Below the pieces are notes generated by a model. The model had not been told where the DNA came from. It did not search any database and saw only the letters and a list, made by a program, of their open reading frames with translations. A stretch of 64,000 nt of DNA from a virus, in the IMG/VR virus record IMGVR_UViG_3300028559_000034, positions 1 through 64,000 of that record; one strand, 5' to 3'. The translations under genes and the position numbers were made by a program. Position 1 is the stretch's first letter; every line of letters begins with the position of its first letter. This document shows, piece by piece, positions 1-64,000 of the stretch.

Positions 1-1127
1 AGGAAGTAAAAGAAAAGAAATTTATTAGTACTGGAAATTATCTATTAGACGCAGCTTTATCAGCTAGATTAGTAGGAGGTGGAATTTTAGGAGGTAGAAT
101 TTTTGGAATTTTAGGTGAAAGTGGTAGTGGTAAATCCTTTATAGCATATTCAATATGTAGATCGGCACAAAAAGATGGATATTCGATTATTTATATTGAT
201 ACTGAAAACTCAATAGATTTAGACGGAATCACGAAGTATGGTATTGATAACTCTAATGAAAAATTCAGATTAATCAGATCAAATAAAGTTGAAGATATAA
301 ATATGTCACTCACTAAATTATTGGATGATTTAAAAGAAGCTAAATTAGGTGGATATGAAATGCCAAAATTACTAATTGTATTAGATTCAATTGGTATGAT
401 GTCATCTAATAAAGAAAAAGAAGATTTGTTAAAAGGTGCAATGAAACAAGACATGACGCGTGCGAAAGGATTAAATGCTCTTTTTAGAAGTATTAGTTCT
501 GATCTTGGATACCTTGATATTCCTATGATCTGCTGTAACCATACGTATCTTTCCCAAGATTTATTTCCCAAGGAAATTTCCAAAGGCGGGATGGGTCTAG
601 TCTATTCCGCATCAGTTTTAGGATTTTTAAGCAAAAGTAAGCTTAAAGATGGAACAGAAGATGAGATGGATTTAGGTCAGTCAGGTATTTCTGTTCTATT
701 CAAAACTCAAAAGAATCGTTTAGCCAAACCAAAGAAAATTAGATTTGATATCTCATTTGCAACAGGATTAAATAAATATAGTGGTTTAGAGAATTTCTGT
801 CGTCCAGAATACTTTGAAAAAGTTGGAATTGCTCAAGGTAAAATGGAAGTTGATAAGAAAACTGGTGAGATGACATTTACACCAGGGGGTAATAGATGGT
901 ATATAAACCATTTAAATAAATCAGTTACGACTAAACAATTATTCACACAAGAAATATTCACACAAGAAGTTCTTGAGAAGATGGCGCCAATTGTAAATGA
1001 TTATTTCAGATTTAAATCATTAGATGAAATTGAACAAGTTGAAAAAGAGTTTAATGATATAATTGAGGATGTAGAGGAGGAAACACCAGATAGTGAATCA
1101 TTTGATGCTGGCGATTTTTTTAACTAA
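1..1127 (+). CDS. uvsX: UvsX/RecA-like recombinase (5' truncated by window edge)
   Basis: Strand-exchange recombinase of phage recombination and replication. The reading frame is open from base 3 and continues without a stop to 1127, so the true start lies outside the window. Walker A GESGSGKS is at bases 114-137. Walker B is the LLIVLDSIGMM stretch. The acidic C-terminus (many D/E) is typical of UvsX-type recombinases. The arrangement of a glycine-rich strand before Walker A and DTENS after it fits the RecA fold. It is followed by a convergent gene 5 bp away. The assignment to the RecA/UvsX family is firm; UvsX rather than another RecA-like ATPase is inferred from the T4-like context. Confidence 0.85.
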   Translation, partial: EVKEKKFISTGNYLLDAALSARLVGGGILGGRIFGILGESGSGKSFIAYSICRSAQKDGYSIIYIDTENSIDLDGITKYGIDNSNEKFRLIRSNKVEDINMSLTKLLDDLKEAKLGGYEMPKLLIVLDSIGMMSSNKEKEDLLKGAMKQDMTRAKGLNALFRSISSDLGYLDIPMICCNHTYLSQDLFPKEISKGGMGLVYSASVLGFLSKSKLKDGTEDEMDLGQSGISVLFKTQKNRLAKPKKIRFDISFATGLNKYSGLENFCRPEYFEKVGIAQGKMEVDKKTGEMTFTPGGNRWYINHLNKSVTTKQLFTQEIFTQEVLEKMAPIVNDYFRFKSLDEIEQVEKEFNDIIEDVEEETPDSESFDAGDFFN

Positions 1128-1131
1128 TTTA

Positions 1132-1554
1132 TTATTTATAAAACCTTAAATAAACTCCAGTTAATAATTTATCTTTTATTTCTGGAAGTTTATTTATTTC
1201 GTAATGAAGTCCTGCTGATCTTTCCCAAGAGGGAGTTAAGATATAGAACCATTCTTCGTATTTCATATAATTTAATAATGTTAATAATGGCGTTTCTATT
1301 TCAACTAGTTTAAATTCTTTTTTATCGTATTTCTCTATTGTTATTTCTACTATATCTTCTATATCTTTAATATTAAAATCCTTAATAATATACTTTTTAA
1401 TAACTTCAAAATATATATTTGAAATATCTTTTATATCCTTTATACCTATATTAAAATCTGGATCAGTATTTAAATCGATCAAAATATCATTTATATAATC
1501 AAAAGTAATTTCTAAATTATTACTAGATTCATTAAATTTTTTTAAGAATTTCAT
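1132..1554 (-). CDS. hypothetical protein with capsid-targeting-like N-terminus
   Basis: A 140-residue protein I do not recognise. It begins MKFLKKFNESS, the clearest example of a short N-terminal motif shared by about a dozen proteins here and resembling the T4 capsid-targeting sequence (cleavage expected after the Glu of FNE). The rest is mixed helix and strand with acidic and lysine-rich segments and no visible catalytic motif. The start overlaps the stop of the upstream minus-strand gene by 4 bases (ATGA), so the two are probably translated together. Confidence 0.7.
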   Translation of the reverse strand: MKFLKKFNESSNNLEITFDYINDILIDLNTDPDFNIGIKDIKDISNIYFEVIKKYIIKDFNIKDIEDIVEITIEKYDKKEFKLVEIETPLLTLLNYMKYEEWFYILTPSWERSAGLHYEINKLPEIKDKLLTGVYLRFYK

Positions 1555-2396
1555 TTACTTTTATAATTTTCAAAATTTTTAATTAAATTAGAATATTCTA
1601 ATTGAACATTATATTCTTTATATTTATTAGCTTTATTGTGAGTAAATTCTTTTATTAATAATCGATTATCATTATTTTTAATTTTATCTTTTACTAATGT
1701 TTTAACTTCTTTGTCTGTGTTAAGTAACAATTTTTCTAGAATATTATTAATATCTTTACACATTTGTATAGATTTTAAATTATCGTCATAAAAATTTATT
1801 TGGTTATAATCTTCAATTTTTTCATTAGATAATTTATTTCCATCGCTTTTTAATCCTAATAAGTGTTGTAAAATTAATTTTGATTTTAGATATGATATTT
1901 CATCATCATCTTTATTATAGAATGTTTCTGATATATAATAGTATTTTTTTATTTTTAATCCTATTTTTTCCAGTTTTTCTTCTAGTTTTGATATTTGTTT
2001 TTCAAAATTAGATTTTGTGTTTTTGGAACAAATTATATAAATATCATCATTTGTATTAATAATAGGTCTAAAAAGAGATATGTCTATATCAAATTTTATA
2101 TTTTCAATTATTTCAGGATTTAAAAATTCTTGCATTGATATTCCTAAATTTGAAATATCTACTTTATGTTTTTTACTTTTTACTTTTAATTTATTCATAA
2201 AATCATTAGATAACCAAAATACTTTACCATTAAAAGATATTTTATTACCTTGAGCTTTATAAATTCCTGATTTGAATAAGTTAAATTCAGATACTTCTAG
2301 TTTAATTATTGGAATATTTGGATTTAATTTATCTATAATCCAAGGTTTTGATTCTGTTTTTAAAACTATATCTATTTCAATAAAATGAGCGTTCAT
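1551..2396 (-). CDS. hypothetical protein, possible HAD-like C-terminal half
   Basis: A 281-residue protein. The first ~110 residues (MNAHFIEIDIVL) form a beta-rich domain. The second half has YIICSKN near residues 119-125, a coiled segment, and then INFYDDNLKSI near residue 200. That layout recalls HAD-like phosphatase folds, where a strand ends in a D-D pair. The N-terminal DxD nucleophile of HAD enzymes is not evident, so enzymatic function is uncertain. It uses a TGA stop that overlaps the ATG of the next gene, which supports normal use of UGA as stop in this genome. Confidence 0.6.
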   Translation of the reverse strand: MNAHFIEIDIVLKTESKPWIIDKLNPNIPIIKLEVSEFNLFKSGIYKAQGNKISFNGKVFWLSNDFMNKLKVKSKKHKVDISNLGISMQEFLNPEIIENIKFDIDISLFRPIINTNDDIYIICSKNTKSNFEKQISKLEEKLEKIGLKIKKYYYISETFYNKDDDEISYLKSKLILQHLLGLKSDGNKLSNEKIEDYNQINFYDDNLKSIQMCKDINNILEKLLLNTDKEVKTLVKDKIKNNDNRLLIKEFTHNKANKYKEYNVQLEYSNLIKNFENYKSK

Positions 2397-2443
2397 AAAA
2401 CTATATATTAAAAATTTGTTTGATATTTACTCAAGTAGTTTTA

Positions 2444-2719
2444 TTAAGCTATTTCGTTTTCTAATGCAAATTCATATAAAGTTGGAAGATTTAAATATTT
2501 TAAAAATCCATTTCTTATTTCTTTCATATTTTTGGATTTTTTTAAAATTGATATAATTTTTATTCCAAATTCTTCTTGATATAATGATGAGCAATCAATC
2601 CAGTTTTTTTTATAATTATTATTAATTTTCCATTCAACTTCACCACCAGACAACCAGTATAGAGATTTTACTGGATCTATACCATAATAATCTATATTTT
2701 TAATTTCTAATCCCAGAAT
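2444..2719 (-). pseudogene. downstream part of a probably frameshifted gene
   Basis: The frame is open from 2719 to the TAA at 2444 but contains no ATG; only a TTG at 2651-2653 could start a 69-residue protein. The upstream in-frame stretch (IDYYGIDPVKSLYW) looks coding. The frame overlaps the end of the 61-residue gene at 2707-2892 and lies in a frame reached by a -1 shift in 2707-2719. One ~150-residue gene broken by an indel, a programmed shift, or two separate genes are all possible. Function unknown. Confidence 0.45.
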
Positions 2720-2892
2720 TTACTATCTATATTGTTCTTATACTTCATTATAATTGCAATTGCTTCTGCTAAATCTGTTGTTATATGATTGCCTATTTCA
2801 AAATAATAATATTCACCTTCTTTGTCAATTTTTATGAAGTTATCTGACCATAAGTCAAAGTTTCTCATTATATCCACTTTTTTCTTTTTCAT
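2707..2892 (-). CDS. small hypothetical protein (possibly the 5' part of a frameshifted gene)
   Basis: A 61-residue protein, beginning MKKKKVDIMRNFDLW; a second Met at codon 9 is an equally good start. It contains an aromatic beta segment (EGEYYYFEIGNH) and a helix (TTDLAEAIAIIMKYK). It ends KFWD-stop, just where the next open frame (2444-2719) becomes readable by a -1 shift, so it may be the N-terminal part of a longer protein. No family recognised. Confidence 0.5.
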   Translation of the reverse strand: MKKKKVDIMRNFDLWSDNFIKIDKEGEYYYFEIGNHITTDLAEAIAIIMKYKNNIDSKFWD

Positions 2893-2925
2893 GAATGAAA
2901 AATTATTTTTTATATCAATTTTGAT

Positions 2926-3207
2926 TTATTTTATACCACTATTCCACTTTCCTTTAAAATTTCCTTTTTCAAAAATACCATTTTCCCAAATCCCATGAAA
3001 ATTTCCATCTTTAAAGATTCCGTATTTCCAAATTCCCGAATAGAAATCACCAGAGTGCCAAATAATAGTATTTCTACTAATTTCTATTTTAGCATTCTCA
3101 ATTTCCGAATCTACTAGCCAATAAAATTTTTGTGATTTTAAAATGATATCTATCTCTTTTTGGTCTTTTATAGACTTTTCATTTATTAATAATTCCTGAT
3201 ATCTCAT
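2926..3207 (-). CDS. small W/F-x-x-G-x repeat protein
   Basis: A 93-residue protein whose C-terminal half is built of 4-5 residue repeats with an aromatic residue and a glycine (WHSGD, FYSGI, WKYGI, FKDGN, WENGI, FEKGN, WNSGI). The same repeat forms the C-terminus of the 1828-residue tail protein at 9525-15011, so the two probably share a beta-helical or stacked-turn fold. The N-terminus MRYQELLINEKS weakly resembles the capsid-targeting-like motif. It could be a virion decoration or fibre-associated protein; this is inference from the shared repeat. Confidence 0.65.
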   Translation of the reverse strand: MRYQELLINEKSIKDQKEIDIILKSQKFYWLVDSEIENAKIEISRNTIIWHSGDFYSGIWKYGIFKDGNFHGIWENGIFEKGNFKGKWNSGIK

Positions 3208-3282
3208 GTTATTGTATTTTAACTTGAGGTATATATTCAGGTAATAATATTATTAAATATATTTAAGTGGATTTTTAGCAAA

Positions 3283-3319
3283 AAATAAAACCTAAATATT
3301 TTGTATTTAGGTTTTATTT
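3283..3319. terminator. bidirectional rho-independent-type hairpin
   Basis: A perfect 16-bp inverted repeat (3283-3298 and 3304-3319) with a 5-base loop, flanked by A and T runs on both sides. It lies just past the stop of the minus-strand gene at 3328-3624 and would end the tail-gene transcript. Confidence 0.8.
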
Positions 3320-3327
3320 TTATTTGT

Positions 3328-3624
3328 TTAAATTGTCACATAATTTGAAATTTCCTTATCTATAAAAAGAGGAGTTTTTTCTTTTAATAAATCGATTTGA
3401 ATTTGTATTCTTGATATAGCAATTCTAGCCTCATTTGTAGTTGAAAAGTCTAAATCAATAGTTTTAGACCTTGTATATATTTTAACAATATTATTAATAG
3501 CCCTTAATGAAATTATCGAAAAAGGATCAATAGTATGTTTGATAATACCATTACTTTCCTTAATTTTTAACAATTTATCAGTTAATGATATCTGAATTAA
3601 AAAATTTTCTAATTTATAAGCCAT
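3328..3624 (-). CDS. hypothetical protein at end of tail operon
   Basis: A 98-residue protein (MAYKLENFLIQISL) with alternating hydrophobic strands and one helix. No motif is recognised. It is the last gene of a minus-strand run that includes the virion genes at 3641-7591 and sits directly before a strong terminator, so a small structural or assembly role is plausible but unproven. Confidence 0.6.
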   Translation of the reverse strand: MAYKLENFLIQISLTDKLLKIKESNGIIKHTIDPFSIISLRAINNIVKIYTRSKTIDLDFSTTNEARIAISRIQIQIDLLKEKTPLFIDKEISNYVTI

Positions 3625-3640
3625 TATATTATTTAATTTT

Positions 3641-4795
3641 TTAAGAAGTTATATCTAAATTTATAATTACACCATCCAAGTAATTTTGAGCAATATCGGA
3701 GAAGTCAAATGATAATGAGTGTGTACCTATTGATGTTATTGATGAAACTAAATTACTTTCAGTTCCAAGTAATATTAAATTAGAACTGGTTATACTCATA
3801 ATTCCATCTCTATTATCACTTATAGATTCAATCAATAGATCAATTATATTTGATTTACTAATCGTAGGACCATATGCTGTTAAAGATAATGATGTTGAGA
3901 ATGTATATCCATATAAACTATATGTACCACCAGCATATGTCGGTACTGATGATGTTAATGACGATGATATTGTATAACCTGATGCCGTATTTCCAACATT
4001 TGAATAAAAATAAATTATAGGATCAATTGTGTCTGCTAATGGATCTATACTAGATATATCTATACTTGGATTAGATAATACATAACTTAATAAGGAATTA
4101 GCCTGTATGGCATCATATTCAGTTAAAAACATTAATAATAATGTTCCTAAAGTCTCATCATCAATTGTTAAAATATTAGAAGTTCTAGATATTGAATTAA
4201 TAGTTGATAAATTAATATAAACCAATGGCCTATTATTAATATCTTTAATGAATATTGATTCACCAACTACATAAGATAATATATCCGTATAAGATAATCC
4301 AGTAAAAGAAGTTCCACTTTGATTAATTGTATCTGGGAAAAATGTATAAGTATCATCAATAACAGCAACCATTATATCTAATGTAACAGAATATTTAATA
4401 TTTGGATTTGTTAAGTATAATTGTTTAATTCTATTAGAAGAATTTCCGGTTAAAACCATTAATTGATTAAAAGAAAATCTTGTCGAAAGATCATCATAAT
4501 AATAATAATCAACATAATTATCTTCTTCATTTACAGAAGCCTTATTATAATTAGCTTTAATAGCTAAAAATGTAGAATTATCTCCTAGACCTAAGTGATT
4601 AAGTAAATAATTTGTTTGACCTGGTTTTAAAATTACTCTACTTTTTAATAATTGTTTATAAGGAATTCTAATATCTCCACCAATTAATCTCTCTACCGTA
4701 TTAACACCTTCAATAGCTACAAAATCTGAATTTTGTATTTTAATATATTGACTTTTATTACCGAAAATTGATGTTCCTGGACAACCGATACACAT
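3641..4795 (-). CDS. putative virion/tail structural protein
   Basis: A 384-residue protein rich in Ser, Thr, Asn, Tyr and Gly with alternating beta strands (for example SGYTISSSLTSS and SLYGYTFSTSLSL), the composition of phage fibre or baseplate appendage proteins. The N-terminus MCIGCPGTS carries two cysteines. There is a clustered YYYYDD segment near residue 97. It lies directly downstream of a 914-residue protein of similar composition. No specific T4 counterpart recognised. Confidence 0.6.
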   Translation of the reverse strand: MCIGCPGTSIFGNKSQYIKIQNSDFVAIEGVNTVERLIGGDIRIPYKQLLKSRVILKPGQTNYLLNHLGLGDNSTFLAIKANYNKASVNEEDNYVDYYYYDDLSTRFSFNQLMVLTGNSSNRIKQLYLTNPNIKYSVTLDIMVAVIDDTYTFFPDTINQSGTSFTGLSYTDILSYVVGESIFIKDINNRPLVYINLSTINSISRTSNILTIDDETLGTLLLMFLTEYDAIQANSLLSYVLSNPSIDISSIDPLADTIDPIIYFYSNVGNTASGYTISSSLTSSVPTYAGGTYSLYGYTFSTSLSLTAYGPTISKSNIIDLLIESISDNRDGIMSITSSNLILLGTESNLVSSITSIGTHSLSFDFSDIAQNYLDGVIINLDITS

Positions 4796-4846
4796 ATGTT
4801 AGTTTTATATTTAAGATATATATTAAATTAAGAAACTTAAATTATA

Positions 4847-7591
4847 TCAATATTGAGTATCTTTAATGTCTATAAGGTATTTTTCCGAAACAGGAATTTG
4901 ATCTAATTCATTTATTCTTGTTATTCTAATCATCTGTCCTTTATTTATATCTAAATAAGGATTATTAGATAAAATTGAAGAAGCTGTTGAATGTATTGTT
5001 AACGGTAATTGTCCTGTACCATAATCAACAAAATCCGTATTACTTGTTATATCCAATCTAATTAATGATGAAGTAGGACCAACATAATTAACTAAATATT
5101 GTCCTGAAAAATCAAAAACTGAGCTGGTTCCAATAAATAAATTATTTAATGTATAAGAATCTCCTTCCTTTATAGAATTATAAACCACATTCGAATTAGA
5201 ATTCAATACAAATTCTAATAAATTATTAGATGTTAAGGTAATATTACTATTTAAATCAATATTGAAATCAAAACTTTTCCAAGTTTTTGCAGAATTAGGT
5301 TGATTTGTTGTTTTATTATAGAATACCGGTAAATCAATATCACTTATTATCAATGTTTCAATTTGTGTTTCATCAGTTGCTGATGCTGTTGCTATACCTA
5401 ACGGATTTATTGTAGATATATAAATATCTAACTTCTTATTCTCTGTTGATAAATCACTACCACTAATTAATATATCTACACTCTGTCTAAATTCTAAATC
5501 TGAAGTTAATATAAGTTTTAAATTGTTATTATTAGGTAATATTAACGATACCTCATCATTATTAATAACATGTGCCATAAAATCTTTATATCTAGGAACA
5601 TTTATATTTACTGGAATTATACCAGAGGTATTATACATATCAGTTGTATTATAAACTTCTATTGATTTATATTTTCTATCTATACTATTATATTTTATAC
5701 TTGGTGGTGTTGTCTGTGAATTAACCTCAATTTCAATAGTATCAGAAGATTCAGATTGTAAAGTAGAATAAAGTTTTAATAAAGATTCTAAATTAGATAT
5801 TTTAGAATTTATAGTTGCAAAATCTTTTTGAGAATATAATAATTGTTTTAGATTTAATACTTCAGCTTTAATTGATGAATGTTCACTTATAATATTTAAA
5901 AAACTATCATTAACTGAAGCTAATCTTTTCATTGCCTCATTAAATAAATTCATACTAAATAATGAATTGATTGCTTCTGGATTATAAGCATCAACAGGAT
6001 TATCGTGTATAATATTAAAATTTAAATTAAGTCCAAAAGCATAAGCAGTCCCATCTTGATTGCCATTTGCTACTAATTTTTTATATGTTGGAAATCTTAA
6101 TCCAATTTCAGAATCTTTTGGATTATTATCTGGATTATCTAAAAAAGATATACCATATAAATTAGTTTTTTTATTTCCAGTTGTGTCCTCAACAGTATAA
6201 TACCACAATATAGCATTAAATTCAAAATCCTTTGGAGGAGTGTTATTAACTTCTAATGCGTTAAATTGATCAAAATTAGATAGTGACCTATCTTTTAAAT
6301 TCATTTTAACATAGTGACTAGTATCAAAATCTAAAATTATACCATCAACAGATGAACCATCAACAATTGGTGCATTTATATCTCCACTAACTCCAAAATA
6401 GTCTCCACTTCTTCTTAAAGAATCTCCATTTGCTGATTCATAAGTAAAATCCTCTGTATCAAAATGTCCAAAATAAGAACCAGGGTAATTTTGAGGAGAA
6501 CTCACAATTAGTGATGAAAATAGTTCAGCTCCAACAATTTCTGGTTGATACTGGTTAGGTATAATTGGAAATATCATACCTGGTTTATAATTTACATCTG
6601 CTACTGTTCTAAATAAAATATCTGGAGTCTGCCCAGTATGATCTGGAATATGTGCATAAACTTGTGTATAAGCTTTATTAGCTTCTTGAACATTTGATAC
6701 ACCATTTACTTCTCCAATATATTTAACTAATTTATGATAAACTATTTTAGCGATACCATTTAGTCCAGTAGTTGTACTTATTATAGTTGGAAAATCAACT
6801 AAAACATCATGTGTATCATTTGTATTTACAGAAACCGAAAGTACTTTTAATTGAATCGGACCTAACCATTCAGTAGTTCCTATTCCAAACACATCTTCTA
6901 TTAAAGGCAAATCGTTTATAGAATTTACTTCTATAACATCACCAGATCTAAAATTTGTTATACTATTTAATACTATTTTTAAAGCCTGGTCACCTGCCAC
7001 TAAAAATTGACCATCAACTGGTGAAGAAGATGAAGTAACTTCTGTTATAAGATATTCACTAATTTCTCGTTCTTTCCAAAGATATTCTCTAAAATATGTA
7101 TCATCTGCTAAATTATTTCTTTGAAATTCATTTAAACTATCAATATATTCATCTTGTGGTAAAGCTGGTTCTAGACTAATAAGTCCTAGTTTTTTACACC
7201 ATTTATAAAATATTTTTTCAGCAGTTGTCTCAAGTGCAGTATTATCATAATAATACTCAGTATTATTTAATCTAGATTCTCGAACTGTAATTTCATGATT
7301 AGCTACATAATTTCGAAGAGATTCGATAACCTGTTCTGAAAATGTGGGAGGTTGTGTTGCTGATAGTGTTGAAAATGTAGCAAAATCCCAATATATATTT
7401 TCTGAAGCAGTACCACCTATATTATTCTCATCAACTAAATTTTGAATTGGTAAATCCAATAAAACATATTTAGAAAAATACATTTTATAATTTGAATTTT
7501 GATGTGCTGCTGATATATCTTCGGCAGCGCCTGGAAAAGCATAAAATGATGTTCCATTTTGTTTTAGTGTTTTGTACAAGGGGCAAACCAT
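4847..7591 (-). CDS. putative baseplate/tail structural protein, 914 residues
   Basis: A long beta-rich protein starting MVCPLYKTLKQNGTSFY. Residues ~70-200 are mainly helical, including a W-x-K motif region (FYKWCKKLGLI). The middle contains extended strand-rich domains, and residues ~550-630 form a helical segment with coiled-coil character. Many Ser/Thr/Asn-rich strands follow. Its position among minus-strand tail genes and its composition suggest a baseplate or tail-tip component. No signal peptide is present. The specific role is unknown. Confidence 0.65.
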   Translation of the reverse strand: MVCPLYKTLKQNGTSFYAFPGAAEDISAAHQNSNYKMYFSKYVLLDLPIQNLVDENNIGGTASENIYWDFATFSTLSATQPPTFSEQVIESLRNYVANHEITVRESRLNNTEYYYDNTALETTAEKIFYKWCKKLGLISLEPALPQDEYIDSLNEFQRNNLADDTYFREYLWKEREISEYLITEVTSSSSPVDGQFLVAGDQALKIVLNSITNFRSGDVIEVNSINDLPLIEDVFGIGTTEWLGPIQLKVLSVSVNTNDTHDVLVDFPTIISTTTGLNGIAKIVYHKLVKYIGEVNGVSNVQEANKAYTQVYAHIPDHTGQTPDILFRTVADVNYKPGMIFPIIPNQYQPEIVGAELFSSLIVSSPQNYPGSYFGHFDTEDFTYESANGDSLRRSGDYFGVSGDINAPIVDGSSVDGIILDFDTSHYVKMNLKDRSLSNFDQFNALEVNNTPPKDFEFNAILWYYTVEDTTGNKKTNLYGISFLDNPDNNPKDSEIGLRFPTYKKLVANGNQDGTAYAFGLNLNFNIIHDNPVDAYNPEAINSLFSMNLFNEAMKRLASVNDSFLNIISEHSSIKAEVLNLKQLLYSQKDFATINSKISNLESLLKLYSTLQSESSDTIEIEVNSQTTPPSIKYNSIDRKYKSIEVYNTTDMYNTSGIIPVNINVPRYKDFMAHVINNDEVSLILPNNNNLKLILTSDLEFRQSVDILISGSDLSTENKKLDIYISTINPLGIATASATDETQIETLIISDIDLPVFYNKTTNQPNSAKTWKSFDFNIDLNSNITLTSNNLLEFVLNSNSNVVYNSIKEGDSYTLNNLFIGTSSVFDFSGQYLVNYVGPTSSLIRLDITSNTDFVDYGTGQLPLTIHSTASSILSNNPYLDINKGQMIRITRINELDQIPVSEKYLIDIKDTQY

Positions 7592-7636
7592 ATTTTAATA
7601 TATATTTAATTATATATAAAAAAAAATAAATCTTCT

Positions 7637-8695
7637 ATGATAAAAAATAACGAATCAAAAGTAGAGATTACAAATAGAAATATTAAATATTATACTGATA
7701 AAAATTACATATGTGATATTGGTGATACTATTACAATTGATATTTCTACTATGCCAGAAATGTCACATAATAAAGTGATTGCTATATGTGAGATATGTTT
7801 ATCTGAAAATGAATTATGTTTTTCAAAATATAATAAAAATAAAAATCGTCAGGGATTCTATTCTTGTAAAAAGTGTTCGGGTAAGAAGAGAAAAATTACA
7901 AATATTATAAAATATGGAATAGAATCTACATTTCAAAGAGATGATATTAAAGAAAATAATAGAAAATGGATGTCATCTTTAGAATTTAAAGAAAAATCTA
8001 AGGAGTCTTTACTTAAAAAATATGGTGTTGAATCATATTCAAAAACTGATTCTTTTAAAGAAAAAATGTCTAATTTTAATATTGAAAATAGAGAGTATTT
8101 AAGAAATAAAAGAGAATTAACTTGCTTAGAAAAATATGGATATAAATCTATTTTAGAAATTCCAGAGTTTAAAGAAAAAGCTATGTTTGAAAAATATGGA
8201 GCAAGTTATTCATTTCATGTTACTGATATTAAAGAGAAAATACAGAATATAAATTTAGAAAAATTTGGACATATATCCCCATTGGGAAATAAAGATGTTC
8301 AGGATAAAATAAAAGAAAGGTTTATATATAAGTCAATTGAAAAAGAATCTAAATTTTATGGTAACTCATATTTGATAAATAAGTATCAAATATATAAAAG
8401 AAAAGTTCAATATCATACCTACAAGATTAAAAAGGATATATTTAATACTTGGAATGGAATAGATTATTATGATAATGAATATATCAAGGACAATTTATTA
8501 TTAGATAAAAATAATCCAGGATTTCCAACAATTGACCATAAAGTATCTTCATTTTATGGATTTATGAATAATATTGATACATTTGAAATTTCGGATATTA
8601 AAAATCTCTGTATAACAAAAAGATCTAATAATATATTAAAATCTATTATTAGTGAAGAAACATTTAAAGAAAAAATCTTATTGGATAGTAAATAG
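7637..8695 (+). CDS. HNH-type homing endonuclease with KYG repeats
   Basis: A 352-residue probable homing endonuclease on the strand opposite the surrounding tail genes. The N-terminal domain holds a four-cysteine zinc-binding motif (CEICLSENELC ... CKKC, near residues 54-82). The middle contains repeated units of the form KYG-x-x-S followed by FKEK (KYGIESTF, KYGVESYS, KYGYKSIL, KYGASYSF, KFGHISPL), a helical DNA-binding repeat of phage endonucleases. The C-terminus has TIDHKVSSFYGF and NLCITKRSNN, matching the DH...N...N layout of HNH nucleases. It is inserted between two virion genes. Selfish mobility is inferred from the family. Confidence 0.8.
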   Translation: MIKNNESKVEITNRNIKYYTDKNYICDIGDTITIDISTMPEMSHNKVIAICEICLSENELCFSKYNKNKNRQGFYSCKKCSGKKRKITNIIKYGIESTFQRDDIKENNRKWMSSLEFKEKSKESLLKKYGVESYSKTDSFKEKMSNFNIENREYLRNKRELTCLEKYGYKSILEIPEFKEKAMFEKYGASYSFHVTDIKEKIQNINLEKFGHISPLGNKDVQDKIKERFIYKSIEKESKFYGNSYLINKYQIYKRKVQYHTYKIKKDIFNTWNGIDYYDNEYIKDNLLLDKNNPGFPTIDHKVSSFYGFMNNIDTFEISDIKNLCITKRSNNILKSIISEETFKEKILLDSK

Positions 8696-8738
8696 TATTA
8701 AATATTAAACAAATTATATTATAATATATATAATTTTA

Positions 8739-9185
8739 ATGATTAATGATTTATTTTATATAATTGGGTTATTTATACTTATAATTTCTTTTTCAAATGC
8801 TGTTAATTTTATTAAATTTACTAAAATAAGAAGATGGGTTTTATCATATAAAAAAGTTACTGGAAATGATGTATTAAAAAAAGATTTTAAATCTAATCAA
8901 GAATATAATATTTTTACAATTTATTCTTTATTTTTAGTAATAGAATCTATTTGGTTTATAATAGGTCTTATATCAAATAGTTGGTATGTATTTCTACTAT
9001 TATTATTTATAAGTTTGATTTTAATACTTATAAATATGTATTTTGAATACAATATTGTATTCAAAATATTTGGATTTATATTTTCATTTTTAAAATTTCC
9101 AGTGATATTATTTTTGATTTTAAATCATTTTCATTTTCACTTAGATATATTTACTTACTTAGAAAATTGCTTAACAAATTCCTGA
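8739..9185 (+). CDS. predicted multi-pass membrane protein
   Basis: A 148-residue protein with about four hydrophobic membrane segments: residues ~4-22, ~58-78, ~82-102 and ~108-132, separated by a Lys/Arg-rich loop near residues 28-50. It ends in a His-rich segment (NHFHFHLD). It follows the endonuclease by 43 bp, with a TATATA box before its start. Its last 31 bases overlap the convergent gene at 9155. A host inner-membrane target is likely; a lysis or superinfection role is only a guess. Confidence 0.65.
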   Translation: MINDLFYIIGLFILIISFSNAVNFIKFTKIRRWVLSYKKVTGNDVLKKDFKSNQEYNIFTIYSLFLVIESIWFIIGLISNSWYVFLLLLFISLILILINMYFEYNIVFKIFGFIFSFLKFPVILFLILNHFHFHLDIFTYLENCLTNS

Positions 9186-9514
9186 ACGGATACCAATGTT
9201 CCTTTAATAACATATTCATATAAACCTAAAGCACCTACTTCAGAAGGAGGATTATCATAAAAGTTAATATCATTAAGGCATTCATCAATTTGATTTCTAT
9301 ATTTTAAATAAAAATCATAAATATCAGATTCATTAATTAATCCTTCTATTTTAACTTCATTTGGATCTTTAAGAAAAGAATCTATAAACGATTTAAACTC
9401 TCCTCCAGATTTTTCAATAGTAGATTCGATTAATGATTTAACTTCATCAATTACTTCTTGAAATTTATTAGCCTCAATAGCTTCTGTAAACTTTCTTATT
9501 CTTATGTTTTTCAT
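9155..9514 (-). CDS. hypothetical helical protein with capsid-targeting-like N-terminus
   Basis: A 119-residue, mostly helical acidic protein. It starts MKNIRIRKFTEAIEA, a basic stretch followed by FTE, which fits the shared N-terminal motif seen in many proteins here. Amphipathic helices follow (EVIDEVKSLIESTIEKS). It lies 10 bp downstream of the giant tail gene at 9525-15011 on the same strand. No enzymatic motif seen. Confidence 0.65.
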   Translation of the reverse strand: MKNIRIRKFTEAIEANKFQEVIDEVKSLIESTIEKSGGEFKSFIDSFLKDPNEVKIEGLINESDIYDFYLKYRNQIDECLNDINFYDNPPSEVGALGLYEYVIKGTLVSVQEFVKQFSK

Positions 9515-9524
9515 ATCTTATATA

Positions 9525-12500
9525 TTATCCCCAGATACCAGAAAAATTACCATGATACCAAATACCACCATTAAAATAACCACCATCAAAAATACCATTA
9601 AACCAAATACCACTATTCCAAGTTGAATCTTTAAAAGTAGAAACACATTTTATACCAGTATCTATTATACCAGTATTTACTGATAAAATATCTGATAATC
9701 TTACATCAACAAAAACATCTGTAGTATTTGTATCCTCATTTATTGTAGTATCTAATATTTTATACTTTTTAGGATCATCAGTTGTACCAAATACTGAATA
9801 TGTTCCAGATTCGAATTTATCAACAATATTAAAAGTATCTCCAATATTAAATCTATATATACCGTCTAGTCTAAAATCATTATATGTATTATTAGCTCTT
9901 ATTCTTATAATATCAATTTCATTTAAAATACCACCCTGCCATAGTGAAGAATTAAATTCTATATTATAAACATTACCACCATAGAAAGTACCACCACTAA
10001 ATATACCTGTATACCAAGTAGAATATTTATGTATCTCCGAAACATCAGGTAATCCTCTATCATTTAAATTTAAAAATGAATGAAATTCTCCTTTTATAAA
10101 TCGGCCACCATTCCAAATAGAATTTCTACTATTAAATGATTTTGTTCCAAATCTTGATTTTGTATTTACCAACTCATTAAATTCACCATCATACCAGAAA
10201 CCGTTTTGGAAATCTCCGCCTAAAAACTTACCATCTAACCAATAAGATAAGCTACTATCAGTATTAAATAATCCATTGTTCCAAGTACCAAGTACCCAAA
10301 TTCCACCTGAAAAGATACCATTGTTCCAAGTACCATCATTCCATGTTCCATCAAACCATCTACCATTGTTCCAAGTACCATCATACCATCTACCAGAATA
10401 CCATGTACCATTTTCCCAAGTTCCTCCAAACCATCTACCACCATACCATACTGAACTATATTCATTAGTTGAAGCATTATCAACCTTAACAGTTAGTAAA
10501 TTATCTGTAATTATCTTAGAAGTCCATTTTCCAGAATACCAATCCCCGGATTTCCAATATCCAGATATCCAAGTTCCTCCAAACCATCTACCACCTTCCC
10601 AAGTTCCTTGATACCAAACTAAATTTTGGTCAGAATCTAATCCTATTATAGCATTTGATACTTCAGCATCTAAAATCCAAAAGAAATCTTCTGTTAATCT
10701 TACTAAATCTAATCCATCAATAAGTCTAAATCTATATTTTTTAAAATCTATATTTTTTAAGAAAAATTTATTAATATCTAAATCATAGTTTTCAGGCAAT
10801 ATTTGAATAGATTGTTTAACTTTTTTATCACCAACACCTAAGTCAAATATATCAATTGGTTCAAAATTTAAAAATGGATCTTTTTTTGTATATAATACAA
10901 CTAATTCATCTTGTGAAAATCCAGTCCAAGGTATATTAATTTCTATTGCAGTATCATCTAAATATTTAATAACATGATATCCTAATAATTGTGGCCAATA
11001 AGACATTGTTCCAACAATATCAATATTTACGCCATCTCCATCTTTTAATCCATGTGGTACAGTAAATGAAAACTGATATTTAGAATTAACAGATTGTAAA
11101 ACAGTTGCTGGTAATTCAAATTCATTTTGTAATTTTGTAATTTGAATAGCTAATTCATATTTATAATCAGTATAAACAATACCAGTTAAATCGTCAACTA
11201 TATCACAATCTGACAATAATACTTTTGTATAAGAATCAGTTGGTATTTTAAAATTAATATTATTTTCATAATTCGTATAATAATAACCTGGTTCAATTGA
11301 AATCTCAGACCATTTTAAACCTTCATTATCCTCATATGGTCTTTGCAATCCATTTATATATTGTAGATCATCTGATATTTGTTGAAGTGTTCTTCTACTA
11401 TGAATAGAGACTGATGATATTGTATTAGTTCCTGATAATTTATCGTGAAATACCATAACATAATATGGTTCTGTTCCAGAATTATCATAATACTTATCAA
11501 TTATAAGTAATCGTTTGGTTACGTATTGATTAAATTCTGGATCTGGAGGCCATGAAAGACCCTCTTTTATTGTCACATCAACAAAGGTCCACAACATAAA
11601 TGAATCCCAAATTGGTTTCAAATTAATTCCAAAATATATTTTATTTGTTTCTAATTGTCCTGAATATGTTCCATTTATAAAATCTAAATAAACTATATTA
11701 TCATTTACGACTAATGAGTCTGATATTCCAGAATCTGGCCCTGGAATATCATCATATTTTGGCAAAGCTAAAAATTCTTTATTAGGAACATACCTAGACT
11801 GATCTATAAAATTTAAATAACTTAATAAGTTATATGTTGGTGTGTAACCAAAATTTAAAAATCCAGATGGATATAATATATCTTCTTCTATTAAGAAACC
11901 ATTTGTATTTAATATTTCTACATTTGCTTGTAAATTATAATAAGCTGAAAACTGACTATATTTACCAGTCACTTGAAAAGATTGAGTTATACCTATTGGT
12001 GAAGATATAGGGTTTGGATAATAGTCAGTAATAGATTCAATATCATAAGCATTTGATATATAATGTTTTTTAAAATTTTCTAAAAATAATGAATTATAAT
12101 CTATTTCTGTTATTGTTAATACTATATCAGCATTACCTCCAACAACACTTGTTGTTAGAATATTTATTGTATCACCAACAGAAAATCCAAATCCTGGTTC
12201 ATTTAATATGATAGATGATAAATTCTTTGAACCATCGATTTCAATATCAAATTTTGCCATAGATCCTGTGTTGCTTGTTGAATTAATAGCAACATATGAT
12301 CCAGAATTATAAGATGTTCCCGAGCTAGTAATTAAAAAAGATTTAACACCACCAGTTTTAGTAGGATATCTATTTAAATTTCTTATTTCTAAAGAATCTG
12401 TTAATTTACCATATTTTAAATTATTAAAAATATTCTCATTAAAATCTGTATAGAAATATTGATAATATGTAGTATTAAATCCAATAGTTTCGGAAAATAT

Positions 12501-15011
12501 TTTATTTATAATAAATTTTCCACTGAATAAATTACAATCAATATGAATAACATCTCCTTTTTCTGGAGCACTTTGTGTTGTTCCTATTGTAATTGCCCAA
12601 ATTCCTAAAAATCCATAAAAATATAATGGATAAAGAGTAGATGGTGATGTTATAGATGTTAACTGTTCTCTAAATCTGTTGCTTGTTGATGGCATTAAAT
12701 TTTGAATATCTGTATAATCACAAGTAATATCTGATGTTGAATAAGTAAAAACTCCAGATAGATAATCAGAGCTTTTAAAATCAAAAGATGGCTCTACTTT
12801 AAATCCATCACTTAAATGTGTATAATATTCAAATGTTTTTAATCTATCTTTCCAATATGTAATCCAATTATTATCATAATAACTGTGAGTAGTAGATGTT
12901 ACTGAGTCATAAACAGAATTTGAATTTTGTCTAAATGATATTTGTGTTTCAGTTACTGAATTAGAATCTATAAGATAACTAACCGGAACAATATATCTAC
13001 TTGGTAGTCTATATTGTCCATAATCATCAAACCAATACAATTTTGAACCTGCATCATAATCCATAAATAACAATCTTGGTTTAAGATTTGAAAAGAATTT
13101 ATTATCATAAACATTAGAAAATGTACCATAAATTAAACTTTCTTGCCACAATGAATTATTTCCCGTGATAACTAAACTATCATCATAATTATAAATTGAA
13201 TTAATTCCAGATTGTGTATAAAAATTTGAATAGGTTACACTAAATATATTTGATTCAGTGCTTGAAAAAGTTCCTGATAGTGGATTAACTTGATAAATTG
13301 ATTCAAATGAACTTAAGAATAAACTTGAAGTGGATGAGATATATCGAATACTACTTATATCACTAAATGTTGGATTTCCCAAGAAAATAAAATTGAAATC
13401 ACTTACTGAATTTTCAATATCATATAAATATAAATTATCATTCTTAGCACTAATTGCGACAAAACTACTAGTCCCAGTATATAAAAGTGAAGATGTTGAA
13501 AAATATTCTAAATCCGTAATATCATCAACTAATAAATACTCATCATCAGAATCGACAAACTTTGAAACTCGTCTTTTATAAGCTGTCCAATTACCAGATT
13601 CATATAAAAAATCTATAAATACTCCATTATCACCACCAACATAAAACCTATCAATAAATTGATAAATAACTACATTAAAATTATACCCATCAAAATCAAT
13701 AATATTAATTCTTTTCCAATTATATCCACCATTATCAGTTATCCATAATTGATTAAATTTCCCAACAACAACTCCTCTAGATTCATTAAAAAATGATATA
13801 GATGTTAGTGTTGTTAAAACTGATCCATCATCTCTATAAACTCTAGGATCCTTAGGAATACCTGGTTTTGGATCAGCTAATAATTCTAATAATTTAATCT
13901 TTTCAATTTTAAAATTAACTTTATTAACTTTTAATAAAGTTCCATCATCTCCACAAATCCAATAATTACTTTCAGTTTCTGATATAGATCTTAGATTTAC
14001 TTTATATTTTGAATTAATAATATTTGTCTTTCCTTCCTGATGACAGATAATTATACCAAACTCTCCAATTGTTATATTTCTTTCTGGTATTGTGTAAGTT
14101 ATATCATCTATAATGAATGATTGTGTTCCATGTTTTAGCGTATCATATAAGGATAATTCATACAAATTATTATAATCCATTCTATTTCTTAGAACATAAT
14201 TATGTCGTTCTATGAAATACATAGTTTCACTTTTGGAATATTCTGGGAAAAATCCATTTTTTAATCTATGTAAAGACCACTGTGTTTCTCGATTAATAGT
14301 TCCAAGTTTAACACAAATTGAATATTTAATTATATTTTCATATAAATCTAAATCTGTTGTTCTCACTAATTTTTCCTTAGTATAAGTGTAAATACCATTC
14401 GTTGAATTATAAATAATATATGAGATATTATTTCCTATGGTTTCCTTTATTTGATAATGTCCATCAAAATAAGTATCTGGATCAACTGATGAATCTAAAG
14501 TTATTATAGTATATTGATTTTTAACTAAAATACGATGGCCTTCTTTTACAACAATACCATCAATTTGTAATCCTACTAATTTTTTAGAAATATCGGGTAT
14601 AATATCAGTTGTTGATACATCAACATATAATAAATTTTTTATTTGATCATCTATTAATCTTTTTGGTGTAAATAGATTTTTCAAAGTCATACCATATTCT
14701 GGTAGAAATTTTTCTTTAAAATCATAAAGAACTTCTGTCGATGTTATAGAAGCTCTATTTTTTATTGGATTTATATAAGGTGATACATAAGGACTTAAAG
14801 CTGTTGAATAGTTATAATTTTTAGATTGATAATTTGTTAAAATATCATAGATATTGCCTAAATCATCCATTCTTACAAATGTAGATGCACTTAAAACTCT
14901 TTGATAAAATCTTAGAAATTTTAAATCCTGTTTTAATGATTGATAATCAGAAACTTCTAATGTATCAATATTAGGAGTCCATTTTTTAGTATCGTTATTT
15001 AATATCCACAT
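9525..15011 (-). CDS. giant tail fibre-like protein with Asp-box and W-x-x-G-x repeats
   Basis: An 1828-residue virion protein. Residues ~395-440 contain an Asp-box (WITDNGGYNWKRI) and GVVVG strands, as in BNR/Ycf48-like beta-propellers, suggesting a glycan- or receptor-binding propeller. The middle is Ser/Thr/Tyr-rich beta structure. Residues ~1460-1580 carry a long run of pentapeptides of the form W-x-x-G-x, and the last ~40 residues return to the same pattern (GIWFNGIFDGGYF). It sits with minus-strand tail genes and likely forms a fibre or adhesin. Which T4 protein it replaces cannot be told. Confidence 0.75.
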   Translation of the reverse strand: MWILNNDTKKWTPNIDTLEVSDYQSLKQDLKFLRFYQRVLSASTFVRMDDLGNIYDILTNYQSKNYNYSTALSPYVSPYINPIKNRASITSTEVLYDFKEKFLPEYGMTLKNLFTPKRLIDDQIKNLLYVDVSTTDIIPDISKKLVGLQIDGIVVKEGHRILVKNQYTIITLDSSVDPDTYFDGHYQIKETIGNNISYIIYNSTNGIYTYTKEKLVRTTDLDLYENIIKYSICVKLGTINRETQWSLHRLKNGFFPEYSKSETMYFIERHNYVLRNRMDYNNLYELSLYDTLKHGTQSFIIDDITYTIPERNITIGEFGIIICHQEGKTNIINSKYKVNLRSISETESNYWICGDDGTLLKVNKVNFKIEKIKLLELLADPKPGIPKDPRVYRDDGSVLTTLTSISFFNESRGVVVGKFNQLWITDNGGYNWKRINIIDFDGYNFNVVIYQFIDRFYVGGDNGVFIDFLYESGNWTAYKRRVSKFVDSDDEYLLVDDITDLEYFSTSSLLYTGTSSFVAISAKNDNLYLYDIENSVSDFNFIFLGNPTFSDISSIRYISSTSSLFLSSFESIYQVNPLSGTFSSTESNIFSVTYSNFYTQSGINSIYNYDDSLVITGNNSLWQESLIYGTFSNVYDNKFFSNLKPRLLFMDYDAGSKLYWFDDYGQYRLPSRYIVPVSYLIDSNSVTETQISFRQNSNSVYDSVTSTTHSYYDNNWITYWKDRLKTFEYYTHLSDGFKVEPSFDFKSSDYLSGVFTYSTSDITCDYTDIQNLMPSTSNRFREQLTSITSPSTLYPLYFYGFLGIWAITIGTTQSAPEKGDVIHIDCNLFSGKFIINKIFSETIGFNTTYYQYFYTDFNENIFNNLKYGKLTDSLEIRNLNRYPTKTGGVKSFLITSSGTSYNSGSYVAINSTSNTGSMAKFDIEIDGSKNLSSIILNEPGFGFSVGDTINILTTSVVGGNADIVLTITEIDYNSLFLENFKKHYISNAYDIESITDYYPNPISSPIGITQSFQVTGKYSQFSAYYNLQANVEILNTNGFLIEEDILYPSGFLNFGYTPTYNLLSYLNFIDQSRYVPNKEFLALPKYDDIPGPDSGISDSLVVNDNIVYLDFINGTYSGQLETNKIYFGINLKPIWDSFMLWTFVDVTIKEGLSWPPDPEFNQYVTKRLLIIDKYYDNSGTEPYYVMVFHDKLSGTNTISSVSIHSRRTLQQISDDLQYINGLQRPYEDNEGLKWSEISIEPGYYYTNYENNINFKIPTDSYTKVLLSDCDIVDDLTGIVYTDYKYELAIQITKLQNEFELPATVLQSVNSKYQFSFTVPHGLKDGDGVNIDIVGTMSYWPQLLGYHVIKYLDDTAIEINIPWTGFSQDELVVLYTKKDPFLNFEPIDIFDLGVGDKKVKQSIQILPENYDLDINKFFLKNIDFKKYRFRLIDGLDLVRLTEDFFWILDAEVSNAIIGLDSDQNLVWYQGTWEGGRWFGGTWISGYWKSGDWYSGKWTSKIITDNLLTVKVDNASTNEYSSVWYGGRWFGGTWENGTWYSGRWYDGTWNNGRWFDGTWNDGTWNNGIFSGGIWVLGTWNNGLFNTDSSLSYWLDGKFLGGDFQNGFWYDGEFNELVNTKSRFGTKSFNSRNSIWNGGRFIKGEFHSFLNLNDRGLPDVSEIHKYSTWYTGIFSGGTFYGGNVYNIEFNSSLWQGGILNEIDIIRIRANNTYNDFRLDGIYRFNIGDTFNIVDKFESGTYSVFGTTDDPKKYKILDTTINEDTNTTDVFVDVRLSDILSVNTGIIDTGIKCVSTFKDSTWNSGIWFNGIFDGGYFNGGIWYHGNFSGIWG
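10270..10452 (-). repeat. 15-bp coding repeats (W-x-x-G-x pentapeptides)
   Basis: Roughly a dozen consecutive 15-bp units inside the giant tail gene encode WFGGT, WENGT, WYSGR, WYDGT, WNNGR, WFDGT, WNDGT, WNNGI and so on. On the plus strand the units read as variants of TACCATC / GTTCCAAGTACCA. A second block lies at about 10540-10620 and another at the C-terminus (9535-9620). Period 5 with fixed aromatic and Gly positions suggests a stacked-coil fold. Confidence 0.85.
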
Positions 15012-15013
15012 AT

Positions 15014-15229
15014 TTATTTTTTAACTTTTAATTTCCACATAACTGTTTTACTATTAACATCAATTGAATTACTAGCAATAGTTACTTTTGATTTAAAAAG
15101 AATTTGTTTTATCTCATCTATAAATTCATCATATTTATAGATGTCTGAAATATAATCACCAATATCAATTGTAAACTGATTTTTTTCAGAAAAAATCAAA
15201 TCATAAACTAAATCATTTTTATTCTTCAT
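15014..15229 (-). CDS. small hypothetical protein
   Basis: A 71-residue protein (MKNKNDLVYDLIFSEKN), two bases upstream of the giant tail gene and probably co-transcribed with it. The end is strand-rich (TVMWKLKVKK). The start is preceded by TATATA-GTTC-ATG, the recurring near-leaderless start arrangement of this phage. No family recognised. Confidence 0.6.
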   Translation of the reverse strand: MKNKNDLVYDLIFSEKNQFTIDIGDYISDIYKYDEFIDEIKQILFKSKVTIASNSIDVNSKTVMWKLKVKK

Positions 15230-15258
15230 GAACTATATATTAAGTATGTTCATTTTAA

Positions 15259-17130
15259 TTAGAAGGTAGTGTGTTCAGATCTATATTTATCGTAACGATT
15301 TGCTAACTCAATTAAAAATTTATTTCTAACTATATCTTCGTTTTTAAATTCAAATATGTATAAATCTGCCATATCTTTTGTCATTCCTATAAAATCAATA
15401 TAACCAGAATCTTTTTTTCTAACATCATATTGAGATGTATCACCCATCATGACAGCTTTAGAATCTTTACCGAGACGTGTTGCCCATAACATTAGTTGCT
15501 TTATTGAGGCATTCTGACAGTTATGAACTAATATATTTTCAACAAAATAATTATGATTACCATCAACCTCTATATTATATACATAATCCGTTTCGGAATT
15601 CTCTATATTTACTATATCAGTTGTTGATAGGTTTTCATTATATGATATTTTATATAAATTAATATCAAATTTATTAATATTACCGTTCATCTTGTAGGAC
15701 ATTGATGGAGGTATATAATTTGAGATTATACTAAACATTTTTAAAGAATTTATTCTATTTAAACATAATATAATGCCCTTTGATGTTTTGTAAATATTAC
15801 TATCTAAATTGAATTTATTTTTCAATATTGATGATAATATACTCACCTCTTCATGACTCATGGAATTGGTTGAGAATGTTACGCTTCCGCTTGATTTTGA
15901 AACGGATCCATCATCCATATACCAAATAGCTAAGGTTCTTTCTGTGAACCATCTATTAACTCCGCTACTTATAAATTTTTTTGACTCTTTGTAAATGGAG
16001 TTATAAAACTCATTTGATATATTTATTGATTTTGTTTGAAACCCACATTGTGCCTCTCCAGTATATCCGGATTTTAAAAAGTTTCTATATGATGATATTC
16101 CTTCAAAAATAGACTTTTTAAAATTCATATAATCATATTGTTTAATAGAGTGATTCGTTGATAACCTATATGACTTTTTAACTTGTTTATTTGATAATAA
16201 TGATGAATCACCTAAACACATTCCTAAAATTATATCATATGAGTCATTTGTAATAATTGTTGAATTATTTGTACCCATTTCTTTATATCTACAAATACTA
16301 TCACCCACTTTTAAATTATTAACCTCTGACCATATAATTTCACCATCTTTAAAAACAGAAAATGGATGATTTTTTGTTGTTTTTATTGGTTTTAATTTAT
16401 CTTTTGTGTATATTTTAGTTATATTTTTTATTCCATTTTCAAAAACACCAGTTACTTTTTTATTTTCCAAAATTCTCATTTCTTCATTCCAACTAGAAAC
16501 ATATACGTCTTTTCCAGATTTAAACATATTAACAATATCTTTTATTCGAATGTAGTTAAAAGAACCCTTAGTACCGTGTTTTGTGACAACTCTCGTATCA
16601 CCTGTAAAGCACTCGTCCAATAACATTACACAATTATCATAAGTAGATCCTCTCATATAAGCGAGTGGTTCAAAAACTATAATCTCCGTAGCAAATAACC
16701 AATCAATTGTTGGTTTATCTAATATTTTACAAAAATTAGTATAATATGATTGTTTATATGGATCAGTTTTTTCAGAAATATTTCCGGGTAAAAGTCCAAT
16801 TTGCTCGCCACTTTCCTGTATTGGCTTAGTAATAATAATTTTATCTACTTTTTTATCAGCTAAAAGGGCTAAGGCAGTATAACAACTTGTAAATGTTTTA
16901 GAAGTACCAGCCGGACCGTGTACAACTGTTAATGTATTATTTCTTATTCCTTTATATAAATCATTTTGTTTTTCGGTTAATCTAACATCATTACTTTGGA
17001 ATGATTCCTTACTTAGAGAGATGGCCTTTTTTTGCCTTTTTTCTAATTCATGATTACGAACCTCATCTTGTATTTCTTTTAGAGCTTGCGTTTTAAGTGA
17101 TACTTTATTTCTTTGAGATTGTCTTGCCAT
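15259..17130 (-). CDS. phoH: PhoH-like P-loop ATPase interrupted by an intein
   Basis: A 623-residue precursor. The extein (residues 1-173 plus 538-623, 259 residues) is a PhoH-family ATPase: Walker A HGPAGTSKT at 71-79, IITKPIQESGEQIGLLPG after it, and Walker B VMLLDE at 168-173. The family's D-E-x-Q-N motif is split by the intein, becoming DE/CQNAS. PhoH proteins are common in large phages; an RNA/DNA helicase-like role is suggested for the family but is not settled. Splicing would join Glu173 to Cys538. A TATATA box lies upstream (about 17150). Confidence 0.9.
   Translation of the reverse strand: MARQSQRNKVSLKTQALKEIQDEVRNHELEKRQKKAISLSKESFQSNDVRLTEKQNDLYKGIRNNTLTVVHGPAGTSKTFTSCYTALALLADKKVDKIIITKPIQESGEQIGLLPGNISEKTDPYKQSYYTNFCKILDKPTIDWLFATEIIVFEPLAYMRGSTYDNCVMLLDECFTGDTRVVTKHGTKGSFNYIRIKDIVNMFKSGKDVYVSSWNEEMRILENKKVTGVFENGIKNITKIYTKDKLKPIKTTKNHPFSVFKDGEIIWSEVNNLKVGDSICRYKEMGTNNSTIITNDSYDIILGMCLGDSSLLSNKQVKKSYRLSTNHSIKQYDYMNFKKSIFEGISSYRNFLKSGYTGEAQCGFQTKSINISNEFYNSIYKESKKFISSGVNRWFTERTLAIWYMDDGSVSKSSGSVTFSTNSMSHEEVSILSSILKNKFNLDSNIYKTSKGIILCLNRINSLKMFSIISNYIPPSMSYKMNGNINKFDINLYKISYNENLSTTDIVNIENSETDYVYNIEVDGNHNYFVENILVHNCQNASIKQLMLWATRLGKDSKAVMMGDTSQYDVRKKDSGYIDFIGMTKDMADLYIFEFKNEDIVRNKFLIELANRYDKYRSEHTTF
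15520..16611 (-). mobile_element. LAGLIDADG intein inside PhoH
   Basis: A 364-residue in-frame insertion with complete splicing motifs: it begins at Cys174 (CFTGDTRVVT, block A), has TTKNHPF (block B, catalytic TxxH), and ends FVENILVHN (blocks F and G, His-Asn) followed by Cys+1. The two dodecapeptides of a LAGLIDADG homing endonuclease are visible as ILGMCLGDSSL and LAIWYMDDGSV, each with an acidic residue kept, so the endonuclease may be active. It is inserted right after the Walker B DE of PhoH, a highly conserved site as is usual for inteins. Confidence 0.93.
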
Positions 17131-17179
17131 ATTAATCGACTTTTTATTGTATATATTCTTATCGATATGTGCCTAAACA

Positions 17180-17206
17180 AAAAAACCTCAAAAATTGAGG
17201 TTTTTT
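17180..17206 (-). terminator. hairpin terminator
   Basis: A 12-bp inverted repeat (17180-17191 and 17195-17206) with a 3-base loop, A/T-flanked. It overlaps the stop codon of the minus-strand gene at 17205-18140 and separates it from the PhoH gene. Confidence 0.8.
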
Positions 17207-18140
17207 AAAAATCATCTACTGATTCTTCTTCTTGTTTTTCCAATGACCCATCATTTTGTATGAGTACATAGTCAAAATTGAAAAGATCTGAATTAGAAAG
17301 TATTCCTTTTTTATAATCTAAAAATTTAAATGTATCAATATAAGGATAAGTTGACATTTTCCAATTTTGCAATTGAATTTGTAATTTTAAATCCTTAACA
17401 CCATCAGTGGTTATAAATAGTCTTCCTGATTTTGAAGATTGTTCAGATTTAAATATATATCCATTTTCAGTTGCCCATTGTTTAAAAGATGTTACTTCAT
17501 GATCATAATAAGTATAGATTCTATCCATAACTTTATATGATTTTCCATCTTTATCAACAGAATTTTCCCACAAAAGAGCTCTAGCCCTTACCTTACCAGA
17601 TTTTTCATCAATATGAACTAACATCTTAACCAAATCTGGATTTTCTGCATAAATATCCATAAATCTATTTTTATCACCATATCTCATACAGGAATTCCAA
17701 ATAGTTCCACATCTATAACCATTAGGTGAAAAATAATTATAATCTAAATACCATTTTTTAATTTCTGGTCCTGAAATAATTTTAAATTTACTAATATCAT
17801 TATCAAAATAGCTTTTAAATAAATTAACAAATTCTTCGATAAGACTATCATTTATATGATAACTTTGTAAAACTTCTTTTTTAATAAATTTTTTGACAAA
17901 TCTTCCTATTTTTATTTCTGTTCTATATTTTTCTTCACTAAATCCATTACTCAATGATAATTTAGATTTAGGAACAAATGAAACAGTATCAAATTCATCA
18001 ACTACTACTTTAATAAAATTTCCTTCATTTTTTATAAATGTTGAGCTCCCATTAAATAATAAATTAGATATTATATGAAGGTTTCTAGTATCTTCAATAA
18101 AGTTACAAAAATTTTCATCAAAGTTGAGTCTTTCAAACAT
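17205..18140 (-). CDS. conserved phage protein, paralogue of 34907-36103
   Basis: A 311-residue protein of unknown function. Its C-terminal half is alignable by eye with the protein at 34907-36103: NSCMRYGDKNRFMDIYAENP, then VKMLV, then RALLW, MDRIYTYYD, a FKQWATENGYI segment, and finally WKMSTYPYIDTFKFLD. Two copies on opposite strands suggest duplication. The conserved Cys, the NPD and the R-x-L-x-W blocks look like a fold core, but no catalytic family is recognised. The start is shared with a divergent gene only 12 bp away. Confidence 0.7.
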   Translation of the reverse strand: MFERLNFDENFCNFIEDTRNLHIISNLLFNGSSTFIKNEGNFIKVVVDEFDTVSFVPKSKLSLSNGFSEEKYRTEIKIGRFVKKFIKKEVLQSYHINDSLIEEFVNLFKSYFDNDISKFKIISGPEIKKWYLDYNYFSPNGYRCGTIWNSCMRYGDKNRFMDIYAENPDLVKMLVHIDEKSGKVRARALLWENSVDKDGKSYKVMDRIYTYYDHEVTSFKQWATENGYIFKSEQSSKSGRLFITTDGVKDLKLQIQLQNWKMSTYPYIDTFKFLDYKKGILSNSDLFNFDYVLIQNDGSLEKQEEESVDDF

Positions 18141-18152
18141 AATATATACTAT
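18141..18152. promoter_or_regulatory. divergent TATATA box between two start codons
   Basis: The whole intergenic region between the divergent start codons (minus-strand ATG at 18140, plus-strand ATG at 18153) is the 12 bases AATATATACTAT. A TATATA element lies 3-4 bases before each ATG. If it acts as a -10/late-promoter box in both directions, both mRNAs would begin at or next to the start codon. Confidence 0.5.
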
Positions 18153-18365
18153 ATGAATTTTTTACTTGAGTTTAAGAATTATTATAAAGAAGGTGACATT
18201 GTTCTAATAGAATACTGGTATAACGGAATGATAACGTGTGTAATGATAACTAACATAACTGGTAGAAAATACAAAGTTACTCATAATATTCCTCAATCGA
18301 AAATATTTAATGCTCCTGATGAAAATATAAAGTATTCTGATATTATAGATCATTTTAATCAATAG
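18153..18365 (+). CDS. small hypothetical protein, SH3-like beta barrel possible
   Basis: A 70-residue protein starting MNFLLEFKNYYKEGDIVLIEY. This start is chosen because it follows TATATA-CTAT directly; an earlier in-frame Met would lie inside the divergent gene. The strand pattern (GDIVLIEYWYNGMITCVMI, then GRKYKVTH) looks like a small SH3-like barrel. Its 3' end overlaps the convergent peptidase gene by 11 bases. Confidence 0.6.
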   Translation: MNFLLEFKNYYKEGDIVLIEYWYNGMITCVMITNITGRKYKVTHNIPQSKIFNAPDENIKYSDIIDHFNQ

Positions 18366-19527
18366 AATATAAAGAATTAATCATTACTTCATAAACATCT
18401 CTATCATTTGGATCATTTAAATCTAAATATTGTTCTTTTATAATTTCAATTTCTTCTCTAGAAATTGAAGTATTTAAAAACTTTTCTTTAATAGGTTCAT
18501 ACTTTGAAGTATAATCTATTCTTTCTTCTACTTCAAATCCTTTAACAACATTATTTCTAACATCTAATAATTCTGATCCATTGGCATAATAGATTTTATT
18601 AGTTTTTTTGTTACCACGTCTAGTTTTTTGTCTTTGATAATCATCATCATAATTATCATAATTATCATATTGATTGAAATTGGAATTGTTCCAAGTCCTA
18701 TTTTTACTACTATTCCAAGATGTTGTTGTTGTTCTTCCACCATATTTAGATTTATTCCAATCATCCCACTTAGATTCTGTTTTGGTCATATCACGTCTAG
18801 TAGGAAGATTTTCCCAGTCGATGAAAAGACAAGCATTTGATAAATCTATAAGATGTTTAATATCTTGGTGTTCATTATGAGTATGTTCTAAATAATATCC
18901 AACAGAAATATTAGTACATTCTGGAATTACTGATGTAAACTCAGCAGAATCTGTGTAAACTCCAGTATCATCTATTTTATAATTAAGTCCTCTTTTATTA
19001 AGTTGATTTGATAACTCTCTTCCAAATTCATCAGAACAAGTTCTTGTAAAAGATTGATGTGTAATAACTGATGTTGTACCTCTACGATCAAAAGAAATTA
19101 TTCTATCATATAGACCTTTAACCTCTACGAATTTTGCGGCAAGACCTGAACCAATACAACCTACTTCTTCACCAATAAAGAAATAATAAAGACCTGGTAT
19201 ATTATGTTTCATCATCCATAACATAATAGTAACACCAGCTTTATCATCAGCACCAAGTATTGATGTTTTGTCAGTTCTAATAATATTTCCGTCAATGAAA
19301 TGTTTTACTTTAGTTTGATTCTTACAAGCAGTATCAAAATGGGATGCAAATATAGTTCTACTGTTACCTATTTTTAGAAAATAATTACCCTGACTATCCT
19401 TATTAAGTGATTTTGGTAATACTCCAATATCTTGCATTTCTACAACAAAATCATCTTCATATCCGTATGGATAAGTCTTAGATGTAAGCTTAAGGAATGT
19501 TGATTTTATAAATGTTTCTTTATTCAT
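18355..19527 (-). CDS. M20/peptidase T-like zinc metallopeptidase (copy 1)
   Basis: A 390-residue predicted zinc aminopeptidase. Metal and catalytic residues of the M20/M28/M42 clan are in order: H-x-D in ASHFDTA, GADDKAG (bridging Asp), FIGEEVGCIGSG (catalytic Glu-Glu), SFDRRG (Asp) and LEHTHNEHQ (His). The C-terminal ~120 residues are an Asn/Asp/Tyr/Arg-rich low-complexity tail followed by a helical end. It is a clear paralogue of the gene at 40798-42156. A Bacteroidetes-type promoter lies just upstream (19536-19567). Peptide turnover, possibly of tagged or degraded proteins, is inferred. Confidence 0.85.
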   Translation of the reverse strand: MNKETFIKSTFLKLTSKTYPYGYEDDFVVEMQDIGVLPKSLNKDSQGNYFLKIGNSRTIFASHFDTACKNQTKVKHFIDGNIIRTDKTSILGADDKAGVTIMLWMMKHNIPGLYYFFIGEEVGCIGSGLAAKFVEVKGLYDRIISFDRRGTTSVITHQSFTRTCSDEFGRELSNQLNKRGLNYKIDDTGVYTDSAEFTSVIPECTNISVGYYLEHTHNEHQDIKHLIDLSNACLFIDWENLPTRRDMTKTESKWDDWNKSKYGGRTTTTSWNSSKNRTWNNSNFNQYDNYDNYDDDYQRQKTRRGNKKTNKIYYANGSELLDVRNNVVKGFEVEERIDYTSKYEPIKEKFLNTSISREEIEIIKEQYLDLNDPNDRDVYEVMINSLYSID

Positions 19528-19535
19528 TATGAATA

Positions 19536-19567
19536 CAAATATAAGTTAAAAATCTGTAATATCCAAA
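19536..19567 (-). promoter_or_regulatory. Bacteroidetes-type promoter for peptidase copy 1
   Basis: Read on the minus strand: TTTG at 19564-19567, a 20-base spacer, then TATATTTG at 19536-19543. This matches the Bacteroidetes housekeeping consensus TTTG-N(19-21)-TAnnTTTG. The start codon at 19527 is 9 bases downstream, so the mRNA would have almost no leader. Confidence 0.7.
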
Positions 19568-19660
19568 TTTATATCAGAAATGTTATTAGACAAAGTTTTT
19601 ATAACAAACCTAAATATAATAAAAATATAAACAAACAGATAGATAAACAATATATATTTT

Positions 19661-19723
19661 AGATGTTCGCACATCTTATGTCGAGTGTTCTTGTGACACT
19701 ATTGAGAGTTTGAAAAGACTCAA
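19661..19723 (+). ncRNA. structured 5' leader with three consecutive hairpins
   Basis: Upstream of the SHOCT-domain gene are three hairpins in a row. Hairpin 1 is AGATGT/ACATCT with a TCGC loop (19661-19676). Hairpin 2 is AGTGT/ACACT (19684-19700). Hairpin 3 is GAGTTT/AGACTC with a GAAA tetraloop (19706-19721), with an alternative outer pairing TTGAG/CTCAA (19702-19723). A TATATATTTT element precedes at about 19650. This is a candidate RNA regulatory leader or small RNA; the pairing is seen in the sequence, the function is inferred. Confidence 0.45.
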
Positions 19724-19753
19724 AGATATAAGACTAAAATAAAAAGAATAACT

Positions 19754-20692
19754 ATGATAGTTAAACAAAAAAAAGGCACTAATTTGCCTAGTGCATGGAT
19801 TGTAAATCCAAAAGACAAAGGCAGAAAATCAATTAAAGGAGATAAAATATATCTCGATGATAATCAAGAATTTGAAATAGAAATTCAAAATCCACTAAAA
19901 GAATCTGTATTAGCTGATATCCGTTTAAACGGAAATTCAATTTGCAAAACTGGCTTAGTAATAAAGCCCGGACAAAGAATATATTTAGATTGTTTTGTTG
20001 ATGATAAAAAGAAGTTTATATTTCAAACTTATCAGGTAGACGGTACTCAAGAATCACTTGACGCAATTGTTGATAATGGATTAATGGAAGTTTTTTTCTA
20101 TAAAGAACAAGCAGTAACTTTACAAAATTGGAATGATAGATTTCATAAAGTAATAATTCACGAATATCATCCAGTTTATTATCCTGTATATCCAAAATGG
20201 TACACTAATTTTCCATACTATGGAACAACAGGTACAATAACAACAAGTTCAACAACAAATTCATTATATGGTGGTGTATTAAACAATGGAAGTTATGGAT
20301 CATCTTTTACCAATTGTTCATTAACATCTGGTAGTAATTACTATAATTCACCAGTTGGTGGATCACTTGAGACTGGTAGAGTAGAGAAAGGTGAAAAATC
20401 TAATCAACAATTTGTTGACGTTGATATGGAGTTTGAAAAGAACTACATACACCACCTTGTTTATCAACTTCTTCCAAGTTCGAGAAAACCAAAAGACATA
20501 AATGATATTTCAAAATCTAAGAAGATTATGGAAAAGTTAAAATCAAATAAACCACAATTAAATGATATCTTAAAAAGAGAGTCAGAAGATGTAATTGAGT
20601 TAATAAAAAAGTTAGGTGATTTACATTCAGCTGGTATTCTAACAGATGAAGAGTTTTCAAATAAGAAATCAGAATTACTTAGTAAAATATAA
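19754..20692 (+). CDS. SHOCT-domain protein with N-terminal beta domain
   Basis: A 312-residue protein. Residues 1-130 form a strand-rich domain (IYLDDNQEFEIEIQN ... VIKPGQRIYLDCF). A Tyr/Pro-rich and Ser/Thr/Gly-rich linker follows. The last ~35 residues (IELIKKLGDLHSAGILTDEE ... KSELLSKI) are a short C-terminal SHOCT-type helical hairpin, a domain linked to oligomerisation of proteins at various sites. The gene has its own structured leader and a strong terminator, so it is a single-gene unit, possibly highly expressed. Confidence 0.7.
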   Translation: MIVKQKKGTNLPSAWIVNPKDKGRKSIKGDKIYLDDNQEFEIEIQNPLKESVLADIRLNGNSICKTGLVIKPGQRIYLDCFVDDKKKFIFQTYQVDGTQESLDAIVDNGLMEVFFYKEQAVTLQNWNDRFHKVIIHEYHPVYYPVYPKWYTNFPYYGTTGTITTSSTTNSLYGGVLNNGSYGSSFTNCSLTSGSNYYNSPVGGSLETGRVEKGEKSNQQFVDVDMEFEKNYIHHLVYQLLPSSRKPKDINDISKSKKIMEKLKSNKPQLNDILKRESEDVIELIKKLGDLHSAGILTDEEFSNKKSELLSKI

Positions 20693-20712
20693 AATTTATA
20701 AAGCGAAAATCT

Positions 20713-20738
20713 AAAAGAGAGTCATTTGACTCTCTTTT
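20713..20738 (+). terminator. rho-independent terminator
   Basis: An 11-bp stem (AAAAGAGAGTC pairing with GACTCTCTTTT) with an ATTT loop and a following T run, 20 bases after the stop of the SHOCT gene. Confidence 0.88.
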
Positions 20739-20752
20739 TTTATATATACTAT

Positions 20753-22153
20753 ATGAGATTAAAAAAGTATCTTCAGTTTATTAATGAGTCTTTAAATGAC
20801 AATTCAACGTATTGGATTGATGAAGAACAAATTAAAGATATTTTCAGATATATTACTGATGAAGGATATCCATTAAGTATTACAAAAGTATTTTTTGGCC
20901 ATGTTGGATACTCAGATCATGGTCATAAGTATCATAACCCAAATAAAAACTCAGAAGATAATAAATTAGTCTTGTTTGATATAAATCAAGATGATGTATT
21001 ATTAAGAGGTGAGAGTTATATGCCTGGATACAGAATAGCAATTGTCATAAGCCAAGATAAAGGCGATGATATTACTGACGAATTTCAAAGTGCTGTCTCT
21101 CAGTTAAAAGGAGAGGGATATGTAATTGACACAGTTGAAGACGAAGATGGTAAAACTAATTTAGAAAATATACACCTTTTGGATGGTTCTATTATAACCT
21201 GGATTCCAGAGACTCCAAATAAACCATTTACTACTGATCCAGATGAAATGTCAGATGGTGATGTTTATATTAGTTCTTCTGAACTTGTTATTTCAATTCA
21301 TCAACCAGAAGAGGTTAAATTCACCGAGAAAATGTTGGCTGAAATTTATGAATGGAAATGTGACAGAATCGAAGGAGATAAAATATATTGTCATGTTGAC
21401 ATTGATGATATGGCAAGTTCAGTTCTTTCAAGAAGAGATTACGAGAGATGGGGCACAATGTTAGAAGAAGGTCTTGATATAGGAGACTATTATGGGGATG
21501 GATATTATCCAGATATAAGTAGTGTTTTCCAATACACCTTAAAAAACGAAGCTGCTAAACTATTAGTCAAAGCAATGATTAAAGAATTAGGTGGATTAGA
21601 ATCAACTCTAACAGAACTTGAAGGTGAGGAAATCCATGAAAGTTTAACTGATAAATCTGAAGATGAGGTTATTGATATACTCCTAAAAGAAATATTTCGT
21701 AGAGGGTTAGATAAGTTAAGTAAAGACTCCGAGATAATGGGTACAGTTAGAGAAACTATATCAGATTGGGAAAGGCAGGCACATTGTGATGCAAATTGGG
21801 AAGAACTGATATCTGAATTTGATGAAGTTGTATCCGAAGTAACAGAATATACTAAAAAATTTGATAAAGAAGTTGAAAGATACTATTTTAATAAAATTCC
21901 TGGTACTGAAAATAAAGAAAAAGTCTACTACAAAACTAATGTTACACACTATGAATTACCATTTCAAGATAAGTGGATTGAAGATTATGGTAAATCATTA
22001 AAAGGATACTCACTTGATGCTTTATTTAAAGAGTGGTGTTCAGATTCTTATCAAGACTACAAATTAGAGCCAAGATTTGGTGACTATGGTCACGTTGACT
22101 CTGATGATCTTAACAAAGAGATTATATCAATATTAAACTACAATTTAAAGTAA
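20753..22153 (+). CDS. hypothetical protein, 466 residues, capsid-targeting-like N-terminus
   Basis: The start at 20753 is chosen because it follows TATATA-CTAT and gives MRLKKYLQFINES, the shared N-terminal motif (basic, F-I-N-E-S); an upstream in-frame start would add nine unlikely residues. The body is strongly acidic with DE-rich segments and several Trp. No enzyme family is recognised. An internally packaged virion protein released by cleavage after FINE is inferred from the motif. The 3' end overlaps the convergent small gene by 9 bases. Confidence 0.7.
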   Translation: MRLKKYLQFINESLNDNSTYWIDEEQIKDIFRYITDEGYPLSITKVFFGHVGYSDHGHKYHNPNKNSEDNKLVLFDINQDDVLLRGESYMPGYRIAIVISQDKGDDITDEFQSAVSQLKGEGYVIDTVEDEDGKTNLENIHLLDGSIITWIPETPNKPFTTDPDEMSDGDVYISSSELVISIHQPEEVKFTEKMLAEIYEWKCDRIEGDKIYCHVDIDDMASSVLSRRDYERWGTMLEEGLDIGDYYGDGYYPDISSVFQYTLKNEAAKLLVKAMIKELGGLESTLTELEGEEIHESLTDKSEDEVIDILLKEIFRRGLDKLSKDSEIMGTVRETISDWERQAHCDANWEELISEFDEVVSEVTEYTKKFDKEVERYYFNKIPGTENKEKVYYKTNVTHYELPFQDKWIEDYGKSLKGYSLDALFKEWCSDSYQDYKLEPRFGDYGHVDSDDLNKEIISILNYNLK

Positions 22154-22336
22154 TCCTAAAGTTCCTTTAGCCGCAAGATACTGTTTTTCTGAAAGAACTT
22201 TATATTCCTTATTACCAAGAGTTTCTTTTTTACAGTATTTGGAAGCAAGACTTTTTTTCAAGGAAATAAGAAAGGCGTTCTCACCTTCATATTTCTTAAT
22301 CAATTTATTAAGTTCGATTTTTTCTGAGATTTCCAT
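22145..22336 (-). CDS. small helical protein (LSEKQ motif)
   Basis: A 63-residue protein. FLISLKKSLASKYCKKE followed by LSEKQYLAAKGTL is a helix-turn-helix-like pattern often seen in small phage proteins and at the ends of phage enzymes (x-L-S-x-K-Q), but no function is attached to it. It has its own Bacteroidetes-type promoter at 22341-22371. Confidence 0.6.
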   Translation of the reverse strand: MEISEKIELNKLIKKYEGENAFLISLKKSLASKYCKKETLGNKEYKVLSEKQYLAAKGTLGLL

Positions 22337-22340
22337 AACA

Positions 22341-22371
22341 CAAATATAGAAATAATTATTGAATATTCAAA
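22341..22371 (-). promoter_or_regulatory. Bacteroidetes-type promoter
   Basis: On the minus strand: TTTG at 22368-22371, a 19-base spacer, TATATTTG at 22341-22348, and the start codon of the 63-residue gene 5 bases further. It fits TTTG-N19-TAnnTTTG. It overlaps the 3' end of the Nudix gene. Confidence 0.65.
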
Positions 22372-22925
22372 TAATCTTTCATTTGTTGAATCATATATTC
22401 AGTTATCACATCAGATGCATTTATTGAGTTTAAATATTTAACATCAATTTTTACAGATTGACTTTTTTTCTCAGCCAATGATCCATCACCTTTAGCAATA
22501 ACCTCATGATATTCTCTTTCTGTTAATTGAATTATACAAGGGTGATATTTAGAAGAATGTGACTTTGAAACGAATAATGGTTTCATAAATTCTATTTTAT
22601 ATTCTGGACTAACAACAATTCCAGCTTCTTCTTCTAATTCCCTAAGAATTGCTCTTTCAGGAGACTCTCCTGATTCAATACAACCACTTAAAATAGTAAC
22701 ATGAAAATCTTGACCATCAACATATTTAAATGTAGGAATATATTCATGTCTTAGTATAATTTGATTCGAATCTATAAGATATGGTATACAAACTACAAAA
22801 TCTGATTCTTTAATTATTGTCCAATCCTCATAGTTGATAACTTTCATATACTTATTTGAAAATAATATATCATCTTTATCTTCCTTAAATTCTGATTTTG
22901 GCTTTAATTTTGTAAATTTTTCCAT
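22356..22925 (-). CDS. Nudix hydrolase
   Basis: A 189-residue Nudix protein. The Nudix box G-x5-E-x7-REL-x-EE-x-G-I is complete (from GCIESGES to REL and EEEAGI, residues ~96-118), with the preceding VTILSG strand. The length and the N-terminal extension (KLKPKSEF ... YMKVINYEDW) resemble ADP-ribose/ADP-sugar pyrophosphatases. Phage Nudix enzymes act on NAD derivatives, nucleotide sugars or RNA caps; the substrate cannot be read from the sequence. The NADAR protein at 39016 makes an ADP-ribose link worth considering. Confidence 0.88.
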   Translation of the reverse strand: MEKFTKLKPKSEFKEDKDDILFSNKYMKVINYEDWTIIKESDFVVCIPYLIDSNQIILRHEYIPTFKYVDGQDFHVTILSGCIESGESPERAILRELEEEAGIVVSPEYKIEFMKPLFVSKSHSSKYHPCIIQLTEREYHEVIAKGDGSLAEKKSQSVKIDVKYLNSINASDVITEYMIQQMKDYLNIQ

Positions 22926-22931
22926 AAAAAT

Positions 22932-22970
22932 AAATAATCCTTTTCTGTATATATTAGAAAAGGATTATTT
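22932..22970 (-). terminator. hairpin terminator after ClpP
   Basis: A 15-bp perfect inverted repeat (22932-22946 and 22956-22970) with a 9-base A/T loop, 12 bases past the ClpP stop. On the minus strand a T-rich tract follows. Confidence 0.75.
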
Positions 22971-22981
22971 AAATTATTTAT

Positions 22982-23743
22982 TTACTCAGAATCAGAGGAA
23001 GAACTTACTTTTCTATCCATCAACATAGGAAGAACTTCTTTTTCGTAATAAGAATCAAAACCCTCAAGCATCGATGAAATACTTGTTCCGGTATCAAGAC
23101 CAATAACTTCATCAATCAATCCAAATTTTAATGCTTCATCAGAATTATACCAACGGTCACGACGAGAGAACTCCAACACTTCATCAAATGTTTTACCACA
23201 ATTCTTTGCTAACATTTTGAAAAGAACATAATTATATTTTTCGGCCTCCATTTGATTTATACGAGTGTCTTGAACATTACCTTGATTTCCGTGACTAAGT
23301 TGGTGTGTCATAACTTTTGAAAAAATCAAAGAAGATCTTTTACCTTTAGTTCCAGAACTAAGTAATACTGAACCCATACTTGCACACATCCCAATATTGA
23401 TTGTTGCAACGTCAGAGCTTATATAATTCATTAGATCAACAATTCCAAGTCCACAAAGAACTGAACCACCTGGCGAGTTAATATAAAGTGAAATATCTCT
23501 CTTCTCAACAGAATCAAGAAAAAGCAATTGTGCTTGAACAATATCAGACATATGTTGGTTTACTGGACCAGATACCCAAATTATTCTATCTTTAAGCAAC
23601 CTACTAAAAACATCCATTTGTGTAACATGCATTTGTCTTTCTTCGAGAATATAAGGTGTTAATGAGTTTTCAAACCTATCAAGGTTAAGTGATGATATCC
23701 CTTCACTAAGGGCAAATTTTTTAAATTCTGTTCCTATATTCAT
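22982..23743 (-). CDS. clpP: ClpP-type serine protease
   Basis: A 253-residue ClpP peptidase subunit. The catalytic triad is visible: Ser122 in GMCASMGS, His147 in VMTHQLS, Asp196 in SRRDRWYNSDEA. The oxyanion strand YINSPGGSV (87-95) is also conserved. The N-terminus is ~40 residues longer than the mature region of bacterial ClpP and could be a propeptide or docking part. No ClpX/ClpA-like unfoldase was seen in the window, so the phage subunit would have to use a host or distant phage ATPase. Degradation of host or tmRNA-tagged proteins, or capsid maturation as in some phages, are possible roles. Confidence 0.93.
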   Translation of the reverse strand: MNIGTEFKKFALSEGISSLNLDRFENSLTPYILEERQMHVTQMDVFSRLLKDRIIWVSGPVNQHMSDIVQAQLLFLDSVEKRDISLYINSPGGSVLCGLGIVDLMNYISSDVATINIGMCASMGSVLLSSGTKGKRSSLIFSKVMTHQLSHGNQGNVQDTRINQMEAEKYNYVLFKMLAKNCGKTFDEVLEFSRRDRWYNSDEALKFGLIDEVIGLDTGTSISSMLEGFDSYYEKEVLPMLMDRKVSSSSDSE

Positions 23744-23790
23744 AATTATTAATTTTAATAAAGATTATAGGTTTAATTTAATGAAAGTTT

Positions 23791-23947
23791 TTAGAGATTG
23801 GTAAATTTACTTTTTGAAGTATTTGGAGATACTTTTGTATTTTCTAAAAATTGTTTATATAAAAAGATAGTACTTGATTATCCTATCAGAGTAGTTTAAA
23901 TATTTCAATTTTTGATTACAAATTTCGTAATAATCTGTTTTTTTCAT
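23791..23947 (-). pseudogene. possible remnant of a tyrosine recombinase N-terminal domain
   Basis: From an ATG at 23945-23947 a 30-codon frame reads MKKTDYYEICNQKLKYLNYS..RIIKYYLFI-stop. A +1 shift continues as YKQFLENTKVSPN to a stop at 23791. The combined pattern (KLKYLNYSDRIIKYYLF, then a helix) looks like the SAM-like core-binding domain of flavobacterial integrases (x-L-x-x-x-N-Y-S-x-x-T-I-x-x-Y). No catalytic domain follows. It may equally be a chance similarity in an AT-rich spacer. Confidence 0.3.
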
Positions 23948-23980
23948 ACGTGAAATATATAATCTAGTTAGTGATAATAA

Positions 23981-24256
23981 TTATAATGTATCAATAATAT
24001 CTTTCATTCTTTTAACACAGGAAAAGATTTTCCCAAAATATTCTGCTCTTTCATTTTCATCCATATGTTCCCAATTATCCCACTCATCTCCAAAATATCC
24101 ATAAGGAAAATCTGGATTAGAATCATCTTTTTCTGAAATATTCCATCTCATTTTAGGCAATTCAGATATTATTGATTTTAATTTTTTAATATTACTAACA
24201 TCAGATATATTCAATTCTGAGTTTTCGTTAAATCTCTTAATTCTATTGTTCTCCAT
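23981..24256 (-). CDS. small acidic protein with capsid-targeting-like N-terminus
   Basis: A 91-residue protein beginning MENNRIKRFNENSE (basic-F-N-E). The rest is acidic and Trp/Asp-rich (YFGDEWDNWEHMDENERAEY) with a C-terminal helix containing a lone Cys. No known domain. It is the first of several small minus-strand genes that lie between ClpP and the glycosyltransferase. Confidence 0.6.
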   Translation of the reverse strand: MENNRIKRFNENSELNISDVSNIKKLKSIISELPKMRWNISEKDDSNPDFPYGYFGDEWDNWEHMDENERAEYFGKIFSCVKRMKDIIDTL

Positions 24257-24367
24257 AAGTTTCGTTTTTCAATTTAAGTTTATATATTAAATCTCAGAAC
24301 TAAATACGTTAGTGATAATTAATACACTTCCTCTTTAATAAAAAGGGTTGTTTTTAAAATTAAATTT

Positions 24368-24772
24368 CTAATATCCAAATCTATCATCAGAATTCAAAAG
24401 ATCATCAAATTCATCTTCTGGTAAATAATCAAACTCCCCAATAATAGTATTAACAACACTAAGTGCTCTATCATAATTTGAATAATTATCTAAAACTTCA
24501 GATAATATATCACTCATTTCCTTTAAGGATTTTGCTGATAAATCTTTAATAATAGACTTAATATCCATAACCTCGTATGGTCCTTTATCATCAAAACTAT
24601 AACTACCAAACATCTCAATAGCAGTATCGATTTTTTTCATTATAGTATCTGTTAATTTATTTACAGAAATAGATTTTTGACTTTTTCTGCTTTCTATTTC
24701 AGATAGTAAAGCATCTGTTGGTACATCTTTTAGGAAATTACTCCAACTTTTTATATGTGTTTTATTTTTCAT
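24368..24772 (-). CDS. hypothetical helical protein
   Basis: A 134-residue, largely helical acidic protein starting MKNKTHIKSWSNFLKDV, a looser version of the shared N-terminus (basic-F but no Glu). The C-terminus is rich in Asp/Glu (YLPEDEFDDLLNSDD). The start is preceded by TATATA 4-5 bases upstream. No motif recognised. Confidence 0.6.
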   Translation of the reverse strand: MKNKTHIKSWSNFLKDVPTDALLSEIESRKSQKSISVNKLTDTIMKKIDTAIEMFGSYSFDDKGPYEVMDIKSIIKDLSAKSLKEMSDILSEVLDNYSNYDRALSVVNTIIGEFDYLPEDEFDDLLNSDDRFGY

Positions 24773-24813
24773 TTTTTATATATTTAAATCTCCGATAGTA
24801 TAAACAATAAAAT

Positions 24814-25035
24814 TTAATTCCACAACCTCCACCAAAAACTTTTGTTCTTTCTTTCTTGTTCAAGTTGTTCAACATATTTCATTAATTTATCTATATTGTA
24901 TGTTTCACCACCTATATTGTAATTATCACAATCACCTAAACAACTTCTATAAGTTATATGTAAATCATTATCAGAACAAAAGTTTTTTATCTGTTCTCTA
25001 AATTGTGTTCTAAATCCACCCGATATTGTTACCAT
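24814..25035 (-). CDS. small cysteine-containing hypothetical protein
   Basis: A 73-residue protein (MVTISGGFRTQFREQIKNFC). Cysteines occur at FCSDN and SCLGDCDNY; their spacing does not define a zinc finger. It ends with the aromatic-basic sequence KSFWWRLWN. Two further small genes follow on the same strand. No function inferred. Confidence 0.5.
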   Translation of the reverse strand: MVTISGGFRTQFREQIKNFCSDNDLHITYRSCLGDCDNYNIGGETYNIDKLMKYVEQLEQERKNKSFWWRLWN

Positions 25036-25057
25036 ATTTAAACTAGTAATTTTTTAA

Positions 25058-25300
25058 TTATTTTTTAATTATCATAAAATTATGATGCTCAAGATATTCT
25101 ATATTATTTATTAGTTTATCCACTTCTAAAAATTCTTTAATGTCTTCTATCTCTTTAAACCTACCTTCTCTAATCCAGTTGTTACCATAACCACCGTTCA
25201 TAGATATCTTGTGTCCTAATTCGTAAAATAATTTATCACCATCAGAGATTTGTTTAATATCTCTCATTGGTATCATGTTTGGTAAAATTTGGGTAATCAT
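25058..25300 (-). CDS. small hypothetical protein
   Basis: An 80-residue protein (MITQILPNMIPMRDIKQIS) with a Gly/Asn-rich turn region (SMNGGYGNNWIREG) and a C-terminal alpha/beta end. No recognised family. It lies just downstream of a frameshifted small gene on the same strand. Confidence 0.5.
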   Translation of the reverse strand: MITQILPNMIPMRDIKQISDGDKLFYELGHKISMNGGYGNNWIREGRFKEIEDIKEFLEVDKLINNIEYLEHHNFMIIKK

Positions 25301-25308
25301 AATTTCTT

Positions 25309-25591
25309 TTATTTATTTAACATCAACCATTCTATTTCTTTGTTAAGTTTATCCTTTGATGCTTGAGGTAGTTCTAATTTTGATAAAAATTCACATTTTT
25401 CATATTCCTCTTATTAGTTCCACACTCTCTTTTTAAGAAAGAATAATCACCATCTTTCAAAAGATAATACACATCATCAAATGTTTTAAAACTATTCGCA
25501 ATTTTAATCACCTTTCATCACAATTTTTATTTGGCAAATCTAAATATTCTTTTTTCAAATAACCGATACGTTTCATAATATTAAGTTTCAT
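25309..25591 (-). pseudogene. small gene broken by two apparent frameshifts
   Basis: The ATG at 25589-25591 overlaps the TGA of the glycosyltransferase gene (ATGA). The frame reads MKLNIMKRIGYLKKEYLDLP and stops after 27 codons. Coding-like sequence continues in a second frame (VIKIANSFKTFDDVYYLLKD) and then a third (EYEKCEFLSKLELPQASKDK) to TAA at 25309. Joined, they would give a protein of ~90 residues. The translational overlap and residue composition argue that it was a real gene; indels may be biological or assembly errors in A-rich runs. Confidence 0.5.
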
Positions 25592-26352
25592 ATATGTTTA
25601 TTTTTAAATCCTATATTTGGTATGGATTTATTTATTATTTTAAGTAAATCCTCTTTTGATAGTGAATATAATTTTTGTAAATTATTTAAATTTACCTGAT
25701 ATGTTTTAGAATCCGGGGCCCCCCTTTCATGCCAAAGATGATAGCAAGTCGTACCCATTTGTTCATAACAATTAAGGAATACTTTTGATTTGTGAGATTG
25801 ATAATCATCTTCTCCACCCCAACCATAGAATGAATTTTCATCCCATCCACCTATCTTAATTATAGATTCTTTTCTATACATAATTATACCACCTGCTAAA
25901 CAAATTTTTTGTATATCTGTTTCTCCTCTACCTGGTCTACTTATTTTAGCCATTTGGTCTAAATTCATATTGACTTCATTAGGATTTAAGTCGATAACTC
26001 TACTATAAGGTGATACACACTCATAATTATCTAATTGCTTTAGAGCTTCTATCATCTTATGTGGATCCATAATTAAGTCACAATCTCCAAAAACTATTGT
26101 GTTTGTTGTTGAATATTGTAAACCAACATTAAAAGCCCACGCCTTATTAAAAGGAATATCTGATTTTGTAAAGATATATTTTATACCTTTAAGTGTGAAA
26201 CTTGGTAGTTTAGGAGATTTATCTTGTTCTACTATTATTATTTCTACTCCTCCAAATCCTGATACCCAATCTAATACTCTTCTTAAATTGTGTATTCTAT
26301 CATTTCTATGTTTGTATGCTATTATAAATGTGAATAAATGTGAATGTGCCAA
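25588..26352 (-). CDS. GT-A fold glycosyltransferase
   Basis: A 254-residue family 2/family 7-like glycosyltransferase. The N-terminal strand FTFIIAYKHRNDR is followed by VEIIIVEQD, the DxD metal-binding motif GDCDLIMD near residue 90, and the acceptor/catalytic motif FYGWGGEDDYQSH near residue 180, typical of galactosyltransferase-like domains. There is no membrane anchor. It would modify a virion glycoprotein, hydroxylated DNA base or cell-surface glycan; a GDP-fucose synthase elsewhere in the window suggests this phage uses nucleotide sugars. A TGA stop is used. Confidence 0.85.
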   Translation of the reverse strand: MAHSHLFTFIIAYKHRNDRIHNLRRVLDWVSGFGGVEIIIVEQDKSPKLPSFTLKGIKYIFTKSDIPFNKAWAFNVGLQYSTTNTIVFGDCDLIMDPHKMIEALKQLDNYECVSPYSRVIDLNPNEVNMNLDQMAKISRPGRGETDIQKICLAGGIIMYRKESIIKIGGWDENSFYGWGGEDDYQSHKSKVFLNCYEQMGTTCYHLWHERGAPDSKTYQVNLNNLQKLYSLSKEDLLKIINKSIPNIGFKNKHI

Positions 26353-26420
26353 ATTTAATTTTCTATTTTATATTAAAAAATTATTTATTTGTTGAATATA
26401 TTAAATATAGAAAAAGATAT

Positions 26421-26957
26421 TTAGATAGATATTCTTATCTTATCATATTTCATTAAAAGATTGTACATTTTATCAAATTCAACGTCAACATTAGCAACTC
26501 TTCTTTCCATCCATCTATTATTTGAAAAACATTCAACAATCATTCCTTTCTTAAAATCTTCTTTCTTCTTTGGAAAGAAGTATAATTGTTTATCAACAAA
26601 AGAAAATGATAGTCCTTCATGTATATAAGATTTATTATTGGAATCTGTATTAAACATTAATATAGCTAGTTGTCTCTCTTGACCATTTCTAAAAATTCTA
26701 ACAGGTGTTAATTCATCTTTATACTTAACTATAATAGAATCTTGATCAAAGTGTTCCATAATATGGAGACAATCATTTCTTAATTGATTATGATCTAAAG
26801 AATTAAAAGCTAATAGAGAATCTCCAAATTTATCCTGATAATACTCTTTAATATCAAGTAAAAAATATTCTCTAGAATATAAATATGAGGTTAAGCTTTT
26901 GATATTATCAGATGATAATAAAATATATGATATCTGAGCATTTTTCAAATCTAACAT
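26421..26957 (-). CDS. hypothetical protein
   Basis: A 178-residue protein starting MLDLKNAQISYILLSS, preceded by TATATA-GACT-ATG. It contains a region DELTPVRIFRNGQERQ followed by beta strands and a C-terminal part FKKGMIVECFSNNRWMERRV that resembles small beta-barrel (Tudor/SH3-like) domains in its G-x-x-V-E-C pattern. No family assigned. Confidence 0.6.
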   Translation of the reverse strand: MLDLKNAQISYILLSSDNIKSLTSYLYSREYFLLDIKEYYQDKFGDSLLAFNSLDHNQLRNDCLHIMEHFDQDSIIVKYKDELTPVRIFRNGQERQLAILMFNTDSNNKSYIHEGLSFSFVDKQLYFFPKKKEDFKKGMIVECFSNNRWMERRVANVDVEFDKMYNLLMKYDKIRISI

Positions 26958-26972
26958 AGTCTATATATTAAC

Positions 26973-27122
26973 TTAAACAATCACATAAATTTTTAATAAA
27001 TCGTAAATTGATAGATTCTTAATTGAAGAAAAATAATCACATGCTTGTTCGTATTGATAACAATCAAATTTTAAAATCACATCAATATCATTATGAATTT
27101 GTTTTAGATAAAATGTTTTCAT
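26973..27122 (-). CDS. small hypothetical protein, 49 residues
   Basis: A short frame beginning MKTFYLKQIHNDIDVILKFD and ending IYVIV, between two same-strand genes and filling almost the whole gap. TATATA-type sequence precedes the ATG. It is coding-like in composition (Cys, Gln, Tyr in amphipathic helices), but short enough that it could be chance. Confidence 0.4.
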   Translation of the reverse strand: MKTFYLKQIHNDIDVILKFDCYQYEQACDYFSSIKNLSIYDLLKIYVIV

Positions 27123-27149
27123 AATATTATATATTTATATAAGTAAAAA

Positions 27150-28364
27150 TTATTTATCAAAATGTTCGAAAATTTCATTAAAAAAGATATTTGATACAAT
27201 ATCTTTCCATTTTTTTTGAACAATTATAGAATCGTGTACAGTAATTATTTTTATATCCATATTTAAATCCATAATTCGTCTTATTACACAATTAAATATT
27301 AAGTTAGACTCGGCTTTTTGTAAATCATAAGCTAATATCTTATAATCACTATTTTCTTTTTTATATAATTTTATAAAATTATGAATACTTGGAAATAATG
27401 ATTGAAATAATTTATCAGATTTAGAATTTATTCTATTATGACCAAATAATACCTTATATGTTAATTTTTTAGCTTCTGATTTATCCTTTATTTCTAAATT
27501 ATCAATCAAATATTGATAATAATTACCACCTTTAACTAAAATTGAAAATAGTTTAAATTCATCTTCTTTAACCCATCTTGTATCAGAATCTTTAATAAGC
27601 TTACATAAAAATAAAGGTTGACTATTATTAATATCAATTTCACAAGTTTCTTCATCATCTATTAAAAGACAATTTTTACGAATAAAAGATTTAAGAATTG
27701 TGAAATTTGTATGCATCCTACCATATGAATCAAAATGATAAAATATATGTTTGTCATTTATTGAATCTACTGAATATTTATTTCTATTATAAATATCAAT
27801 ATCATCATTTTTAAGAAGATCTAAATAAAAAATAGATCTTTCAAATTGAATTTTAACGCTATATAAATCTGAAACTAATTTAGATTTTATATCTTTATGT
27901 ATTATACTAGATTTATCTAATTCAAATTGAAGATGTTTTACAATATATTTTTTTATTAAAACTTTATCAAAATTTTTATATCTATAAATATGACTAGTTA
28001 GAATATTTTCATTTAATCCATATATTCTTGAATTGGATCCTTTAAGGTAATTTTTCTGAAGTTTTAAAATATCATTATCTCTTAAAAAATTTATATAATA
28101 ATTATATAAATATCCATATTTATCCTTTAATATAACAGAAGATAATATAAAAGAATTTTCTTTTTTAAAATAATATTTTAATAGTAAATTATGAACTATA
28201 TCAATAATATAAGCTGTTTTTAACTTATGTTCTTTATATTGAAAGTTTGTATTTTTTGACAACTCTACTAGGACTTCTGGTAAAAATTGTAAGCTGTTTT
28301 TTTTGTTACGAGGTGATACCTTTAACATCACATTATTAAGGCAAATATTCTTATCTAAAACCAT
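27150..28364 (-). CDS. DNA polymerase A-related (TV-Pol-like) polymerase
   Basis: A 404-residue protein with palm-domain motifs of the PolA/T7 RNA polymerase superfamily but no exonuclease domain. Motif A is EIDINNSQP (Asp244), preceded by GRMHTNF and SFIRKN. Motif B is the AKKLTYKVLFGH helix (298-309). A helix AYDLQKAESNLI follows, and motif C is TVHDSII with His377-Asp378. This arrangement matches my memory of a small group of polymerases from transposons and phages called TV-Pols. The N-terminal ~200 residues are lysine-rich and helical. Template and product are unknown; priming, repair or RNA synthesis are possible. Confidence 0.6.
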   Translation of the reverse strand: MVLDKNICLNNVMLKVSPRNKKNSLQFLPEVLVELSKNTNFQYKEHKLKTAYIIDIVHNLLLKYYFKKENSFILSSVILKDKYGYLYNYYINFLRDNDILKLQKNYLKGSNSRIYGLNENILTSHIYRYKNFDKVLIKKYIVKHLQFELDKSSIIHKDIKSKLVSDLYSVKIQFERSIFYLDLLKNDDIDIYNRNKYSVDSINDKHIFYHFDSYGRMHTNFTILKSFIRKNCLLIDDEETCEIDINNSQPLFLCKLIKDSDTRWVKEDEFKLFSILVKGGNYYQYLIDNLEIKDKSEAKKLTYKVLFGHNRINSKSDKLFQSLFPSIHNFIKLYKKENSDYKILAYDLQKAESNLIFNCVIRRIMDLNMDIKIITVHDSIIVQKKWKDIVSNIFFNEIFEHFDK

Positions 28365-28393
28365 ATAGATTATATTCTATAATTTGTATTAGA

Positions 28394-29707
28394 TTACTTT
28401 TTAGATTTAAATTTTCCTTTCTTTTTATCAGAAGTCGGATCTTTCTCAAAAGTATCATAAATATCAGGATAAACTTGTCCATCAGCATCTTTATCATAGG
28501 CAATAGAGAAGAAATCTCCAAAATCCAAAAGACCACCTCTAGTAAGATCAGTCTCTTTTAATTTATTTAAAAAAATATCAAGTAGAGTATCTATTTTTTC
28601 AATAAATAAATTAAAAAGTATAATCGTATTTTCAGTAAAAATACCAATCGGCTTTTTTCTTTTCTTATTAAAAGATCCAAGTATCACTTTAAAAATATAT
28701 TCTAATTTATCTGATTCCCCAATAATCTCATTAGTCATTTTATTAGGAATTAATTCTTTATTTATTTTGAACTTATCTTTATCAAAAAATTCTGGTATAG
28801 TGAAATCAAAATTTAATAAATCCTCTTTAACATCACTAACATAAACATTAAAAAGCTTACAAATTAAGTAAATATATGCCTCATCTCTTCTAACACCTTT
28901 AATTTTAATTTCATCTATATTAATACTTTGACAAAAATTTAAAAAATTAAAAAGAATTAAAGTATATACTTCAACAAATTCAGTTGAATTTTCAGAGCTA
29001 ATTCTTTGATAAAGAGGATTTAAAATTTCAAAAGTAATATTATTATTTGATGCTGTTCTAATAACAATTTTTTGAAGATTTTTTTGAAAATCTTCATCCA
29101 TTAAAAATGATCCTTCTGATTGAGGATTAAGTATTTTATAGAAAAAGAATGAAAAAGACTTTTCACCAAAAACATATTCTAAATCTTTTTCAGAAGTATT
29201 AAGAAAATATTTAAGAGCCTCTTTCATTTGATCGGATAATCTTCCTTCAAAAATAACAGGCAAACAATCAACATTAAATAATCTAGAATACTCTCTTAAT
29301 TCATCTATATCATACTGATATTTTCCATTTTTACAAATAGATGCCAACACCAATCCATTTTTAGGAACTCTACTATATTCAATATTAGCGGGTTGATTAT
29401 CTGGAAAATATTCAAAACAAAACCACCAATTCTTTGGCATTAATCCTTTTATTCTATTATCAAATGTATTAAAATAATTTATAGATGGATTATAATAATT
29501 TTGCATAGCTAAATCAATTAGATTAATAGCCTCACTTGATATAGATTTAGGTTTTATTATAAAAGAATTGCCGTTCCAATTAACCCAAATTTTAGATCCT
29601 TGGACATCTTCATAGACGATTATATCATCACTGAATATATCATCTAAAACTTTATCATCTTGTCCATTTAATGTGATTAATTTACTCATATCATTATTAT
29701 AATCCAC
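28394..29707 (-). CDS. hypothetical protein, weak nucleic-acid-ligase-like features
   Basis: A 437-residue protein. Near residues 31-48 it has YEDVQGSKIWVNWNG, which resembles motif I of RNA/DNA ligases (E-K-x-D-G-S) except that the nucleophilic Lys and the Asp are replaced (D and Q). WFCFEYFPD and RVPKNGLVL further on recall ligase motif III regions. If real, it would be a catalytically dead ligase fold. The C-terminus is Lys-rich. A second Met at codon 7 could be the true start. The match is by eye and weak. Confidence 0.45.
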   Translation of the reverse strand: MDYNNDMSKLITLNGQDDKVLDDIFSDDIIVYEDVQGSKIWVNWNGNSFIIKPKSISSEAINLIDLAMQNYYNPSINYFNTFDNRIKGLMPKNWWFCFEYFPDNQPANIEYSRVPKNGLVLASICKNGKYQYDIDELREYSRLFNVDCLPVIFEGRLSDQMKEALKYFLNTSEKDLEYVFGEKSFSFFFYKILNPQSEGSFLMDEDFQKNLQKIVIRTASNNNITFEILNPLYQRISSENSTEFVEVYTLILFNFLNFCQSINIDEIKIKGVRRDEAYIYLICKLFNVYVSDVKEDLLNFDFTIPEFFDKDKFKINKELIPNKMTNEIIGESDKLEYIFKVILGSFNKKRKKPIGIFTENTIILFNLFIEKIDTLLDIFLNKLKETDLTRGGLLDFGDFFSIAYDKDADGQVYPDIYDTFEKDPTSDKKKGKFKSKK

Positions 29708-29804
29708 TTTTATTATTTTGTTTTTATCTACTTGTATAAAGATTAGAAAATCTTTAATATTTCAAATACTATTTTTAATATATATAAAAAAATGATGTTC
29801 GATA

Positions 29805-30881
29805 ATGAGATTTAAAAAATTTGAAGAATTCCAAGAAAAGGATCTCGAACCTATTAAATCATTCTATTTAAAAGATGAATTGAATCCAAAGATTTGGAGT
29901 AATTTTGAACTTGATGAAAAAGTGAGGGAAAATCTATTACAAATTGCTCAAGATTTTTATAACTCAACTGAATTAGAAGCTGATGTTAAAGACATTATAC
30001 TAACAGGATCTTTGGCTAATTATAATTGGTCTGAAAAATATTCAGACTATGATTTACATATATTAATTGATTTTGATGATGTTGATGATAATATAGAATT
30101 AGTTAAAAAATTTGTAGATGGTGCTAAGAAAAATTGGAATGATGGACATGATATTAAAATTAAAGGATATGAAGTAGAAATTTATATACAAGATATTGAT
30201 GAACCACATAAATCTAGTGGTGTTTTTTCAGTAAAGAAAAATAAATGGAAAGTAAAGCCAACAAAAGTAGAATTTATTCCTGATGAAGATGCTATATCCG
30301 AAAAATCTAAATCAATAATGATGTCTATTGACTCTATTGAAGAACAAGTTGATAATGATAAATATTCTGAATTTAAAGAAAAAATTGATAAAGTTTGGAA
30401 TAAAATAAAAAGACAAAGACAATCTGGATTAGAAGAAGGTGGTGAATTTGGATTAGGAAATCTTGTTTTTAAATTATTAAGAAGAAATGGATATCTTGGT
30501 AAGATAATGGAACTTAAAAGATATGCTTATGATAAACAATTTGAATCAATTAACGAGTGGTATGATGACACTATTTTAAACTTTTTCTATGAACTAGACA
30601 AATTTTCTAAAAAATGTGATGAAGATAGTGATGAAAGTTGGTCACAGTTTTTAAATTATACCTATAAAGAAGATAGTCATATAATAGAAATTGAATATGG
30701 TGGATCTGGGTATTCAGAAGGATTCCATCAAGATTGGATCATAGACTTTAGTGATATAGAAGAAATAGTTGTTAAAAGAAGAGAAAGCCACAGTGGACCA
30801 GAAGGAAGTAATGAATATGAAGATGATATGAAATTTTCATCTTTTGAAGAATTATTACAAGAAATAAAAGAATATTTTTAA
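29805..30881 (+). CDS. nucleotidyltransferase with capsid-targeting-like N-terminus
   Basis: A 358-residue protein of the DNA polymerase beta-like nucleotidyltransferase superfamily: TGSLANYNW (Gly-Ser at 68-69), DYDLHILID (Asp81, Asp83) and a later acidic strand YEVEIYIQD (Glu near 124-126) as the third carboxylate. The N-terminus MRFKKFEEFQEKD fits the shared motif. The C-terminal domain (from ~280) has a Tyr/Gly/Ser-rich strand region. It could transfer nucleotides to tRNA, protein or a small molecule. If packaged and injected like T4 Alt, it would act at the start of infection; that is inference. It is the first gene of a five-gene plus-strand run. Confidence 0.78.
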   Translation: MRFKKFEEFQEKDLEPIKSFYLKDELNPKIWSNFELDEKVRENLLQIAQDFYNSTELEADVKDIILTGSLANYNWSEKYSDYDLHILIDFDDVDDNIELVKKFVDGAKKNWNDGHDIKIKGYEVEIYIQDIDEPHKSSGVFSVKKNKWKVKPTKVEFIPDEDAISEKSKSIMMSIDSIEEQVDNDKYSEFKEKIDKVWNKIKRQRQSGLEEGGEFGLGNLVFKLLRRNGYLGKIMELKRYAYDKQFESINEWYDDTILNFFYELDKFSKKCDEDSDESWSQFLNYTYKEDSHIIEIEYGGSGYSEGFHQDWIIDFSDIEEIVVKRRESHSGPEGSNEYEDDMKFSSFEELLQEIKEYF

Positions 30882-30882
30882 T

Positions 30883-31572
30883 ATGATAAGAATAGCCGAA
30901 ATAGAACAAACATTTAAAGACATCTTTGAGGAAGAAGAAGGATTAGTACAGTCAGTTGAAACAACTTATGAAATGTCAGGTAATGAAGAATTTTATAAAT
31001 TAGTTATATCAATACACAGTCTATCGATAGAAGATACTCTAATAATACATACTAAATTTATTTTCAAAACGGATTTAGAAAAAAGAAATATTATTGATAA
31101 TTCTTTTATTTACTTATATGATATAAATTGTAACTATCATAAAGTGGATTTTACTAATATAGTTAATATGAAAAATAAAATAGAAGACATTATAGAATCT
31201 AATGATTTCGGAGAAGATATTCAAATTCTTTCAGATTTTATAGAAGCACCTGCAATGTTTTTAAATTATTATATGAGAAGAGCTAAAATTACAGATTATT
31301 CAATTTTTGATGTAAAATATGAGCCTAAATTTAAAACCACACCATGTGATAAAACTACATTTGATTTTGAAATAGATGTAAATAATAATTATAAAATTCT
31401 TTTATCAATCTATAAAATAGATAGAAAAAGTGATGAGGAAAGTAATGATACATATAGATATCAATTTAAATTTATGGAGGATATTGAAACCATCGAAAAT
31501 GATACTATAAGAAATATACACTTTACAATTGGTTCAAATATTGCTAGAATATTAGATAAAAAATTAAAATAA
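30883..31572 (+). CDS. hypothetical protein in plus-strand cassette
   Basis: A 229-residue protein starting one base after the nucleotidyltransferase stop, so translation is probably coupled. It is acidic, alternating helices and strands (TLIIHTKFIFKTDLEKRN), with MRRAKITDYSIFDVKYEPKF near the middle. It lacks the FxE motif at the very N-terminus but has MIRIAEIEQTFKDIFEEEE. No family recognised. Confidence 0.65.
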   Translation: MIRIAEIEQTFKDIFEEEEGLVQSVETTYEMSGNEEFYKLVISIHSLSIEDTLIIHTKFIFKTDLEKRNIIDNSFIYLYDINCNYHKVDFTNIVNMKNKIEDIIESNDFGEDIQILSDFIEAPAMFLNYYMRRAKITDYSIFDVKYEPKFKTTPCDKTTFDFEIDVNNNYKILLSIYKIDRKSDEESNDTYRYQFKFMEDIETIENDTIRNIHFTIGSNIARILDKKLK

Positions 31573-31573
31573 T

Positions 31574-32392
31574 ATGAGAAGATTAAAACACTTTTTTGAA
31601 AGCTCATACGTAAGAAACAACTCAAAAACTGAAGAACTTATTAAGTCTATTTGGTTTATAACCGAAGATGAAATATTTGAATCATTTTCTGAATTACATG
31701 ATGGAATAGATGTAGATATTAGTATCAATTTCTATTTAAAAGGTAAGAATTTTAAATATGAATTAAATAAAGATTCGACTATCGATACACCACAAGGTCA
31801 ATTAAATTTAGAAAGAATAGAAGCTTATGCTGCATCGGGATTAACACCTTATTTTGAAATAGATATCATAAAGAATAATAAAAAAGAAAGTGATAGAAAA
31901 ATGCATGCTTATGCAATCGAATCTTTACATCAAATAGAAGAATATTCTTTATTTGACATAAAAAGAGGATTAGGATATTTAAAACTATATCTTAAATTAG
32001 ATGATAATAGTCAGCAATATAAATCATTTTATCATAAAAAATCAGCACGTTCATTTAATTCTTTATTTTCAGAATTTAGAAAATATGGATATGATGTAGT
32101 TGTTAGTAGATCTTTTGCAAAAGATAATAAATTAAATCTAATGTATTCAAATGGTTCTAAAAAATTATATTATATAACATTAGAAAAAACTAATAAAATT
32201 GAACTAAAGATGATAGATGAACTATCAACTATTAAATCAGAATTAATAAATTTAAAAAATCAATTAAATAGACTACCTGATATATATCATATTGATGAGT
32301 TGTTTGATATTAAAACGGTAGAAGATAAAGATAGACCATCAATGAAAGGTCAAATTCTAACACAATTTACATTATATGTTTATGAAAAATAA
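31574..32392 (+). CDS. hypothetical protein with capsid-targeting-like N-terminus
   Basis: A 272-residue protein starting MRRLKHFFESSYV, a close match to the shared motif (F-E-S, cleavage expected after Glu9). The start is one base after the previous stop. The body is mixed alpha/beta with a helical segment near 220-245. It overlaps the next gene by 11 bases. Function unknown; it is probably part of a packaged-protein cassette. Confidence 0.68.
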   Translation: MRRLKHFFESSYVRNNSKTEELIKSIWFITEDEIFESFSELHDGIDVDISINFYLKGKNFKYELNKDSTIDTPQGQLNLERIEAYAASGLTPYFEIDIIKNNKKESDRKMHAYAIESLHQIEEYSLFDIKRGLGYLKLYLKLDDNSQQYKSFYHKKSARSFNSLFSEFRKYGYDVVVSRSFAKDNKLNLMYSNGSKKLYYITLEKTNKIELKMIDELSTIKSELINLKNQLNRLPDIYHIDELFDIKTVEDKDRPSMKGQILTQFTLYVYEK

Positions 32393-33092
32393 AATATTAA
32401 AATTTATAGAGTTATTAAAAGAAGCTCATGAAGATGATGAATTAGATCTAAAAGATATAACTCTAGATTTAAGTGACGAATTAATAGAATTTGAAATACA
32501 TAAAGGATATTTTAGTAAGCAAGCATTAGATAAAGGTCAAGTTGGTGAAAAAGTTTTAAATATTTTACATAATACTCCAATTTATGAAGATGATAAATAT
32601 TGTTTTTGTATTCAAATACAATTAAACCAATTAAAAGATACTCTCAAATTAGGAGATAGATTTGGCAAAAGAAGACTTATTAAAGATAAAAAAATATTTA
32701 TAATATTTAGGGAATTATATCAAATATCAGAAAGATATGATAATTGTTTTATACATATAAATGATGGATCTGGATCACTTGCATATTATCCATCTATATA
32801 CTTATTTATATTATTAGAAACTGATGTAGATAAAAGTGTTACTAAGATAATGCAGGTATTCAAAGAAATTAAAAGTAGGAATTCATCATCAAAAAGTGAT
32901 TTTAGTAATACCACCAAAGTTAGATTAGAAGATGATAAAATAGTAATAACATCACTAAGTTGGGATTATACAGATAGAAAATTTAGAGGACTAATTAAAG
33001 ATATCGATCTAAGTGATTTTAATATTGAGAAAACTGAAGAAGGAACTCCTTTAAGTGGATCAGTAATAAATACAATAAGTAAAAAAATATAA
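32382..33092 (+). CDS. hypothetical protein with capsid-targeting-like N-terminus
   Basis: A 236-residue protein. The second of two nearby ATGs is chosen because it gives MKNKILKFIELLKEAHED, similar to T4 internal-protein leaders (basic, F-I-x-L-x-x-E-A). The ATG at 32376 would add only Met-Phe. It contains YCFCIQIQLNQL and an SSSKSDFSNT linker. No enzyme motif. Fourth gene in the plus-strand cassette. Confidence 0.66.
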   Translation: MKNKILKFIELLKEAHEDDELDLKDITLDLSDELIEFEIHKGYFSKQALDKGQVGEKVLNILHNTPIYEDDKYCFCIQIQLNQLKDTLKLGDRFGKRRLIKDKKIFIIFRELYQISERYDNCFIHINDGSGSLAYYPSIYLFILLETDVDKSVTKIMQVFKEIKSRNSSSKSDFSNTTKVRLEDDKIVITSLSWDYTDRKFRGLIKDIDLSDFNIEKTEEGTPLSGSVINTISKKI

Positions 33093-33100
33093 TAATAAAA

Positions 33101-33544
33101 ATGAATTATTTAAAAAAATATAAATTATTTAATGAGTCTATTGATGATATAAAAGATAGTCTTTTAGAATTAAAAGATGATGATTGGATTGTACAACATG
33201 AAAAATTTGATATTTCTAGTGACTTTGCATTCACTGATGAATTTTTAATATTTAAAAGAGGTAAAAGTGGATACTATCTAGATAACACCGAATGTGAGCT
33301 TTTTAATATTAACGAAGTTATAAATAATGTAATAAGATTTGTAAATATGTGTAAAATTGATGATTATAAATATAGAATTATAACAAATGATGGTCAATAC
33401 ACACTTGATATTACAAAAAAAATAAATGAGTTAGATCAAGTTGATATTAGTGATGTTGTTGGGAATACACATCTTCATTTTAAGAAAAAAACTAATATTG
33501 ACCTAGAAAATATTAAATTCATTTCATGTCAAATATTAAAATAA
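33101..33544 (+). CDS. hypothetical protein with capsid-targeting-like N-terminus
   Basis: A 147-residue protein starting MNYLKKYKLFNES, one of the best matches to the shared N-terminal motif. The rest is acidic alpha/beta (DDDWIVQHEKFDISSDFAF). It is the last gene of the 29.8-33.5 kb cassette and is followed by a terminator. Function unknown. Confidence 0.68.
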   Translation: MNYLKKYKLFNESIDDIKDSLLELKDDDWIVQHEKFDISSDFAFTDEFLIFKRGKSGYYLDNTECELFNINEVINNVIRFVNMCKIDDYKYRIITNDGQYTLDITKKINELDQVDISDVVGNTHLHFKKKTNIDLENIKFISCQILK

Positions 33545-33570
33545 AACCCATCTAAAGATGGGTTTTATTT
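33539..33570. terminator. bidirectional hairpin terminator
   Basis: A 14-15 bp perfect stem with CCCATC/GATGGG at the top, a TAAA loop, and A/T tracts on both sides. It lies between the convergent cassette (ends 33544) and the release-factor gene (ends 33579). Confidence 0.88.
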
Positions 33571-33578
33571 TTTATCTT

Positions 33579-34256
33579 TTAATTTAGTAATTCAATTTTA
33601 CCTCGACTAAAATCTTTAAAAGAACATTGTTTACCAGTTTCGTGATCTACAACTAAATCTTCTTTTATTCTATAAGATCTTTTCTTATTTGATCTAGAAC
33701 CCTTACCAACCTGATCTAATCGATTTTGATAAGATTTCTTATTCCATTTTTCTTCTTCAATAGATCTTAATTTCTCTTCAAGTCTTTGAAAAGCCAAATC
33801 TTCATTCTTTTTTTGATCTCTAGTATCTTGACATTTAATTTGAATACCAGTTGGCTTATGTGTTAATATAACACAACTAGATACTTTATTAACATTTTGG
33901 CCACCAGCACCACTACTTCGAGTATATTGTTTAGTGACTTCATTACGATTAAAATTATATTCTAATTTATCGCTTGGATCAATTATCGCAACTGTAATTA
34001 TTGAAGTTTGTGTTCTACCATTTTTTTCAGTTGGTGGAATACGTAGCCAACGATGTGGTCCACTTTCATTTTTGAAGAATGTTTTAACTTTTTTACCAGT
34101 AATTCAGATAGATGAGAATCCATCTCTATTAATAACTTCATAATTAAAGTTATTAACTCGTGATGTTTTGAGATAAATATCTCTTAAATCTTCTACAAGA
34201 AGTTTTGAATCTTGTCCGCCTTCAGCGGCTCTTATTTCTATAATAATTTGCTCCAT
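33579..34256 (-). CDS. RF1-type class I peptide release factor with an in-frame UGA
   Basis: A single frame of 225 codons runs from ATG 34254-34256 to the stop at 33579, interrupted only by TGA at codon 51 (34104-34106). Before it: [20 protein letters not shown], the start of the release-factor core. After it: [30 protein letters not shown], and [12 protein letters not shown] with the catalytic GGQ at 118-120. The recognition tripeptide is P-P-T (74-76), the P-x-T type of RF1 (UAG/UAA), not S-P-F of RF2. The N-terminal helical domain is missing, as in short release-factor relatives. Readthrough, mutation and sequencing error are all open. Host-type promoter at 34353. Confidence 0.8.
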
Positions 34257-34352
34257 GACTTTATTTTTTAATTTTTAGACAATAAATTGTTTGTAAGTGA
34301 TTTTTTACTCACTTTACGCTAATAGTTATGTAGTCATAGTTTCATAATAATA

Positions 34353-34384
34353 CAAATATATAGTTTTATATATTAAGATCCAAA
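34353..34384 (-). promoter_or_regulatory. Bacteroidetes-type promoter for the release-factor gene
   Basis: On the minus strand: TTTG at 34381-34384, a 20-base spacer, TATATTTG at 34353-34360. The predicted leader is ~90 bases and contains an imperfect hairpin near 34293-34317 and a tiny frame (ATG AAA CTA TGA). The TTTG lies inside a 35-bp tandem duplication. Confidence 0.6.
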
Positions 34385-34438
34385 TAGTTGTTCTAATAAA
34401 AAATATATTAAGATCCAAATAGTTGTTCTAATAAAAAA
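34369..34438. repeat. perfect 35-bp tandem duplication
   Basis: Two identical 35-bp units, 34369-34403 and 34404-34438. The second contains the stop and last ~10 codons of the minus-strand gene at 34408-34866; the first carries the same sequence beyond the stop and supplies the TTTG element of the release-factor promoter. Confidence 0.95.
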
Positions 34439-34866
34439 TCTCTTTTAATCTCTTTAGGTAAAAGATCCACAATTTGGTTCTTTCCTTGAAGTGGATTTTG
34501 ATCCCTACTAGAAATATCAAATATTAATTTTAATCTTTCATCTTTTGACGTATTTGTATCATAATAAAATCTCCTCTTTCCAAGACTTACACCTGATTTA
34601 TTCTCAAGCCAAATCTTATCTATAAGGTGATTTTTTACTAAACACCATAAAATATAATTATTACTATACTTTAATATCCAAAATGAGTCAGACTTAGGAT
34701 GAATCTTTTCAATTTTAACAGAAACTCTTTTCCCATCTCTATACTCAAATTTAGTATCTTCATTATCAAGCATCATAATAGATTCATAAGTGATAGGATT
34801 ATATCCTGGCTTATGAAAATTAGTTTTCTTAAAACCTAAATCTTTAAGTTTTTTATGAGCATTCAT
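34408..34866 (-). CDS. hypothetical protein
   Basis: A 152-residue basic protein (MNAHKKLKDLGFKKTNFHKPGY). The region FEYRDGKRVSVKIEK and FWILKYSNNYILWCLVKNHL suggests a compact alpha/beta fold seen in small phage proteins, but I cannot name it. The 3' end is duplicated (35-bp tandem repeat). A TATATTTG element lies 5 bases upstream of the ATG without a clear partner box. Confidence 0.6.
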   Translation of the reverse strand: MNAHKKLKDLGFKKTNFHKPGYNPITYESIMMLDNEDTKFEYRDGKRVSVKIEKIHPKSDSFWILKYSNNYILWCLVKNHLIDKIWLENKSGVSLGKRRFYYDTNTSKDERLKLIFDISSRDQNPLQGKNQIVDLLPKEIKRDFLLEQLFGS

Positions 34867-34906
34867 TTTACAAATATAATTATTTATATATAGTTATATA
34901 TAGTTT

Positions 34907-36103
34907 ATGAAAAGAATTTTAGAATATTTTGATTTTATATCAGAAAGACTTTTACTAGAGAATTTAATACTAGAATCAAATGTAGTGTATTCTCCAAAAT
35001 TTAAGAAAATTTTATCAAAAATGAAAGAGAGTAATATCTCACAATCTCTTTTAGAAATTGAAGAAAAAGATTTAGAAATACCTGTAAATTTCTTTGATAT
35101 TAAAATAGATAATGATAATGTCATATCATTTACAAATGATAGAGTAGCTCAAGCAATTCTTAATAATGATAAAGAATTGGTTAAATGGACAGGAAATCGT
35201 GGAGCATGGCTAACAAATTCTAATGCTAATGCTAATATTTTTAAAATACTTGGATATAATCCAGTAATAGGATCTCCAGTATATCAACCAAGTAGAACAG
35301 AAATTGGAGAGGTTATCAATAGATACTTATCTGCTAAAACTAATAAGAATTGGTGTTATGTAAAATTTGAAGGAGGAGAAGGTGTTTATAATTCTGAAAG
35401 ATTAACAGATGCAAAAGAAGATTTAAGAAAAAAAGTTTTCAATACAAGTCGTCAAGAAATAAGAATAGGAAGAGCTATAAGAGTTTTATTAAATGCTAAA
35501 GGTTTAAAATTTACAGATGCTGAAATAGAAGGATTCGTAAATGAATTTAGAAGTATATTATCAGTTATGAATAATGTATTCTCAAGATTTGAATTAGTAG
35601 ATGGTGAAGATCTTTTATTTTGGTATAATAAAAAAAATTATGAATTTCCAGATATGGGTAATTTAGGAACATCTTGTCAAGCAGTCGGTAGAAGAGATTG
35701 GCTGGAAATTTATATTGATAATCCGGATACAGTCAAATTACTTATTTTAAAATCATTTGATAATCCAGATAAAATAATTGGTAGATCACTTATTTGGAAC
35801 TTAGAAAATGGTGATAAACTAATGGATTCTATTTATGTTAGTAAAGATTCAGATAGAAATGTTTTTAAAGAACTAGCTAAAAGTAGAGGATATATAATAA
35901 GAGAAGATAATTATTATGAAACATATGTGGCTTACACAAAAATAAAACCCAATGGATATGATTCATATCCTTCTATAGATAATATGAGATATTGGGATAA
36001 ATCAACTGGAAAATTAAGCACAAATAGTTTCCCAGGATCTAGTGTGATAATTTGGAGTGAAGAAAATGAAGATATGGATGATGAAGATTATGATGAAGAT
36101 TAA
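34907..36103 (+). CDS. conserved phage protein, paralogue of 17205-18140, with capsid-targeting-like N-terminus
   Basis: A 398-residue protein. The N-terminus MKRILEYFDFISERLL fits the shared motif. The C-terminal ~200 residues align by eye with the protein at 17205-18140: TSCQAVGRRDWLEIYIDNPD, VKLLIL, GRSLIWNLENGDKLMDSIYV, FKELAKSRGYI and SYPSIDNMRYWD. It also has an EEFMxx-like helical middle part. The start follows TATATA-GTTT directly. Function unknown; the C-terminus is very acidic. Confidence 0.7.
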   Translation: MKRILEYFDFISERLLLENLILESNVVYSPKFKKILSKMKESNISQSLLEIEEKDLEIPVNFFDIKIDNDNVISFTNDRVAQAILNNDKELVKWTGNRGAWLTNSNANANIFKILGYNPVIGSPVYQPSRTEIGEVINRYLSAKTNKNWCYVKFEGGEGVYNSERLTDAKEDLRKKVFNTSRQEIRIGRAIRVLLNAKGLKFTDAEIEGFVNEFRSILSVMNNVFSRFELVDGEDLLFWYNKKNYEFPDMGNLGTSCQAVGRRDWLEIYIDNPDTVKLLILKSFDNPDKIIGRSLIWNLENGDKLMDSIYVSKDSDRNVFKELAKSRGYIIREDNYYETYVAYTKIKPNGYDSYPSIDNMRYWDKSTGKLSTNSFPGSSVIIWSEENEDMDDEDYDED

Positions 36104-36144
36104 TAAAATATATTTTAATATATAGAATAAATAAAACCTAATAT

Positions 36145-36603
36145 ATGCACAAAGATAATACACCAATATTTAATGTAGGAGACAGAAAAGTAGTTAATTT
36201 TAAAGATTTTTCAAAAGATATAGAATCTGAAAAAAATGCATTATTAAAAATTAAAAGACAGAGTAAACCAAATTCTGAAAGACAAAAATTAATTGGCAAT
36301 CCTAAAAATAAATATAATAAGGTAACTCATAAAATGGACTGGAATCTTAGTCCAGATATGATTAAAGATAAAATTGATGCTATTGAAGAACTAGATGAAT
36401 CAAAAATTAATGAATCTAGTATGGATGATAATGTATATAATGATCTTAAGCAATCTTCTCAATATAGAAAATTAGTTGATGATTTCAGAAATGCTATAAG
36501 AAAATTTGAAAGTAATATCTCAAATATATATGATGAAGGAGATACAGATCAAAATATGGCATTTCAATCTGTTATTCAAGATGCTATAGATGAAGCTCAA
36601 TAA
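36145..36603 (+). CDS. hypothetical protein
   Basis: A 152-residue hydrophilic protein (MHKDNTPIFNVGDRKVVNF). Basic in the first half (NSERQKLIGNPKNKYNK), acidic and helical in the second. It follows the previous gene by 41 bp and probably shares its transcript. The 3' end abuts the convergent gene at 36604. No family recognised. Confidence 0.6.
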   Translation: MHKDNTPIFNVGDRKVVNFKDFSKDIESEKNALLKIKRQSKPNSERQKLIGNPKNKYNKVTHKMDWNLSPDMIKDKIDAIEELDESKINESSMDDNVYNDLKQSSQYRKLVDDFRNAIRKFESNISNIYDEGDTDQNMAFQSVIQDAIDEAQ

Positions 36604-37335
36604 TCATTCTAATAAATTATCAATTCTTTTGTTTCTTAAAAAAGGTTTATATATGGAATAACTAATTGAATTTACATTATCAATAATATAAGTTAATTTT
36701 GGATTTATAATATTATAATATAATATGAATCCAACTTTGAGTACTGGAGAAAATGTAGATTCTTGTGTAATATTTATTTTTATATCAGATATATCATACT
36801 GAACATCATCATAAGATAATAAAAAATCAGCATCCCACCTCATAAATGAATCAATATAAACATCAACATTACCAAATAGATTTCCATATTTTGTAAAAGT
36901 ATTAAATTGGTTTAATGACAATACAAGTGGTTCAGTATTATAAACTGGTGAATCCATAATATAATCTGAACATATTCTAGCATTTGTAATAATATTAGGT
37001 AAATTAATATTTTTAATTTCAGTAATAATTTTTCTAGAATTATCAATTATTGACATATAATTACTATTTGAATGATTTAAAATATCAATAAAGTTAATAT
37101 CTCCTTTAGACTTTATATCAGATAAAATAACTTTTAAAGTATATTGCTTAATCTCATTAGTAATTTTTTCTCTTAATAAGTTATAATACACTTCTTCTGT
37201 ATCCATCACAGATGGTGATAGAGTAACTGATAAAGTATATTTTTGATAATTTGTAATATTAGATTTTACTCGATTAAAAGGTAGATCGATATCTATTTTT
37301 TTAAAAGCATTTTTAAAAAATTCTTCTATATCCAT
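36604..37335 (-). CDS. hypothetical, possibly virion-associated protein
   Basis: A 243-residue protein (MDIEEFFKNAFKKIDIDLPF) with many beta strands and Asn/Tyr/Ser enrichment, including a VDVYIDSFMRWDADFLLSYDD segment. The start overlaps the methylase stop by one base (TAATG), so it is translated from the same message. Composition hints at a structural protein, but there is no firm match. Confidence 0.55.
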   Translation of the reverse strand: MDIEEFFKNAFKKIDIDLPFNRVKSNITNYQKYTLSVTLSPSVMDTEEVYYNLLREKITNEIKQYTLKVILSDIKSKGDINFIDILNHSNSNYMSIIDNSRKIITEIKNINLPNIITNARICSDYIMDSPVYNTEPLVLSLNQFNTFTKYGNLFGNVDVYIDSFMRWDADFLLSYDDVQYDISDIKINITQESTFSPVLKVGFILYYNIINPKLTYIIDNVNSISYSIYKPFLRNKRIDNLLE

Positions 37336-38282
37336 TAAAATTTAATTCCATTTTCGTCATAATTCATGATAAGTAGTTCGATACCCTTAGATTGTTGTTT
37401 TTTAACATCAGCATTATTACCACCTTGAGCAGAACTTCTGAATACTTCTTTTTCAGTCCACCTATATTTATCTCTTGGTAATAATTCTTCCAGTAATGGA
37501 AAATAATAATATGATAATGACCATCTACATTTTGTAGTTTTAATTAATTCTAATAATCGTCTGTGTGATGCTGGACCAAATACACCCTCAGAATCTGATC
37601 CATACCAAAATAATCTCTTAGCATCATCTTCACCCTTAGCCTCATTAAATCTGGCATATGGTGGATCTAAATAAAGATAAGTATCTTCTGAATCATATTT
37701 CAATATTAATTCCTCAAAATCTGTGCTATAAAATTCTGTAATTGAACGTAATTTATTTGTATAAGTATTATTTTTTAACTTCTTAATGAGGACTTCTAAT
37801 TTTAGACGATCTTTATCTTTTTTATAACCGTTAAATCCTGCCCCACGAGGGTAAACAGAATTGTGAGCCGATGTAATTAAAAAAGCATAAATGGCTGCCT
37901 TTTCAAAATCTCCTATCTCAAAATTCATATCATCAAGAAAATTATTTTTAGTATATTCCTTATAGACTGATTTATAAAAATCCCATTTATTTAATACATT
38001 TTTTTCACTAGTATAAAGAATATTAAATGGTTTAGATATATTTTCTAAATAAGTAACAAATTTTTCAGGATCTGAGCAACATTTATATAAGTTAACCTGG
38101 TGTTTATTTTTATCATTATAGATAACTTGTTCAAATTTAAGAGAATTATCATCCATATAAGTTCCCATAGCTCCAGAGAAGGGTTCTATATATGTTTTTA
38201 TTCCTGTTTTAGGAATTTTTTTATTAATAAATTCCATAAAAACATTTGAGGACTTACCTCCAAAATAAGCTATGACTGACAT
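37335..38282 (-). CDS. dam: Dam-like DNA adenine methyltransferase (D12 class)
   Basis: A 315-residue N6-adenine methylase. Motif X/I: YFGGKSS near residues 6-12 and YIEPFSGAMG near 31-40 (SAM binding). Motif IV: YLYLDPPYARF (catalytic DPPY). The central region with KWDFYKSVYKEY and AHNSVYPRGAGFNG is typical of the D12 target-recognition insert. Phage methylases of this type protect DNA from restriction or mark it. The site specificity cannot be read off; GATC is common in the family. Confidence 0.92.
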   Translation of the reverse strand: MSVIAYFGGKSSNVFMEFINKKIPKTGIKTYIEPFSGAMGTYMDDNSLKFEQVIYNDKNKHQVNLYKCCSDPEKFVTYLENISKPFNILYTSEKNVLNKWDFYKSVYKEYTKNNFLDDMNFEIGDFEKAAIYAFLITSAHNSVYPRGAGFNGYKKDKDRLKLEVLIKKLKNNTYTNKLRSITEFYSTDFEELILKYDSEDTYLYLDPPYARFNEAKGEDDAKRLFWYGSDSEGVFGPASHRRLLELIKTTKCRWSLSYYYFPLLEELLPRDKYRWTEKEVFRSSAQGGNNADVKKQQSKGIELLIMNYDENGIKF

Positions 38283-38380
38283 TTCTTTCTATATTTATTT
38301 TTTAATACTTATTATAAATAAAAAAAAATAAAAAGTTTTTGGAAATCACTGGGTAGATGTCTTAACATAATATATAAAAT

Positions 38381-39019
38381 ATGATAATATATAAAGTAAC
38401 AAATAATATAAATGGTAAAATCTATATCGGACAAACTATAAATAGTCTTGATAAAAGATGGAAAAGACATACATGGAAATGCACTATAAATAAAATATCA
38501 ATGGCCATAACAAAAGCAATATCAAAATATGGCAAAGAAAACTTCACGATAGAAGAAATAGATAAAGCGGATAGCATAAAAGAACTAAATGAGAAAGAGA
38601 TCCATTATATAAAATTATATAATTCATTATCACCAAATGGATATAATTTAACAACAGGTGGTGATAATAAAAGATTATCAGATGAAACAAAAAATAAAAT
38701 ATCAAACTCAAACAAAGGAAAAAAAGCTTCAGAGGAAACAAGGAAAAGGTTATCAGACTCACACAAAGGTATTAAAATGTCAGAAATGACTAAGATAAAG
38801 TTGAGGTTGATAAATAAAGGAAAAAAACCATCAGAAAATACAATAAAAGGATCTATTCAACACAATCAAAAGACATACACATTAAAGAGTCCAAGTGGTG
38901 AGATAGTTACCTTTACCAACATGAAAGAATTTTGCAAAGAAAATAACCTATGTAATTCAAAATTATGTCTGGTTGCATCTGGTAAAAGAAAAAATCACAA
39001 AGGATGGACACTTCCCTAA
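38381..39019 (+). CDS. GIY-YIG homing endonuclease with NUMOD3 repeats
   Basis: A 212-residue endonuclease. The N-terminal GIY-YIG domain is clear: IIYKVTNNINGKIYIGQT, with Arg and Glu residues following (DKRWKRHTWKC, FTIEEID). SPNGYNLTTGG ends the domain. Then come NUMOD3-type DNA-binding repeats (SDETKNKISNSNKGKK, SEETRKRLSDSHKG) and a C-terminal helix-turn-helix module (FCKENNLCNSKLCLVASGK ... HKGWTLP). It is inserted between the Dam and NADAR genes and oriented opposite to them, typical of a freestanding homing endonuclease. Confidence 0.93.
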   Translation: MIIYKVTNNINGKIYIGQTINSLDKRWKRHTWKCTINKISMAITKAISKYGKENFTIEEIDKADSIKELNEKEIHYIKLYNSLSPNGYNLTTGGDNKRLSDETKNKISNSNKGKKASEETRKRLSDSHKGIKMSEMTKIKLRLINKGKKPSENTIKGSIQHNQKTYTLKSPSGEIVTFTNMKEFCKENNLCNSKLCLVASGKRKNHKGWTLP

Positions 39020-39528
39020 TCTTTTGATAACAAAAAGTTTTCCAACGAAGGTCTCTGATTTGATTTTGATTCTTCTCTAACCCTCATCAGTATTTTACCT
39101 AAATTATTTTTACCCCTACCATCACATGGTCCACAAGTACAAACTCCAAAAAAGTTATCATGCCACCAGTTACCCTCAATTAATTCTTGATCACCAGTAG
39201 ATAACAACATTTCTTTTAATTCAGTATGTTTAAATTTCTCACGAACTCCAAATAACATAACATCTAATTTAACATTATCCCAGTCTTTTCTAACTTTAAT
39301 TATTCTACCAAATTGCTTAACTTTACCAGCTTGTTCAGCTGGCATTTTAGCAATAAGTTCTCTACAATCCATCATAGAAATATACTTACCATCAATTTGT
39401 TGATCGTTTTTAACTTTCATAGCTACGTAGTAGTGTTCTACAGTTGGGTAAGTAATGCCCTGGTGTTCTATTTTAGCGGGATAAAAGTTAGAAAGAAAAC
39501 GATATCTCCCAGAAAATGATTCTATCAT
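39016..39528 (-). CDS. NADAR/YbiA-like domain protein
   Basis: A 170-residue NADAR-family protein. Family hallmarks: FLSNFYPAKI, YPTVEHYYVAMK, a DWDNVKLDVMLFGVREKF segment, and the C-terminal IEGNWWHDNFFGVC with GKNNLGKILMRVR. NADAR proteins are N-glycosidases acting on ADP-ribose-linked or riboflavin-intermediate substrates; some reverse ADP-ribosylation of guanine bases, a toxin/defence activity. In this phage an anti-defence or NAD-salvage role is plausible but inferred. The gene overlaps the GIY-YIG gene by 4 bases at its 3' end. Confidence 0.9.
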   Translation of the reverse strand: MIESFSGRYRFLSNFYPAKIEHQGITYPTVEHYYVAMKVKNDQQIDGKYISMMDCRELIAKMPAEQAGKVKQFGRIIKVRKDWDNVKLDVMLFGVREKFKHTELKEMLLSTGDQELIEGNWWHDNFFGVCTCGPCDGRGKNNLGKILMRVREESKSNQRPSLENFLLSKD

Positions 39529-39579
39529 GATTATTATATTAGATATAAATAAATATGTTTTTAATTAATATATAAGATT

Positions 39580-39933
39580 ATGAAATATATAAAAAAATTT
39601 GAAAATAAAGAAATTAGTGATGAATTTGAAGAAATAAGATCAATTTTAAGAGATTTAAAGGATGAATACACCTATATGGAAGGTCAAATATTTCTACCTG
39701 AAAAAGAAACAGACCAAATTGAAATTCACTTAGAATGTGAAAATATTTTTAGCGAAGATGTGAAAAAAGGAAAGGGAAATTTGAAGTACCAAAAATCTAA
39801 AATGGAATTTATTGATCTGATTATAAAAACCATAGAAAGATTAGAATTGGCATTGGATAAGAAAACATTCGTTCAAAACTTATGGAATTGGGACCACTGG
39901 CAAGATACTAAAATAAAAATATTTATTTATTAA
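39580..39933 (+). CDS. hypothetical protein with capsid-targeting-like N-terminus
   Basis: A 117-residue acidic helical protein starting MKYIKKFENKEIS, a partial match to the shared motif. It contains SEDVKKGKGNLKYQKSK and a Trp-rich end (NLWNWDHWQDTK). The start is preceded by TATATA-AGATT-ATG. It is convergent with the tmRNA cluster; the hairpin at 39938 would serve both. Confidence 0.62.
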   Translation: MKYIKKFENKEISDEFEEIRSILRDLKDEYTYMEGQIFLPEKETDQIEIHLECENIFSEDVKKGKGNLKYQKSKMEFIDLIIKTIERLELALDKKTFVQNLWNWDHWQDTKIKIFIY

Positions 39934-39937
39934 AACA

Positions 39938-39965
39938 GAAACACCAACCTTTTGGTTGGTGTTTC
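39938..39965. terminator. hairpin terminator of the tmRNA (and of the convergent gene)
   Basis: A 12-bp G+C-containing stem (GAAACACCAACC pairing with GGTTGGTGTTTC) with a TTTT loop. It starts 6 bases past the tmRNA 3' end on the minus strand and 4 bases past the plus-strand stop at 39933. Confidence 0.9.
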
Positions 39966-39971
39966 GTTTAG

Positions 39972-40331
39972 TGGAGGCGCCGACGATGAAATCGGGTCTT
40001 CCTCAGTTAAAAACAATTAATCATTCACAAGCTTAGAAAGTTTTTCTTTAACTTACAAAATAGAAAGTTGTTTCGACTCAAAAACACTCTAACAAAAAAC
40101 TATCATTATTTACTGTTATGATTCAGTATGAATTTTATGAAAGTATCAATTAAGCTACTTCAAGCTCATTCACAACGAGCAAATTGTTTTGTAGAGCAGC
40201 TACTAAATCTTCACTGGTTCCTACTTCTGTAACGTTTCCGTTTACGATTTTGATAATTTATTTTAATCGGACTTTATCAAACCGATGCTTGCTTAATCAC
40301 CTTTACTCTGCGAATCAATTCACTCGCCCCC
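39972..40331 (-). ncRNA. ssrA: tmRNA (transfer-messenger RNA)
   Basis: About 360 nt. The 5' end GGGGGCG (40325-40331) pairs with CGCCTCC near the 3' end (39973-39979) to form a 7-bp acceptor stem with discriminator A; CCA is not encoded. Near the 5' end, TTGATTCGCAG matches the conserved GGATTCGAC region, and AAGCATCGG...CCGAT forms the first pseudoknot stem. The 3' domain has the conserved CTAAGCTTGTGAATGA and a T-arm-like CCGAT-TTCATC-GTCGG. The mRNA-like part, after AATC, reads GTA AAC GGA AAC and stays open for 31 codons to TAA (40150-40245), ending NELEVA. It rescues stalled ribosomes and tags their products. Normal bacterial tags are mostly near 10 residues. Confidence 0.93.
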
Positions 40332-40341
40332 ATTTATTTTA

Positions 40342-40372
40342 CAAATATATATATAATATTTTAAATATCAAA
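40342..40372 (-). promoter_or_regulatory. Bacteroidetes-type promoter for tmRNA
   Basis: On the minus strand: TTTG at 40369-40372, a 19-base spacer, TATATTTG at 40342-40349, then 10 bases to the predicted 5' G of the tmRNA at 40331. An excellent match to TTTG-N19-TAnnTTTG with correct spacing to the RNA start. Confidence 0.8.
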
Positions 40373-40381
40373 AAAGTTTAT

Positions 40382-40798
40382 TTAAAATGGAGCTTTATTT
40401 TTATTCTCATCGTAATAAAAAGAAAAAGATAAAATAGGAATATACTCTTTACTCTCATATAATTCAACTTCCAATTGATATTGTGGTAAAATATCTTTTT
40501 TCATCTTATTAATAACAATATCAAAAGTTTTCACAATATTTTTGAATTTTTCTTTTCTTTGAAGAAAAACATATACTGATATATCTAAGTCAGATCTTTC
40601 TACACTTGTTGTTATTCCATTACCATTTAAAAAAGTCCTAATTAAATAACAAAGATGATCCTCGACATCACCATCTTCTTCATAATTAACATCTTCTTCT
40701 TCATTAGGTAAATCATTATCTTCATAAGTTTCATCATCAAGATATTCAAAGTGTTCCTTAATTTTTATATTCTCTATTTTTATGTTTTTTACAATCAT
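40382..40798 (-). CDS. acidic hypothetical protein next to tmRNA
   Basis: A 138-residue protein (MIVKNIKIENIKIKEHFEYL). Residues ~20-47 are very acidic (DDETYEDNDLPNEEEDVNYE), then an alpha/beta domain with YVFLQRKEKFKNIVKTFD. The start overlaps the peptidase stop by one base (TAATG), so it is co-translated with the peptidase and lies 50 bases before the tmRNA. No family recognised; the location makes a link to the rescue cluster possible. Confidence 0.62.
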   Translation of the reverse strand: MIVKNIKIENIKIKEHFEYLDDETYEDNDLPNEEEDVNYEEDGDVEDHLCYLIRTFLNGNGITTSVERSDLDISVYVFLQRKEKFKNIVKTFDIVINKMKKDILPQYQLEVELYESKEYIPILSFSFYYDENKNKAPF

Positions 40799-42156
40799 TA
40801 TTTTAATTCTATTTTTATAAATTGATCTTCAAAATAAACATCAGGATCTATTTTATATTTATCTAATAGTAAATTCATCATTTGTAAGTCCTCATAAACA
40901 GTTAAAACATCCGGATCATCCACCTCTATTTTTATATAAGCAGTTCCATACTCACTAACCATTTTAGTCTCTAAAGTAAATGCTGCTGCTTTAAAATCTG
41001 ATATAAATTTACCATATTTTCTAAGAACTTCTTCGTCAAATCCAACTTTTTTAACCGTTGGTAAGTTTTCCCAATCTACTTTTAAACAAGCCTCTGCTAA
41101 TCTTATTAAATATGATATATTTTGACGTTCATCAACTGTATGTTCAGAAAAATAACCAACAGATATATTTGTACATTCCGGAATCTTATCTATAAAAGAA
41201 GCAGAATCAGTATAAACGCCAGTTGGATCTAAAGATATTTTTAATCCAGATTTATTTAATTCTTTAGCAAGAGCAGTTGCAAATTCGTTAGAACAACATT
41301 GTCTACCTAATTGACTTGTAATAACCGAAAAGTAATTTCTTCTATCAAATGATACACATCTTTTAACATTTTTTAAATGCTCAATATTTTCAAATATATC
41401 AGCAACTTTGTTAGATCCAATACCTCCTCTCTCTTCACCAATAAAGAAATAGTAAATTCCTGGTATATTATATTCCATCATATATAACATGACAGCAACA
41501 CCAGACTTATCATCAGCTCCCAAAATTGAAGTACTATCAGTAACAAATATTTCATCACCATCAACAATAGTACTATATAAAACAACATTACTTTGTTTTC
41601 TGTCTGCTGTATCTAAATGAGATGTAAACATTGTTTCTGATTTTCCAATTATTTTATAATAATTACCAAATTCGTCTTTTTGTAATCCACTAGGTAGAAA
41701 TTTAACTACTTCTTCCTCATGTCCATGAGGATATGTTTTAGTAGTAAATGATATAAAAGTAGATCTTACATCTTTAGGATTAAAAGTAAATTTTGGTATT
41801 TCAACTTTTTTAAATGTAGGTTTATCAATTTTATTAACTGGTCTCCTTCCATTTTTTAAATTATTATAACTTTGACCAAAATCAAATATCTGTTTTCTAT
41901 CAAAGAAGCTAGAACCATCATCACCAGTGAAAAAATATTTAATATAATTACCAATCTTCATTGATTGAATTTTACCATTAATAGTAACATCAAAATTCCA
42001 ATCAAACTTAGAAACATCTACTAATTCTATTTTTAATTCATTTCTTAACGAATAATCTCCTTCCATTCTCATAAGAGCCTCAGCTATAGGACCTCCTATA
42101 TCATCAATTATATCATATAATTTACCAGTAAATCTTATATAAATTGTTTTATTCAT
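40798..42156 (-). CDS. M20/peptidase T-like zinc metallopeptidase (copy 2)
   Basis: A 452-residue paralogue of the peptidase at 18355-19527. After an N-terminal ~110-residue extension, the catalytic domain shows FTSHLDTAD (H-x-D), SILGADDKSG, FFIGEERGGIGSN (Glu-Glu), SFDRRN and FSEHTVDERQ (His). Both copies share TKTYPxGxE and ECTNISVGY. The extension begins MNKTIYIRFTGKLYD and is found only in this copy; the other has a low-complexity tail instead. It sits between the NFACT-R gene and the tmRNA, suggesting peptide turnover in ribosome rescue, which is inference. Confidence 0.86.
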   Translation of the reverse strand: MNKTIYIRFTGKLYDIIDDIGGPIAEALMRMEGDYSLRNELKIELVDVSKFDWNFDVTINGKIQSMKIGNYIKYFFTGDDGSSFFDRKQIFDFGQSYNNLKNGRRPVNKIDKPTFKKVEIPKFTFNPKDVRSTFISFTTKTYPHGHEEEVVKFLPSGLQKDEFGNYYKIIGKSETMFTSHLDTADRKQSNVVLYSTIVDGDEIFVTDSTSILGADDKSGVAVMLYMMEYNIPGIYYFFIGEERGGIGSNKVADIFENIEHLKNVKRCVSFDRRNYFSVITSQLGRQCCSNEFATALAKELNKSGLKISLDPTGVYTDSASFIDKIPECTNISVGYFSEHTVDERQNISYLIRLAEACLKVDWENLPTVKKVGFDEEVLRKYGKFISDFKAAAFTLETKMVSEYGTAYIKIEVDDPDVLTVYEDLQMMNLLLDKYKIDPDVYFEDQFIKIELK

Positions 42157-42179
42157 AATTTATTTAGTTTTTATATATA

Positions 42180-42578
42180 TTAATTATCAACTATAACTTC
42201 TTGAGAATTTTTATAATCAACAATTACTTGACCGGGTTTCATATCCGATGTTTTTTTAACAAACTTAGCTTTACAATAGACTATTTTAGATTTAACACCC
42301 TTTGGTACCTTTGAATTCTTAGCCGCTAATTTAGAAACTTCTTTTATTAATTCTGGCGAAGGCAACTTATCTTTAACTCTTATAATTATATGACTGCCTG
42401 GAACACCAGCAGCATGAAACCATAAATCATCTTCATTAGCCATTTTTGTTGTTAAATAATCATTAGATAAAGCATCTTTTCCTATAATAATAGTAAAATC
42501 ATCTATAATTAAAGTTTTTAAGTTTGGAAATTTATCAGATTTAGACTCATAAAAATTACAATATCTTTTTATTTTCAT
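42180..42578 (-). CDS. stand-alone NFACT-R (DUF814) domain protein
   Basis: A 132-residue protein matching the NFACT-R domain of RqcH/Rqc2/Tae2: FTIIIGKDALSNDYLTTKMA, then DDLWFHAAGVPGSHIIIRV (D-x-W-F-H-A and P-G-S-H), LAAKNSKVPKG, and VYCKAKFVKK ... MKPGQVIVDY. In the full-length family this domain is part of the ribosome quality-control factor that binds stalled large subunits and directs tail addition. Here the NFACT-N, HhH and coiled-coil parts are absent, as in stand-alone family members. The N-terminus MKIKRYCNFYESKS fits the capsid-targeting-like motif. TATATA-CTTT precedes the ATG. It leads a minus-strand cluster ending in the tmRNA. Confidence 0.87.
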   Translation of the reverse strand: MKIKRYCNFYESKSDKFPNLKTLIIDDFTIIIGKDALSNDYLTTKMANEDDLWFHAAGVPGSHIIIRVKDKLPSPELIKEVSKLAAKNSKVPKGVKSKIVYCKAKFVKKTSDMKPGQVIVDYKNSQEVIVDN

Positions 42579-42612
42579 AAAGTATATATTATTTTTTAAA
42601 AATATAATTATT

Positions 42613-42999
42613 GTAAAGAAGAAACCAAATATTAAAAAACTAATAGGAAATTCAGAACTAATAAATATTACGGAAGACGAAGAATATGAAATTAAATGTG
42701 ATTTATGTGAAAAAAATCACAGAATTGAAAGAAAAGTTCTAGATCAGAGAGTATATCTTGGTTTAGATTGGAGAAGTTGTATAAGCTATTCATTTAATGT
42801 CTCAAATGGAGAAATCGATGTTAGAAATTTTATTAAAAGTATTTATAATGGGCCAATAATTTATAATGATAGAAAATTAATAGGATCTGAAATTGATATA
42901 TTTATACCAGAATTTAAAATAGGATTTGAATATAATGGACTATATTGGCATTCTGAAATAAATAAAAAGAAGGATTATCATTATTCTAAATATAATTAA
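42613..42999 (+). pseudogene. truncated Vsr-like (EDxHD-type) homing endonuclease remnant
   Basis: An open frame with no usable ATG (it begins VKKKPNIKKLIGN and is open further upstream) contains half a zinc motif (IKCDLCEKNH) and then the nuclease core LIGSEIDIFIPEFKIGFEYN, GLYWHSEINKKKDYHY, stopping at SKYN. The E-x-D...E-Y-N-G-x-Y-W-H-S pattern is that of Vsr/PD-(D/E)xK-type phage homing endonucleases, which normally continue for another ~60-80 residues. Both ends are missing, so it is a remnant. It lies in the gap downstream of the major capsid gene. Confidence 0.75.
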
Positions 43000-43034
43000 A
43001 ACAAAAAACCCTCCATTGGAGGGTTTTTTGTTTT
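42998..43034. terminator. strong bidirectional terminator after the capsid gene
   Basis: A 17-bp perfect stem (42998-43014 and 43018-43034) with CCCTCC/GGAGGG at the top, a 3-base loop and flanking A6/T6 runs. It lies 18 bp beyond the major capsid stop on the minus strand. Confidence 0.92.
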
Positions 43035-43051
43035 GGTTCTTATAAACTCTA

Positions 43052-44776
43052 TTAGTTTAAATATTGAGCTGTATCAGTAACAACAATTGTCATATATTGT
43101 TTCTCTGGGAAGAAACCAACATCTGCGATTGCATATCTTGAACGTAATAACATTCTTGGAGCAAAAGTAGCTTCAGAAATTACACTGATAGACTGAGCCA
43201 TCAAGTAAGGAATGAAGATGATACCTGGTTGATCTGGGTTATTCTTTCTACCGATTACAATTCTGTTATCGTTATATTTCATATAAGGATCAACATAGAT
43301 AGAAATATCACCAATTTGACCAACTGGATATAATTGACCTTGACCAGTAATTTTAGATTTAAATGGATTGATTGTGTATCCTGCGATATCCATAAGAGAT
43401 GCTGCAAGACCTCCATTAGTTACAGCGAACTGAGCTGGACCAACACGACCTTCTGTTGCGATAAAGTTAGAAGCGTGAACCATCTTAGTGATCAACTTAC
43501 GTTGAACAGCGTGAGTAGTTTCACCTCCTACAGATGATACGTATGAAGTATTTAAGTCAAATATTGTTGATGCTGTTGTACCCACAGTAGTTACACCTAA
43601 TCCTGTATTAATAGGAGATGTATTTCTGTTTAAAGATCCTAGTGAGAAAATTTTATCAACAATTTGTCTTGAAATTGTTTGAGACAATTCGTTAACAAGG
43701 ATAGATTCCATTTTTTGAACGATATCCATACCAGTATTAGCTTTAATATCTTCAATTTCTGTTCTTCTAAGTGCAGTTGATACTTCGATAGTACCTACAG
43801 CAACTGTTTTAGAAGAAACTTTAGGTCCGATAATACCTGAATAGCTATTATCATCAGCTTGACGACTCATTGGATAATCACCAGATGAAGTTGAAGAAGC
43901 CCAATTTGCAGAGAAACCTGGAAGGTGATCTTCAAGAGCTGATACTAAGTCAATAGTTACAGTTCCAGTAAGTACTTGAGTACCAATGTTTGTAATTTGA
44001 CTAGTCATAGATGCAGTTGCATTAAATGTATTTAATTGAGCTTCGTAAGAAAGTGAACTCAAAGCTGAATAACCACCTGAACCAAAAGCATTTACTTGTC
44101 TGTAAGCTTTGAACATTGGATAACCATCAACACGAGAGAAACCTAAGAATTCAACAATACCATTTTTATTAGTTGGCTCTGATGTATAAAATGCACCAGC
44201 TGCAGGAGCTCCTGATATAGAAGAAGATGTTGCGATTGTAGCAAAAACTCTACCTCCTCTAAGACCACCTGATGTAAGTGTAAATCCTGAAGTTGTTGTA
44301 GCGTAAGTTGATACAGTACCAATAGCTGTTGATAAGTTAGTAGCACCAGTGATTTTAAATACTTGTGGTCTAGCGTTAGCATCAGTTGTGTTTACGTCAT
44401 CATATTGAAAATCAATATAAAGTAAATCAATTTTTGGACCTGGACTAGGTTTAACAGCAACAAGGTCAAGACCAATTGTTTGAGCTGCGATTTTCATAGC
44501 TACTGGAAGAAGGTTTTGTCCTAAATCTCCAGAACCGATTGTACCACCCCATGAGCTACCATTTAATGTACCAGCTGGTGTATTACCACCAATAACTGGA
44601 TTTAAAACAGCACCCATACCAGCTGTAGTTGCGTTAGCGTAAGCATTTTCGTTAATTGAGTGGAATTCAGCATATTCTGACATCCATTCTACTCTATCAC
44701 CGGTAACACCCATGTTTTCCAAAACTGGAGACCATTTCTTAACCGCTTTTTGTTTGTCTATTCTAATGTGTGACAT
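43052..44776 (-). CDS. major capsid protein (gp23-like)
   Basis: A 574-residue HK97-fold capsid protein of the T4 gp23 type. The N-terminus has the gp23 pattern (AVKKWSPVLENMG, then a helical leader) with a predicted prohead-protease site after SINE at residue 43, followed by the Gly/Ala-rich NAYANATTAGMG. LLPVAMKIAAQTIGLDLVAV matches the gp23 region after the cleavage site. It lies downstream of portal and protease/scaffold genes in T4 order. Codon use is less AT-biased than in neighbours, consistent with high expression. Followed by a strong terminator. Confidence 0.92.
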   Translation of the reverse strand: MSHIRIDKQKAVKKWSPVLENMGVTGDRVEWMSEYAEFHSINENAYANATTAGMGAVLNPVIGGNTPAGTLNGSSWGGTIGSGDLGQNLLPVAMKIAAQTIGLDLVAVKPSPGPKIDLLYIDFQYDDVNTTDANARPQVFKITGATNLSTAIGTVSTYATTTSGFTLTSGGLRGGRVFATIATSSSISGAPAAGAFYTSEPTNKNGIVEFLGFSRVDGYPMFKAYRQVNAFGSGGYSALSSLSYEAQLNTFNATASMTSQITNIGTQVLTGTVTIDLVSALEDHLPGFSANWASSTSSGDYPMSRQADDNSYSGIIGPKVSSKTVAVGTIEVSTALRRTEIEDIKANTGMDIVQKMESILVNELSQTISRQIVDKIFSLGSLNRNTSPINTGLGVTTVGTTASTIFDLNTSYVSSVGGETTHAVQRKLITKMVHASNFIATEGRVGPAQFAVTNGGLAASLMDIAGYTINPFKSKITGQGQLYPVGQIGDISIYVDPYMKYNDNRIVIGRKNNPDQPGIIFIPYLMAQSISVISEATFAPRMLLRSRYAIADVGFFPEKQYMTIVVTDTAQYLN

Positions 44777-44811
44777 ATTTATTTTTAGTTTTTTTTATCT
44801 ACTTTTGTAGA

Positions 44812-46929
44812 TTATAGATTTTTAAATCTTTCCATTATTGCATTTAATTCTTTTTCAGATATTTTGTCTTCTTGAATTAAGCTTTCATGTGATACTAATT
44901 TCTTAGTAACTGATTCATTTTTTCTGAGATTTCTAGTCATCCAGAAGTGTTCAACTTGTGATTCTGTCGTTAATACTTCAGATGGATAAAGTCTAGCTTG
45001 TGATAAGATAGATTTTCTATTATTCTCATTTAATTGGTTCCAGATTGGCTTGATATTCTCAGGCATTAATCTGATTACTCTTTCTTCAAGAGATTCATTC
45101 TTTGAACTTAAAGCCTCAGATATTAATCCTAACACCTCTTTTGGTGTAAAGAAACTTTTTTCGTTTATGTAAAGTGTAACAGTTTCTTGATCTTCATTTG
45201 TTAATGAATAAAAACTGTCAACCTGAGCTTTATTTAAGAATTTTAAGAAATGTAGATCGGATGTTTCAACAGCTTTACGTTTTTTAGCTTCTTCGATCAA
45301 TTTATCAATAGATTTAGATAATTCAGTATCTGAATTACCCTCATATTCATTATTTTCTTCTTCACTATTTTCATCATTGTATTCTTCTTCACTATCTTCA
45401 TCATTATTGAAATCTTCTAATTTAGGAGTTTCATCAGCTGAAGGAGATTCTTCCGAATCATTCCAATTTTGTTCCTCTTGTTCTTCTTGTTCTTCTTCTT
45501 CATAAGAATCAAAACCAGCTGATTTAAGAGTAGGTAACATTTCTTCATTATCACCATCGGATTCGAATAATTTATTACCATTTAATTTTTCAACTATTAA
45601 TCCTTGATAAGAAATTGACTTATCAAGATTTTCAGCAACATATTCTGAGTAAGCGATATTATCATCAAGATTCTCAGCGATATATTCTGAATAAGCAATA
45701 TTTCCTTCAACATGCTCAGATAAATATTCTGAATAAGCAATTGAATTATCAAGGTGTTCTGCTAAATATTCTGAATAAGAAATATTCTTATCAAGATTTT
45801 CAGCGATATATTCTGAATAAGCGATATTCTTATCAAGATTTTCAGCGATATATTCTGAATAAGCGATATTCTTATCAAGATTTTCAGCGATATATTCTGA
45901 ATAAGAAATATTTTTGTCTAAGTTTTCAGCAATATATTCTGAATAAGAAATATTTCTATCAAGATTTTCAGCTAAGTATTCAGAATATTCAATATTCTTA
46001 TCAAGATTTTCAGCTACATATTCACTATAATTTATTACTTTTTCAAGATTTTCAGCTAAATAATCATTATGTTTAATTAATTTTTCAGCTGTTGTTTTTA
46101 ATGAAGTATTTTCATTAACCATTACTTGTACTTTTTCAGCTAAATAATCTAAATATTTAACTATTTGAGAATTTGTATCATTTAGATTTTCATAATACTC
46201 TAATAATTGTTCTAATTTTTTAGGATTTAAATTACCTTTATTAAGTGCAGTACGAACTTCTTTCTTTGTAGAAGCTAACTCATTAATAAGATACTTAGAA
46301 TAATCAGTTAATTGTTTTTTTGTAACTATATCATTAGTGTTCATATTGAATAGATCATTTATTTTAGACTCATCGGACATTTCATATATCCTAAAGTTAG
46401 CTTTATTTGAGAATCCGAAAGATTCATTAAGAACTTTGACACTCATTTTTGCAGATGCAAAACCTGGATCTGCTACAATATCATATGTAAAAAGCTTTTT
46501 AAGTGTTACTGTACCATCAGATTCAGTAATACCAGCTGCTCTCGAAGAGACAAATATTGGACAACCATCATTAACTAAAGCTTTCGCTTCTTTACCCCAA
46601 TGTGTACTAAGTAATCTAATTTCACCTTCGACTCTGTTATTTTCTTTAATATAGTTTGCCTTTGTAATTATGTGTGATGCTCTTGATAAAGATGTATCAA
46701 AAACATCTGGATGATCAAATTCTCCATAGACTACGCCCATGTTTTGAATTCTTTCATTCATTTCTTGTAAACAAGGAAGAAATTTATTAGCAGTATATAC
46801 TCTTTCATTTCGATTTTTAATATCAAATTCTGTGAATATACCACCTAAAATATGTTGATCCTGTCCTCTTGAACTTTCTGATAAATTCAAAGAATTAGTT
46901 GAGTTTTCAACAATAAGAATTGGCTTCAT
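44812..46929 (-). CDS. prohead protease fused to a scaffold domain (gp21/gp22-like)
   Basis: A 705-residue protein. Residues ~20-175 are a prohead protease: GGIFTEFDIKNRNERVY, VYGEFDHPD (His73), ASHIITKANY, FVSSRAAG (Ser128/129) and YDIVADPGFA. Residues ~180-300 are helical. Residues ~296-440 contain ten 14-residue repeats. Residues ~465-545 are a very acidic Glu/Asp/Asn segment, and the C-terminal ~160 residues are helical. In T4 protease and scaffold are separate genes; here one gene seems to encode both. Each repeat contains an (I/L)-A-E or similar motif like the T4 gp21 cleavage consensus. Confidence 0.88.
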   Translation of the reverse strand: MKPILIVENSTNSLNLSESSRGQDQHILGGIFTEFDIKNRNERVYTANKFLPCLQEMNERIQNMGVVYGEFDHPDVFDTSLSRASHIITKANYIKENNRVEGEIRLLSTHWGKEAKALVNDGCPIFVSSRAAGITESDGTVTLKKLFTYDIVADPGFASAKMSVKVLNESFGFSNKANFRIYEMSDESKINDLFNMNTNDIVTKKQLTDYSKYLINELASTKKEVRTALNKGNLNPKKLEQLLEYYENLNDTNSQIVKYLDYLAEKVQVMVNENTSLKTTAEKLIKHNDYLAENLEKVINYSEYVAENLDKNIEYSEYLAENLDRNISYSEYIAENLDKNISYSEYIAENLDKNIAYSEYIAENLDKNIAYSEYIAENLDKNISYSEYLAEHLDNSIAYSEYLSEHVEGNIAYSEYIAENLDDNIAYSEYVAENLDKSISYQGLIVEKLNGNKLFESDGDNEEMLPTLKSAGFDSYEEEEQEEQEEQNWNDSEESPSADETPKLEDFNNDEDSEEEYNDENSEEENNEYEGNSDTELSKSIDKLIEEAKKRKAVETSDLHFLKFLNKAQVDSFYSLTNEDQETVTLYINEKSFFTPKEVLGLISEALSSKNESLEERVIRLMPENIKPIWNQLNENNRKSILSQARLYPSEVLTTESQVEHFWMTRNLRKNESVTKKLVSHESLIQEDKISEKELNAIMERFKNL
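45610..46040 (-). repeat. 42-bp tandem coding repeats in the scaffold region
   Basis: About ten units of 42 bp encode variants of NISYSEYIAENLDK. Two heptads per unit give an ideal coiled-coil period. Central units are nearly identical at the DNA level, so copy number may vary by recombination. Confidence 0.93.
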
Positions 46930-47078
46930 TAATTATTTTATTTTTAGTATATATGCTTATTAAAAAAACATAAAAAATAAGGGTGGATTTTTTATAGGAT
47001 ATGTATTAGTCAAGTAAATTAAAACTTACAGAGATATAATATTTTTTATATATAAACCAAAAAAATCAACGGTTTTTT

Positions 47079-47444
47079 ATGATTATTACAAGAGAAATTA
47101 AAATTAAAATAATTGAATCTAACTTTTCATATTTTGAAAATTTAGGATATGATATTTCTATTGGTGATGAATTAATAATTCCAACTGAATTATTATCAAA
47201 AGGATCACATCACATAATAGAATGTGAATGTGATGGATGTGGAATTAAAAAAGAAGTGATCTATAAAAACTATATTAAGTATGGAAATATTTGGGGGATA
47301 TACTATTGTAGAAAGTGTTCTGAGTATAAAAGAAAAGAAACATTAAATAAAAATTATGGATGTGAATATCCAATTCAAAATAAAAAAATTTTTAAAAAAA
47401 TGAAACAAACTATCTCTGAAAAGAAAAAAGTATATGGTAGTTAA
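47079..47444 (+). CDS. truncated zinc-finger homing endonuclease (N-terminal part)
   Basis: A 121-residue protein related to the N-terminus of the endonuclease at 7637-8695: EIKIKIIESNFSYF, a D-x-x-I-G-D-E strand, two CxxC pairs (CECDGCGIKKE ... YYCRKCSEYKRKE) and one NYGCEYPIQN unit of the KYG type. It stops before any nuclease domain, so it is probably a decayed insertion or the DNA-binding part of a split enzyme. It lies between portal and protease/scaffold genes, on the opposite strand. Confidence 0.65.
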   Translation: MIITREIKIKIIESNFSYFENLGYDISIGDELIIPTELLSKGSHHIIECECDGCGIKKEVIYKNYIKYGNIWGIYYCRKCSEYKRKETLNKNYGCEYPIQNKKIFKKMKQTISEKKKVYGS

Positions 47445-47880
47445 TGTTAAATTAGAAAATCTTCACAATCTTGAATGTTTTAGAAACATACTAGATAAGT
47501 ATAGAGATTATAAATCAATCTATAGAGAATTAAAAATAAATTCTGTATTAGGTAATAAATCTGAACTAGAAATTAATGATATTATTCCCCCAATAATGGG
47601 ATTTATGGAATATAATAGCTCAACTTTTACTAATAATTTAAATAATTTAACATTTATTATAAATTCAATGATTTTTGTCATAGATAAAGATTTAAATGTT
47701 ATTAAAATATCATTAGATATTAAAATATTAGAAAATTTTTCAAATATTCTAACTGAAAAAACACAAAGTGAAATAGAAAATTTAATAGATTTTAGACCTA
47801 TATTATTATATTCATATGATTATTATGAAATAACAGGCTTTCAAGCATGTAGTAAAGAAAGTAAATCTATTTATAATTAA
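47434..47880 (+). CDS. hypothetical protein next to endonuclease fragment
   Basis: A 148-residue protein (MVVNVKLENLHNLECFRNIL) overlapping the preceding gene by 11 bases. Alpha/beta, Asn/Ile/Leu-rich, with no nuclease motif. It ends one base before the convergent portal gene. It may be cargo of the endonuclease insertion or an unrelated small gene. Confidence 0.55.
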   Translation: MVVNVKLENLHNLECFRNILDKYRDYKSIYRELKINSVLGNKSELEINDIIPPIMGFMEYNSSTFTNNLNNLTFIINSMIFVIDKDLNVIKISLDIKILENFSNILTEKTQSEIENLIDFRPILLYSYDYYEITGFQACSKESKSIYN

Positions 47881-49614
47881 TTAAAATTCAAATTCTGATC
47901 CGCCACCTGGCTCTCCACCACCAGGCTCTCCACCTGAATCGGGACTAGGTGAATCTGGAGTTGTAGGTGAATCTGGAGTTGTAGGCGAATCCGGAGTTGT
48001 TTGAGAACCATCACCTCCAGCAAAGTCTCCACCACCTCCACCAGTATCTGAAATTCCATCACCAGGAGTAGCTTCTGATGTACCACCACCAGCAGAATCC
48101 TTAATCCAATATCTTTTATTCTCTTCTTTCTCTTCTGATGATAATTTTAAAACATGATCTACTAAATATTCTATATGAAAATAAGGAGTACCATCAGCCT
48201 TTTGAATCCCCGTATAAGAACCAAGAATTTCTATTTTTTTAGACATATTACCAAGTTTTTTCCACTCTTCAAATAATTGATTTGATATGAAATCAATATC
48301 AATTTGATTCAAAATTATCTCATCATCTTTAAGTTCTGGAAATTCGACCAACATTTGTAATTTGAGCGGTTTAACTATTAATTCTTTAAAATTAGCTCTC
48401 AATCTATTAACAAAGTTAGAAAATTTAGCCTCATCTCTAGTCATCTCAGCAGCATCAGTAAATACATTACCACCACCATTATCACCTTCAAATCTTTGAA
48501 CAGGAATTTTAGAAGCTCTTTTTAATATATTATAAAACCACTTTAACATAGTATCTTCATTTAGATCTGTTCCTTGTGGAGACATTAATTCCATATTAGG
48601 AGTACCAGCATCACCCTCAGGAAACCAAATTTGTTTATTATAGGGTAAATGTTTAGTACCATTAATTTGTAAAGTACCTAGTGAATCATCCCATTCAACC
48701 TCTTCTGAATAATCATTTATTAATTGTCCAATTTGTTCTTCAGCTTTTTGTCTTGATAAACCTTTAACTGGAATAGTAAATTTTTGATAAACAGTAGCAT
48801 TAACAATATTAAACATAATTTTAGTCTGTTCAATAATTTTCATCTGATTATATGGCTTTATTAATCCTTCAACATAAGAGGTTTCAGAATAATCATTTTG
48901 TGTTGAATATGAAATAAATATTAATTGTGAATCTAAGAATATTCTTCTTAATTGTGGATCTTCTGGATATTGAATCCATAGATGACCTATAGCAGGTTCG
49001 AAAGCTGGAACAAGTGTTTCTGGTCGTAGCCTATTAAAATGTATAATATTTTTCTTTTTATCATCCCAAACAATTTCCATTGCAACATATCCATCAATAA
49101 GAAAATCTTTCATTAAATTCCAAGCAGATACTGAATCTGAAAATCCATATCTATTATAAATTTTTTCAAAATATTCTTGATATTTATCTCTAATATCTTC
49201 CGAATAATCAGTAGATATATTTTTTGGTTTACAAAAATCTTTGTCAGAGTAAATTACAGACTCATCACAAACACTAGAAACAAAATCTCTAATTTCATCT
49301 TTAATAGAATATTCTCTCAATATTCTTCTTTTATCAGAATAAGATCTATCTAAATAAGGTATCGATTTTCTGTTTAAAACAGAAGCTACGGCTCTTCTAC
49401 TGAAAAAATCATACATAGAATTGCCCTGTTGAGAATATGGATCTTCATTGATACCAACACCAACTTGATTTCTCATAATCATGTCATCATAGTTCATTCC
49501 CCATGAAGATAAATTTCTAAGTATTCTACTAAAAAGACCTTTATTTTCAACCGCACTATTCATCGATTGAACATTATTATTATTTTGATTTAAAGGATTA
49601 TAAGTTGATGCCAT
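47881..49614 (-). CDS. portal vertex protein (gp20-like)
   Basis: A 577-residue T4-type portal protein. Family features: DEIRDFVSSVCDESVIYSD, LMKDFLIDGYVAMEIVWDD, IIHFNRLRPETLVP, YVEGLIKPYNQMKIIEQTKI, IPVKGLSRQKAEEQIG, DLNEDTMLKWFYNILKRASK and DAAEMTRDEAKFSNFVNRL. It forms the dodecameric DNA gateway. The C-terminus is an unusual low-complexity tail with TTPDSP repeats and GGGEPGGG. First of the portal, protease/scaffold, capsid series in T4 order. A TATATA box lies about 30 bases upstream. Confidence 0.92.
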   Translation of the reverse strand: MASTYNPLNQNNNNVQSMNSAVENKGLFSRILRNLSSWGMNYDDMIMRNQVGVGINEDPYSQQGNSMYDFFSRRAVASVLNRKSIPYLDRSYSDKRRILREYSIKDEIRDFVSSVCDESVIYSDKDFCKPKNISTDYSEDIRDKYQEYFEKIYNRYGFSDSVSAWNLMKDFLIDGYVAMEIVWDDKKKNIIHFNRLRPETLVPAFEPAIGHLWIQYPEDPQLRRIFLDSQLIFISYSTQNDYSETSYVEGLIKPYNQMKIIEQTKIMFNIVNATVYQKFTIPVKGLSRQKAEEQIGQLINDYSEEVEWDDSLGTLQINGTKHLPYNKQIWFPEGDAGTPNMELMSPQGTDLNEDTMLKWFYNILKRASKIPVQRFEGDNGGGNVFTDAAEMTRDEAKFSNFVNRLRANFKELIVKPLKLQMLVEFPELKDDEIILNQIDIDFISNQLFEEWKKLGNMSKKIEILGSYTGIQKADGTPYFHIEYLVDHVLKLSSEEKEENKRYWIKDSAGGGTSEATPGDGISDTGGGGGDFAGGDGSQTTPDSPTTPDSPTTPDSPSPDSGGEPGGGEPGGGSEFEF

Positions 49615-49675
49615 TAAATTTTGAAATTTTTAAGGTATATATTAAATACAACAGTTCCCTAAAATCCTTATAATT

Positions 49676-49705
49676 TTTGTATGTTAAATTAAAATATTAT
49701 ATTTG
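49676..49705 (+). promoter_or_regulatory. Bacteroidetes-type promoter
   Basis: TTTG at 49676-49679, an 18-base spacer, TATATTTG at 49698-49705, then 5 bases to the ATG at 49711. The only host-type promoter found on the plus strand. Confidence 0.6.
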
Positions 49706-49710
49706 TAGAT

Positions 49711-50043
49711 ATGAGTAGAACAATAATAACAAAAAGTAAGTCACAATTCATGACGAGTATAAATTCTGAAAATATGCTTGGTGAATTATGTTATGAAGCC
49801 AACGTAAAATATTACGAAGAAATATGGCCCGACATTACATATTATAAGTTAGCTTATTCAATGACTAAAGAAGAATCTATTCAGGCTGCTAATGGATTAA
49901 AGGCCTTGGCTGAAAAAGTTGATGAAATTTTCCCTAGATATAAAAGGTATTTGGGTAAAGAAGTTACACCTTCTGAATTCAAACAAATCATTTTGTGGTA
50001 TGCTGAAGATTTTGAAAAAAGTAAAGGTTATAAATGTATTTAA
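49711..50043 (+). CDS. hypothetical protein
   Basis: A 110-residue, mainly helical protein (MSRTIITKSKSQFMTSINSE) with Tyr/Trp-rich middle (YYEEIWPDITYYKLAYSM) and EAANGLKAL-like helix. It has its own host-type promoter and lies alone between convergent virion genes. No family recognised. An early host-takeover role is possible from the promoter type. Confidence 0.6.
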   Translation: MSRTIITKSKSQFMTSINSENMLGELCYEANVKYYEEIWPDITYYKLAYSMTKEESIQAANGLKALAEKVDEIFPRYKRYLGKEVTPSEFKQIILWYAEDFEKSKGYKCI

Positions 50044-50044
50044 T

Positions 50045-50737
50045 TTATTTTCTAAAATTATTGTAGCTACTTTGAAGCCTTTTTATATGATTAACTAATA
50101 AATCATACTTGTTAGATATTTCAGAACTAACATCATAGAATTCACTGAGAATAGATACCACCATCTCTTGATGTCGTTTTTCTCTTGTTTTTAATTTAGT
50201 AGTCCAAATTTCTATTAATTTTTTTGGATCATATTTATTTTTTGGATGTGATGAATATAAAAACCTTGGTAATAACTCTAAATTAATTCTATGAACAAGA
50301 CTAATTTGTATAGCATTATATTCAACGATAGAATATTCAAATCCATATTTTAATAATTCTGTATAAACTCCTGTAAAATCTGCTTTTAAAGTTGAATTTT
50401 TCTCAAAGTCTTGTTCAGATATAAATTTATCAAAAATGGTTCCTCTAATTTCTATTGGTATAAAATTGAAATTTAATCCTAAAATAATTATCATATCTTT
50501 AACTTTTCTATAATCTACACAGAAGATAGGAGAATATTTCATCCAATTAGATTGATCATGATAATGTAAAAAATAAAAATTTCCAATAGAAATATCTGAA
50601 ATATCTATCGCTTCACACATTTCATCCGTTTTTGAGTACTTTTCATACATAAATAATGTATTATTTTTATAGAAATCAACTATATCTGTTCCAAAAACTT
50701 TTTGACTTAATTCTATTCTTTCTTGCAGAGCACCCAT
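50045..50737 (-). CDS. conserved phage protein, probably virion assembly
   Basis: A 230-residue protein. IGNFYFLHYHDQSNWMKYSP and IIILGLNFNFIPIEIRGTIFD look like a conserved structural-gene product, and the C-terminal third is helical and basic. It sits between portal and gp4-like genes, and it is divergent from gp4 across a 17-bp spacer holding a TATATA palindrome. I cannot assign a T4 number. Confidence 0.6.
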   Translation of the reverse strand: MGALQERIELSQKVFGTDIVDFYKNNTLFMYEKYSKTDEMCEAIDISDISIGNFYFLHYHDQSNWMKYSPIFCVDYRKVKDMIIILGLNFNFIPIEIRGTIFDKFISEQDFEKNSTLKADFTGVYTELLKYGFEYSIVEYNAIQISLVHRINLELLPRFLYSSHPKNKYDPKKLIEIWTTKLKTREKRHQEMVVSILSEFYDVSSEISNKYDLLVNHIKRLQSSYNNFRK

Positions 50738-50754
50738 ATAAGATATATATTAAT
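50738..50754. promoter_or_regulatory. divergent TATATA box between two late genes
   Basis: The 17-base spacer between the ATGs at 50737 (minus) and 50755 (plus) contains GATATATATTAAT. TATATA lies 5-6 bases before each ATG. A candidate bidirectional late promoter of the same kind as at 18141-18152. Confidence 0.5.
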
Positions 50755-51285
50755 ATGTTAAATAGTGCACCTAAAAATAAAAATTATCACCAAGGCAATT
50801 TTATACCCAAAAACAAAGATAAAGTATTGAAATTAAACTCAAATGGCGGTATCTATTATAGAAGTTCTTGGGAATTAAAAATAATGACTTGGTTAGATAG
50901 TAGTGAAAAAGTTTCTATATGGGGAGCAGAATGTATAACTATACCCTATCAAATGACACATTTTGATAATGGTGATATTAAAGTAAAAACTCATAATTAT
51001 TATCCGGATTTTTATTATGAGATGAAGTTAGATAATATAGTAGTAAAAAAAGTAATTGCAGAAGTAAAGCCTAAAAAAGAATTTGAAATGGTAGTTGCTT
51101 TACAAGAAAATAAATTAGAAATACCAAAGCCTACTACAGTTAAAAAACTTAAAAATTTTGAATATGATTTAAAAATGGCTCAGAAAAATAGAGATAAATG
51201 GAATACGATGATTAAGTTTTGCGACAAAAAAGGATGGGAATTTATTGTTATAACAGAGGATCATCTGAAAAGATTTAACTTATAA
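50755..51285 (+). CDS. head completion protein (gp4-like)
   Basis: A 176-residue protein; start at MLNSAPKNKNYHQG chosen because it follows TATATA-TTAAT, whereas a longer frame would run into the divergent gene. GNFIPKNKDKVLKLNSNGGI, YRSSWELKIMTWLD, VSIWGAECITIPYQ and YYPDFYYEMKLDN ... VIAEVKPKKEFE match T4 gp4, including the PD-(D/E)xK-like core (P-D ... E-x-K). It finishes filled heads before tail joining. Confidence 0.82.
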   Translation: MLNSAPKNKNYHQGNFIPKNKDKVLKLNSNGGIYYRSSWELKIMTWLDSSEKVSIWGAECITIPYQMTHFDNGDIKVKTHNYYPDFYYEMKLDNIVVKKVIAEVKPKKEFEMVVALQENKLEIPKPTTVKKLKNFEYDLKMAQKNRDKWNTMIKFCDKKGWEFIVITEDHLKRFNL

Positions 51286-51589
51286 TAAAACAAAATAAAA
51301 TCATTAATTTTAAAATAATATAAGTCATATCCTGTTTATTTTTAAACGGATTTAAAAATATCCATCTAAAAATAATTAATAATATTAAGAATAATGATAT
51401 TTTTATATTATAAAACATCATCATTATTATCCACACTAAATATAGAATATCTATAAAATAATAAATAATATCAAAAAGAACAATGTACTTTGATTTATAA
51501 TCACGACTAATAGTTTTTAGTAGTAATCGATTACGATTAAATAGATAATAAAATGTAGATAATATAAATAATATACTAAGATATTTCAT
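51275..51589 (-). CDS. predicted membrane protein
   Basis: A 104-residue very hydrophobic protein with about three to four membrane segments (residues ~2-18, ~36-60, ~64-80, ~88-103) separated by basic loops (RNRLLLKTISRDYKSK, NPFKNKQD). It overlaps the upstream gene by 14 bases and the convergent gp4-like gene by 11. Function unknown. Confidence 0.6.
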   Translation of the reverse strand: MKYLSILFILSTFYYLFNRNRLLLKTISRDYKSKYIVLFDIIYYFIDILYLVWIIMMMFYNIKISLFLILLIIFRWIFLNPFKNKQDMTYIILKLMILFCFIIS

Positions 51590-51881
51590 TTGGCTTAAAA
51601 ATTATTTCCTCCATCAAAATTAAATTATTTTTTTCAAATTCTAATAATCTTAAATATCCGGATTGATTTAGTTCATCATATAATTTATTAGATATAAAAC
51701 ACTCTAATGGATTACCAATTATCCTATCATACTCATTAGGAATATCATCTCCTCTATCTTTATAGATATTTTTTATATAATTATCTAATTCTTCTCTATT
51801 TAAATGAATAGAGCATCCATCAGGCCGAACACCCCATCCTCTTTCAGATTCTTCCCAAAATTGGAAAATACATTTATTCAT
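51576..51881 (-). CDS. hypothetical protein
   Basis: A 101-residue protein ([20 protein letters not shown]). The first half, [20 protein letters not shown], is distinctive; the second half is helical and acidic. It overlaps the GDP-fucose synthase gene by 8 bases. No family recognised. Confidence 0.6.
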
Positions 51882-52803
51882 AATTTGAATTTAAAAAATG
51901 ATTATAAGTTATTTTTATACCATCAGATAAAGATGTTTTATGTCTCCATCCTAAGTCATGTAGTTTAGAAACATCCAAAAGTTTACGAAAGGTTCCATCT
52001 GGTTGAGATTTATCAAATTTAATATTACAATTACTTCCAATTACTTCCATTATTAAATGTGAAAGATCTCGTATAGAAATATCTTGACCGGTCCCAACAT
52101 TAATAATATCCGAATCATCATAAGAATTCATTAAAAATATACAAGCGTCTGCTAAATCATCAACATATAAAAATTCTCTTCTTGGATCACCAGAACCCCA
52201 AACAGTAACATCAAGATTATTAAATTTAGATTCGTGAAATTTTCTAATCAAAGCAGGTAAAACATGAGATGTCATCAAATCATAATTATCATTTGGACCA
52301 TAAAGATTAGTAGGCATAACCGAAATGAATTTAGTACCATATTGTTGATTAAAACTTTGACACATTTTAATTCCAGCAATTTTAGCAATCGCATAAGCAT
52401 CATTTGTTGGTTCTAAATATCCACTCAATAAAAATTCTTCCTTAATTGGTTGTGGTGATAATTTTGGATAAATACAAGATGATCCCAAAAATAAAAGTTT
52501 TTTAACATTTGATTGATAAGAATTTTGAATAATATTTGTTTGAATCATTAAATTTTGATAAATAAAATCCGCTTTAAAATCATTATTAGACTTTATACCA
52601 CCAACTTTTGCAGCTGCTAAAAAAACATATTCCGGATTTTCAGTTTCAAAGAATAATTTAACTTGATTTTGATTGGTCAAATCCAAATCTAATTTTGGTT
52701 TAGTAATGATATTATTATATCCTTGATTTATCAAATTTCTAATAATAGCTGACCCAACCATACCATTATGGCCAGCAACATATATTTTAGAATCTTTTTT
52801 CAT
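51874..52803 (-). CDS. fcl: GDP-L-fucose synthase
   Basis: A 309-residue short-chain dehydrogenase of the GDP-4-keto-6-deoxymannose epimerase/reductase type. NADP-binding GHNGMVGSA (Rossmann GxxGxxG), [30 protein letters not shown] (catalytic Ser/Cys), and YAIAKIAG (YxxxK) are all present, as is [13 protein letters not shown]. It makes GDP-L-fucose from the keto intermediate; GDP-mannose dehydratase was not seen in the window. It may supply sugar for virion or surface glycosylation with the glycosyltransferase at 25588. Confidence 0.93.
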
Positions 52804-52811
52804 TTTAAAAA

Positions 52812-53144
52812 TTATAGAGAATGTAAACCCTGACCATCATTAGATCCCTCAATAGAAATAACTTTTATTAAATTATCATTATCTCCTCTTTTCTTATATA
52901 GTTCATTAAATCCTTTAGCTATTCCTCTTTTGAAGACTTCTGTAAAATAAGCAAAAGCATTTATAGACTTTTCTTCATTAAAATTGTACCAATTTTGGAA
53001 CATATCTAGAAGACCTGATTGATAACAATCGTTTTTATCATCAATTGACCAATATCTCATTTTTTTAATTGTTTCTTTAGCTAAAAGCTCTAGCATTTTT
53101 TCAGCCTTTTTAGTTAGTCGACCCTGTGACTTTGACACAATCAT
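52812..53144 (-). CDS. late-transcription sigma factor (gp55-like)
   Basis: A 110-residue small sigma-like protein. The region 2-type sequence [16 protein letters not shown] followed by [20 protein letters not shown] matches T4 gp55 and other minimal sigma factors (the -10 recognition helix). Shorter than gp55, with a basic N-terminus. It should direct RNA polymerase to simple TATA-like late promoters, which fits the TATATA boxes found before many genes here. Confidence 0.8.
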
Positions 53145-53307
53145 TTCAACATATAGGTCTTTATTATTTAAATAGATAATATTGGAATTATTTTTTCGAA
53201 TAAAAAACTTTTCTTAGATTTTTTATTTAATGAAATTAATTTATAAATGTAAAACATATCTTTAATGTTATATATCAAGTATAATAGTGAGTTGTAAAAA
53301 GGAATAA

Positions 53308-53341
53308 AAAAAACCACAAATTTTAAAATTTGTGGTTTTTT
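53308..53341. terminator. hairpin terminator
   Basis: A 14-bp or longer inverted repeat (AAAACCACAAATT pairing with AATTTGTGGTTTT) with a TTTAAA centre and flanking A/T tracts, 18 bp beyond the stop of the minus-strand gene at 53359. Confidence 0.82.
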
Positions 53342-53358
53342 ATAATTAAATTATCAAA

Positions 53359-54642
53359 TTATCCTTTAATTCTTTCTTTATATTGTAATTCCTTAATTGC
53401 TTGTAATTCAAAACTAAGATTATTTTCTCTTTTCTTCAAGTTACTTAAAGCTTCTTTCAAAACTTGTGTAACGCCAATAATTTTTACAGAACTTTCAACT
53501 TTATTGATATTAAATTTAACATCTTCTAATTTTAAAGTAATTTCTCTTTCTTTATCTTCCAATTTCTTTTTAGTAACTAATTCTTTTGATAATTTATTTT
53601 CGAAGAAATATGTTAAATCATAATTTAATTCATTTCTTACTTCATTTACTAACTCAAGAGCTGATTCGTATTTAAAAAAAGAATTACCATATCTTTCATC
53701 ACAACGATAAATAAATGTATTTTTTTTATAATTAAATGCAAAAACTTCCAAAGTAGGATTAATTAAGTTACTAACTCTTTTAACTACATCAAGTTCTACA
53801 AAAGAATCAATATTTTTAGAAACTTCAACTAATAAAGGATAGAAATTTTTATTAACAATAGGAACAACTGGTGAAGAGAATAAGCTTTCCAAAGTTGTTT
53901 CTTCATTTAATTCATCCTCATTAATAAATATTCCTCCTTTTGATGATACGGATAAACCAACTGTTAAATATTCTGAAATTCTAAAATCAATTCTAGATTC
54001 ATTGATTACACAAAACTGCATAGCAGTTTGTAATGTTCTTAAAGTACGAAGTCTTTCTTCATCTTTAATATTATTTTCTAATAATGTTTTTTCAATTGAA
54101 TTTTCTGATAATACAAACCAAGAATCATTTATAAATGCCAAATGACCATCTTCAACTTGTTCAACAATAGTATAAACGGATTCTCCTTTTCCACCACTTA
54201 ATAAGTTAGCTCTTTGCTCAGGTGACTTAGATAAATTGTGAACAAATAATTTAATTTCCGGAACCCAATCATAGACAGATAATTCATTAAGAATTTTAGA
54301 CATTCTATCTTGATCAGTCTCAAGTGTAATAGTCTGTAATAAAACATTAATTGGATGTCTGTAAAGTTCTCCTTGATTTTTAGAATTTAAAACATTATAT
54401 AAGTTCTTTAACTCATATAAAAGTTCATAATTTTTCATATCATCATTAAGACTTTCTAAAAAAGATTTAACTTTTTTATCATAAGTAAATGATTTAAGTC
54501 TTTCATTTAATGAAAGAATAACTTGTTTTTCTGATAATTCATTTGTGGAATTTAAATGTCCCTCAATTACATATTCAACGTCAGATTGTTCAAAAGACAA
54601 TGACTTTTTGAAGTTAAACAACTCAAGTTTAAGGTTCTTCAT
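53359..54642 (-). CDS. hypothetical protein with C-terminal coiled coil
   Basis: A 427-residue protein (MKNLKLELFNFKKSLSFEQ). The N-terminus is again basic with F and E and could be a loose capsid-targeting variant. Residues 1-170 are helical and residues 170-340 are mixed (WFVLSENSIEKTLLEN, GLSVSSKGGIFINEDE). Residues ~345-425 form a long coiled coil (KKKLEDKEREITLKLEDVKF). Located among head genes; a capsid-core or assembly role is plausible. Confidence 0.65.
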   Translation of the reverse strand: MKNLKLELFNFKKSLSFEQSDVEYVIEGHLNSTNELSEKQVILSLNERLKSFTYDKKVKSFLESLNDDMKNYELLYELKNLYNVLNSKNQGELYRHPINVLLQTITLETDQDRMSKILNELSVYDWVPEIKLFVHNLSKSPEQRANLLSGGKGESVYTIVEQVEDGHLAFINDSWFVLSENSIEKTLLENNIKDEERLRTLRTLQTAMQFCVINESRIDFRISEYLTVGLSVSSKGGIFINEDELNEETTLESLFSSPVVPIVNKNFYPLLVEVSKNIDSFVELDVVKRVSNLINPTLEVFAFNYKKNTFIYRCDERYGNSFFKYESALELVNEVRNELNYDLTYFFENKLSKELVTKKKLEDKEREITLKLEDVKFNINKVESSVKIIGVTQVLKEALSNLKKRENNLSFELQAIKELQYKERIKG

Positions 54643-54704
54643 ACTTTAGTATTTATTTTTTATATAATCTATATATTACAATTAAAAAGTCTATTTTTTC
54701 ATTT

Positions 54705-55712
54705 TTATTTTTTAAAATCATTTAAATTTTCGGGATTATCTCGTAAATTTGCACTAGAAATAGGATATAAATTATTAAACCATCTCGTTTTATAAGGATA
54801 AACAACATCTCCTGTATTTTGTGAGAAAGATATTACACCATTATGATTAATATTCTTACTAACTGTTATCTCAGAATCTATAATATTTATAGATGTAACA
54901 TAAGTTCCATTTGGAATACCATCACCAATCAATTGATTGCCTATACCAATTTCAGATATAGATGTAATTTTTTTATTTTCTCCTATAATATTTTTTGAAA
55001 AAATAGGACCTACTTTAATGATATTTGTAGCTTGTCCATCTACAATAACCGAAGTCCCAAGTGTTTCAATTTTAATATCTTTATTAGATGTGAAGGCAGG
55101 ATAATAAGTTTGTACTTCAAGTGATAATGTTAATTTAATTTCATTACTACTTTTTAAGTTTTTTTCTCTTGTTATCTCAATAGCATCAGTATCTGGCATA
55201 GTTAATACCGCATCAATATTCATATAATTATGTTCAAAGTATATAAATTTATATAACCAAAGAGTATTCATTATTTCCTGAGAACATTTAAAAACATCTA
55301 TCTCACTTTTTAATAAAATAACTAAATCATATGTAACAGTTATTGGAATTGCTCTTACCTGCCTAAGAAGTCTTTTAACTTCAACATTATCTTCAACTAC
55401 AGATCTAAGCCAAACATTAGGATTTCTAAATTCATCACTTTTAATATTAAAATTATTAAAAGTTAAATGTCCTCTAGGAATTTGATCAGTGTTTAACTCA
55501 ACATATCTATTTTCAGAAACTATATCATCTTGAAAAGAATCTAATAAAAATCTTTCATCACCAGTCAATGAGTAATATATAGGAACATTTACATTAATAT
55601 CTCCAGATGTGAAGTTGTTTATCCAATTTAGTCTACCTTCTAGAGTATCTAAAACACATATTGTTAAGTCTCTAAAGAAAACTTCATTATAATTAAACTT
55701 TTGTCCTATCAT
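54705..55712 (-). CDS. tail completion/sheath-stabiliser-like protein (gp3-like)
   Basis: A 335-residue protein. MIGQKFNYNEVFFRDLTICV, then NVNVPIYYSLTGDERFLLDS and PITVTYDLVILLKSEIDVFK with SQEIMNTLWL, follow the layout of T4-like tail completion proteins. The C-terminal ~100 residues are an extra beta-rich domain (ISEIGIGNQLIGDGIPNGTY) common in phage structural proteins. It is divergent from the clamp loader and preceded by TATATA-CTCTC-ATG. Confidence 0.6.
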   Translation of the reverse strand: MIGQKFNYNEVFFRDLTICVLDTLEGRLNWINNFTSGDINVNVPIYYSLTGDERFLLDSFQDDIVSENRYVELNTDQIPRGHLTFNNFNIKSDEFRNPNVWLRSVVEDNVEVKRLLRQVRAIPITVTYDLVILLKSEIDVFKCSQEIMNTLWLYKFIYFEHNYMNIDAVLTMPDTDAIEITREKNLKSSNEIKLTLSLEVQTYYPAFTSNKDIKIETLGTSVIVDGQATNIIKVGPIFSKNIIGENKKITSISEIGIGNQLIGDGIPNGTYVTSINIIDSEITVSKNINHNGVISFSQNTGDVVYPYKTRWFNNLYPISSANLRDNPENLNDFKK

Positions 55713-55750
55713 GAGAGTATATATAAAAACATTTTCTTTTCAATAAAATT

Positions 55751-56719
55751 ATGATAAAAAATTTACTACTTTGGGAAAAATATAGACCGAAAAATATAAA
55801 TGATATAATACTATTACCAAGAATTAAATCATATTTTGAAAATGGTATTAATAAAAATTATATTTTCTATGGAAATTATGGAACTGGTAAAACATCATTA
55901 GCCAGAATACTAATTGGTAAATATTCTAAAGATAAAGCTTTCTTAGAAATAAATAGCTCACTTTATACATCAATAGATGTATTGAGAAGTGATGTTGAAA
56001 AATTTTGTAAAACTCAACCTATATTAGAGACTGATGATCCAATAAAATATATTTTTCTAGATGAATTTGAAAGAGTTTCTCCACAATATCAAGATGCGTT
56101 AAAAGGATTTATTGAAGCTTATCATAAAAATGTTAGATTTATTTTAACAACTAATCATATAAATAAAATTTCAGATGGTATAAAATCAAGATTTACTTGT
56201 ATAAATTTTGATTGTCAAAATACACAAGAAGAGAAATTATTAAAACAGGAGATTTATAAAAAAATAAAAAACATTGTATCACCTAAAGAAGAAATAGAAA
56301 TTTCAAAAGATTATTTAGTAAATATAATAAATAAAAGATTTCCGGATTTTAGAGGAATATTTGTAGAACTACAAAACTTCAAAGACACTGGTAATATTCA
56401 TACTATAACATCTAATGTATCGAATAAACTAAAATTAGATTTATATAATATTTTATATGATAAAAGTATGAGTTATGAAAATATATATCACTTTATTATG
56501 GAAAATTTTGGACCAGAAAAAATAGATATTATAATAACATTATTAGGTAAAAATTTTGTAGACTGGTCAATTCAAGAAAAAAAAGAGAATATTAGTAAAT
56601 TATTTGAATTAAATTATATACTATCTGATTATTCATCAAAACTTGAAACAAATACTGATCCTATAATTTTAGGATTAACAATAGTTGGAAAATTTAGAGA
56701 TATTCTAATTGAAAAGTAA
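55751..56719 (+). CDS. sliding clamp loader large subunit (gp44-like)
   Basis: A 322-residue AAA+ ATPase. WEKYRPKNINDIIL is the clamp-loader box II, Walker A is GNYGTGKTS (41-49), Walker B YIFLDEFERV (100-109), sensor ILTTNHINKI, and S-R-F arginine finger KSRFTCINFD (145-154). It loads the sliding clamp for the phage replicase. It is followed after 19 bp by the gp25-like gene, an unusual replication/baseplate pairing. Confidence 0.92.
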   Translation: MIKNLLLWEKYRPKNINDIILLPRIKSYFENGINKNYIFYGNYGTGKTSLARILIGKYSKDKAFLEINSSLYTSIDVLRSDVEKFCKTQPILETDDPIKYIFLDEFERVSPQYQDALKGFIEAYHKNVRFILTTNHINKISDGIKSRFTCINFDCQNTQEEKLLKQEIYKKIKNIVSPKEEIEISKDYLVNIINKRFPDFRGIFVELQNFKDTGNIHTITSNVSNKLKLDLYNILYDKSMSYENIYHFIMENFGPEKIDIIITLLGKNFVDWSIQEKKENISKLFELNYILSDYSSKLETNTDPIILGLTIVGKFRDILIEK

Positions 56720-56738
56720 TTTTTAAATATATACCAAT

Positions 56739-57116
56739 ATGGCAGAATTCGATTTCAAAGATCATTATATTGGTTATAAAGGACATCCTAGATTTATTAT
56801 CAACAAAATTGTTGAAGATGATGTAATAAGAGTAATTATTCAAAAATATGAAATGCTTTTATTCACAAATAAAGGAGACCTATTAGGTGATCCAGACTTT
56901 GGATGCGATCTAACTAAATTGTTATTTCAAACTAGAATATCTGCTGAAGGAGTTAAAAAGATTATAATTGAACAAATAAGAAAATATATATCAGAATTGT
57001 CAACAACCAATTTTCAATTAGAAGTATCCTTTTTTCAAGATCCTGAAAATTATCAGGATGTACTACAAATAGATTTTCAATTAGCTGATTATGAAGTCTA
57101 TGCTATAATATCATAA
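56739..57116 (+). CDS. baseplate wedge protein (gp25-like)
   Basis: A 125-residue gp25/lysozyme-like wedge protein. LLFTNKGDLLGDPDFGCDLT is the family signature (T-x-x-G-x-x-x-x-x-P-x-F-G-x), followed by IIIEQIRKYI and a C-terminal strand pair. It links tube and wedge in contractile tails. The start is preceded by TATATA-CCAAT-ATG. The stop abuts the convergent giant tail gene. Confidence 0.9.
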   Translation: MAEFDFKDHYIGYKGHPRFIINKIVEDDVIRVIIQKYEMLLFTNKGDLLGDPDFGCDLTKLLFQTRISAEGVKKIIIEQIRKYISELSTTNFQLEVSFFQDPENYQDVLQIDFQLADYEVYAIIS

Positions 57117-57119
57117 ATT

Positions 57120-60100
57120 TTAAGGATAATAAGACTGTGTTATAGTCAAACCACCAGAAGTTGAATTAGTACCAAGTGTTAATCCAGATGAATCTATCAA
57201 TAGTGTATCTGTTTCAGCCAACAAACCGTCACTAATTCTGTATCTAAGAACATACGATTGAGTAGCTGAATTTGTTAAATCATTATAATAAGTAACAAGC
57301 ATAATATTTGGTCCCCAATTTAAAGCAGTTGTTCTATTTTGGTAATATACATATCCAAATGAACCAATTGCTGAATTAAATCCATCAACAACTGTTTCAA
57401 AATTATTACCAAAATTATAGTTATCAGAAGTTTCAATTAAATTAAATCCATGTTGTGAGAATGTTGACCACCTAAATTCTTGTGGAGTAGAACCATAAAT
57501 ACTCCAATCAGCAAATGATTGAGTGTATGAAGTTATTAATGAGAAGTTATTACTAGTTCTATTATAAATAGTATAGTATTGAGGATTTAAACTACCAAAA
57601 GTTGAAAATGTCAATCCATAATTTAAACCAGTTGCTAATTTAGCAAGAATGTTATAATTAACCGGAACCAACCCTTGATTATTTGTAGTATTAACAGTAT
57701 CTTTCCAATATGCTTTACCACCAACCGCAACCTCTCCACGAATTTCAACAGATACAGTTCCATTAGCAACCAAATTACCTGTCCAATTTAATTCATTTCC
57801 AATAATATAAGCTGAACCGATACTAGATACAACATAAGAGTTTTGAATATATGAAAAATCACCATCTAATTCAATTCTAAAACTATTTGTAGTAAAACTA
57901 GAACTATTTCCAATAACATATGGATATCCGTGTTGAATACGTGGGTAGATAATATTATTAATACTATCTAAATAAGGTCTATCTGTATAATTTCCATATG
58001 GATCATTAAATCCTGATGTAAAAGGATATGAGAGCATTGTTAATTCAGCAACCTTAGAAACATCAGCATAAACCATAGGAAGTGTAGCATCTCGATATTT
58101 TTTTGTAGTTAAATTACTAAATGATTCAATTTCTTGAATATCAAGTATACCTTTTATTTCAAAATTCTTTCTATCTCTATAAATCATACCATATCCGTTA
58201 TCGGAAGTAACCTCAATAACTAAATATGGAGTTATATTAGAATCGATTGTAAAATTAAAAGGATTTAAATTATTTACTTGTCTATATTCAGATATTTTAT
58301 CAACAGGTGTTAAGTTAATCTCTTTCCATTCCGAAATATTTAACCAATTATAACCAACTCCCTCATCCAAAATTGGAGAAACAATTGAATTAGTTGCACC
58401 TCCTTGTTCAGTCCAAATGTATATTAATTTATTATATTTAATAATATCACCAATTCTGTAAATTGATCCGTATATCCATGTTTCAGCATTTTCAAATTTT
58501 CTTGGATTATTAGTAATATTGTTATTAATTACAGATTCATATAATTTATCATAATAAACAACTCTCTCACCTATTTGATAATTTCTAAATGCATACCATT
58601 CTCTATAAATTTCATATGTTCTAATATCAATTGTATAATAATCTGGTAATAAACTTGATTTTGGAGTTCCACTTATATAAAAATCCAAAACACAATTATA
58701 AACACTAGATCCACTATTAACTGGAAGTAAGTAAGCCTCATTTAAATCGAAAATAATTGGAGTAAAATTTTGACTAACATTAAATATTTGAGCATCGACA
58801 GATTGATGTATTATTGTTGTACCACTAACAAAATCTGCTCTACCAGTTATATCAAGAATTTTATGAGTAATTGGTATTATATTTTTTTGTAACCAATATT
58901 TAAGTCCTTGTAATTTCTTTTGTACTTCTTCTAAAGTATAATATAAAATATTATTACCCTCATTATCTGTAATTCTAAATGTTAAATTAAATAAATTTGT
59001 ATCTTCAAATTTAGGATTGGGAAAAGTATGTTTGATGAAATCATTATCTTTCCATCCTTCAGTATTATTATCAAATATATCTGGTATTTCTACTTTAAAT
59101 AATTTATAATAATTTTCAGATTCTATTTCTATATTTCTATAATATTCATATAATTCTAAATCATTATATCCAAAATAGTTTATAGCATTAATTATTGCCT
59201 TGTAACTACCAATATAAGGATATATTAGATTTTTCATCATTAACATCTCTTTTCTCTTTGAATTAAGATAACTCCAATCGATTCCTTCTTCTTTTATATC
59301 ATATTCTTTAAAAATATAAACGTCATCTGAGGATATCAATTTACCAACATTATTTAACTCTGTATGATATCTAATATCTTCTATTTCTGTTTGACCCAAA
59401 ATATTAAATCTTCCTAATTCTCTATTCCAGATCTTAAATCTACAAGATAAATATGTACTAATATTAATTTTTGGAAAATTATTAATTATTGTTGTTTCAA
59501 AATCTAAAGAATCGACTTCTTTAAAATAATCAACAATAATTTCTCTACTAAAAATATTTCTTATTTTTAAAAGATATCCATTATTATTTGAAATATATTG
59601 TTTTTTATTATTTGTAGTATCTTTAATAAAAATAGCAAGGTGTTGTCCAACTTTTAGTCCTCTAAAGTTACCTTCAATATCAGAGGTAAATAAACTAGTT
59701 GAATTATCATTTAGTGATATTTTACCATATCTATCACCTGTAAATTCATCAAATATATTTTCAAATGTAATAATATCATTATTAATAGAAGTAGTTGTAA
59801 TTGTAAAATCTACTTCTTCTTTTTTATAAAGCTGTAGAATACTTCTAAGACCACCTTCATCAGATGAATTATATCCTAGGAACAATTGAATAGGCTCAGG
59901 AACAACACTAACATCAGTATTATCATCAATAAATTCTAAATCATTCTCAATATAATCAAAAATAGTCTGTTGATATTCAGGATAAGAAACTTTAGTAATA
60001 TCTCTATTAGCCTTTCTATTAAGAACAACTGTCTCTAATGGTTTTGGACCATTATATGATAATATACCACTTGTTGATAATTGATCTCCACTAAAATCAT

Positions 60101-63100
60101 ACATAAAAAATTGAGGAACGTTATCAGAAAACCACTTCCAATATAGACTAACTGTTGGACTTCCATTGAAATTTTCACGAGGTCTTCTTATATATTCTCT
60201 AACATTTAACCAAAGATAATCTCGATCAATATATTCCGGATTTAAAGTGCCATAAAAATTATCAGTTGAAGAAGTTGGAGAAACTGATTCTATTTGAAAA
60301 GAACTGCTTAAATAAACTTGAACTTCAACAACCTGTTCGGTGTCAGGTTGTATAGCCCAAATACTCTTTCTATCTGGATTATAAATTAATTTTGTTAATC
60401 TACCACCAGAAAATGGTTCAGAGTGTTTCTGTTGACCGGTTGCTGTATCAATTGTTAATATCTGCGAATTTGCACCAATATACATATCTCCATCAAATTG
60501 ATTTAAAGCAATATTACCATAATCCAATGTAGATGCGGTATAATATAAACTATCAGTATCAACAAATAAAGATGAGAATATCAAATCTGTTGATGAATTC
60601 ATCGAACTATTAAAATTATTAAACAATAATGAATCAAAATTACCAGTAGAAACAGATGCAATATCAATTATAGAATTATTATCAATTTTTTTCAAATTTG
60701 AACCATCCTCAAAAACATAAATAGATTCATTTTCTGGATCATATGACAATGAATGACTAAATGACAATATTGCATAAACTGTATTAACACTTCTTGATGT
60801 ACCATCAATTCTATAAACGCCACCATTAGTACCAACATACATATCTCCCTCAAAATCATTAAATGCCATATTATAAGTGAAATATGTTGATGTATTGACT
60901 GTTGTAATTGAATCGGTTGTATCATAAATATTAATAAATGTTCCATTTTCAAAAGAAACATAAATATCACCATTATTATTATTCAATTTTATATCATAAG
61001 CATTTGATGTGAATGAATAAGATGCTATTAATAAATTTACATAAGGATCAATTTTATAAAGTGTATTTCTAGAAAGAGCATATACATAATTTGTTATATT
61101 ATTAAAACAAAGTCCTATACTATTTGTCAATCCTATTATATCAATATCAGAAACATTTAATCCATAAATAGAATCATATACTCTTATCTTATCACCTAGA
61201 ACATAAATATAATTTGTAGGTTGTATATAAACTAAATCTACCATACCAGTAATTCCATCATATTGATAAGGAATATAAGTATTTGACCAAATATATTCTA
61301 TACTAAAAGCTGGATCAAATTGTTCTTTATCATACATACCTTGTAAAAGATTTGGAACCCAAGCTGGTGGACAACCGGTCTGACCAAATCCTATTGTAAA
61401 CGCAACAGTTGCAAATGCTGAATTATTACATAAAGAATCTGTCAATCCCCAAAAAGGACCTTCATAACTTAAATTAATAATATCAGGGTTTAAATAAAGA
61501 GAATTAAATTCAATATTTTGTAATGTATAATATGTCTTATTAATACCAATTATTTGACCAGTTGCAAATCCAACTTCTTCAAGTGATTGACCACTAGCGG
61601 TTCCTAATATTATTTCATTAGATGTTATTAAAGCACCATGATTACCACTATATTTTTTTATAATTCTATAAGTTTCAATTCCTGGAAGAGATGATTTACC
61701 AACGTTAATTTTTAAATTAACTCTTTGTATTTGTTTTTTAACATTAAATTTAAGAGCACTAGCTGAATTACTAACATATATTCCAAAATCGTTTATAGTC
61801 TCAGCCCAACTTTCAGTCCAGTTTGAAAGAGTAGTCTGAATATCAGTATCAAATAATTCTTCATAAACTCTACCATTAACACTAACTGATAGGAATTTAC
61901 CCATATCATAGAATGAAACAACAGTATGTTCTATATAGAAATCTGCAGTTGTTCCAACCTGTACACTAAAATCAATAGGAACATTAGGAAAATCGGTACT
62001 TAAACTTATAGAGTTATAATATACTGATGAATATCCAACTGTTAAAAGAGTTGGCATTATACCAAGAGTATTTAATTTTAAAAAATGTCTAGTTAGCCAA
62101 TTTCTTAAAGTTCGATCTATGGTTCTTTGCATATCAACAACTCCAGAAGAATATATCCAAGCAACTCTTTCACCATAAACCATTTTATTAATTTTAATAA
62201 TAATACCAAATTCATCAATATCAGTAAAAACTATATTATATTCCCAATTACTTGAATAATCATAATTAAATTCCTTAACCAATCTTTCATAGGTTTCTAT
62301 ACATTTTTCATATACATATTTGACACCACCAATACTATATGATGGACCTACTTCATCATAATAATAATTTACTTTTAAATAATTAGTAGGATATATTAAA
62401 TCTGCTTTTAATTTATAATCATCATAATATAAATCTACATTAAATAATTTAAGTTCTGATTTAAACCTCTCAGCAGCAAATGCTAAAGTTATTTCAGATG
62501 ATTGTGTATATGATTGTGTAAAATAAATATGATCTTTTGTTAAATAAATCTCACCAGCAACTAATGATTCATTTGTTATTGTTCCTGAAGATGATGATGG
62601 TTCGATAGGTAAATATGTTGGTGTTGACCAAAATAGTGTAGATGATGTATCTCCAGTAGGAGATATAGCCAAACTTTCAGAGGCCCCTGACCAAGTATAG
62701 GATTGAATACATTGATATATTTGATTATTCCAAATAACTTGACTACCAGTTGCGTAATATGTTAGATTAACATTACCAGTAAATGTTTTAATTCCACTAA
62801 CTTTGAAGAAATCCGAATTTAAAGTAGAATTCGGAACTTTAAATTCTATACCAGGAGTTAATATGTCTGGTATTGGATCCGAAAATTCTAATATTTTAGA
62901 AGTAGAATCAAAATTAATGGGTCCTCTATAAACCCTTGGTAAGTCAGTTCTAGTAATAACTTCAATTATTAAAGTTGAATCAGTAGGTATAGATTGTAAG
63001 TCATATTCAAAATGCACTATATCTACTATATTAGGATTTTTAATTGTTACAATTTCAACATCATCATATCTACCAGTTTTACTATAATTATCATTCTTTT

Positions 63101-63749
63101 GAGTATTAACTAAATTTAGCTTTCTATATTGGTATAATCGATCATAAAAAGTTGGCTCATTCCATAATGATAAAGTATCTTTAAGTTGTGGTGTTATATA
63201 GTTATAGATACCTATAATATCAACACCAGTTATAGTAAGATCCTCGTAACTTGATGTAAGACCATAATAACCACTATATGTGCTTTCAAATAATAAGTTA
63301 TTCATTGAAGAAACTATTAATATGGCACCTTTTTTAGAACTAACAACAGAGTAAATTCTATTATTATCCGTAAATTCAAATATCGGAGAATTAAATCTAA
63401 TAAATGTTCCTAATTTAAACTTAGATTCTATATTTTTACCATAAATCCATTTTGAGAAATAATCTTGCTCTTGATTAACAGGTTCTATTTTAGTTACTGA
63501 CTGAGTAGATACACCTTGATAAAAATGAAAACCATATTCATTAAATAATTGAAATCTTCTAAGACTTAAATTAGATTGATCTTCATATTCAAATGTAGGT
63601 ATCTTCTCAAATAAATACAAAGCCTGTGTTTTAAAGGTATCACTTGAATTTTCCGGGAATAAAATATCACCCTCATATCTTTCGGATGTTTCATTGTAAT
63701 AAAAATTTAAAGGATTTCCTTCTTTATCGAAGAATAATAAGTTTTGCAT
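57120..63749 (-). CDS. giant tail/baseplate protein, 2209 residues
   Basis: The largest gene. The N-terminus LLFFDKEGNPLNFYYNETSE is a conserved-looking tail module. Residues ~830-1140 hold repeated strands of the form D-I-K-L-N-x-x-N-G-D-I-Y-V and DGDMYIGANSQIL, a beta-propeller of NHL/YVTN type. Residues ~1490-1570 contain KRKEMLMMKNLIYPYIGSYK and AINYFGYNDLELYEYY, a helical module found in phage tail/baseplate proteins. The rest is Ser/Thr/Asn/Tyr beta structure. It probably forms a baseplate arm or fibre; the T4 counterpart cannot be named. Confidence 0.75.
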   Translation of the reverse strand: MQNLLFFDKEGNPLNFYYNETSERYEGDILFPENSSDTFKTQALYLFEKIPTFEYEDQSNLSLRRFQLFNEYGFHFYQGVSTQSVTKIEPVNQEQDYFSKWIYGKNIESKFKLGTFIRFNSPIFEFTDNNRIYSVVSSKKGAILIVSSMNNLLFESTYSGYYGLTSSYEDLTITGVDIIGIYNYITPQLKDTLSLWNEPTFYDRLYQYRKLNLVNTQKNDNYSKTGRYDDVEIVTIKNPNIVDIVHFEYDLQSIPTDSTLIIEVITRTDLPRVYRGPINFDSTSKILEFSDPIPDILTPGIEFKVPNSTLNSDFFKVSGIKTFTGNVNLTYYATGSQVIWNNQIYQCIQSYTWSGASESLAISPTGDTSSTLFWSTPTYLPIEPSSSSGTITNESLVAGEIYLTKDHIYFTQSYTQSSEITLAFAAERFKSELKLFNVDLYYDDYKLKADLIYPTNYLKVNYYYDEVGPSYSIGGVKYVYEKCIETYERLVKEFNYDYSSNWEYNIVFTDIDEFGIIIKINKMVYGERVAWIYSSGVVDMQRTIDRTLRNWLTRHFLKLNTLGIMPTLLTVGYSSVYYNSISLSTDFPNVPIDFSVQVGTTADFYIEHTVVSFYDMGKFLSVSVNGRVYEELFDTDIQTTLSNWTESWAETINDFGIYVSNSASALKFNVKKQIQRVNLKINVGKSSLPGIETYRIIKKYSGNHGALITSNEIILGTASGQSLEEVGFATGQIIGINKTYYTLQNIEFNSLYLNPDIINLSYEGPFWGLTDSLCNNSAFATVAFTIGFGQTGCPPAWVPNLLQGMYDKEQFDPAFSIEYIWSNTYIPYQYDGITGMVDLVYIQPTNYIYVLGDKIRVYDSIYGLNVSDIDIIGLTNSIGLCFNNITNYVYALSRNTLYKIDPYVNLLIASYSFTSNAYDIKLNNNNGDIYVSFENGTFINIYDTTDSITTVNTSTYFTYNMAFNDFEGDMYVGTNGGVYRIDGTSRSVNTVYAILSFSHSLSYDPENESIYVFEDGSNLKKIDNNSIIDIASVSTGNFDSLLFNNFNSSMNSSTDLIFSSLFVDTDSLYYTASTLDYGNIALNQFDGDMYIGANSQILTIDTATGQQKHSEPFSGGRLTKLIYNPDRKSIWAIQPDTEQVVEVQVYLSSSFQIESVSPTSSTDNFYGTLNPEYIDRDYLWLNVREYIRRPRENFNGSPTVSLYWKWFSDNVPQFFMYDFSGDQLSTSGILSYNGPKPLETVVLNRKANRDITKVSYPEYQQTIFDYIENDLEFIDDNTDVSVVPEPIQLFLGYNSSDEGGLRSILQLYKKEEVDFTITTTSINNDIITFENIFDEFTGDRYGKISLNDNSTSLFTSDIEGNFRGLKVGQHLAIFIKDTTNNKKQYISNNNGYLLKIRNIFSREIIVDYFKEVDSLDFETTIINNFPKINISTYLSCRFKIWNRELGRFNILGQTEIEDIRYHTELNNVGKLISSDDVYIFKEYDIKEEGIDWSYLNSKRKEMLMMKNLIYPYIGSYKAIINAINYFGYNDLELYEYYRNIEIESENYYKLFKVEIPDIFDNNTEGWKDNDFIKHTFPNPKFEDTNLFNLTFRITDNEGNNILYYTLEEVQKKLQGLKYWLQKNIIPITHKILDITGRADFVSGTTIIHQSVDAQIFNVSQNFTPIIFDLNEAYLLPVNSGSSVYNCVLDFYISGTPKSSLLPDYYTIDIRTYEIYREWYAFRNYQIGERVVYYDKLYESVINNNITNNPRKFENAETWIYGSIYRIGDIIKYNKLIYIWTEQGGATNSIVSPILDEGVGYNWLNISEWKEINLTPVDKISEYRQVNNLNPFNFTIDSNITPYLVIEVTSDNGYGMIYRDRKNFEIKGILDIQEIESFSNLTTKKYRDATLPMVYADVSKVAELTMLSYPFTSGFNDPYGNYTDRPYLDSINNIIYPRIQHGYPYVIGNSSSFTTNSFRIELDGDFSYIQNSYVVSSIGSAYIIGNELNWTGNLVANGTVSVEIRGEVAVGGKAYWKDTVNTTNNQGLVPVNYNILAKLATGLNYGLTFSTFGSLNPQYYTIYNRTSNNFSLITSYTQSFADWSIYGSTPQEFRWSTFSQHGFNLIETSDNYNFGNNFETVVDGFNSAIGSFGYVYYQNRTTALNWGPNIMLVTYYNDLTNSATQSYVLRYRISDGLLAETDTLLIDSSGLTLGTNSTSGGLTITQSYYP

Positions 63750-63833
63750 CTACTAATCAAATACTATTTTGAATATATATAAAAACTTTAATTCTTGATG
63801 GGGAATTAATATATAATAAAAATTCAAATATTT

Positions 63834-64000
63834 ATGAAATATCTTAAAAAATTTAATGAGGATGAGGTTGTTATATCAGAGCATCTTCAATACCATGTTA
63901 ATAATGATATATCTATTACTGAAAATATTTTCAGATATGGATCAGAATCTTATTTTAATCTTTTAAAGGAATCTAGAGAACTATATGATAAAGGATTAGT
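63834..64000 (+). CDS. hypothetical protein with capsid-targeting-like N-terminus (3' truncated)
   Basis: The frame opens MKYLKKFNEDEVVISEHLQ and is still open at the window edge. The first nine residues are nearly identical to those of the protein at 1132-1554 (MKFLKKFNE) although what follows is unrelated. SITENIFRYGSESYFNLLKE follows. A TATATA box lies about 20 bases upstream. Only 55 residues are visible. Confidence 0.65.
   Translation, partial: MKYLKKFNEDEVVISEHLQYHVNNDISITENIFRYGSESYFNLLKESRELYDKGL

Follow-up and report, generated by a model that had tools for sequence, protein, structure and literature searches.

Gating of a release factor by a stop codon within its own gene has been described for bacterial prfB and for eRF1 of mimivirus and megavirus, and these were the only cases that we found in the open-access literature when looking for phage-encoded or RF1-type release factors under such control. 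The prfB gene, encoding RF2, autoregulates through the sequence CUU UGA C (PMC10885494, PMC3521657), with slippage occurring at UGA-C (PMC5289835). In the eRF1 genes Mimivirus R726 and Megavirus mg280, readthrough at UGA-C is followed by a +1 frameshift at CUU UAG C or CUU UAA C; for mimivirus, this recoding was demonstrated by expression in E. coli (PMC3521657). RF1 and RF2 are named among phage genes in a paper on huge phages, the consulted parts of which make no mention of gating (PMC7162821). No account of a short RF1-like family was found in the open-access literature.

The gene analysed here lies within a stretch of 64,000 nucleotides of viral DNA (positions 1 to 64,000 of record IMGVR_UViG_3300028559_000034), called the window in the following. 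Its features are:

33579..34256, minus strand: gene of a short RF1-like class-I release factor, 225 codons if the internal UGA is read through, then TAA
34104..34256, minus strand: upstream reading frame of 50 codons plus UGA, predicted to yield a short non-functional product if termination is efficient
34104..34106, minus strand: in-frame UGA, codon 51, in the context ATC TGA ATT (next base A)
34029..34037, minus strand: P-P-T tripeptide, codons 74-76, located where RF1 has its PxT codon-recognition motif
34008..34010, minus strand: Gln83, replacing the His of the 'HTS' motif after the PxT loop
33897..33905, minus strand: GGQ catalytic motif, codons 118-120
33543..33566, no strand assigned: palindrome AAAACCCATC-TTTA-GATGGGTTTT followed by T-rich sequence, terminator-like, read from the sequence directly

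The open reading frame extends on the minus strand from ATG (34254-34256) to TAA (33579-33581). An earlier note on this DNA had reported one frame of 225 codons broken only by TGA at codon 51, with GGQ and P-P-T in place, and all of this was confirmed: the frame is identical on either side of the UGA, the single internal stop. The palindrome separates the gene from a convergent one at 33101-33544. Two further observations concern the surroundings. The upstream gene 34408-34866 has an exact tandem duplication of 35 nt (34368-34437) at its 3' end, with its last codons and stop falling within one of the copies, and the start of the ORF at 38381-39019 looks by eye like GIY-YIG endonucleases.

Like prfB, the window gene is a class-I release factor gene broken early by a stop, where slow decoding would permit full-length synthesis; at the level of sequence only, it has what characterizes prfB, a stop in a release factor gene that must be bypassed for the full-length product. 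In contrast to prfB, bypass would consist of in-frame readthrough, with neither a frameshift nor a Shine-Dalgarno-like element. The prfB-type +1 frameshift site, a CUU-stop with such an element, is absent from the window gene, whereas 82 CUU-stop sites were located in its relatives. Furthermore, the window protein is RF1-like, and UAG and UAA serve as gating stops in some relatives. Mimivirus and megavirus eRF1 share with it that the release factor is encoded by a virus, and one phage relative, L068, even has the same order of events, UGA readthrough and then a +1 shift at CUU UAG C. However, these are eukaryotic/archaeal-type factors of amoeba viruses, not homologous to bacterial RF1, and the window gene carries a single readthrough stop.

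Assignment of the product to the RF1 type, as claimed in the earlier note, held in part. The read-through window protein matched the Pfam families RF-1 (1.8e-29) and PCRF (5.8e-18), its closest match among solved structures was Thermus RF1 (6e-37), and it has GGQ and a tripeptide of the PxT type. On the other hand, domain 1 is absent, window residue 4 aligning with Thermus RF1 residue 107, the His of 'HTS' is replaced, as in most class A members, and canonical RF1 (prfA) has no internal stop as gate. The protein also missed the NCBIfam equivalog cut-offs for RF1 (190 bits compared to 400 for NF001859 and 178.1 compared to 423.25 for TIGR00019) and likewise that of the RF2 model. The lack of domain 1 is reminiscent of PrfH, but the recognition region differs and the PrfH cut-off was missed as well (72.9 bits compared to 166.65). 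Among seven bacterial holders of related short factors, RtcB was absent from three and located away from the short factor in the other four. Several other RF-1 domain genes are present in bacterial holders, and PrfH-like genes beside RtcB share genomes with the short ones but lie elsewhere in them; the short factor is therefore not PrfH. Each of nine phage records searched contained one release factor gene.

A lone stop within one gene usually points to a pseudogene, a recent inactivating mutation or a sequencing error, the latter two of which the earlier note had kept as alternatives. The alignment with homologues argued strongly against all three. Of 19 aligned class A genes, with protein identities down to about 45-50%, 18 carried UGA at the homologous codon, and synonymous sites were near saturation among the genes sharing it. 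The same TGA was found in L003 (76% identity), L004 (64%) and two huge phages of 642 kb (LR756502) and 735 kb (LR756501); it is also present in IMGVR_UViG_3300028557_000180, which shows 100% identity over 9,915 nt and may represent the same population. The nineteenth gene (L008) has a sense codon at this position and a UGA 8 codons upstream instead; several relatives carry two UGAs, the additional one preceding the conserved one by 8 or 13 codons. In these 19 genes the UGA is the most conserved codon and is never replaced by TGG, a codon that occurs 32 times elsewhere in the same genes, which indicates that the stop and not a tryptophan is being kept. Beyond the UGA, dN/dS was about 0.11-0.19 in the five pairs with finite estimates. 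This strong purifying selection implies that the downstream frame is translated and useful. Homologues with sense codons throughout and further defects in this copy, the pattern that the earlier note would have taken as evidence against a regulatory UGA, were not what we observed. Together with the constrained context described below, conservation in divergent phages and downstream selection led us to reject sequencing error and gene decay, to which, barring an artefact common to all records, we attribute a practically negligible probability.

The context of the in-frame UGA was constrained in two respects. The following base, determined for 41 UGAs over the whole family, was A in 25 and C in 16 cases and never G or U, whereas the genuine UGA stops of the same genomes also take U and G (Fisher p = 5e-5, ignoring phylogeny). 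In E. coli, A at +4 favours misreading of UGA by tRNA-Trp and U at +4 raises termination (PMC5289835); A and C are leaky contexts. In addition, leucine codons following the UGA in the class A set were CTG or CTA in nine of nine cases, codons that are rare in most class A genomes (P ~3e-9 from codon usage, ignoring shared ancestry). We read both biases as selection acting on the context of the in-frame UGA.

Recoding occurs in phages, UAG being reassigned in certain huge ones (PMC7162821), so that reassignment of UGA to tryptophan throughout the genome, or a suppressor tRNA of the phage, had to be considered. Unlike in UGA-recoded phages (codes 4/25), UGA is not a sense codon throughout the genome here and terminates genes: among 47 long window genes, 39 end in UAA and 5 in UGA, and the remaining long ones have no internal UGA. 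Four huge relatives, covered by their fetched parts, have UGA at the end of 42 of 272, 10 of 64, 10 of 89 and 2 of 108 long ORFs. ARAGORN detected 37-59 tRNAs per phage in these parts, none with a UCA anticodon; the window itself is a genome fragment. The standard code is used elsewhere in these phages, and reassignment or suppression appears very improbable. Two other particularities were noted in the 735-kb phage, namely two adjacent tRNA genes with CUA (amber) anticodons (L175:5585-5738), TAG being a stop in some of its genes, and an ORF with one TGA at codon 323 of 430 (L163:2777-4069), possibly a fusion or another readthrough.

An in-frame UGA might also encode selenocysteine. No conserved RNA structure or SECIS element was detected downstream of the UGA in 13 relatives, which argues against this reading, as do the two UGAs lying 8-13 codons apart in many relatives and the frameshift stops that take the place of the UGA in L068 and L239. 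We give selenocysteine hardly any credence. Conservation of both parts of the gene would likewise suit a split product, in which the 50-residue N-terminal part and a re-initiated C-terminal part assemble into the factor. However, there is no start codon at the window UGA, the nearest listed in-frame start being a TTG at 33797, and the frameshift relatives would not yield two such parts, making assembly from two pieces highly improbable.

The gate extends well beyond class A. From scans of IMG/VR and GTDB genomes, read by frame-tolerant profile alignment, we obtained 132 distinct sequences that exceeded the score limit, of which 12 fell on the canonical RF1 branch and 120 were short. Where the upstream sequence was complete, canonical RF1s had at least 106 coding codons upstream, compared to a median of 15 open codons in the short members. 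A stop gates 116 of the 120 short members, 112 of them in the alignment and four (L009, L070, L255, L257) in an N-terminal extension read by eye. The four ungated ones are L306, the two indels of which look like assembly error, and L258-L260, three similar genes on separate low-coverage contigs of a single Myxococcales MAG. The gate is either an in-frame UGA or a prfB-like CUU-stop with a +1 frameshift at UGA, UAG or UAA, and sometimes two occur in series, as the pairs of +1 sites in L255, L257 and L009. CUU preceded the stop at all 82 frameshift sites located by alignment (63 UGA, 18 UAG, 1 UAA), and most of these sites have, as prfB does, a GGAG(G)-like element on the upstream side at a distance of exactly 3 nt. 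In L070, the site seems to be GUU UGA. UGA was the commonest gating stop across the family. A quick tree gave at least nine switches between readthrough and frameshifting and at least twelve changes of stop identity; some of the sequences are closely similar and hence not independent. One gating mode has thus replaced another repeatedly. Beyond the claims of the earlier note, the alignments delineate a distinct family of RF1-like release factors without domain 1, shared by phages and bacteria, in which gating by UGA, UAG or UAA, through readthrough or +1 frameshift, is nearly universal and of which the window gene would be a readthrough member.

We consider it quite probable that programmed readthrough gates this short factor, which would be made when termination is slow. 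The mechanism that we infer covers readthrough itself, the residue that is inserted, what induces it, the feedback loop and the codon specificity of the factor. Ribosomes would normally stop at UGA codon 51 and release an inactive peptide of 50 residues. Release at the UGA would slow down when host RF2 is scarce, inhibited or busy with a heavy load of UAA and UGA termination, and a near-cognate tRNA, probably tRNA-Trp, could then decode the UGA in its leaky A/C context. Translation beyond codon 51 would reach the catalytic domains and give the full-length factor, which would ease termination and close a negative feedback loop. The sensor in the window would be the UGA and hence the occupancy of host RF2, a factor that also serves UAA, the predominant stop of the long window genes. 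By releasing at UAA and UAG, the phage factor would free RF2 and readthrough would decrease; since this loop is indirect, no UGA activity of the product is needed. The earlier note had proposed a regulatory UGA through which an RF1-type product responds to host RF2 rather than to itself, and this is compatible with the evidence, readthrough and feedback being the conjectural parts. In relatives, an additional UGA or a +1 frameshift of the prfB type at CUU-UGA, -UAG or -UAA would serve as the same gate. In class A phages, Shine-Dalgarno sequences upstream of genes were not in excess (2 of 48 in the window compared to 5 of 48 in a control stretch), whereas they were in class B phages (43 of 150 compared to 21 of 150), which may explain why class A relies on readthrough instead of Shine-Dalgarno-stimulated frameshifting.

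The P-P-T tripeptide predicts RF1 specificity (UAA/UAG), and the window product may not read UGA itself; given this tripeptide, strict autoregulation remains a proposal. It would require that the phage factor recognises UGA, for instance by virtue of the His-to-Gln replacement, and closes the gate directly as RF2 does on prfB. The predominance of UGA among the gating stops would agree with this, and so would the variability of the recognition region: the PxT loop and the His of 'HTS' vary or are missing in many members, the loop being shortened or missing in L205, L072, L233, L238, L227, L232, L234 and L010, and specificity may have drifted. Because of such altered or deleted loops in some relatives, stop-codon decoding by the family is uncertain. 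However, nearly all UGA-gated members have P-P-T-like tripeptides, UAG and UAA gates alternate with UGA among close relatives, and neither the His/Gln residue nor the tripeptide showed a clear link to the identity of the gating stop across the family. Direct autoregulation is possible but in our opinion unlikely. A stop that senses nothing and sets a low, constant readthrough ratio would be conserved in a leaky form too, as a static low expression would require. Against such a fixed output, the family consists of termination factors, the stop is retained while the mode changes, the frameshift variants match the prfB site known to respond to the release factor level, and low output could be had more simply by weakening the promoter or the start site. 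We hold it to be rather improbable. Our preferred reading is programmed readthrough, with the family protein probably being produced only after termination at stop codons has slowed down.

Among the holders of the family are uncultured huge phages, Myxococcota (Nannocystis, Minicystis, Kofleriaceae, Sandaracinaceae), Pseudomonadota and one Bacteroidota MAG; no cultured phage was recognised among the matches listed for the phages collection. No common neighbour was found in bacterial holders, nor were PADLOC defence families found. In Novimethylophilus, a gene combining kinase, metallophosphatase and RNA ligase domains (L308:1714-3927) lies directly upstream of a frameshift-gated short factor, hinting at a link of short release factors with RNA damage. 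The only other locus resembling it was L284, by a weak partial tblastn match, and in L304 a gene with a metallophosphatase domain is located about 1.4 kb upstream.

In conclusion, a separate RF1-like family is gated in nearly every member and keeps its gate while stop codon and mechanism switch; among its prokaryotic and phage genes are some with what we take to be readthrough of an in-frame UGA. Such genes are prone to being split or discarded by gene callers. The chances seem about evenly balanced that these proteins constitute, next to RF1/RF2 and PrfH, another kind of class-I release factor widespread in phages and bacteria, a stop-gated inducible backup that would be produced only upon failure of normal termination, for instance with host release factors blocked or overloaded. 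Gated release factor genes offer a natural sensor of termination stress, and the family allows comparative tests of an old question, namely why the substrate of release factors should also control them.

Follow-up and report, generated by a model that had tools for sequence, protein, structure and literature searches.

A tmRNA with a long conserved tag and a standalone NFACT-R operon are neighbors in the head-gene region of a giant-phage clade

Phage tmRNA as such has already been described (PMC7162821, PMC9004378). Genes for it are known in mycobacteriophages, Bacillus phage G and marine Melnitz-like phages; the Melnitz tmRNA is two-piece and is accompanied by a glutamine riboswitch (PMC4131195, PMC9004378). 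Known tmRNA tags span 8–35 residues, 10 being the commonest length (PMC8012679, PMC11915505). The biology of the T4 capsid-targeting sequence (CTS) has also been described (PMC9026906, PMC7697877). Unlike the phage tmRNAs above, the one studied here is one-piece, always lies near an NFACT-R gene and has relatives with an unlinked phage SmpB. We analyzed 64,000 nt of viral DNA (positions 1 to 64,000 of IMG/VR record IMGVR_UViG_3300028559_000034; hereafter the window), in which the tmRNA sits 3′ of a closely packed trio encoding an NFACT-R protein, a PepT-like metallopeptidase and an acidic protein. The coordinates, order and tight spacing given in a preliminary description held up, all four elements and the terminator lying on the minus strand. 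The features are as follows:

22982-23743, minus strand: ClpP-like protease (PF00574, 4e-54), where tagged proteins may end up
33579-34274, minus strand: peptide chain release factor (PF00472, 2e-31), with an in-frame TGA at 34104-34106
39938-39965, minus strand: intrinsic terminator 3′ of the tmRNA, 12-bp stem and T-rich tail
39969-40331, minus strand: one-piece tmRNA, G1 at 40331, 3′ end ACTA, CCA not encoded
40150-40245, minus strand: tag reading frame from the GUA resume codon to UAA, VNGNVTEVGTSEDLVAALQNNLLVVNELEVA, 31 aa
40342-40349, minus strand: promoter -7 element TATATTTG, Bacteroidota-type TAnnTTTG, 18 nt upstream of tmRNA G1
40382-40798, minus strand: acidic protein, 138 aa, modeled folded core at residues 46-129, acidic tail ending PF
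40798-42156, minus strand: PepT/M20B-like co-catalytic metallopeptidase, 452 aa (phrog_4191 "peptidase", 3e-67)
42180-42578, minus strand: NFACT-R protein, 132 aa (PF05670, E 1e-16), NFACT-R domain at residues 26-120
43052-44776, minus strand: major capsid protein of the T4 Gp23 family (PF07068, 5e-27), directly upstream of the NFACT-R operon
44812-46929, minus strand: prohead protease, T4 gp21/S77-like (PF03420, 1e-4; phrog_207, 2e-29)

Full-length alignment to RF00023, covariation and selection on the tag make the identity of the tmRNA secure despite a missed cut-off. ARAGORN called no tmRNA in the window, and an Rfam scan of the window at the gathering score left the locus without a match; restricted to the region, the scan aligned the full RF00023 model (1-374) at 27.4 bits (E 3e-9), where the cut-off is 47. 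A genome scan with RF00023, whose initial filter proved too stringent for so divergent a family, missed the locus as well. We accept this weak copy because its relatives score higher, covary and receive ARAGORN calls. The tmRNAs of loci L002 and L003 reach 38–39 bits, still below the cut-off, and those of more distant huge phages 48–95 bits, while ARAGORN, which mostly fails in the family, does call tmRNA in L031 and L017. Among 47 homologous copies, assembled with an nhmmer family profile built to collect divergent members, the acceptor stem has 7/7 pairs in every copy, with covariation, neither G3.U70 nor A73 varies, and the T-stem shows covariation too. The tmRNA proposed in the preliminary description was thus borne out through relatives of the window copy.

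The tag is under selection as protein, as judged from its coding pattern. Its reading frame is uninterrupted and closed by a stop codon in 47/47 copies (29–32 codons), its indels stay in frame and codon position 3 varies most. The acceptor stem, G3.U70 and stop-ended tag frame are shared with bacterial tmRNA/SmpB (RF00023) and with the one-piece systems of huge phages (PMC7162821), from which these RNAs differ in the length and conserved core of the tag and in their T-loops. While the E. coli tag ends ALAA, the phage tags end VA, TV, LV and similar. Most copies lack the canonical T-loop UUCRANN and have a GGCAGUA-like sequence; a loop of the canonical kind is retained in a few lineages (UUCGUUA, UUCGAGU), and that of the window copy is shortened. 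Such loops would suit an RNA that sequesters host SmpB or interferes with trans-translation by the host, a decoy role suggested for a fragment in mycobacteriophage DS6A (PMC4131195), but the constrained tag frame of all 47 copies, the invariant G3.U70 and A73 and the SmpB of larger relatives make this most improbable. A functionless, degenerate remnant of host tmRNA, or another artefact of chance, is scarcely credible: the low Rfam score, the missing ARAGORN call and the short T-loop of the window copy would fit, yet dozens of diverged phages conserve the tmRNA with compensatory changes and coding constraint. Searching the tag profile against six-frame translations of the window, ~400 kb of LR756502 and four relatives gave no second occurrence; the tag is therefore not visibly borrowed from a phage protein, and we dropped the idea that it mimics one.

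The larger relatives encode the partner that trans-translation needs. SmpB is present in eight of them (contigs of 476, 385 and 174 kb and phages of 642, 635, 636, 735 and 544 kb), and by gene content a complete phage trans-translation system exists in these relatives, as was already known for huge phages; the 68.5-kb record that holds the window, a fragment, has no SmpB. ClpP occurs in 9/15 records, and profile matches confirmed both the ClpP and the release factor noted previously elsewhere in the window. Because relatives encode SmpB, ClpP and a release factor, a phage-borne capacity for ribosome rescue is real.

The NFACT-R protein belongs to a family of 75 viral loci, and a standalone phage family of this kind appears to be new. 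The Pfam match upheld the domain assignment; by profile, the best solved match is RqcH residues 444-553 (8e-22), and CCDC25 is also a solved relative (3e-9), while a PHROG search with the protein found no family. Its earlier reading as RqcH-type did not survive: the 132 residues contain the NFACT-R domain and no NFACT-N, HhH, coiled coil or M domain, and since the domains that recruit tRNA-Ala (NFACT-N, HhH, coiled coil) are missing, the protein is not an RqcH. With RqcH and NEMF it has the NFACT-R domain in common, here in a short protein with a capsid-targeting-like N-terminal extension. CCDC25 and a cellular homologue from Ca. Uabimicrobium amorphum (L102), to which the phage protein is 42% identical, likewise consist of a single NFACT-R domain; unlike these, the protein described here is a phage gene product from a peptidase operon with a tmRNA nearby. 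Among INPHARED matches, those from Listeria and Enterococcus are probable bacterial contamination (the Enterococcus record encodes a full-length 578-aa RqcH) and that from Helicobacter is annotated as an FbpA N-terminus.

The peptidase had correctly been called M20-like, and PHROG, profile and fold searches place it more exactly as PepT/M20B-like. PepT tripeptidases are its closest solved relatives (profile 2e-11, Foldseek fold match 3e-11), and H180, D182, D215, E241, E242, D271 and H339, the metal/catalytic residues, are invariant in 20 homologues. The model (pLDDT 85) also shows an N-terminal domain of ~125 aa and, at the C-terminus, a domain built helix-strand-strand-helix-strand-strand. 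The acidic protein, which forms a single protein with the peptidase in L031 and L039/L040, gave no significant match to the PDB by profile or fold; 19 of its 21 homologues end in P[FWY].

Portal, capsid protein and protease are of T4-like type, and the window protease is joined with a scaffold-like part in which Y[IL]AE sites recur. The first reading of the locus overlooked N-termini that resemble capsid-targeting sequences and suggest that the proteins travel in the virion. Residues 1-12 of NFACT-R (MKIKRYCNFYES) resemble the T4 capsid-targeting sequence, the motif is conserved in the family, and similar N-termini are found in the acidic-protein family. The motif, which resembles the N-termini of T4 IPII/IPIII, is enriched among window genes and reaches 47/484 genes (~10%) in the 642-kb relative versus 2.2 expected (~20-fold), for a pattern first spotted by eye, tested afterwards and also matching two non-internal T4 proteins. 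Some window proteins deviate from it: NFACT-R has F-Y-E where the T4 site reads [IL]-x-E, and the window's own acidic protein and peptidase have no clear motif. T4 IPI-IPIII and Alt have a similar short N-terminus of the MK..[YF]..[FIL].E type, and the portal, capsid protein and gp21-type protease resemble those of T4; unlike the internal head proteins of T4, the cargo here would include an NFACT-R protein, with packaging predicted from sequence alone. NFACT-R and the acidic protein may thus be packaged and ejected with the DNA, tmRNA and SmpB acting later. If NFACT-R is packaged, we know of no earlier virion-delivered protein of the ribosome-quality-control type.

The same N-terminus and the place behind the capsid gene would also suit an internal head protein that binds nucleic acid in genome packing or protection and has no business with ribosomes, comparable to the standalone, DNA-binding human CCDC25. 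CCDC25 is indeed among the solved relatives, and the acidic partner has a C-terminal PF like the tails of bacterial SSB. Since the match to RqcH is far better than that to CCDC25 and NFACT-R invariably co-occurs with tmRNA, we regard this alternative as rather unlikely.

That co-occurrence was found in 41/41 distinct NFACT-R loci, the count being limited to those followed by 4 kb of sequence or more and including the 635- and 642-kb huge phages, so the pairing noted in the window was kept in all testable relatives. Gene adjacency varies along the neighborhood: NFACT-R-PEP is adjacent in 50/51 loci and PEP-ACID in 48/48, making the trio a near-invariant operon among relatives, and ACID-tmRNA in 30/46. 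A Bacteroidota-type promoter precedes the tmRNA in 35 of the 47 copies, against ~2.4 expected in shuffles, and with its own promoter the tmRNA does not require a single transcript for the four elements. The preliminary description's dedicated rescue system therefore stands as regards phage rescue capacity and the NFACT-R/tmRNA co-occurrence, but is weakened as a single four-part module by the looser ACID-tmRNA adjacency, the separate promoter and inversions.

The two units may be neighbors and nothing else, the tmRNA performing ordinary trans-translation beside an unrelated operon because the clade's fixed head-region order keeps both adjacent; we give this somewhat less than even weight. The whole order PORT-PROH-MCP-NFACT-PEP-ACID-tmRNA-NADAR-DAM is conserved, PROH-MCP is as tight as NFACT-PEP, and in L036, L050/51, L065 and L091 an inversion breaking between ACID and tmRNA carries the tmRNA-NADAR-Dam block away from the operon. 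Other huge phages (W03-W06) have tmRNA without NFACT-R, most such phages with SmpB. Against mere proximity, NFACT-R without tmRNA was never found where testable, L081, L093 and L094 retain NFACT-PEP-ACID-tmRNA after loss of the head genes from the neighborhood, and a ribosome-quality-control domain is a less likely chance neighbor for a tmRNA. Locus L017/G016, which has tmRNA without NFACT-R, is uninformative because its sequence begins inside the peptidase gene. Conserved order of the entire head block is possible without a functional link.

Whether the operon and the tmRNA are two neighboring parts of a single kit by which giant phages take over translation is, in our judgment, evenly poised. 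The first unit, part of the T4-like head region, would act early: NFACT-R and the acidic protein would probably enter the prohead through their capsid-targeting N-termini, lose their N-termini to the prohead protease, which would cut after [FIL]-x-E (E11 in the window NFACT-R), and leave the capsid with the DNA on ejection. Once inside the host, NFACT-R may attach to the large ribosomal subunit or to tRNA, while the peptidase would break short peptides down to amino acids. The second unit would be the separately promoted tmRNA, charged with alanine and partnered by phage SmpB where present and otherwise by host SmpB, which would add the ~30-residue tag to proteins of stalled ribosomes; the small or aliphatic C-terminus of the tag would suit ClpXP. 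The fullest form of this proposal is a host-to-virus handover in two timed steps, with a head-packaged ribosome binder derived from quality control and a peptide-recycling enzyme injected first, and trans-translation with a private tag read by phage proteolysis following; we consider it unlikely in its entirety.

The locus bears on why tmRNA genes occur in some phages: the clade, whose members number in the dozens at least, pairs tmRNA with an RQC domain and also encodes SmpB, ClpP and a release factor. Besides the standalone NFACT-R family, novel points appear to be the conserved ~30-residue tag, the unusual T-loop and the likely targeting to the head, and the long tag, under strong selection as protein, is directly assayable. 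If head targeting is true, the virus may bring some of its ribosome-rescue components along when it infects a cell, and if NFACT-R is packaged, the N-terminal motif would allow injected proteins of giant phages to be predicted from sequence. For the in-frame TGA of the release factor, wholesale UGA recoding is unlikely, because TGA ends 43/369 genes in LR756502, with a short read-on.

The NFACT-R gene of the window belongs to a phage gene family consistently accompanied by a tmRNA. Among 77 loci carrying 52 distinct NFACT-R sequences, a tmRNA is present in 41/41 distinct NFACT-R loci for which 4 kb or more downstream is available, including those of LR756502 (642 kb) and LR745206 (635 kb). The pairing noted in a preliminary description thus recurs in relatives, and its minus-strand gene order is borne out in the window:

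42180-42578, minus strand: NFACT-R protein (curated Pfam match PF05670, 1e-16, the profile match sought earlier)
40798-42156, minus strand: PepT-like metallopeptidase (profile match to PepT, 2e-11, and fold match)
40382-40798, minus strand: acidic protein, the third gene, after the metallopeptidase
39969-40331, minus strand: tmRNA (RF00023 full-model alignment)
39938-39965, minus strand: terminator, the last element, 3' of the tmRNA

The usual order across relatives is portal, prohead protease, MCP, NFACT-R, peptidase, acidic protein, tmRNA, NADAR and Dam. NFACT-R and peptidase are neighbors in 50/51 cases and peptidase and acidic protein in 48/48 (median gap 2 nt), the latter two being fused in one lineage (L031, L039/L040), and the three genes behave as a single operon. 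The link from acidic protein to tmRNA is looser (30/46). The tmRNA-NADAR-Dam block is inverted in L036, L050/51, L065 and L091, still within ~7 kb; L035/L036 stand apart from the other three in the MCP tree, so one or two inversion events are possible. Three loci (L081, L093, L094) have no head genes in the neighborhood and keep NFACT-R to tmRNA. The dedicated ribosome-rescue system suggested earlier is upheld in its parts, which by sequence are present, conserved, under selection and co-occurring; these parts may cooperate, and a neighborhood reflecting plain shared ancestry is nearly as likely.

In an alignment with B. subtilis RqcH, the window NFACT-R protein covers residues 444-553 of that protein (8e-22); it contains none of the other RqcH domains. 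Two adjoining frames at L093:7290-9334 match NFACT-R: the first has a long N-terminal extension before a complete domain, and the second, matching only near the C-terminus, is possibly a remnant severed by an inserted gene. The "M20-like" enzyme is indeed a peptidase, PepT-like by profile and fold, and none of its co-catalytic residues varies across 20 homologues. A second PepT-like paralogue lies in the window (18355-19527, minus strand), and in several relatives (L032, L037, L042, L045, L047, L048) an extra copy separates the acidic gene from the tmRNA. Acidic-protein homologues end in an acidic tail followed by PF/PW/PY (19/21), much as bacterial SSB ends in a tail that binds proteins.

The tmRNA is divergent. 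ARAGORN makes no call in the window and Rfam gives no match at gathering score; a region-only RF00023 scan aligns the full model below threshold (27.4 bits vs. a cut-off of 47; 38-39 bits in two close relatives). In L031 and L017 ARAGORN does recognize the tmRNA, and a family profile built from eight copies finds a tmRNA in essentially every related locus. All 47 intact copies have a seven-pair acceptor stem with compensatory changes at positions 4-6, invariant G3.U70 and A73, which are alanine identity elements, and strong T-stem covariation. The T-loop is GGCAGUA-like in most copies rather than UUCRANN, which probably explains the ARAGORN failure. A TAnnTTTG element of its own precedes the tmRNA in 35/47 copies (2.4 expected); this is the Bacteroidota -7 consensus and suggests that phylum as host. 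In the 735-kb phage LR756501.1 (L120:1272-1844, minus strand; near 718388), a group I intron (96 bits) directly follows the tmRNA without a gap and appears to interrupt its 3' part.

The tag frame is open in every copy (29-32 codons); indels preserve it, and variability peaks at codon position 3 (mean entropy 0.84 vs. 0.60 and 0.55). The family pattern is approximately VNGN(V/T)NEVGTREDLVAALQNN...(E/D)L..(V/A), and in the window the tag reads VNGNVTEVGTSEDLVAALQNNLLVVNELEVA. Tags in the literature range from 8 to 35 residues (PMC8012679), 10 being the most frequent length (PMC11915505), making this length uncommon yet with precedent. Huge phages at greater distance carry either short tags (LR756500: GNNAEMRMAA, by ARAGORN; Lak-B5: apparently NDDEIEFRMAA) or other long tags.

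A common N-terminus (e.g., MKIKRYCNFYE|S, MKLKKYKKLFE|E) is found on homologues of both NFACT-R and the acidic protein and is like the MKTYQEFIAEA of T4 IPII and IPIII. Ten N-terminal residues are enough for packaging in T4, where processing depends on residues 8 and 10 (PMC9026906). The motif ^M[KR].{0,5}[FY].{1,3}[FLI].E occurs in 47/484 LR756502 genes (about a tenth), against 2.2 in shuffled N-termini (maximum 8 in 500) and 5/1,629 internal methionines; related patterns occur in 12-13/57 window genes vs. 1.6-1.9. Because it was spotted by eye ahead of the test and two T4 proteins not annotated as internal match it too, it is a strong class signal and not proof for a single protein. Head genes are T4-like (Gp23 5e-27, portal 3e-55, S77 protease 1e-4), with a Y[IL]AE-rich repeat fused to the prohead protease. 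On these grounds both NFACT-R and the acidic protein are probably internal head proteins that are ejected. Such N-termini in the window and LR756502 (there MK[HY][LI]KxYKIFES and MKIKxYxxFIxES) are a possible catalogue of injected proteins.

Candidate partners are distributed unevenly. SmpB occurs in three large contigs and five huge phages, ClpP in 9/15 records and a release factor in 5/8, including the window, as previously described. Four phages have a tmRNA without NFACT-R (LR756504, LR756501, LR756500, Lak-B5), all except LR756500 with SmpB, so trans-translation is both older and more widespread in these huge phages, and NFACT-R was added in one clade; tmRNA with SmpB was previously reported in huge phages (PMC7162821). 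RqcH is found in 404/1,956 FCB-group genomes (PMC11633108) and may be absent from most Bacteroidota, so NFACT-R need not compete with host RqcH. In the likely order of steps, virion-delivered NFACT-R would act on host large subunits or tRNA at infection onset; phage tmRNA with SmpB would later rescue stalled ribosomes and add the phage tag; degradation of tagged chains would fall to ClpXP, perhaps together with phage ClpP; and PepT-like enzymes would finish the peptides. Packaging, binding, proteolysis and cooperation are inferred.

Phage tmRNA itself is not new, being present in ~2% of phages (402/18,146; PMC9004378); full-text literature searches found no phage NFACT-R paper. The tmRNA-tied phage NFACT-R family, the long conserved tag and the probable head-targeted RQC domain look new.

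Two further window genes are unusual. The release-factor gene (33579-34274, minus strand) has an in-frame TGA at 34104-34106, a position shared among three diverged phages (window, L160, L161; GFSSI[TGA]ITG, GYASI[TGA]LQG, GFASI[TGA]IEG); outside this gene TGA is a normal stop. This suggests programmed read-through and autoregulation of the phage release factor. A PhoH-like protein (15259-17130, minus strand) contains an internal segment matching LAGLIDADG homing endonucleases, probably an intein.
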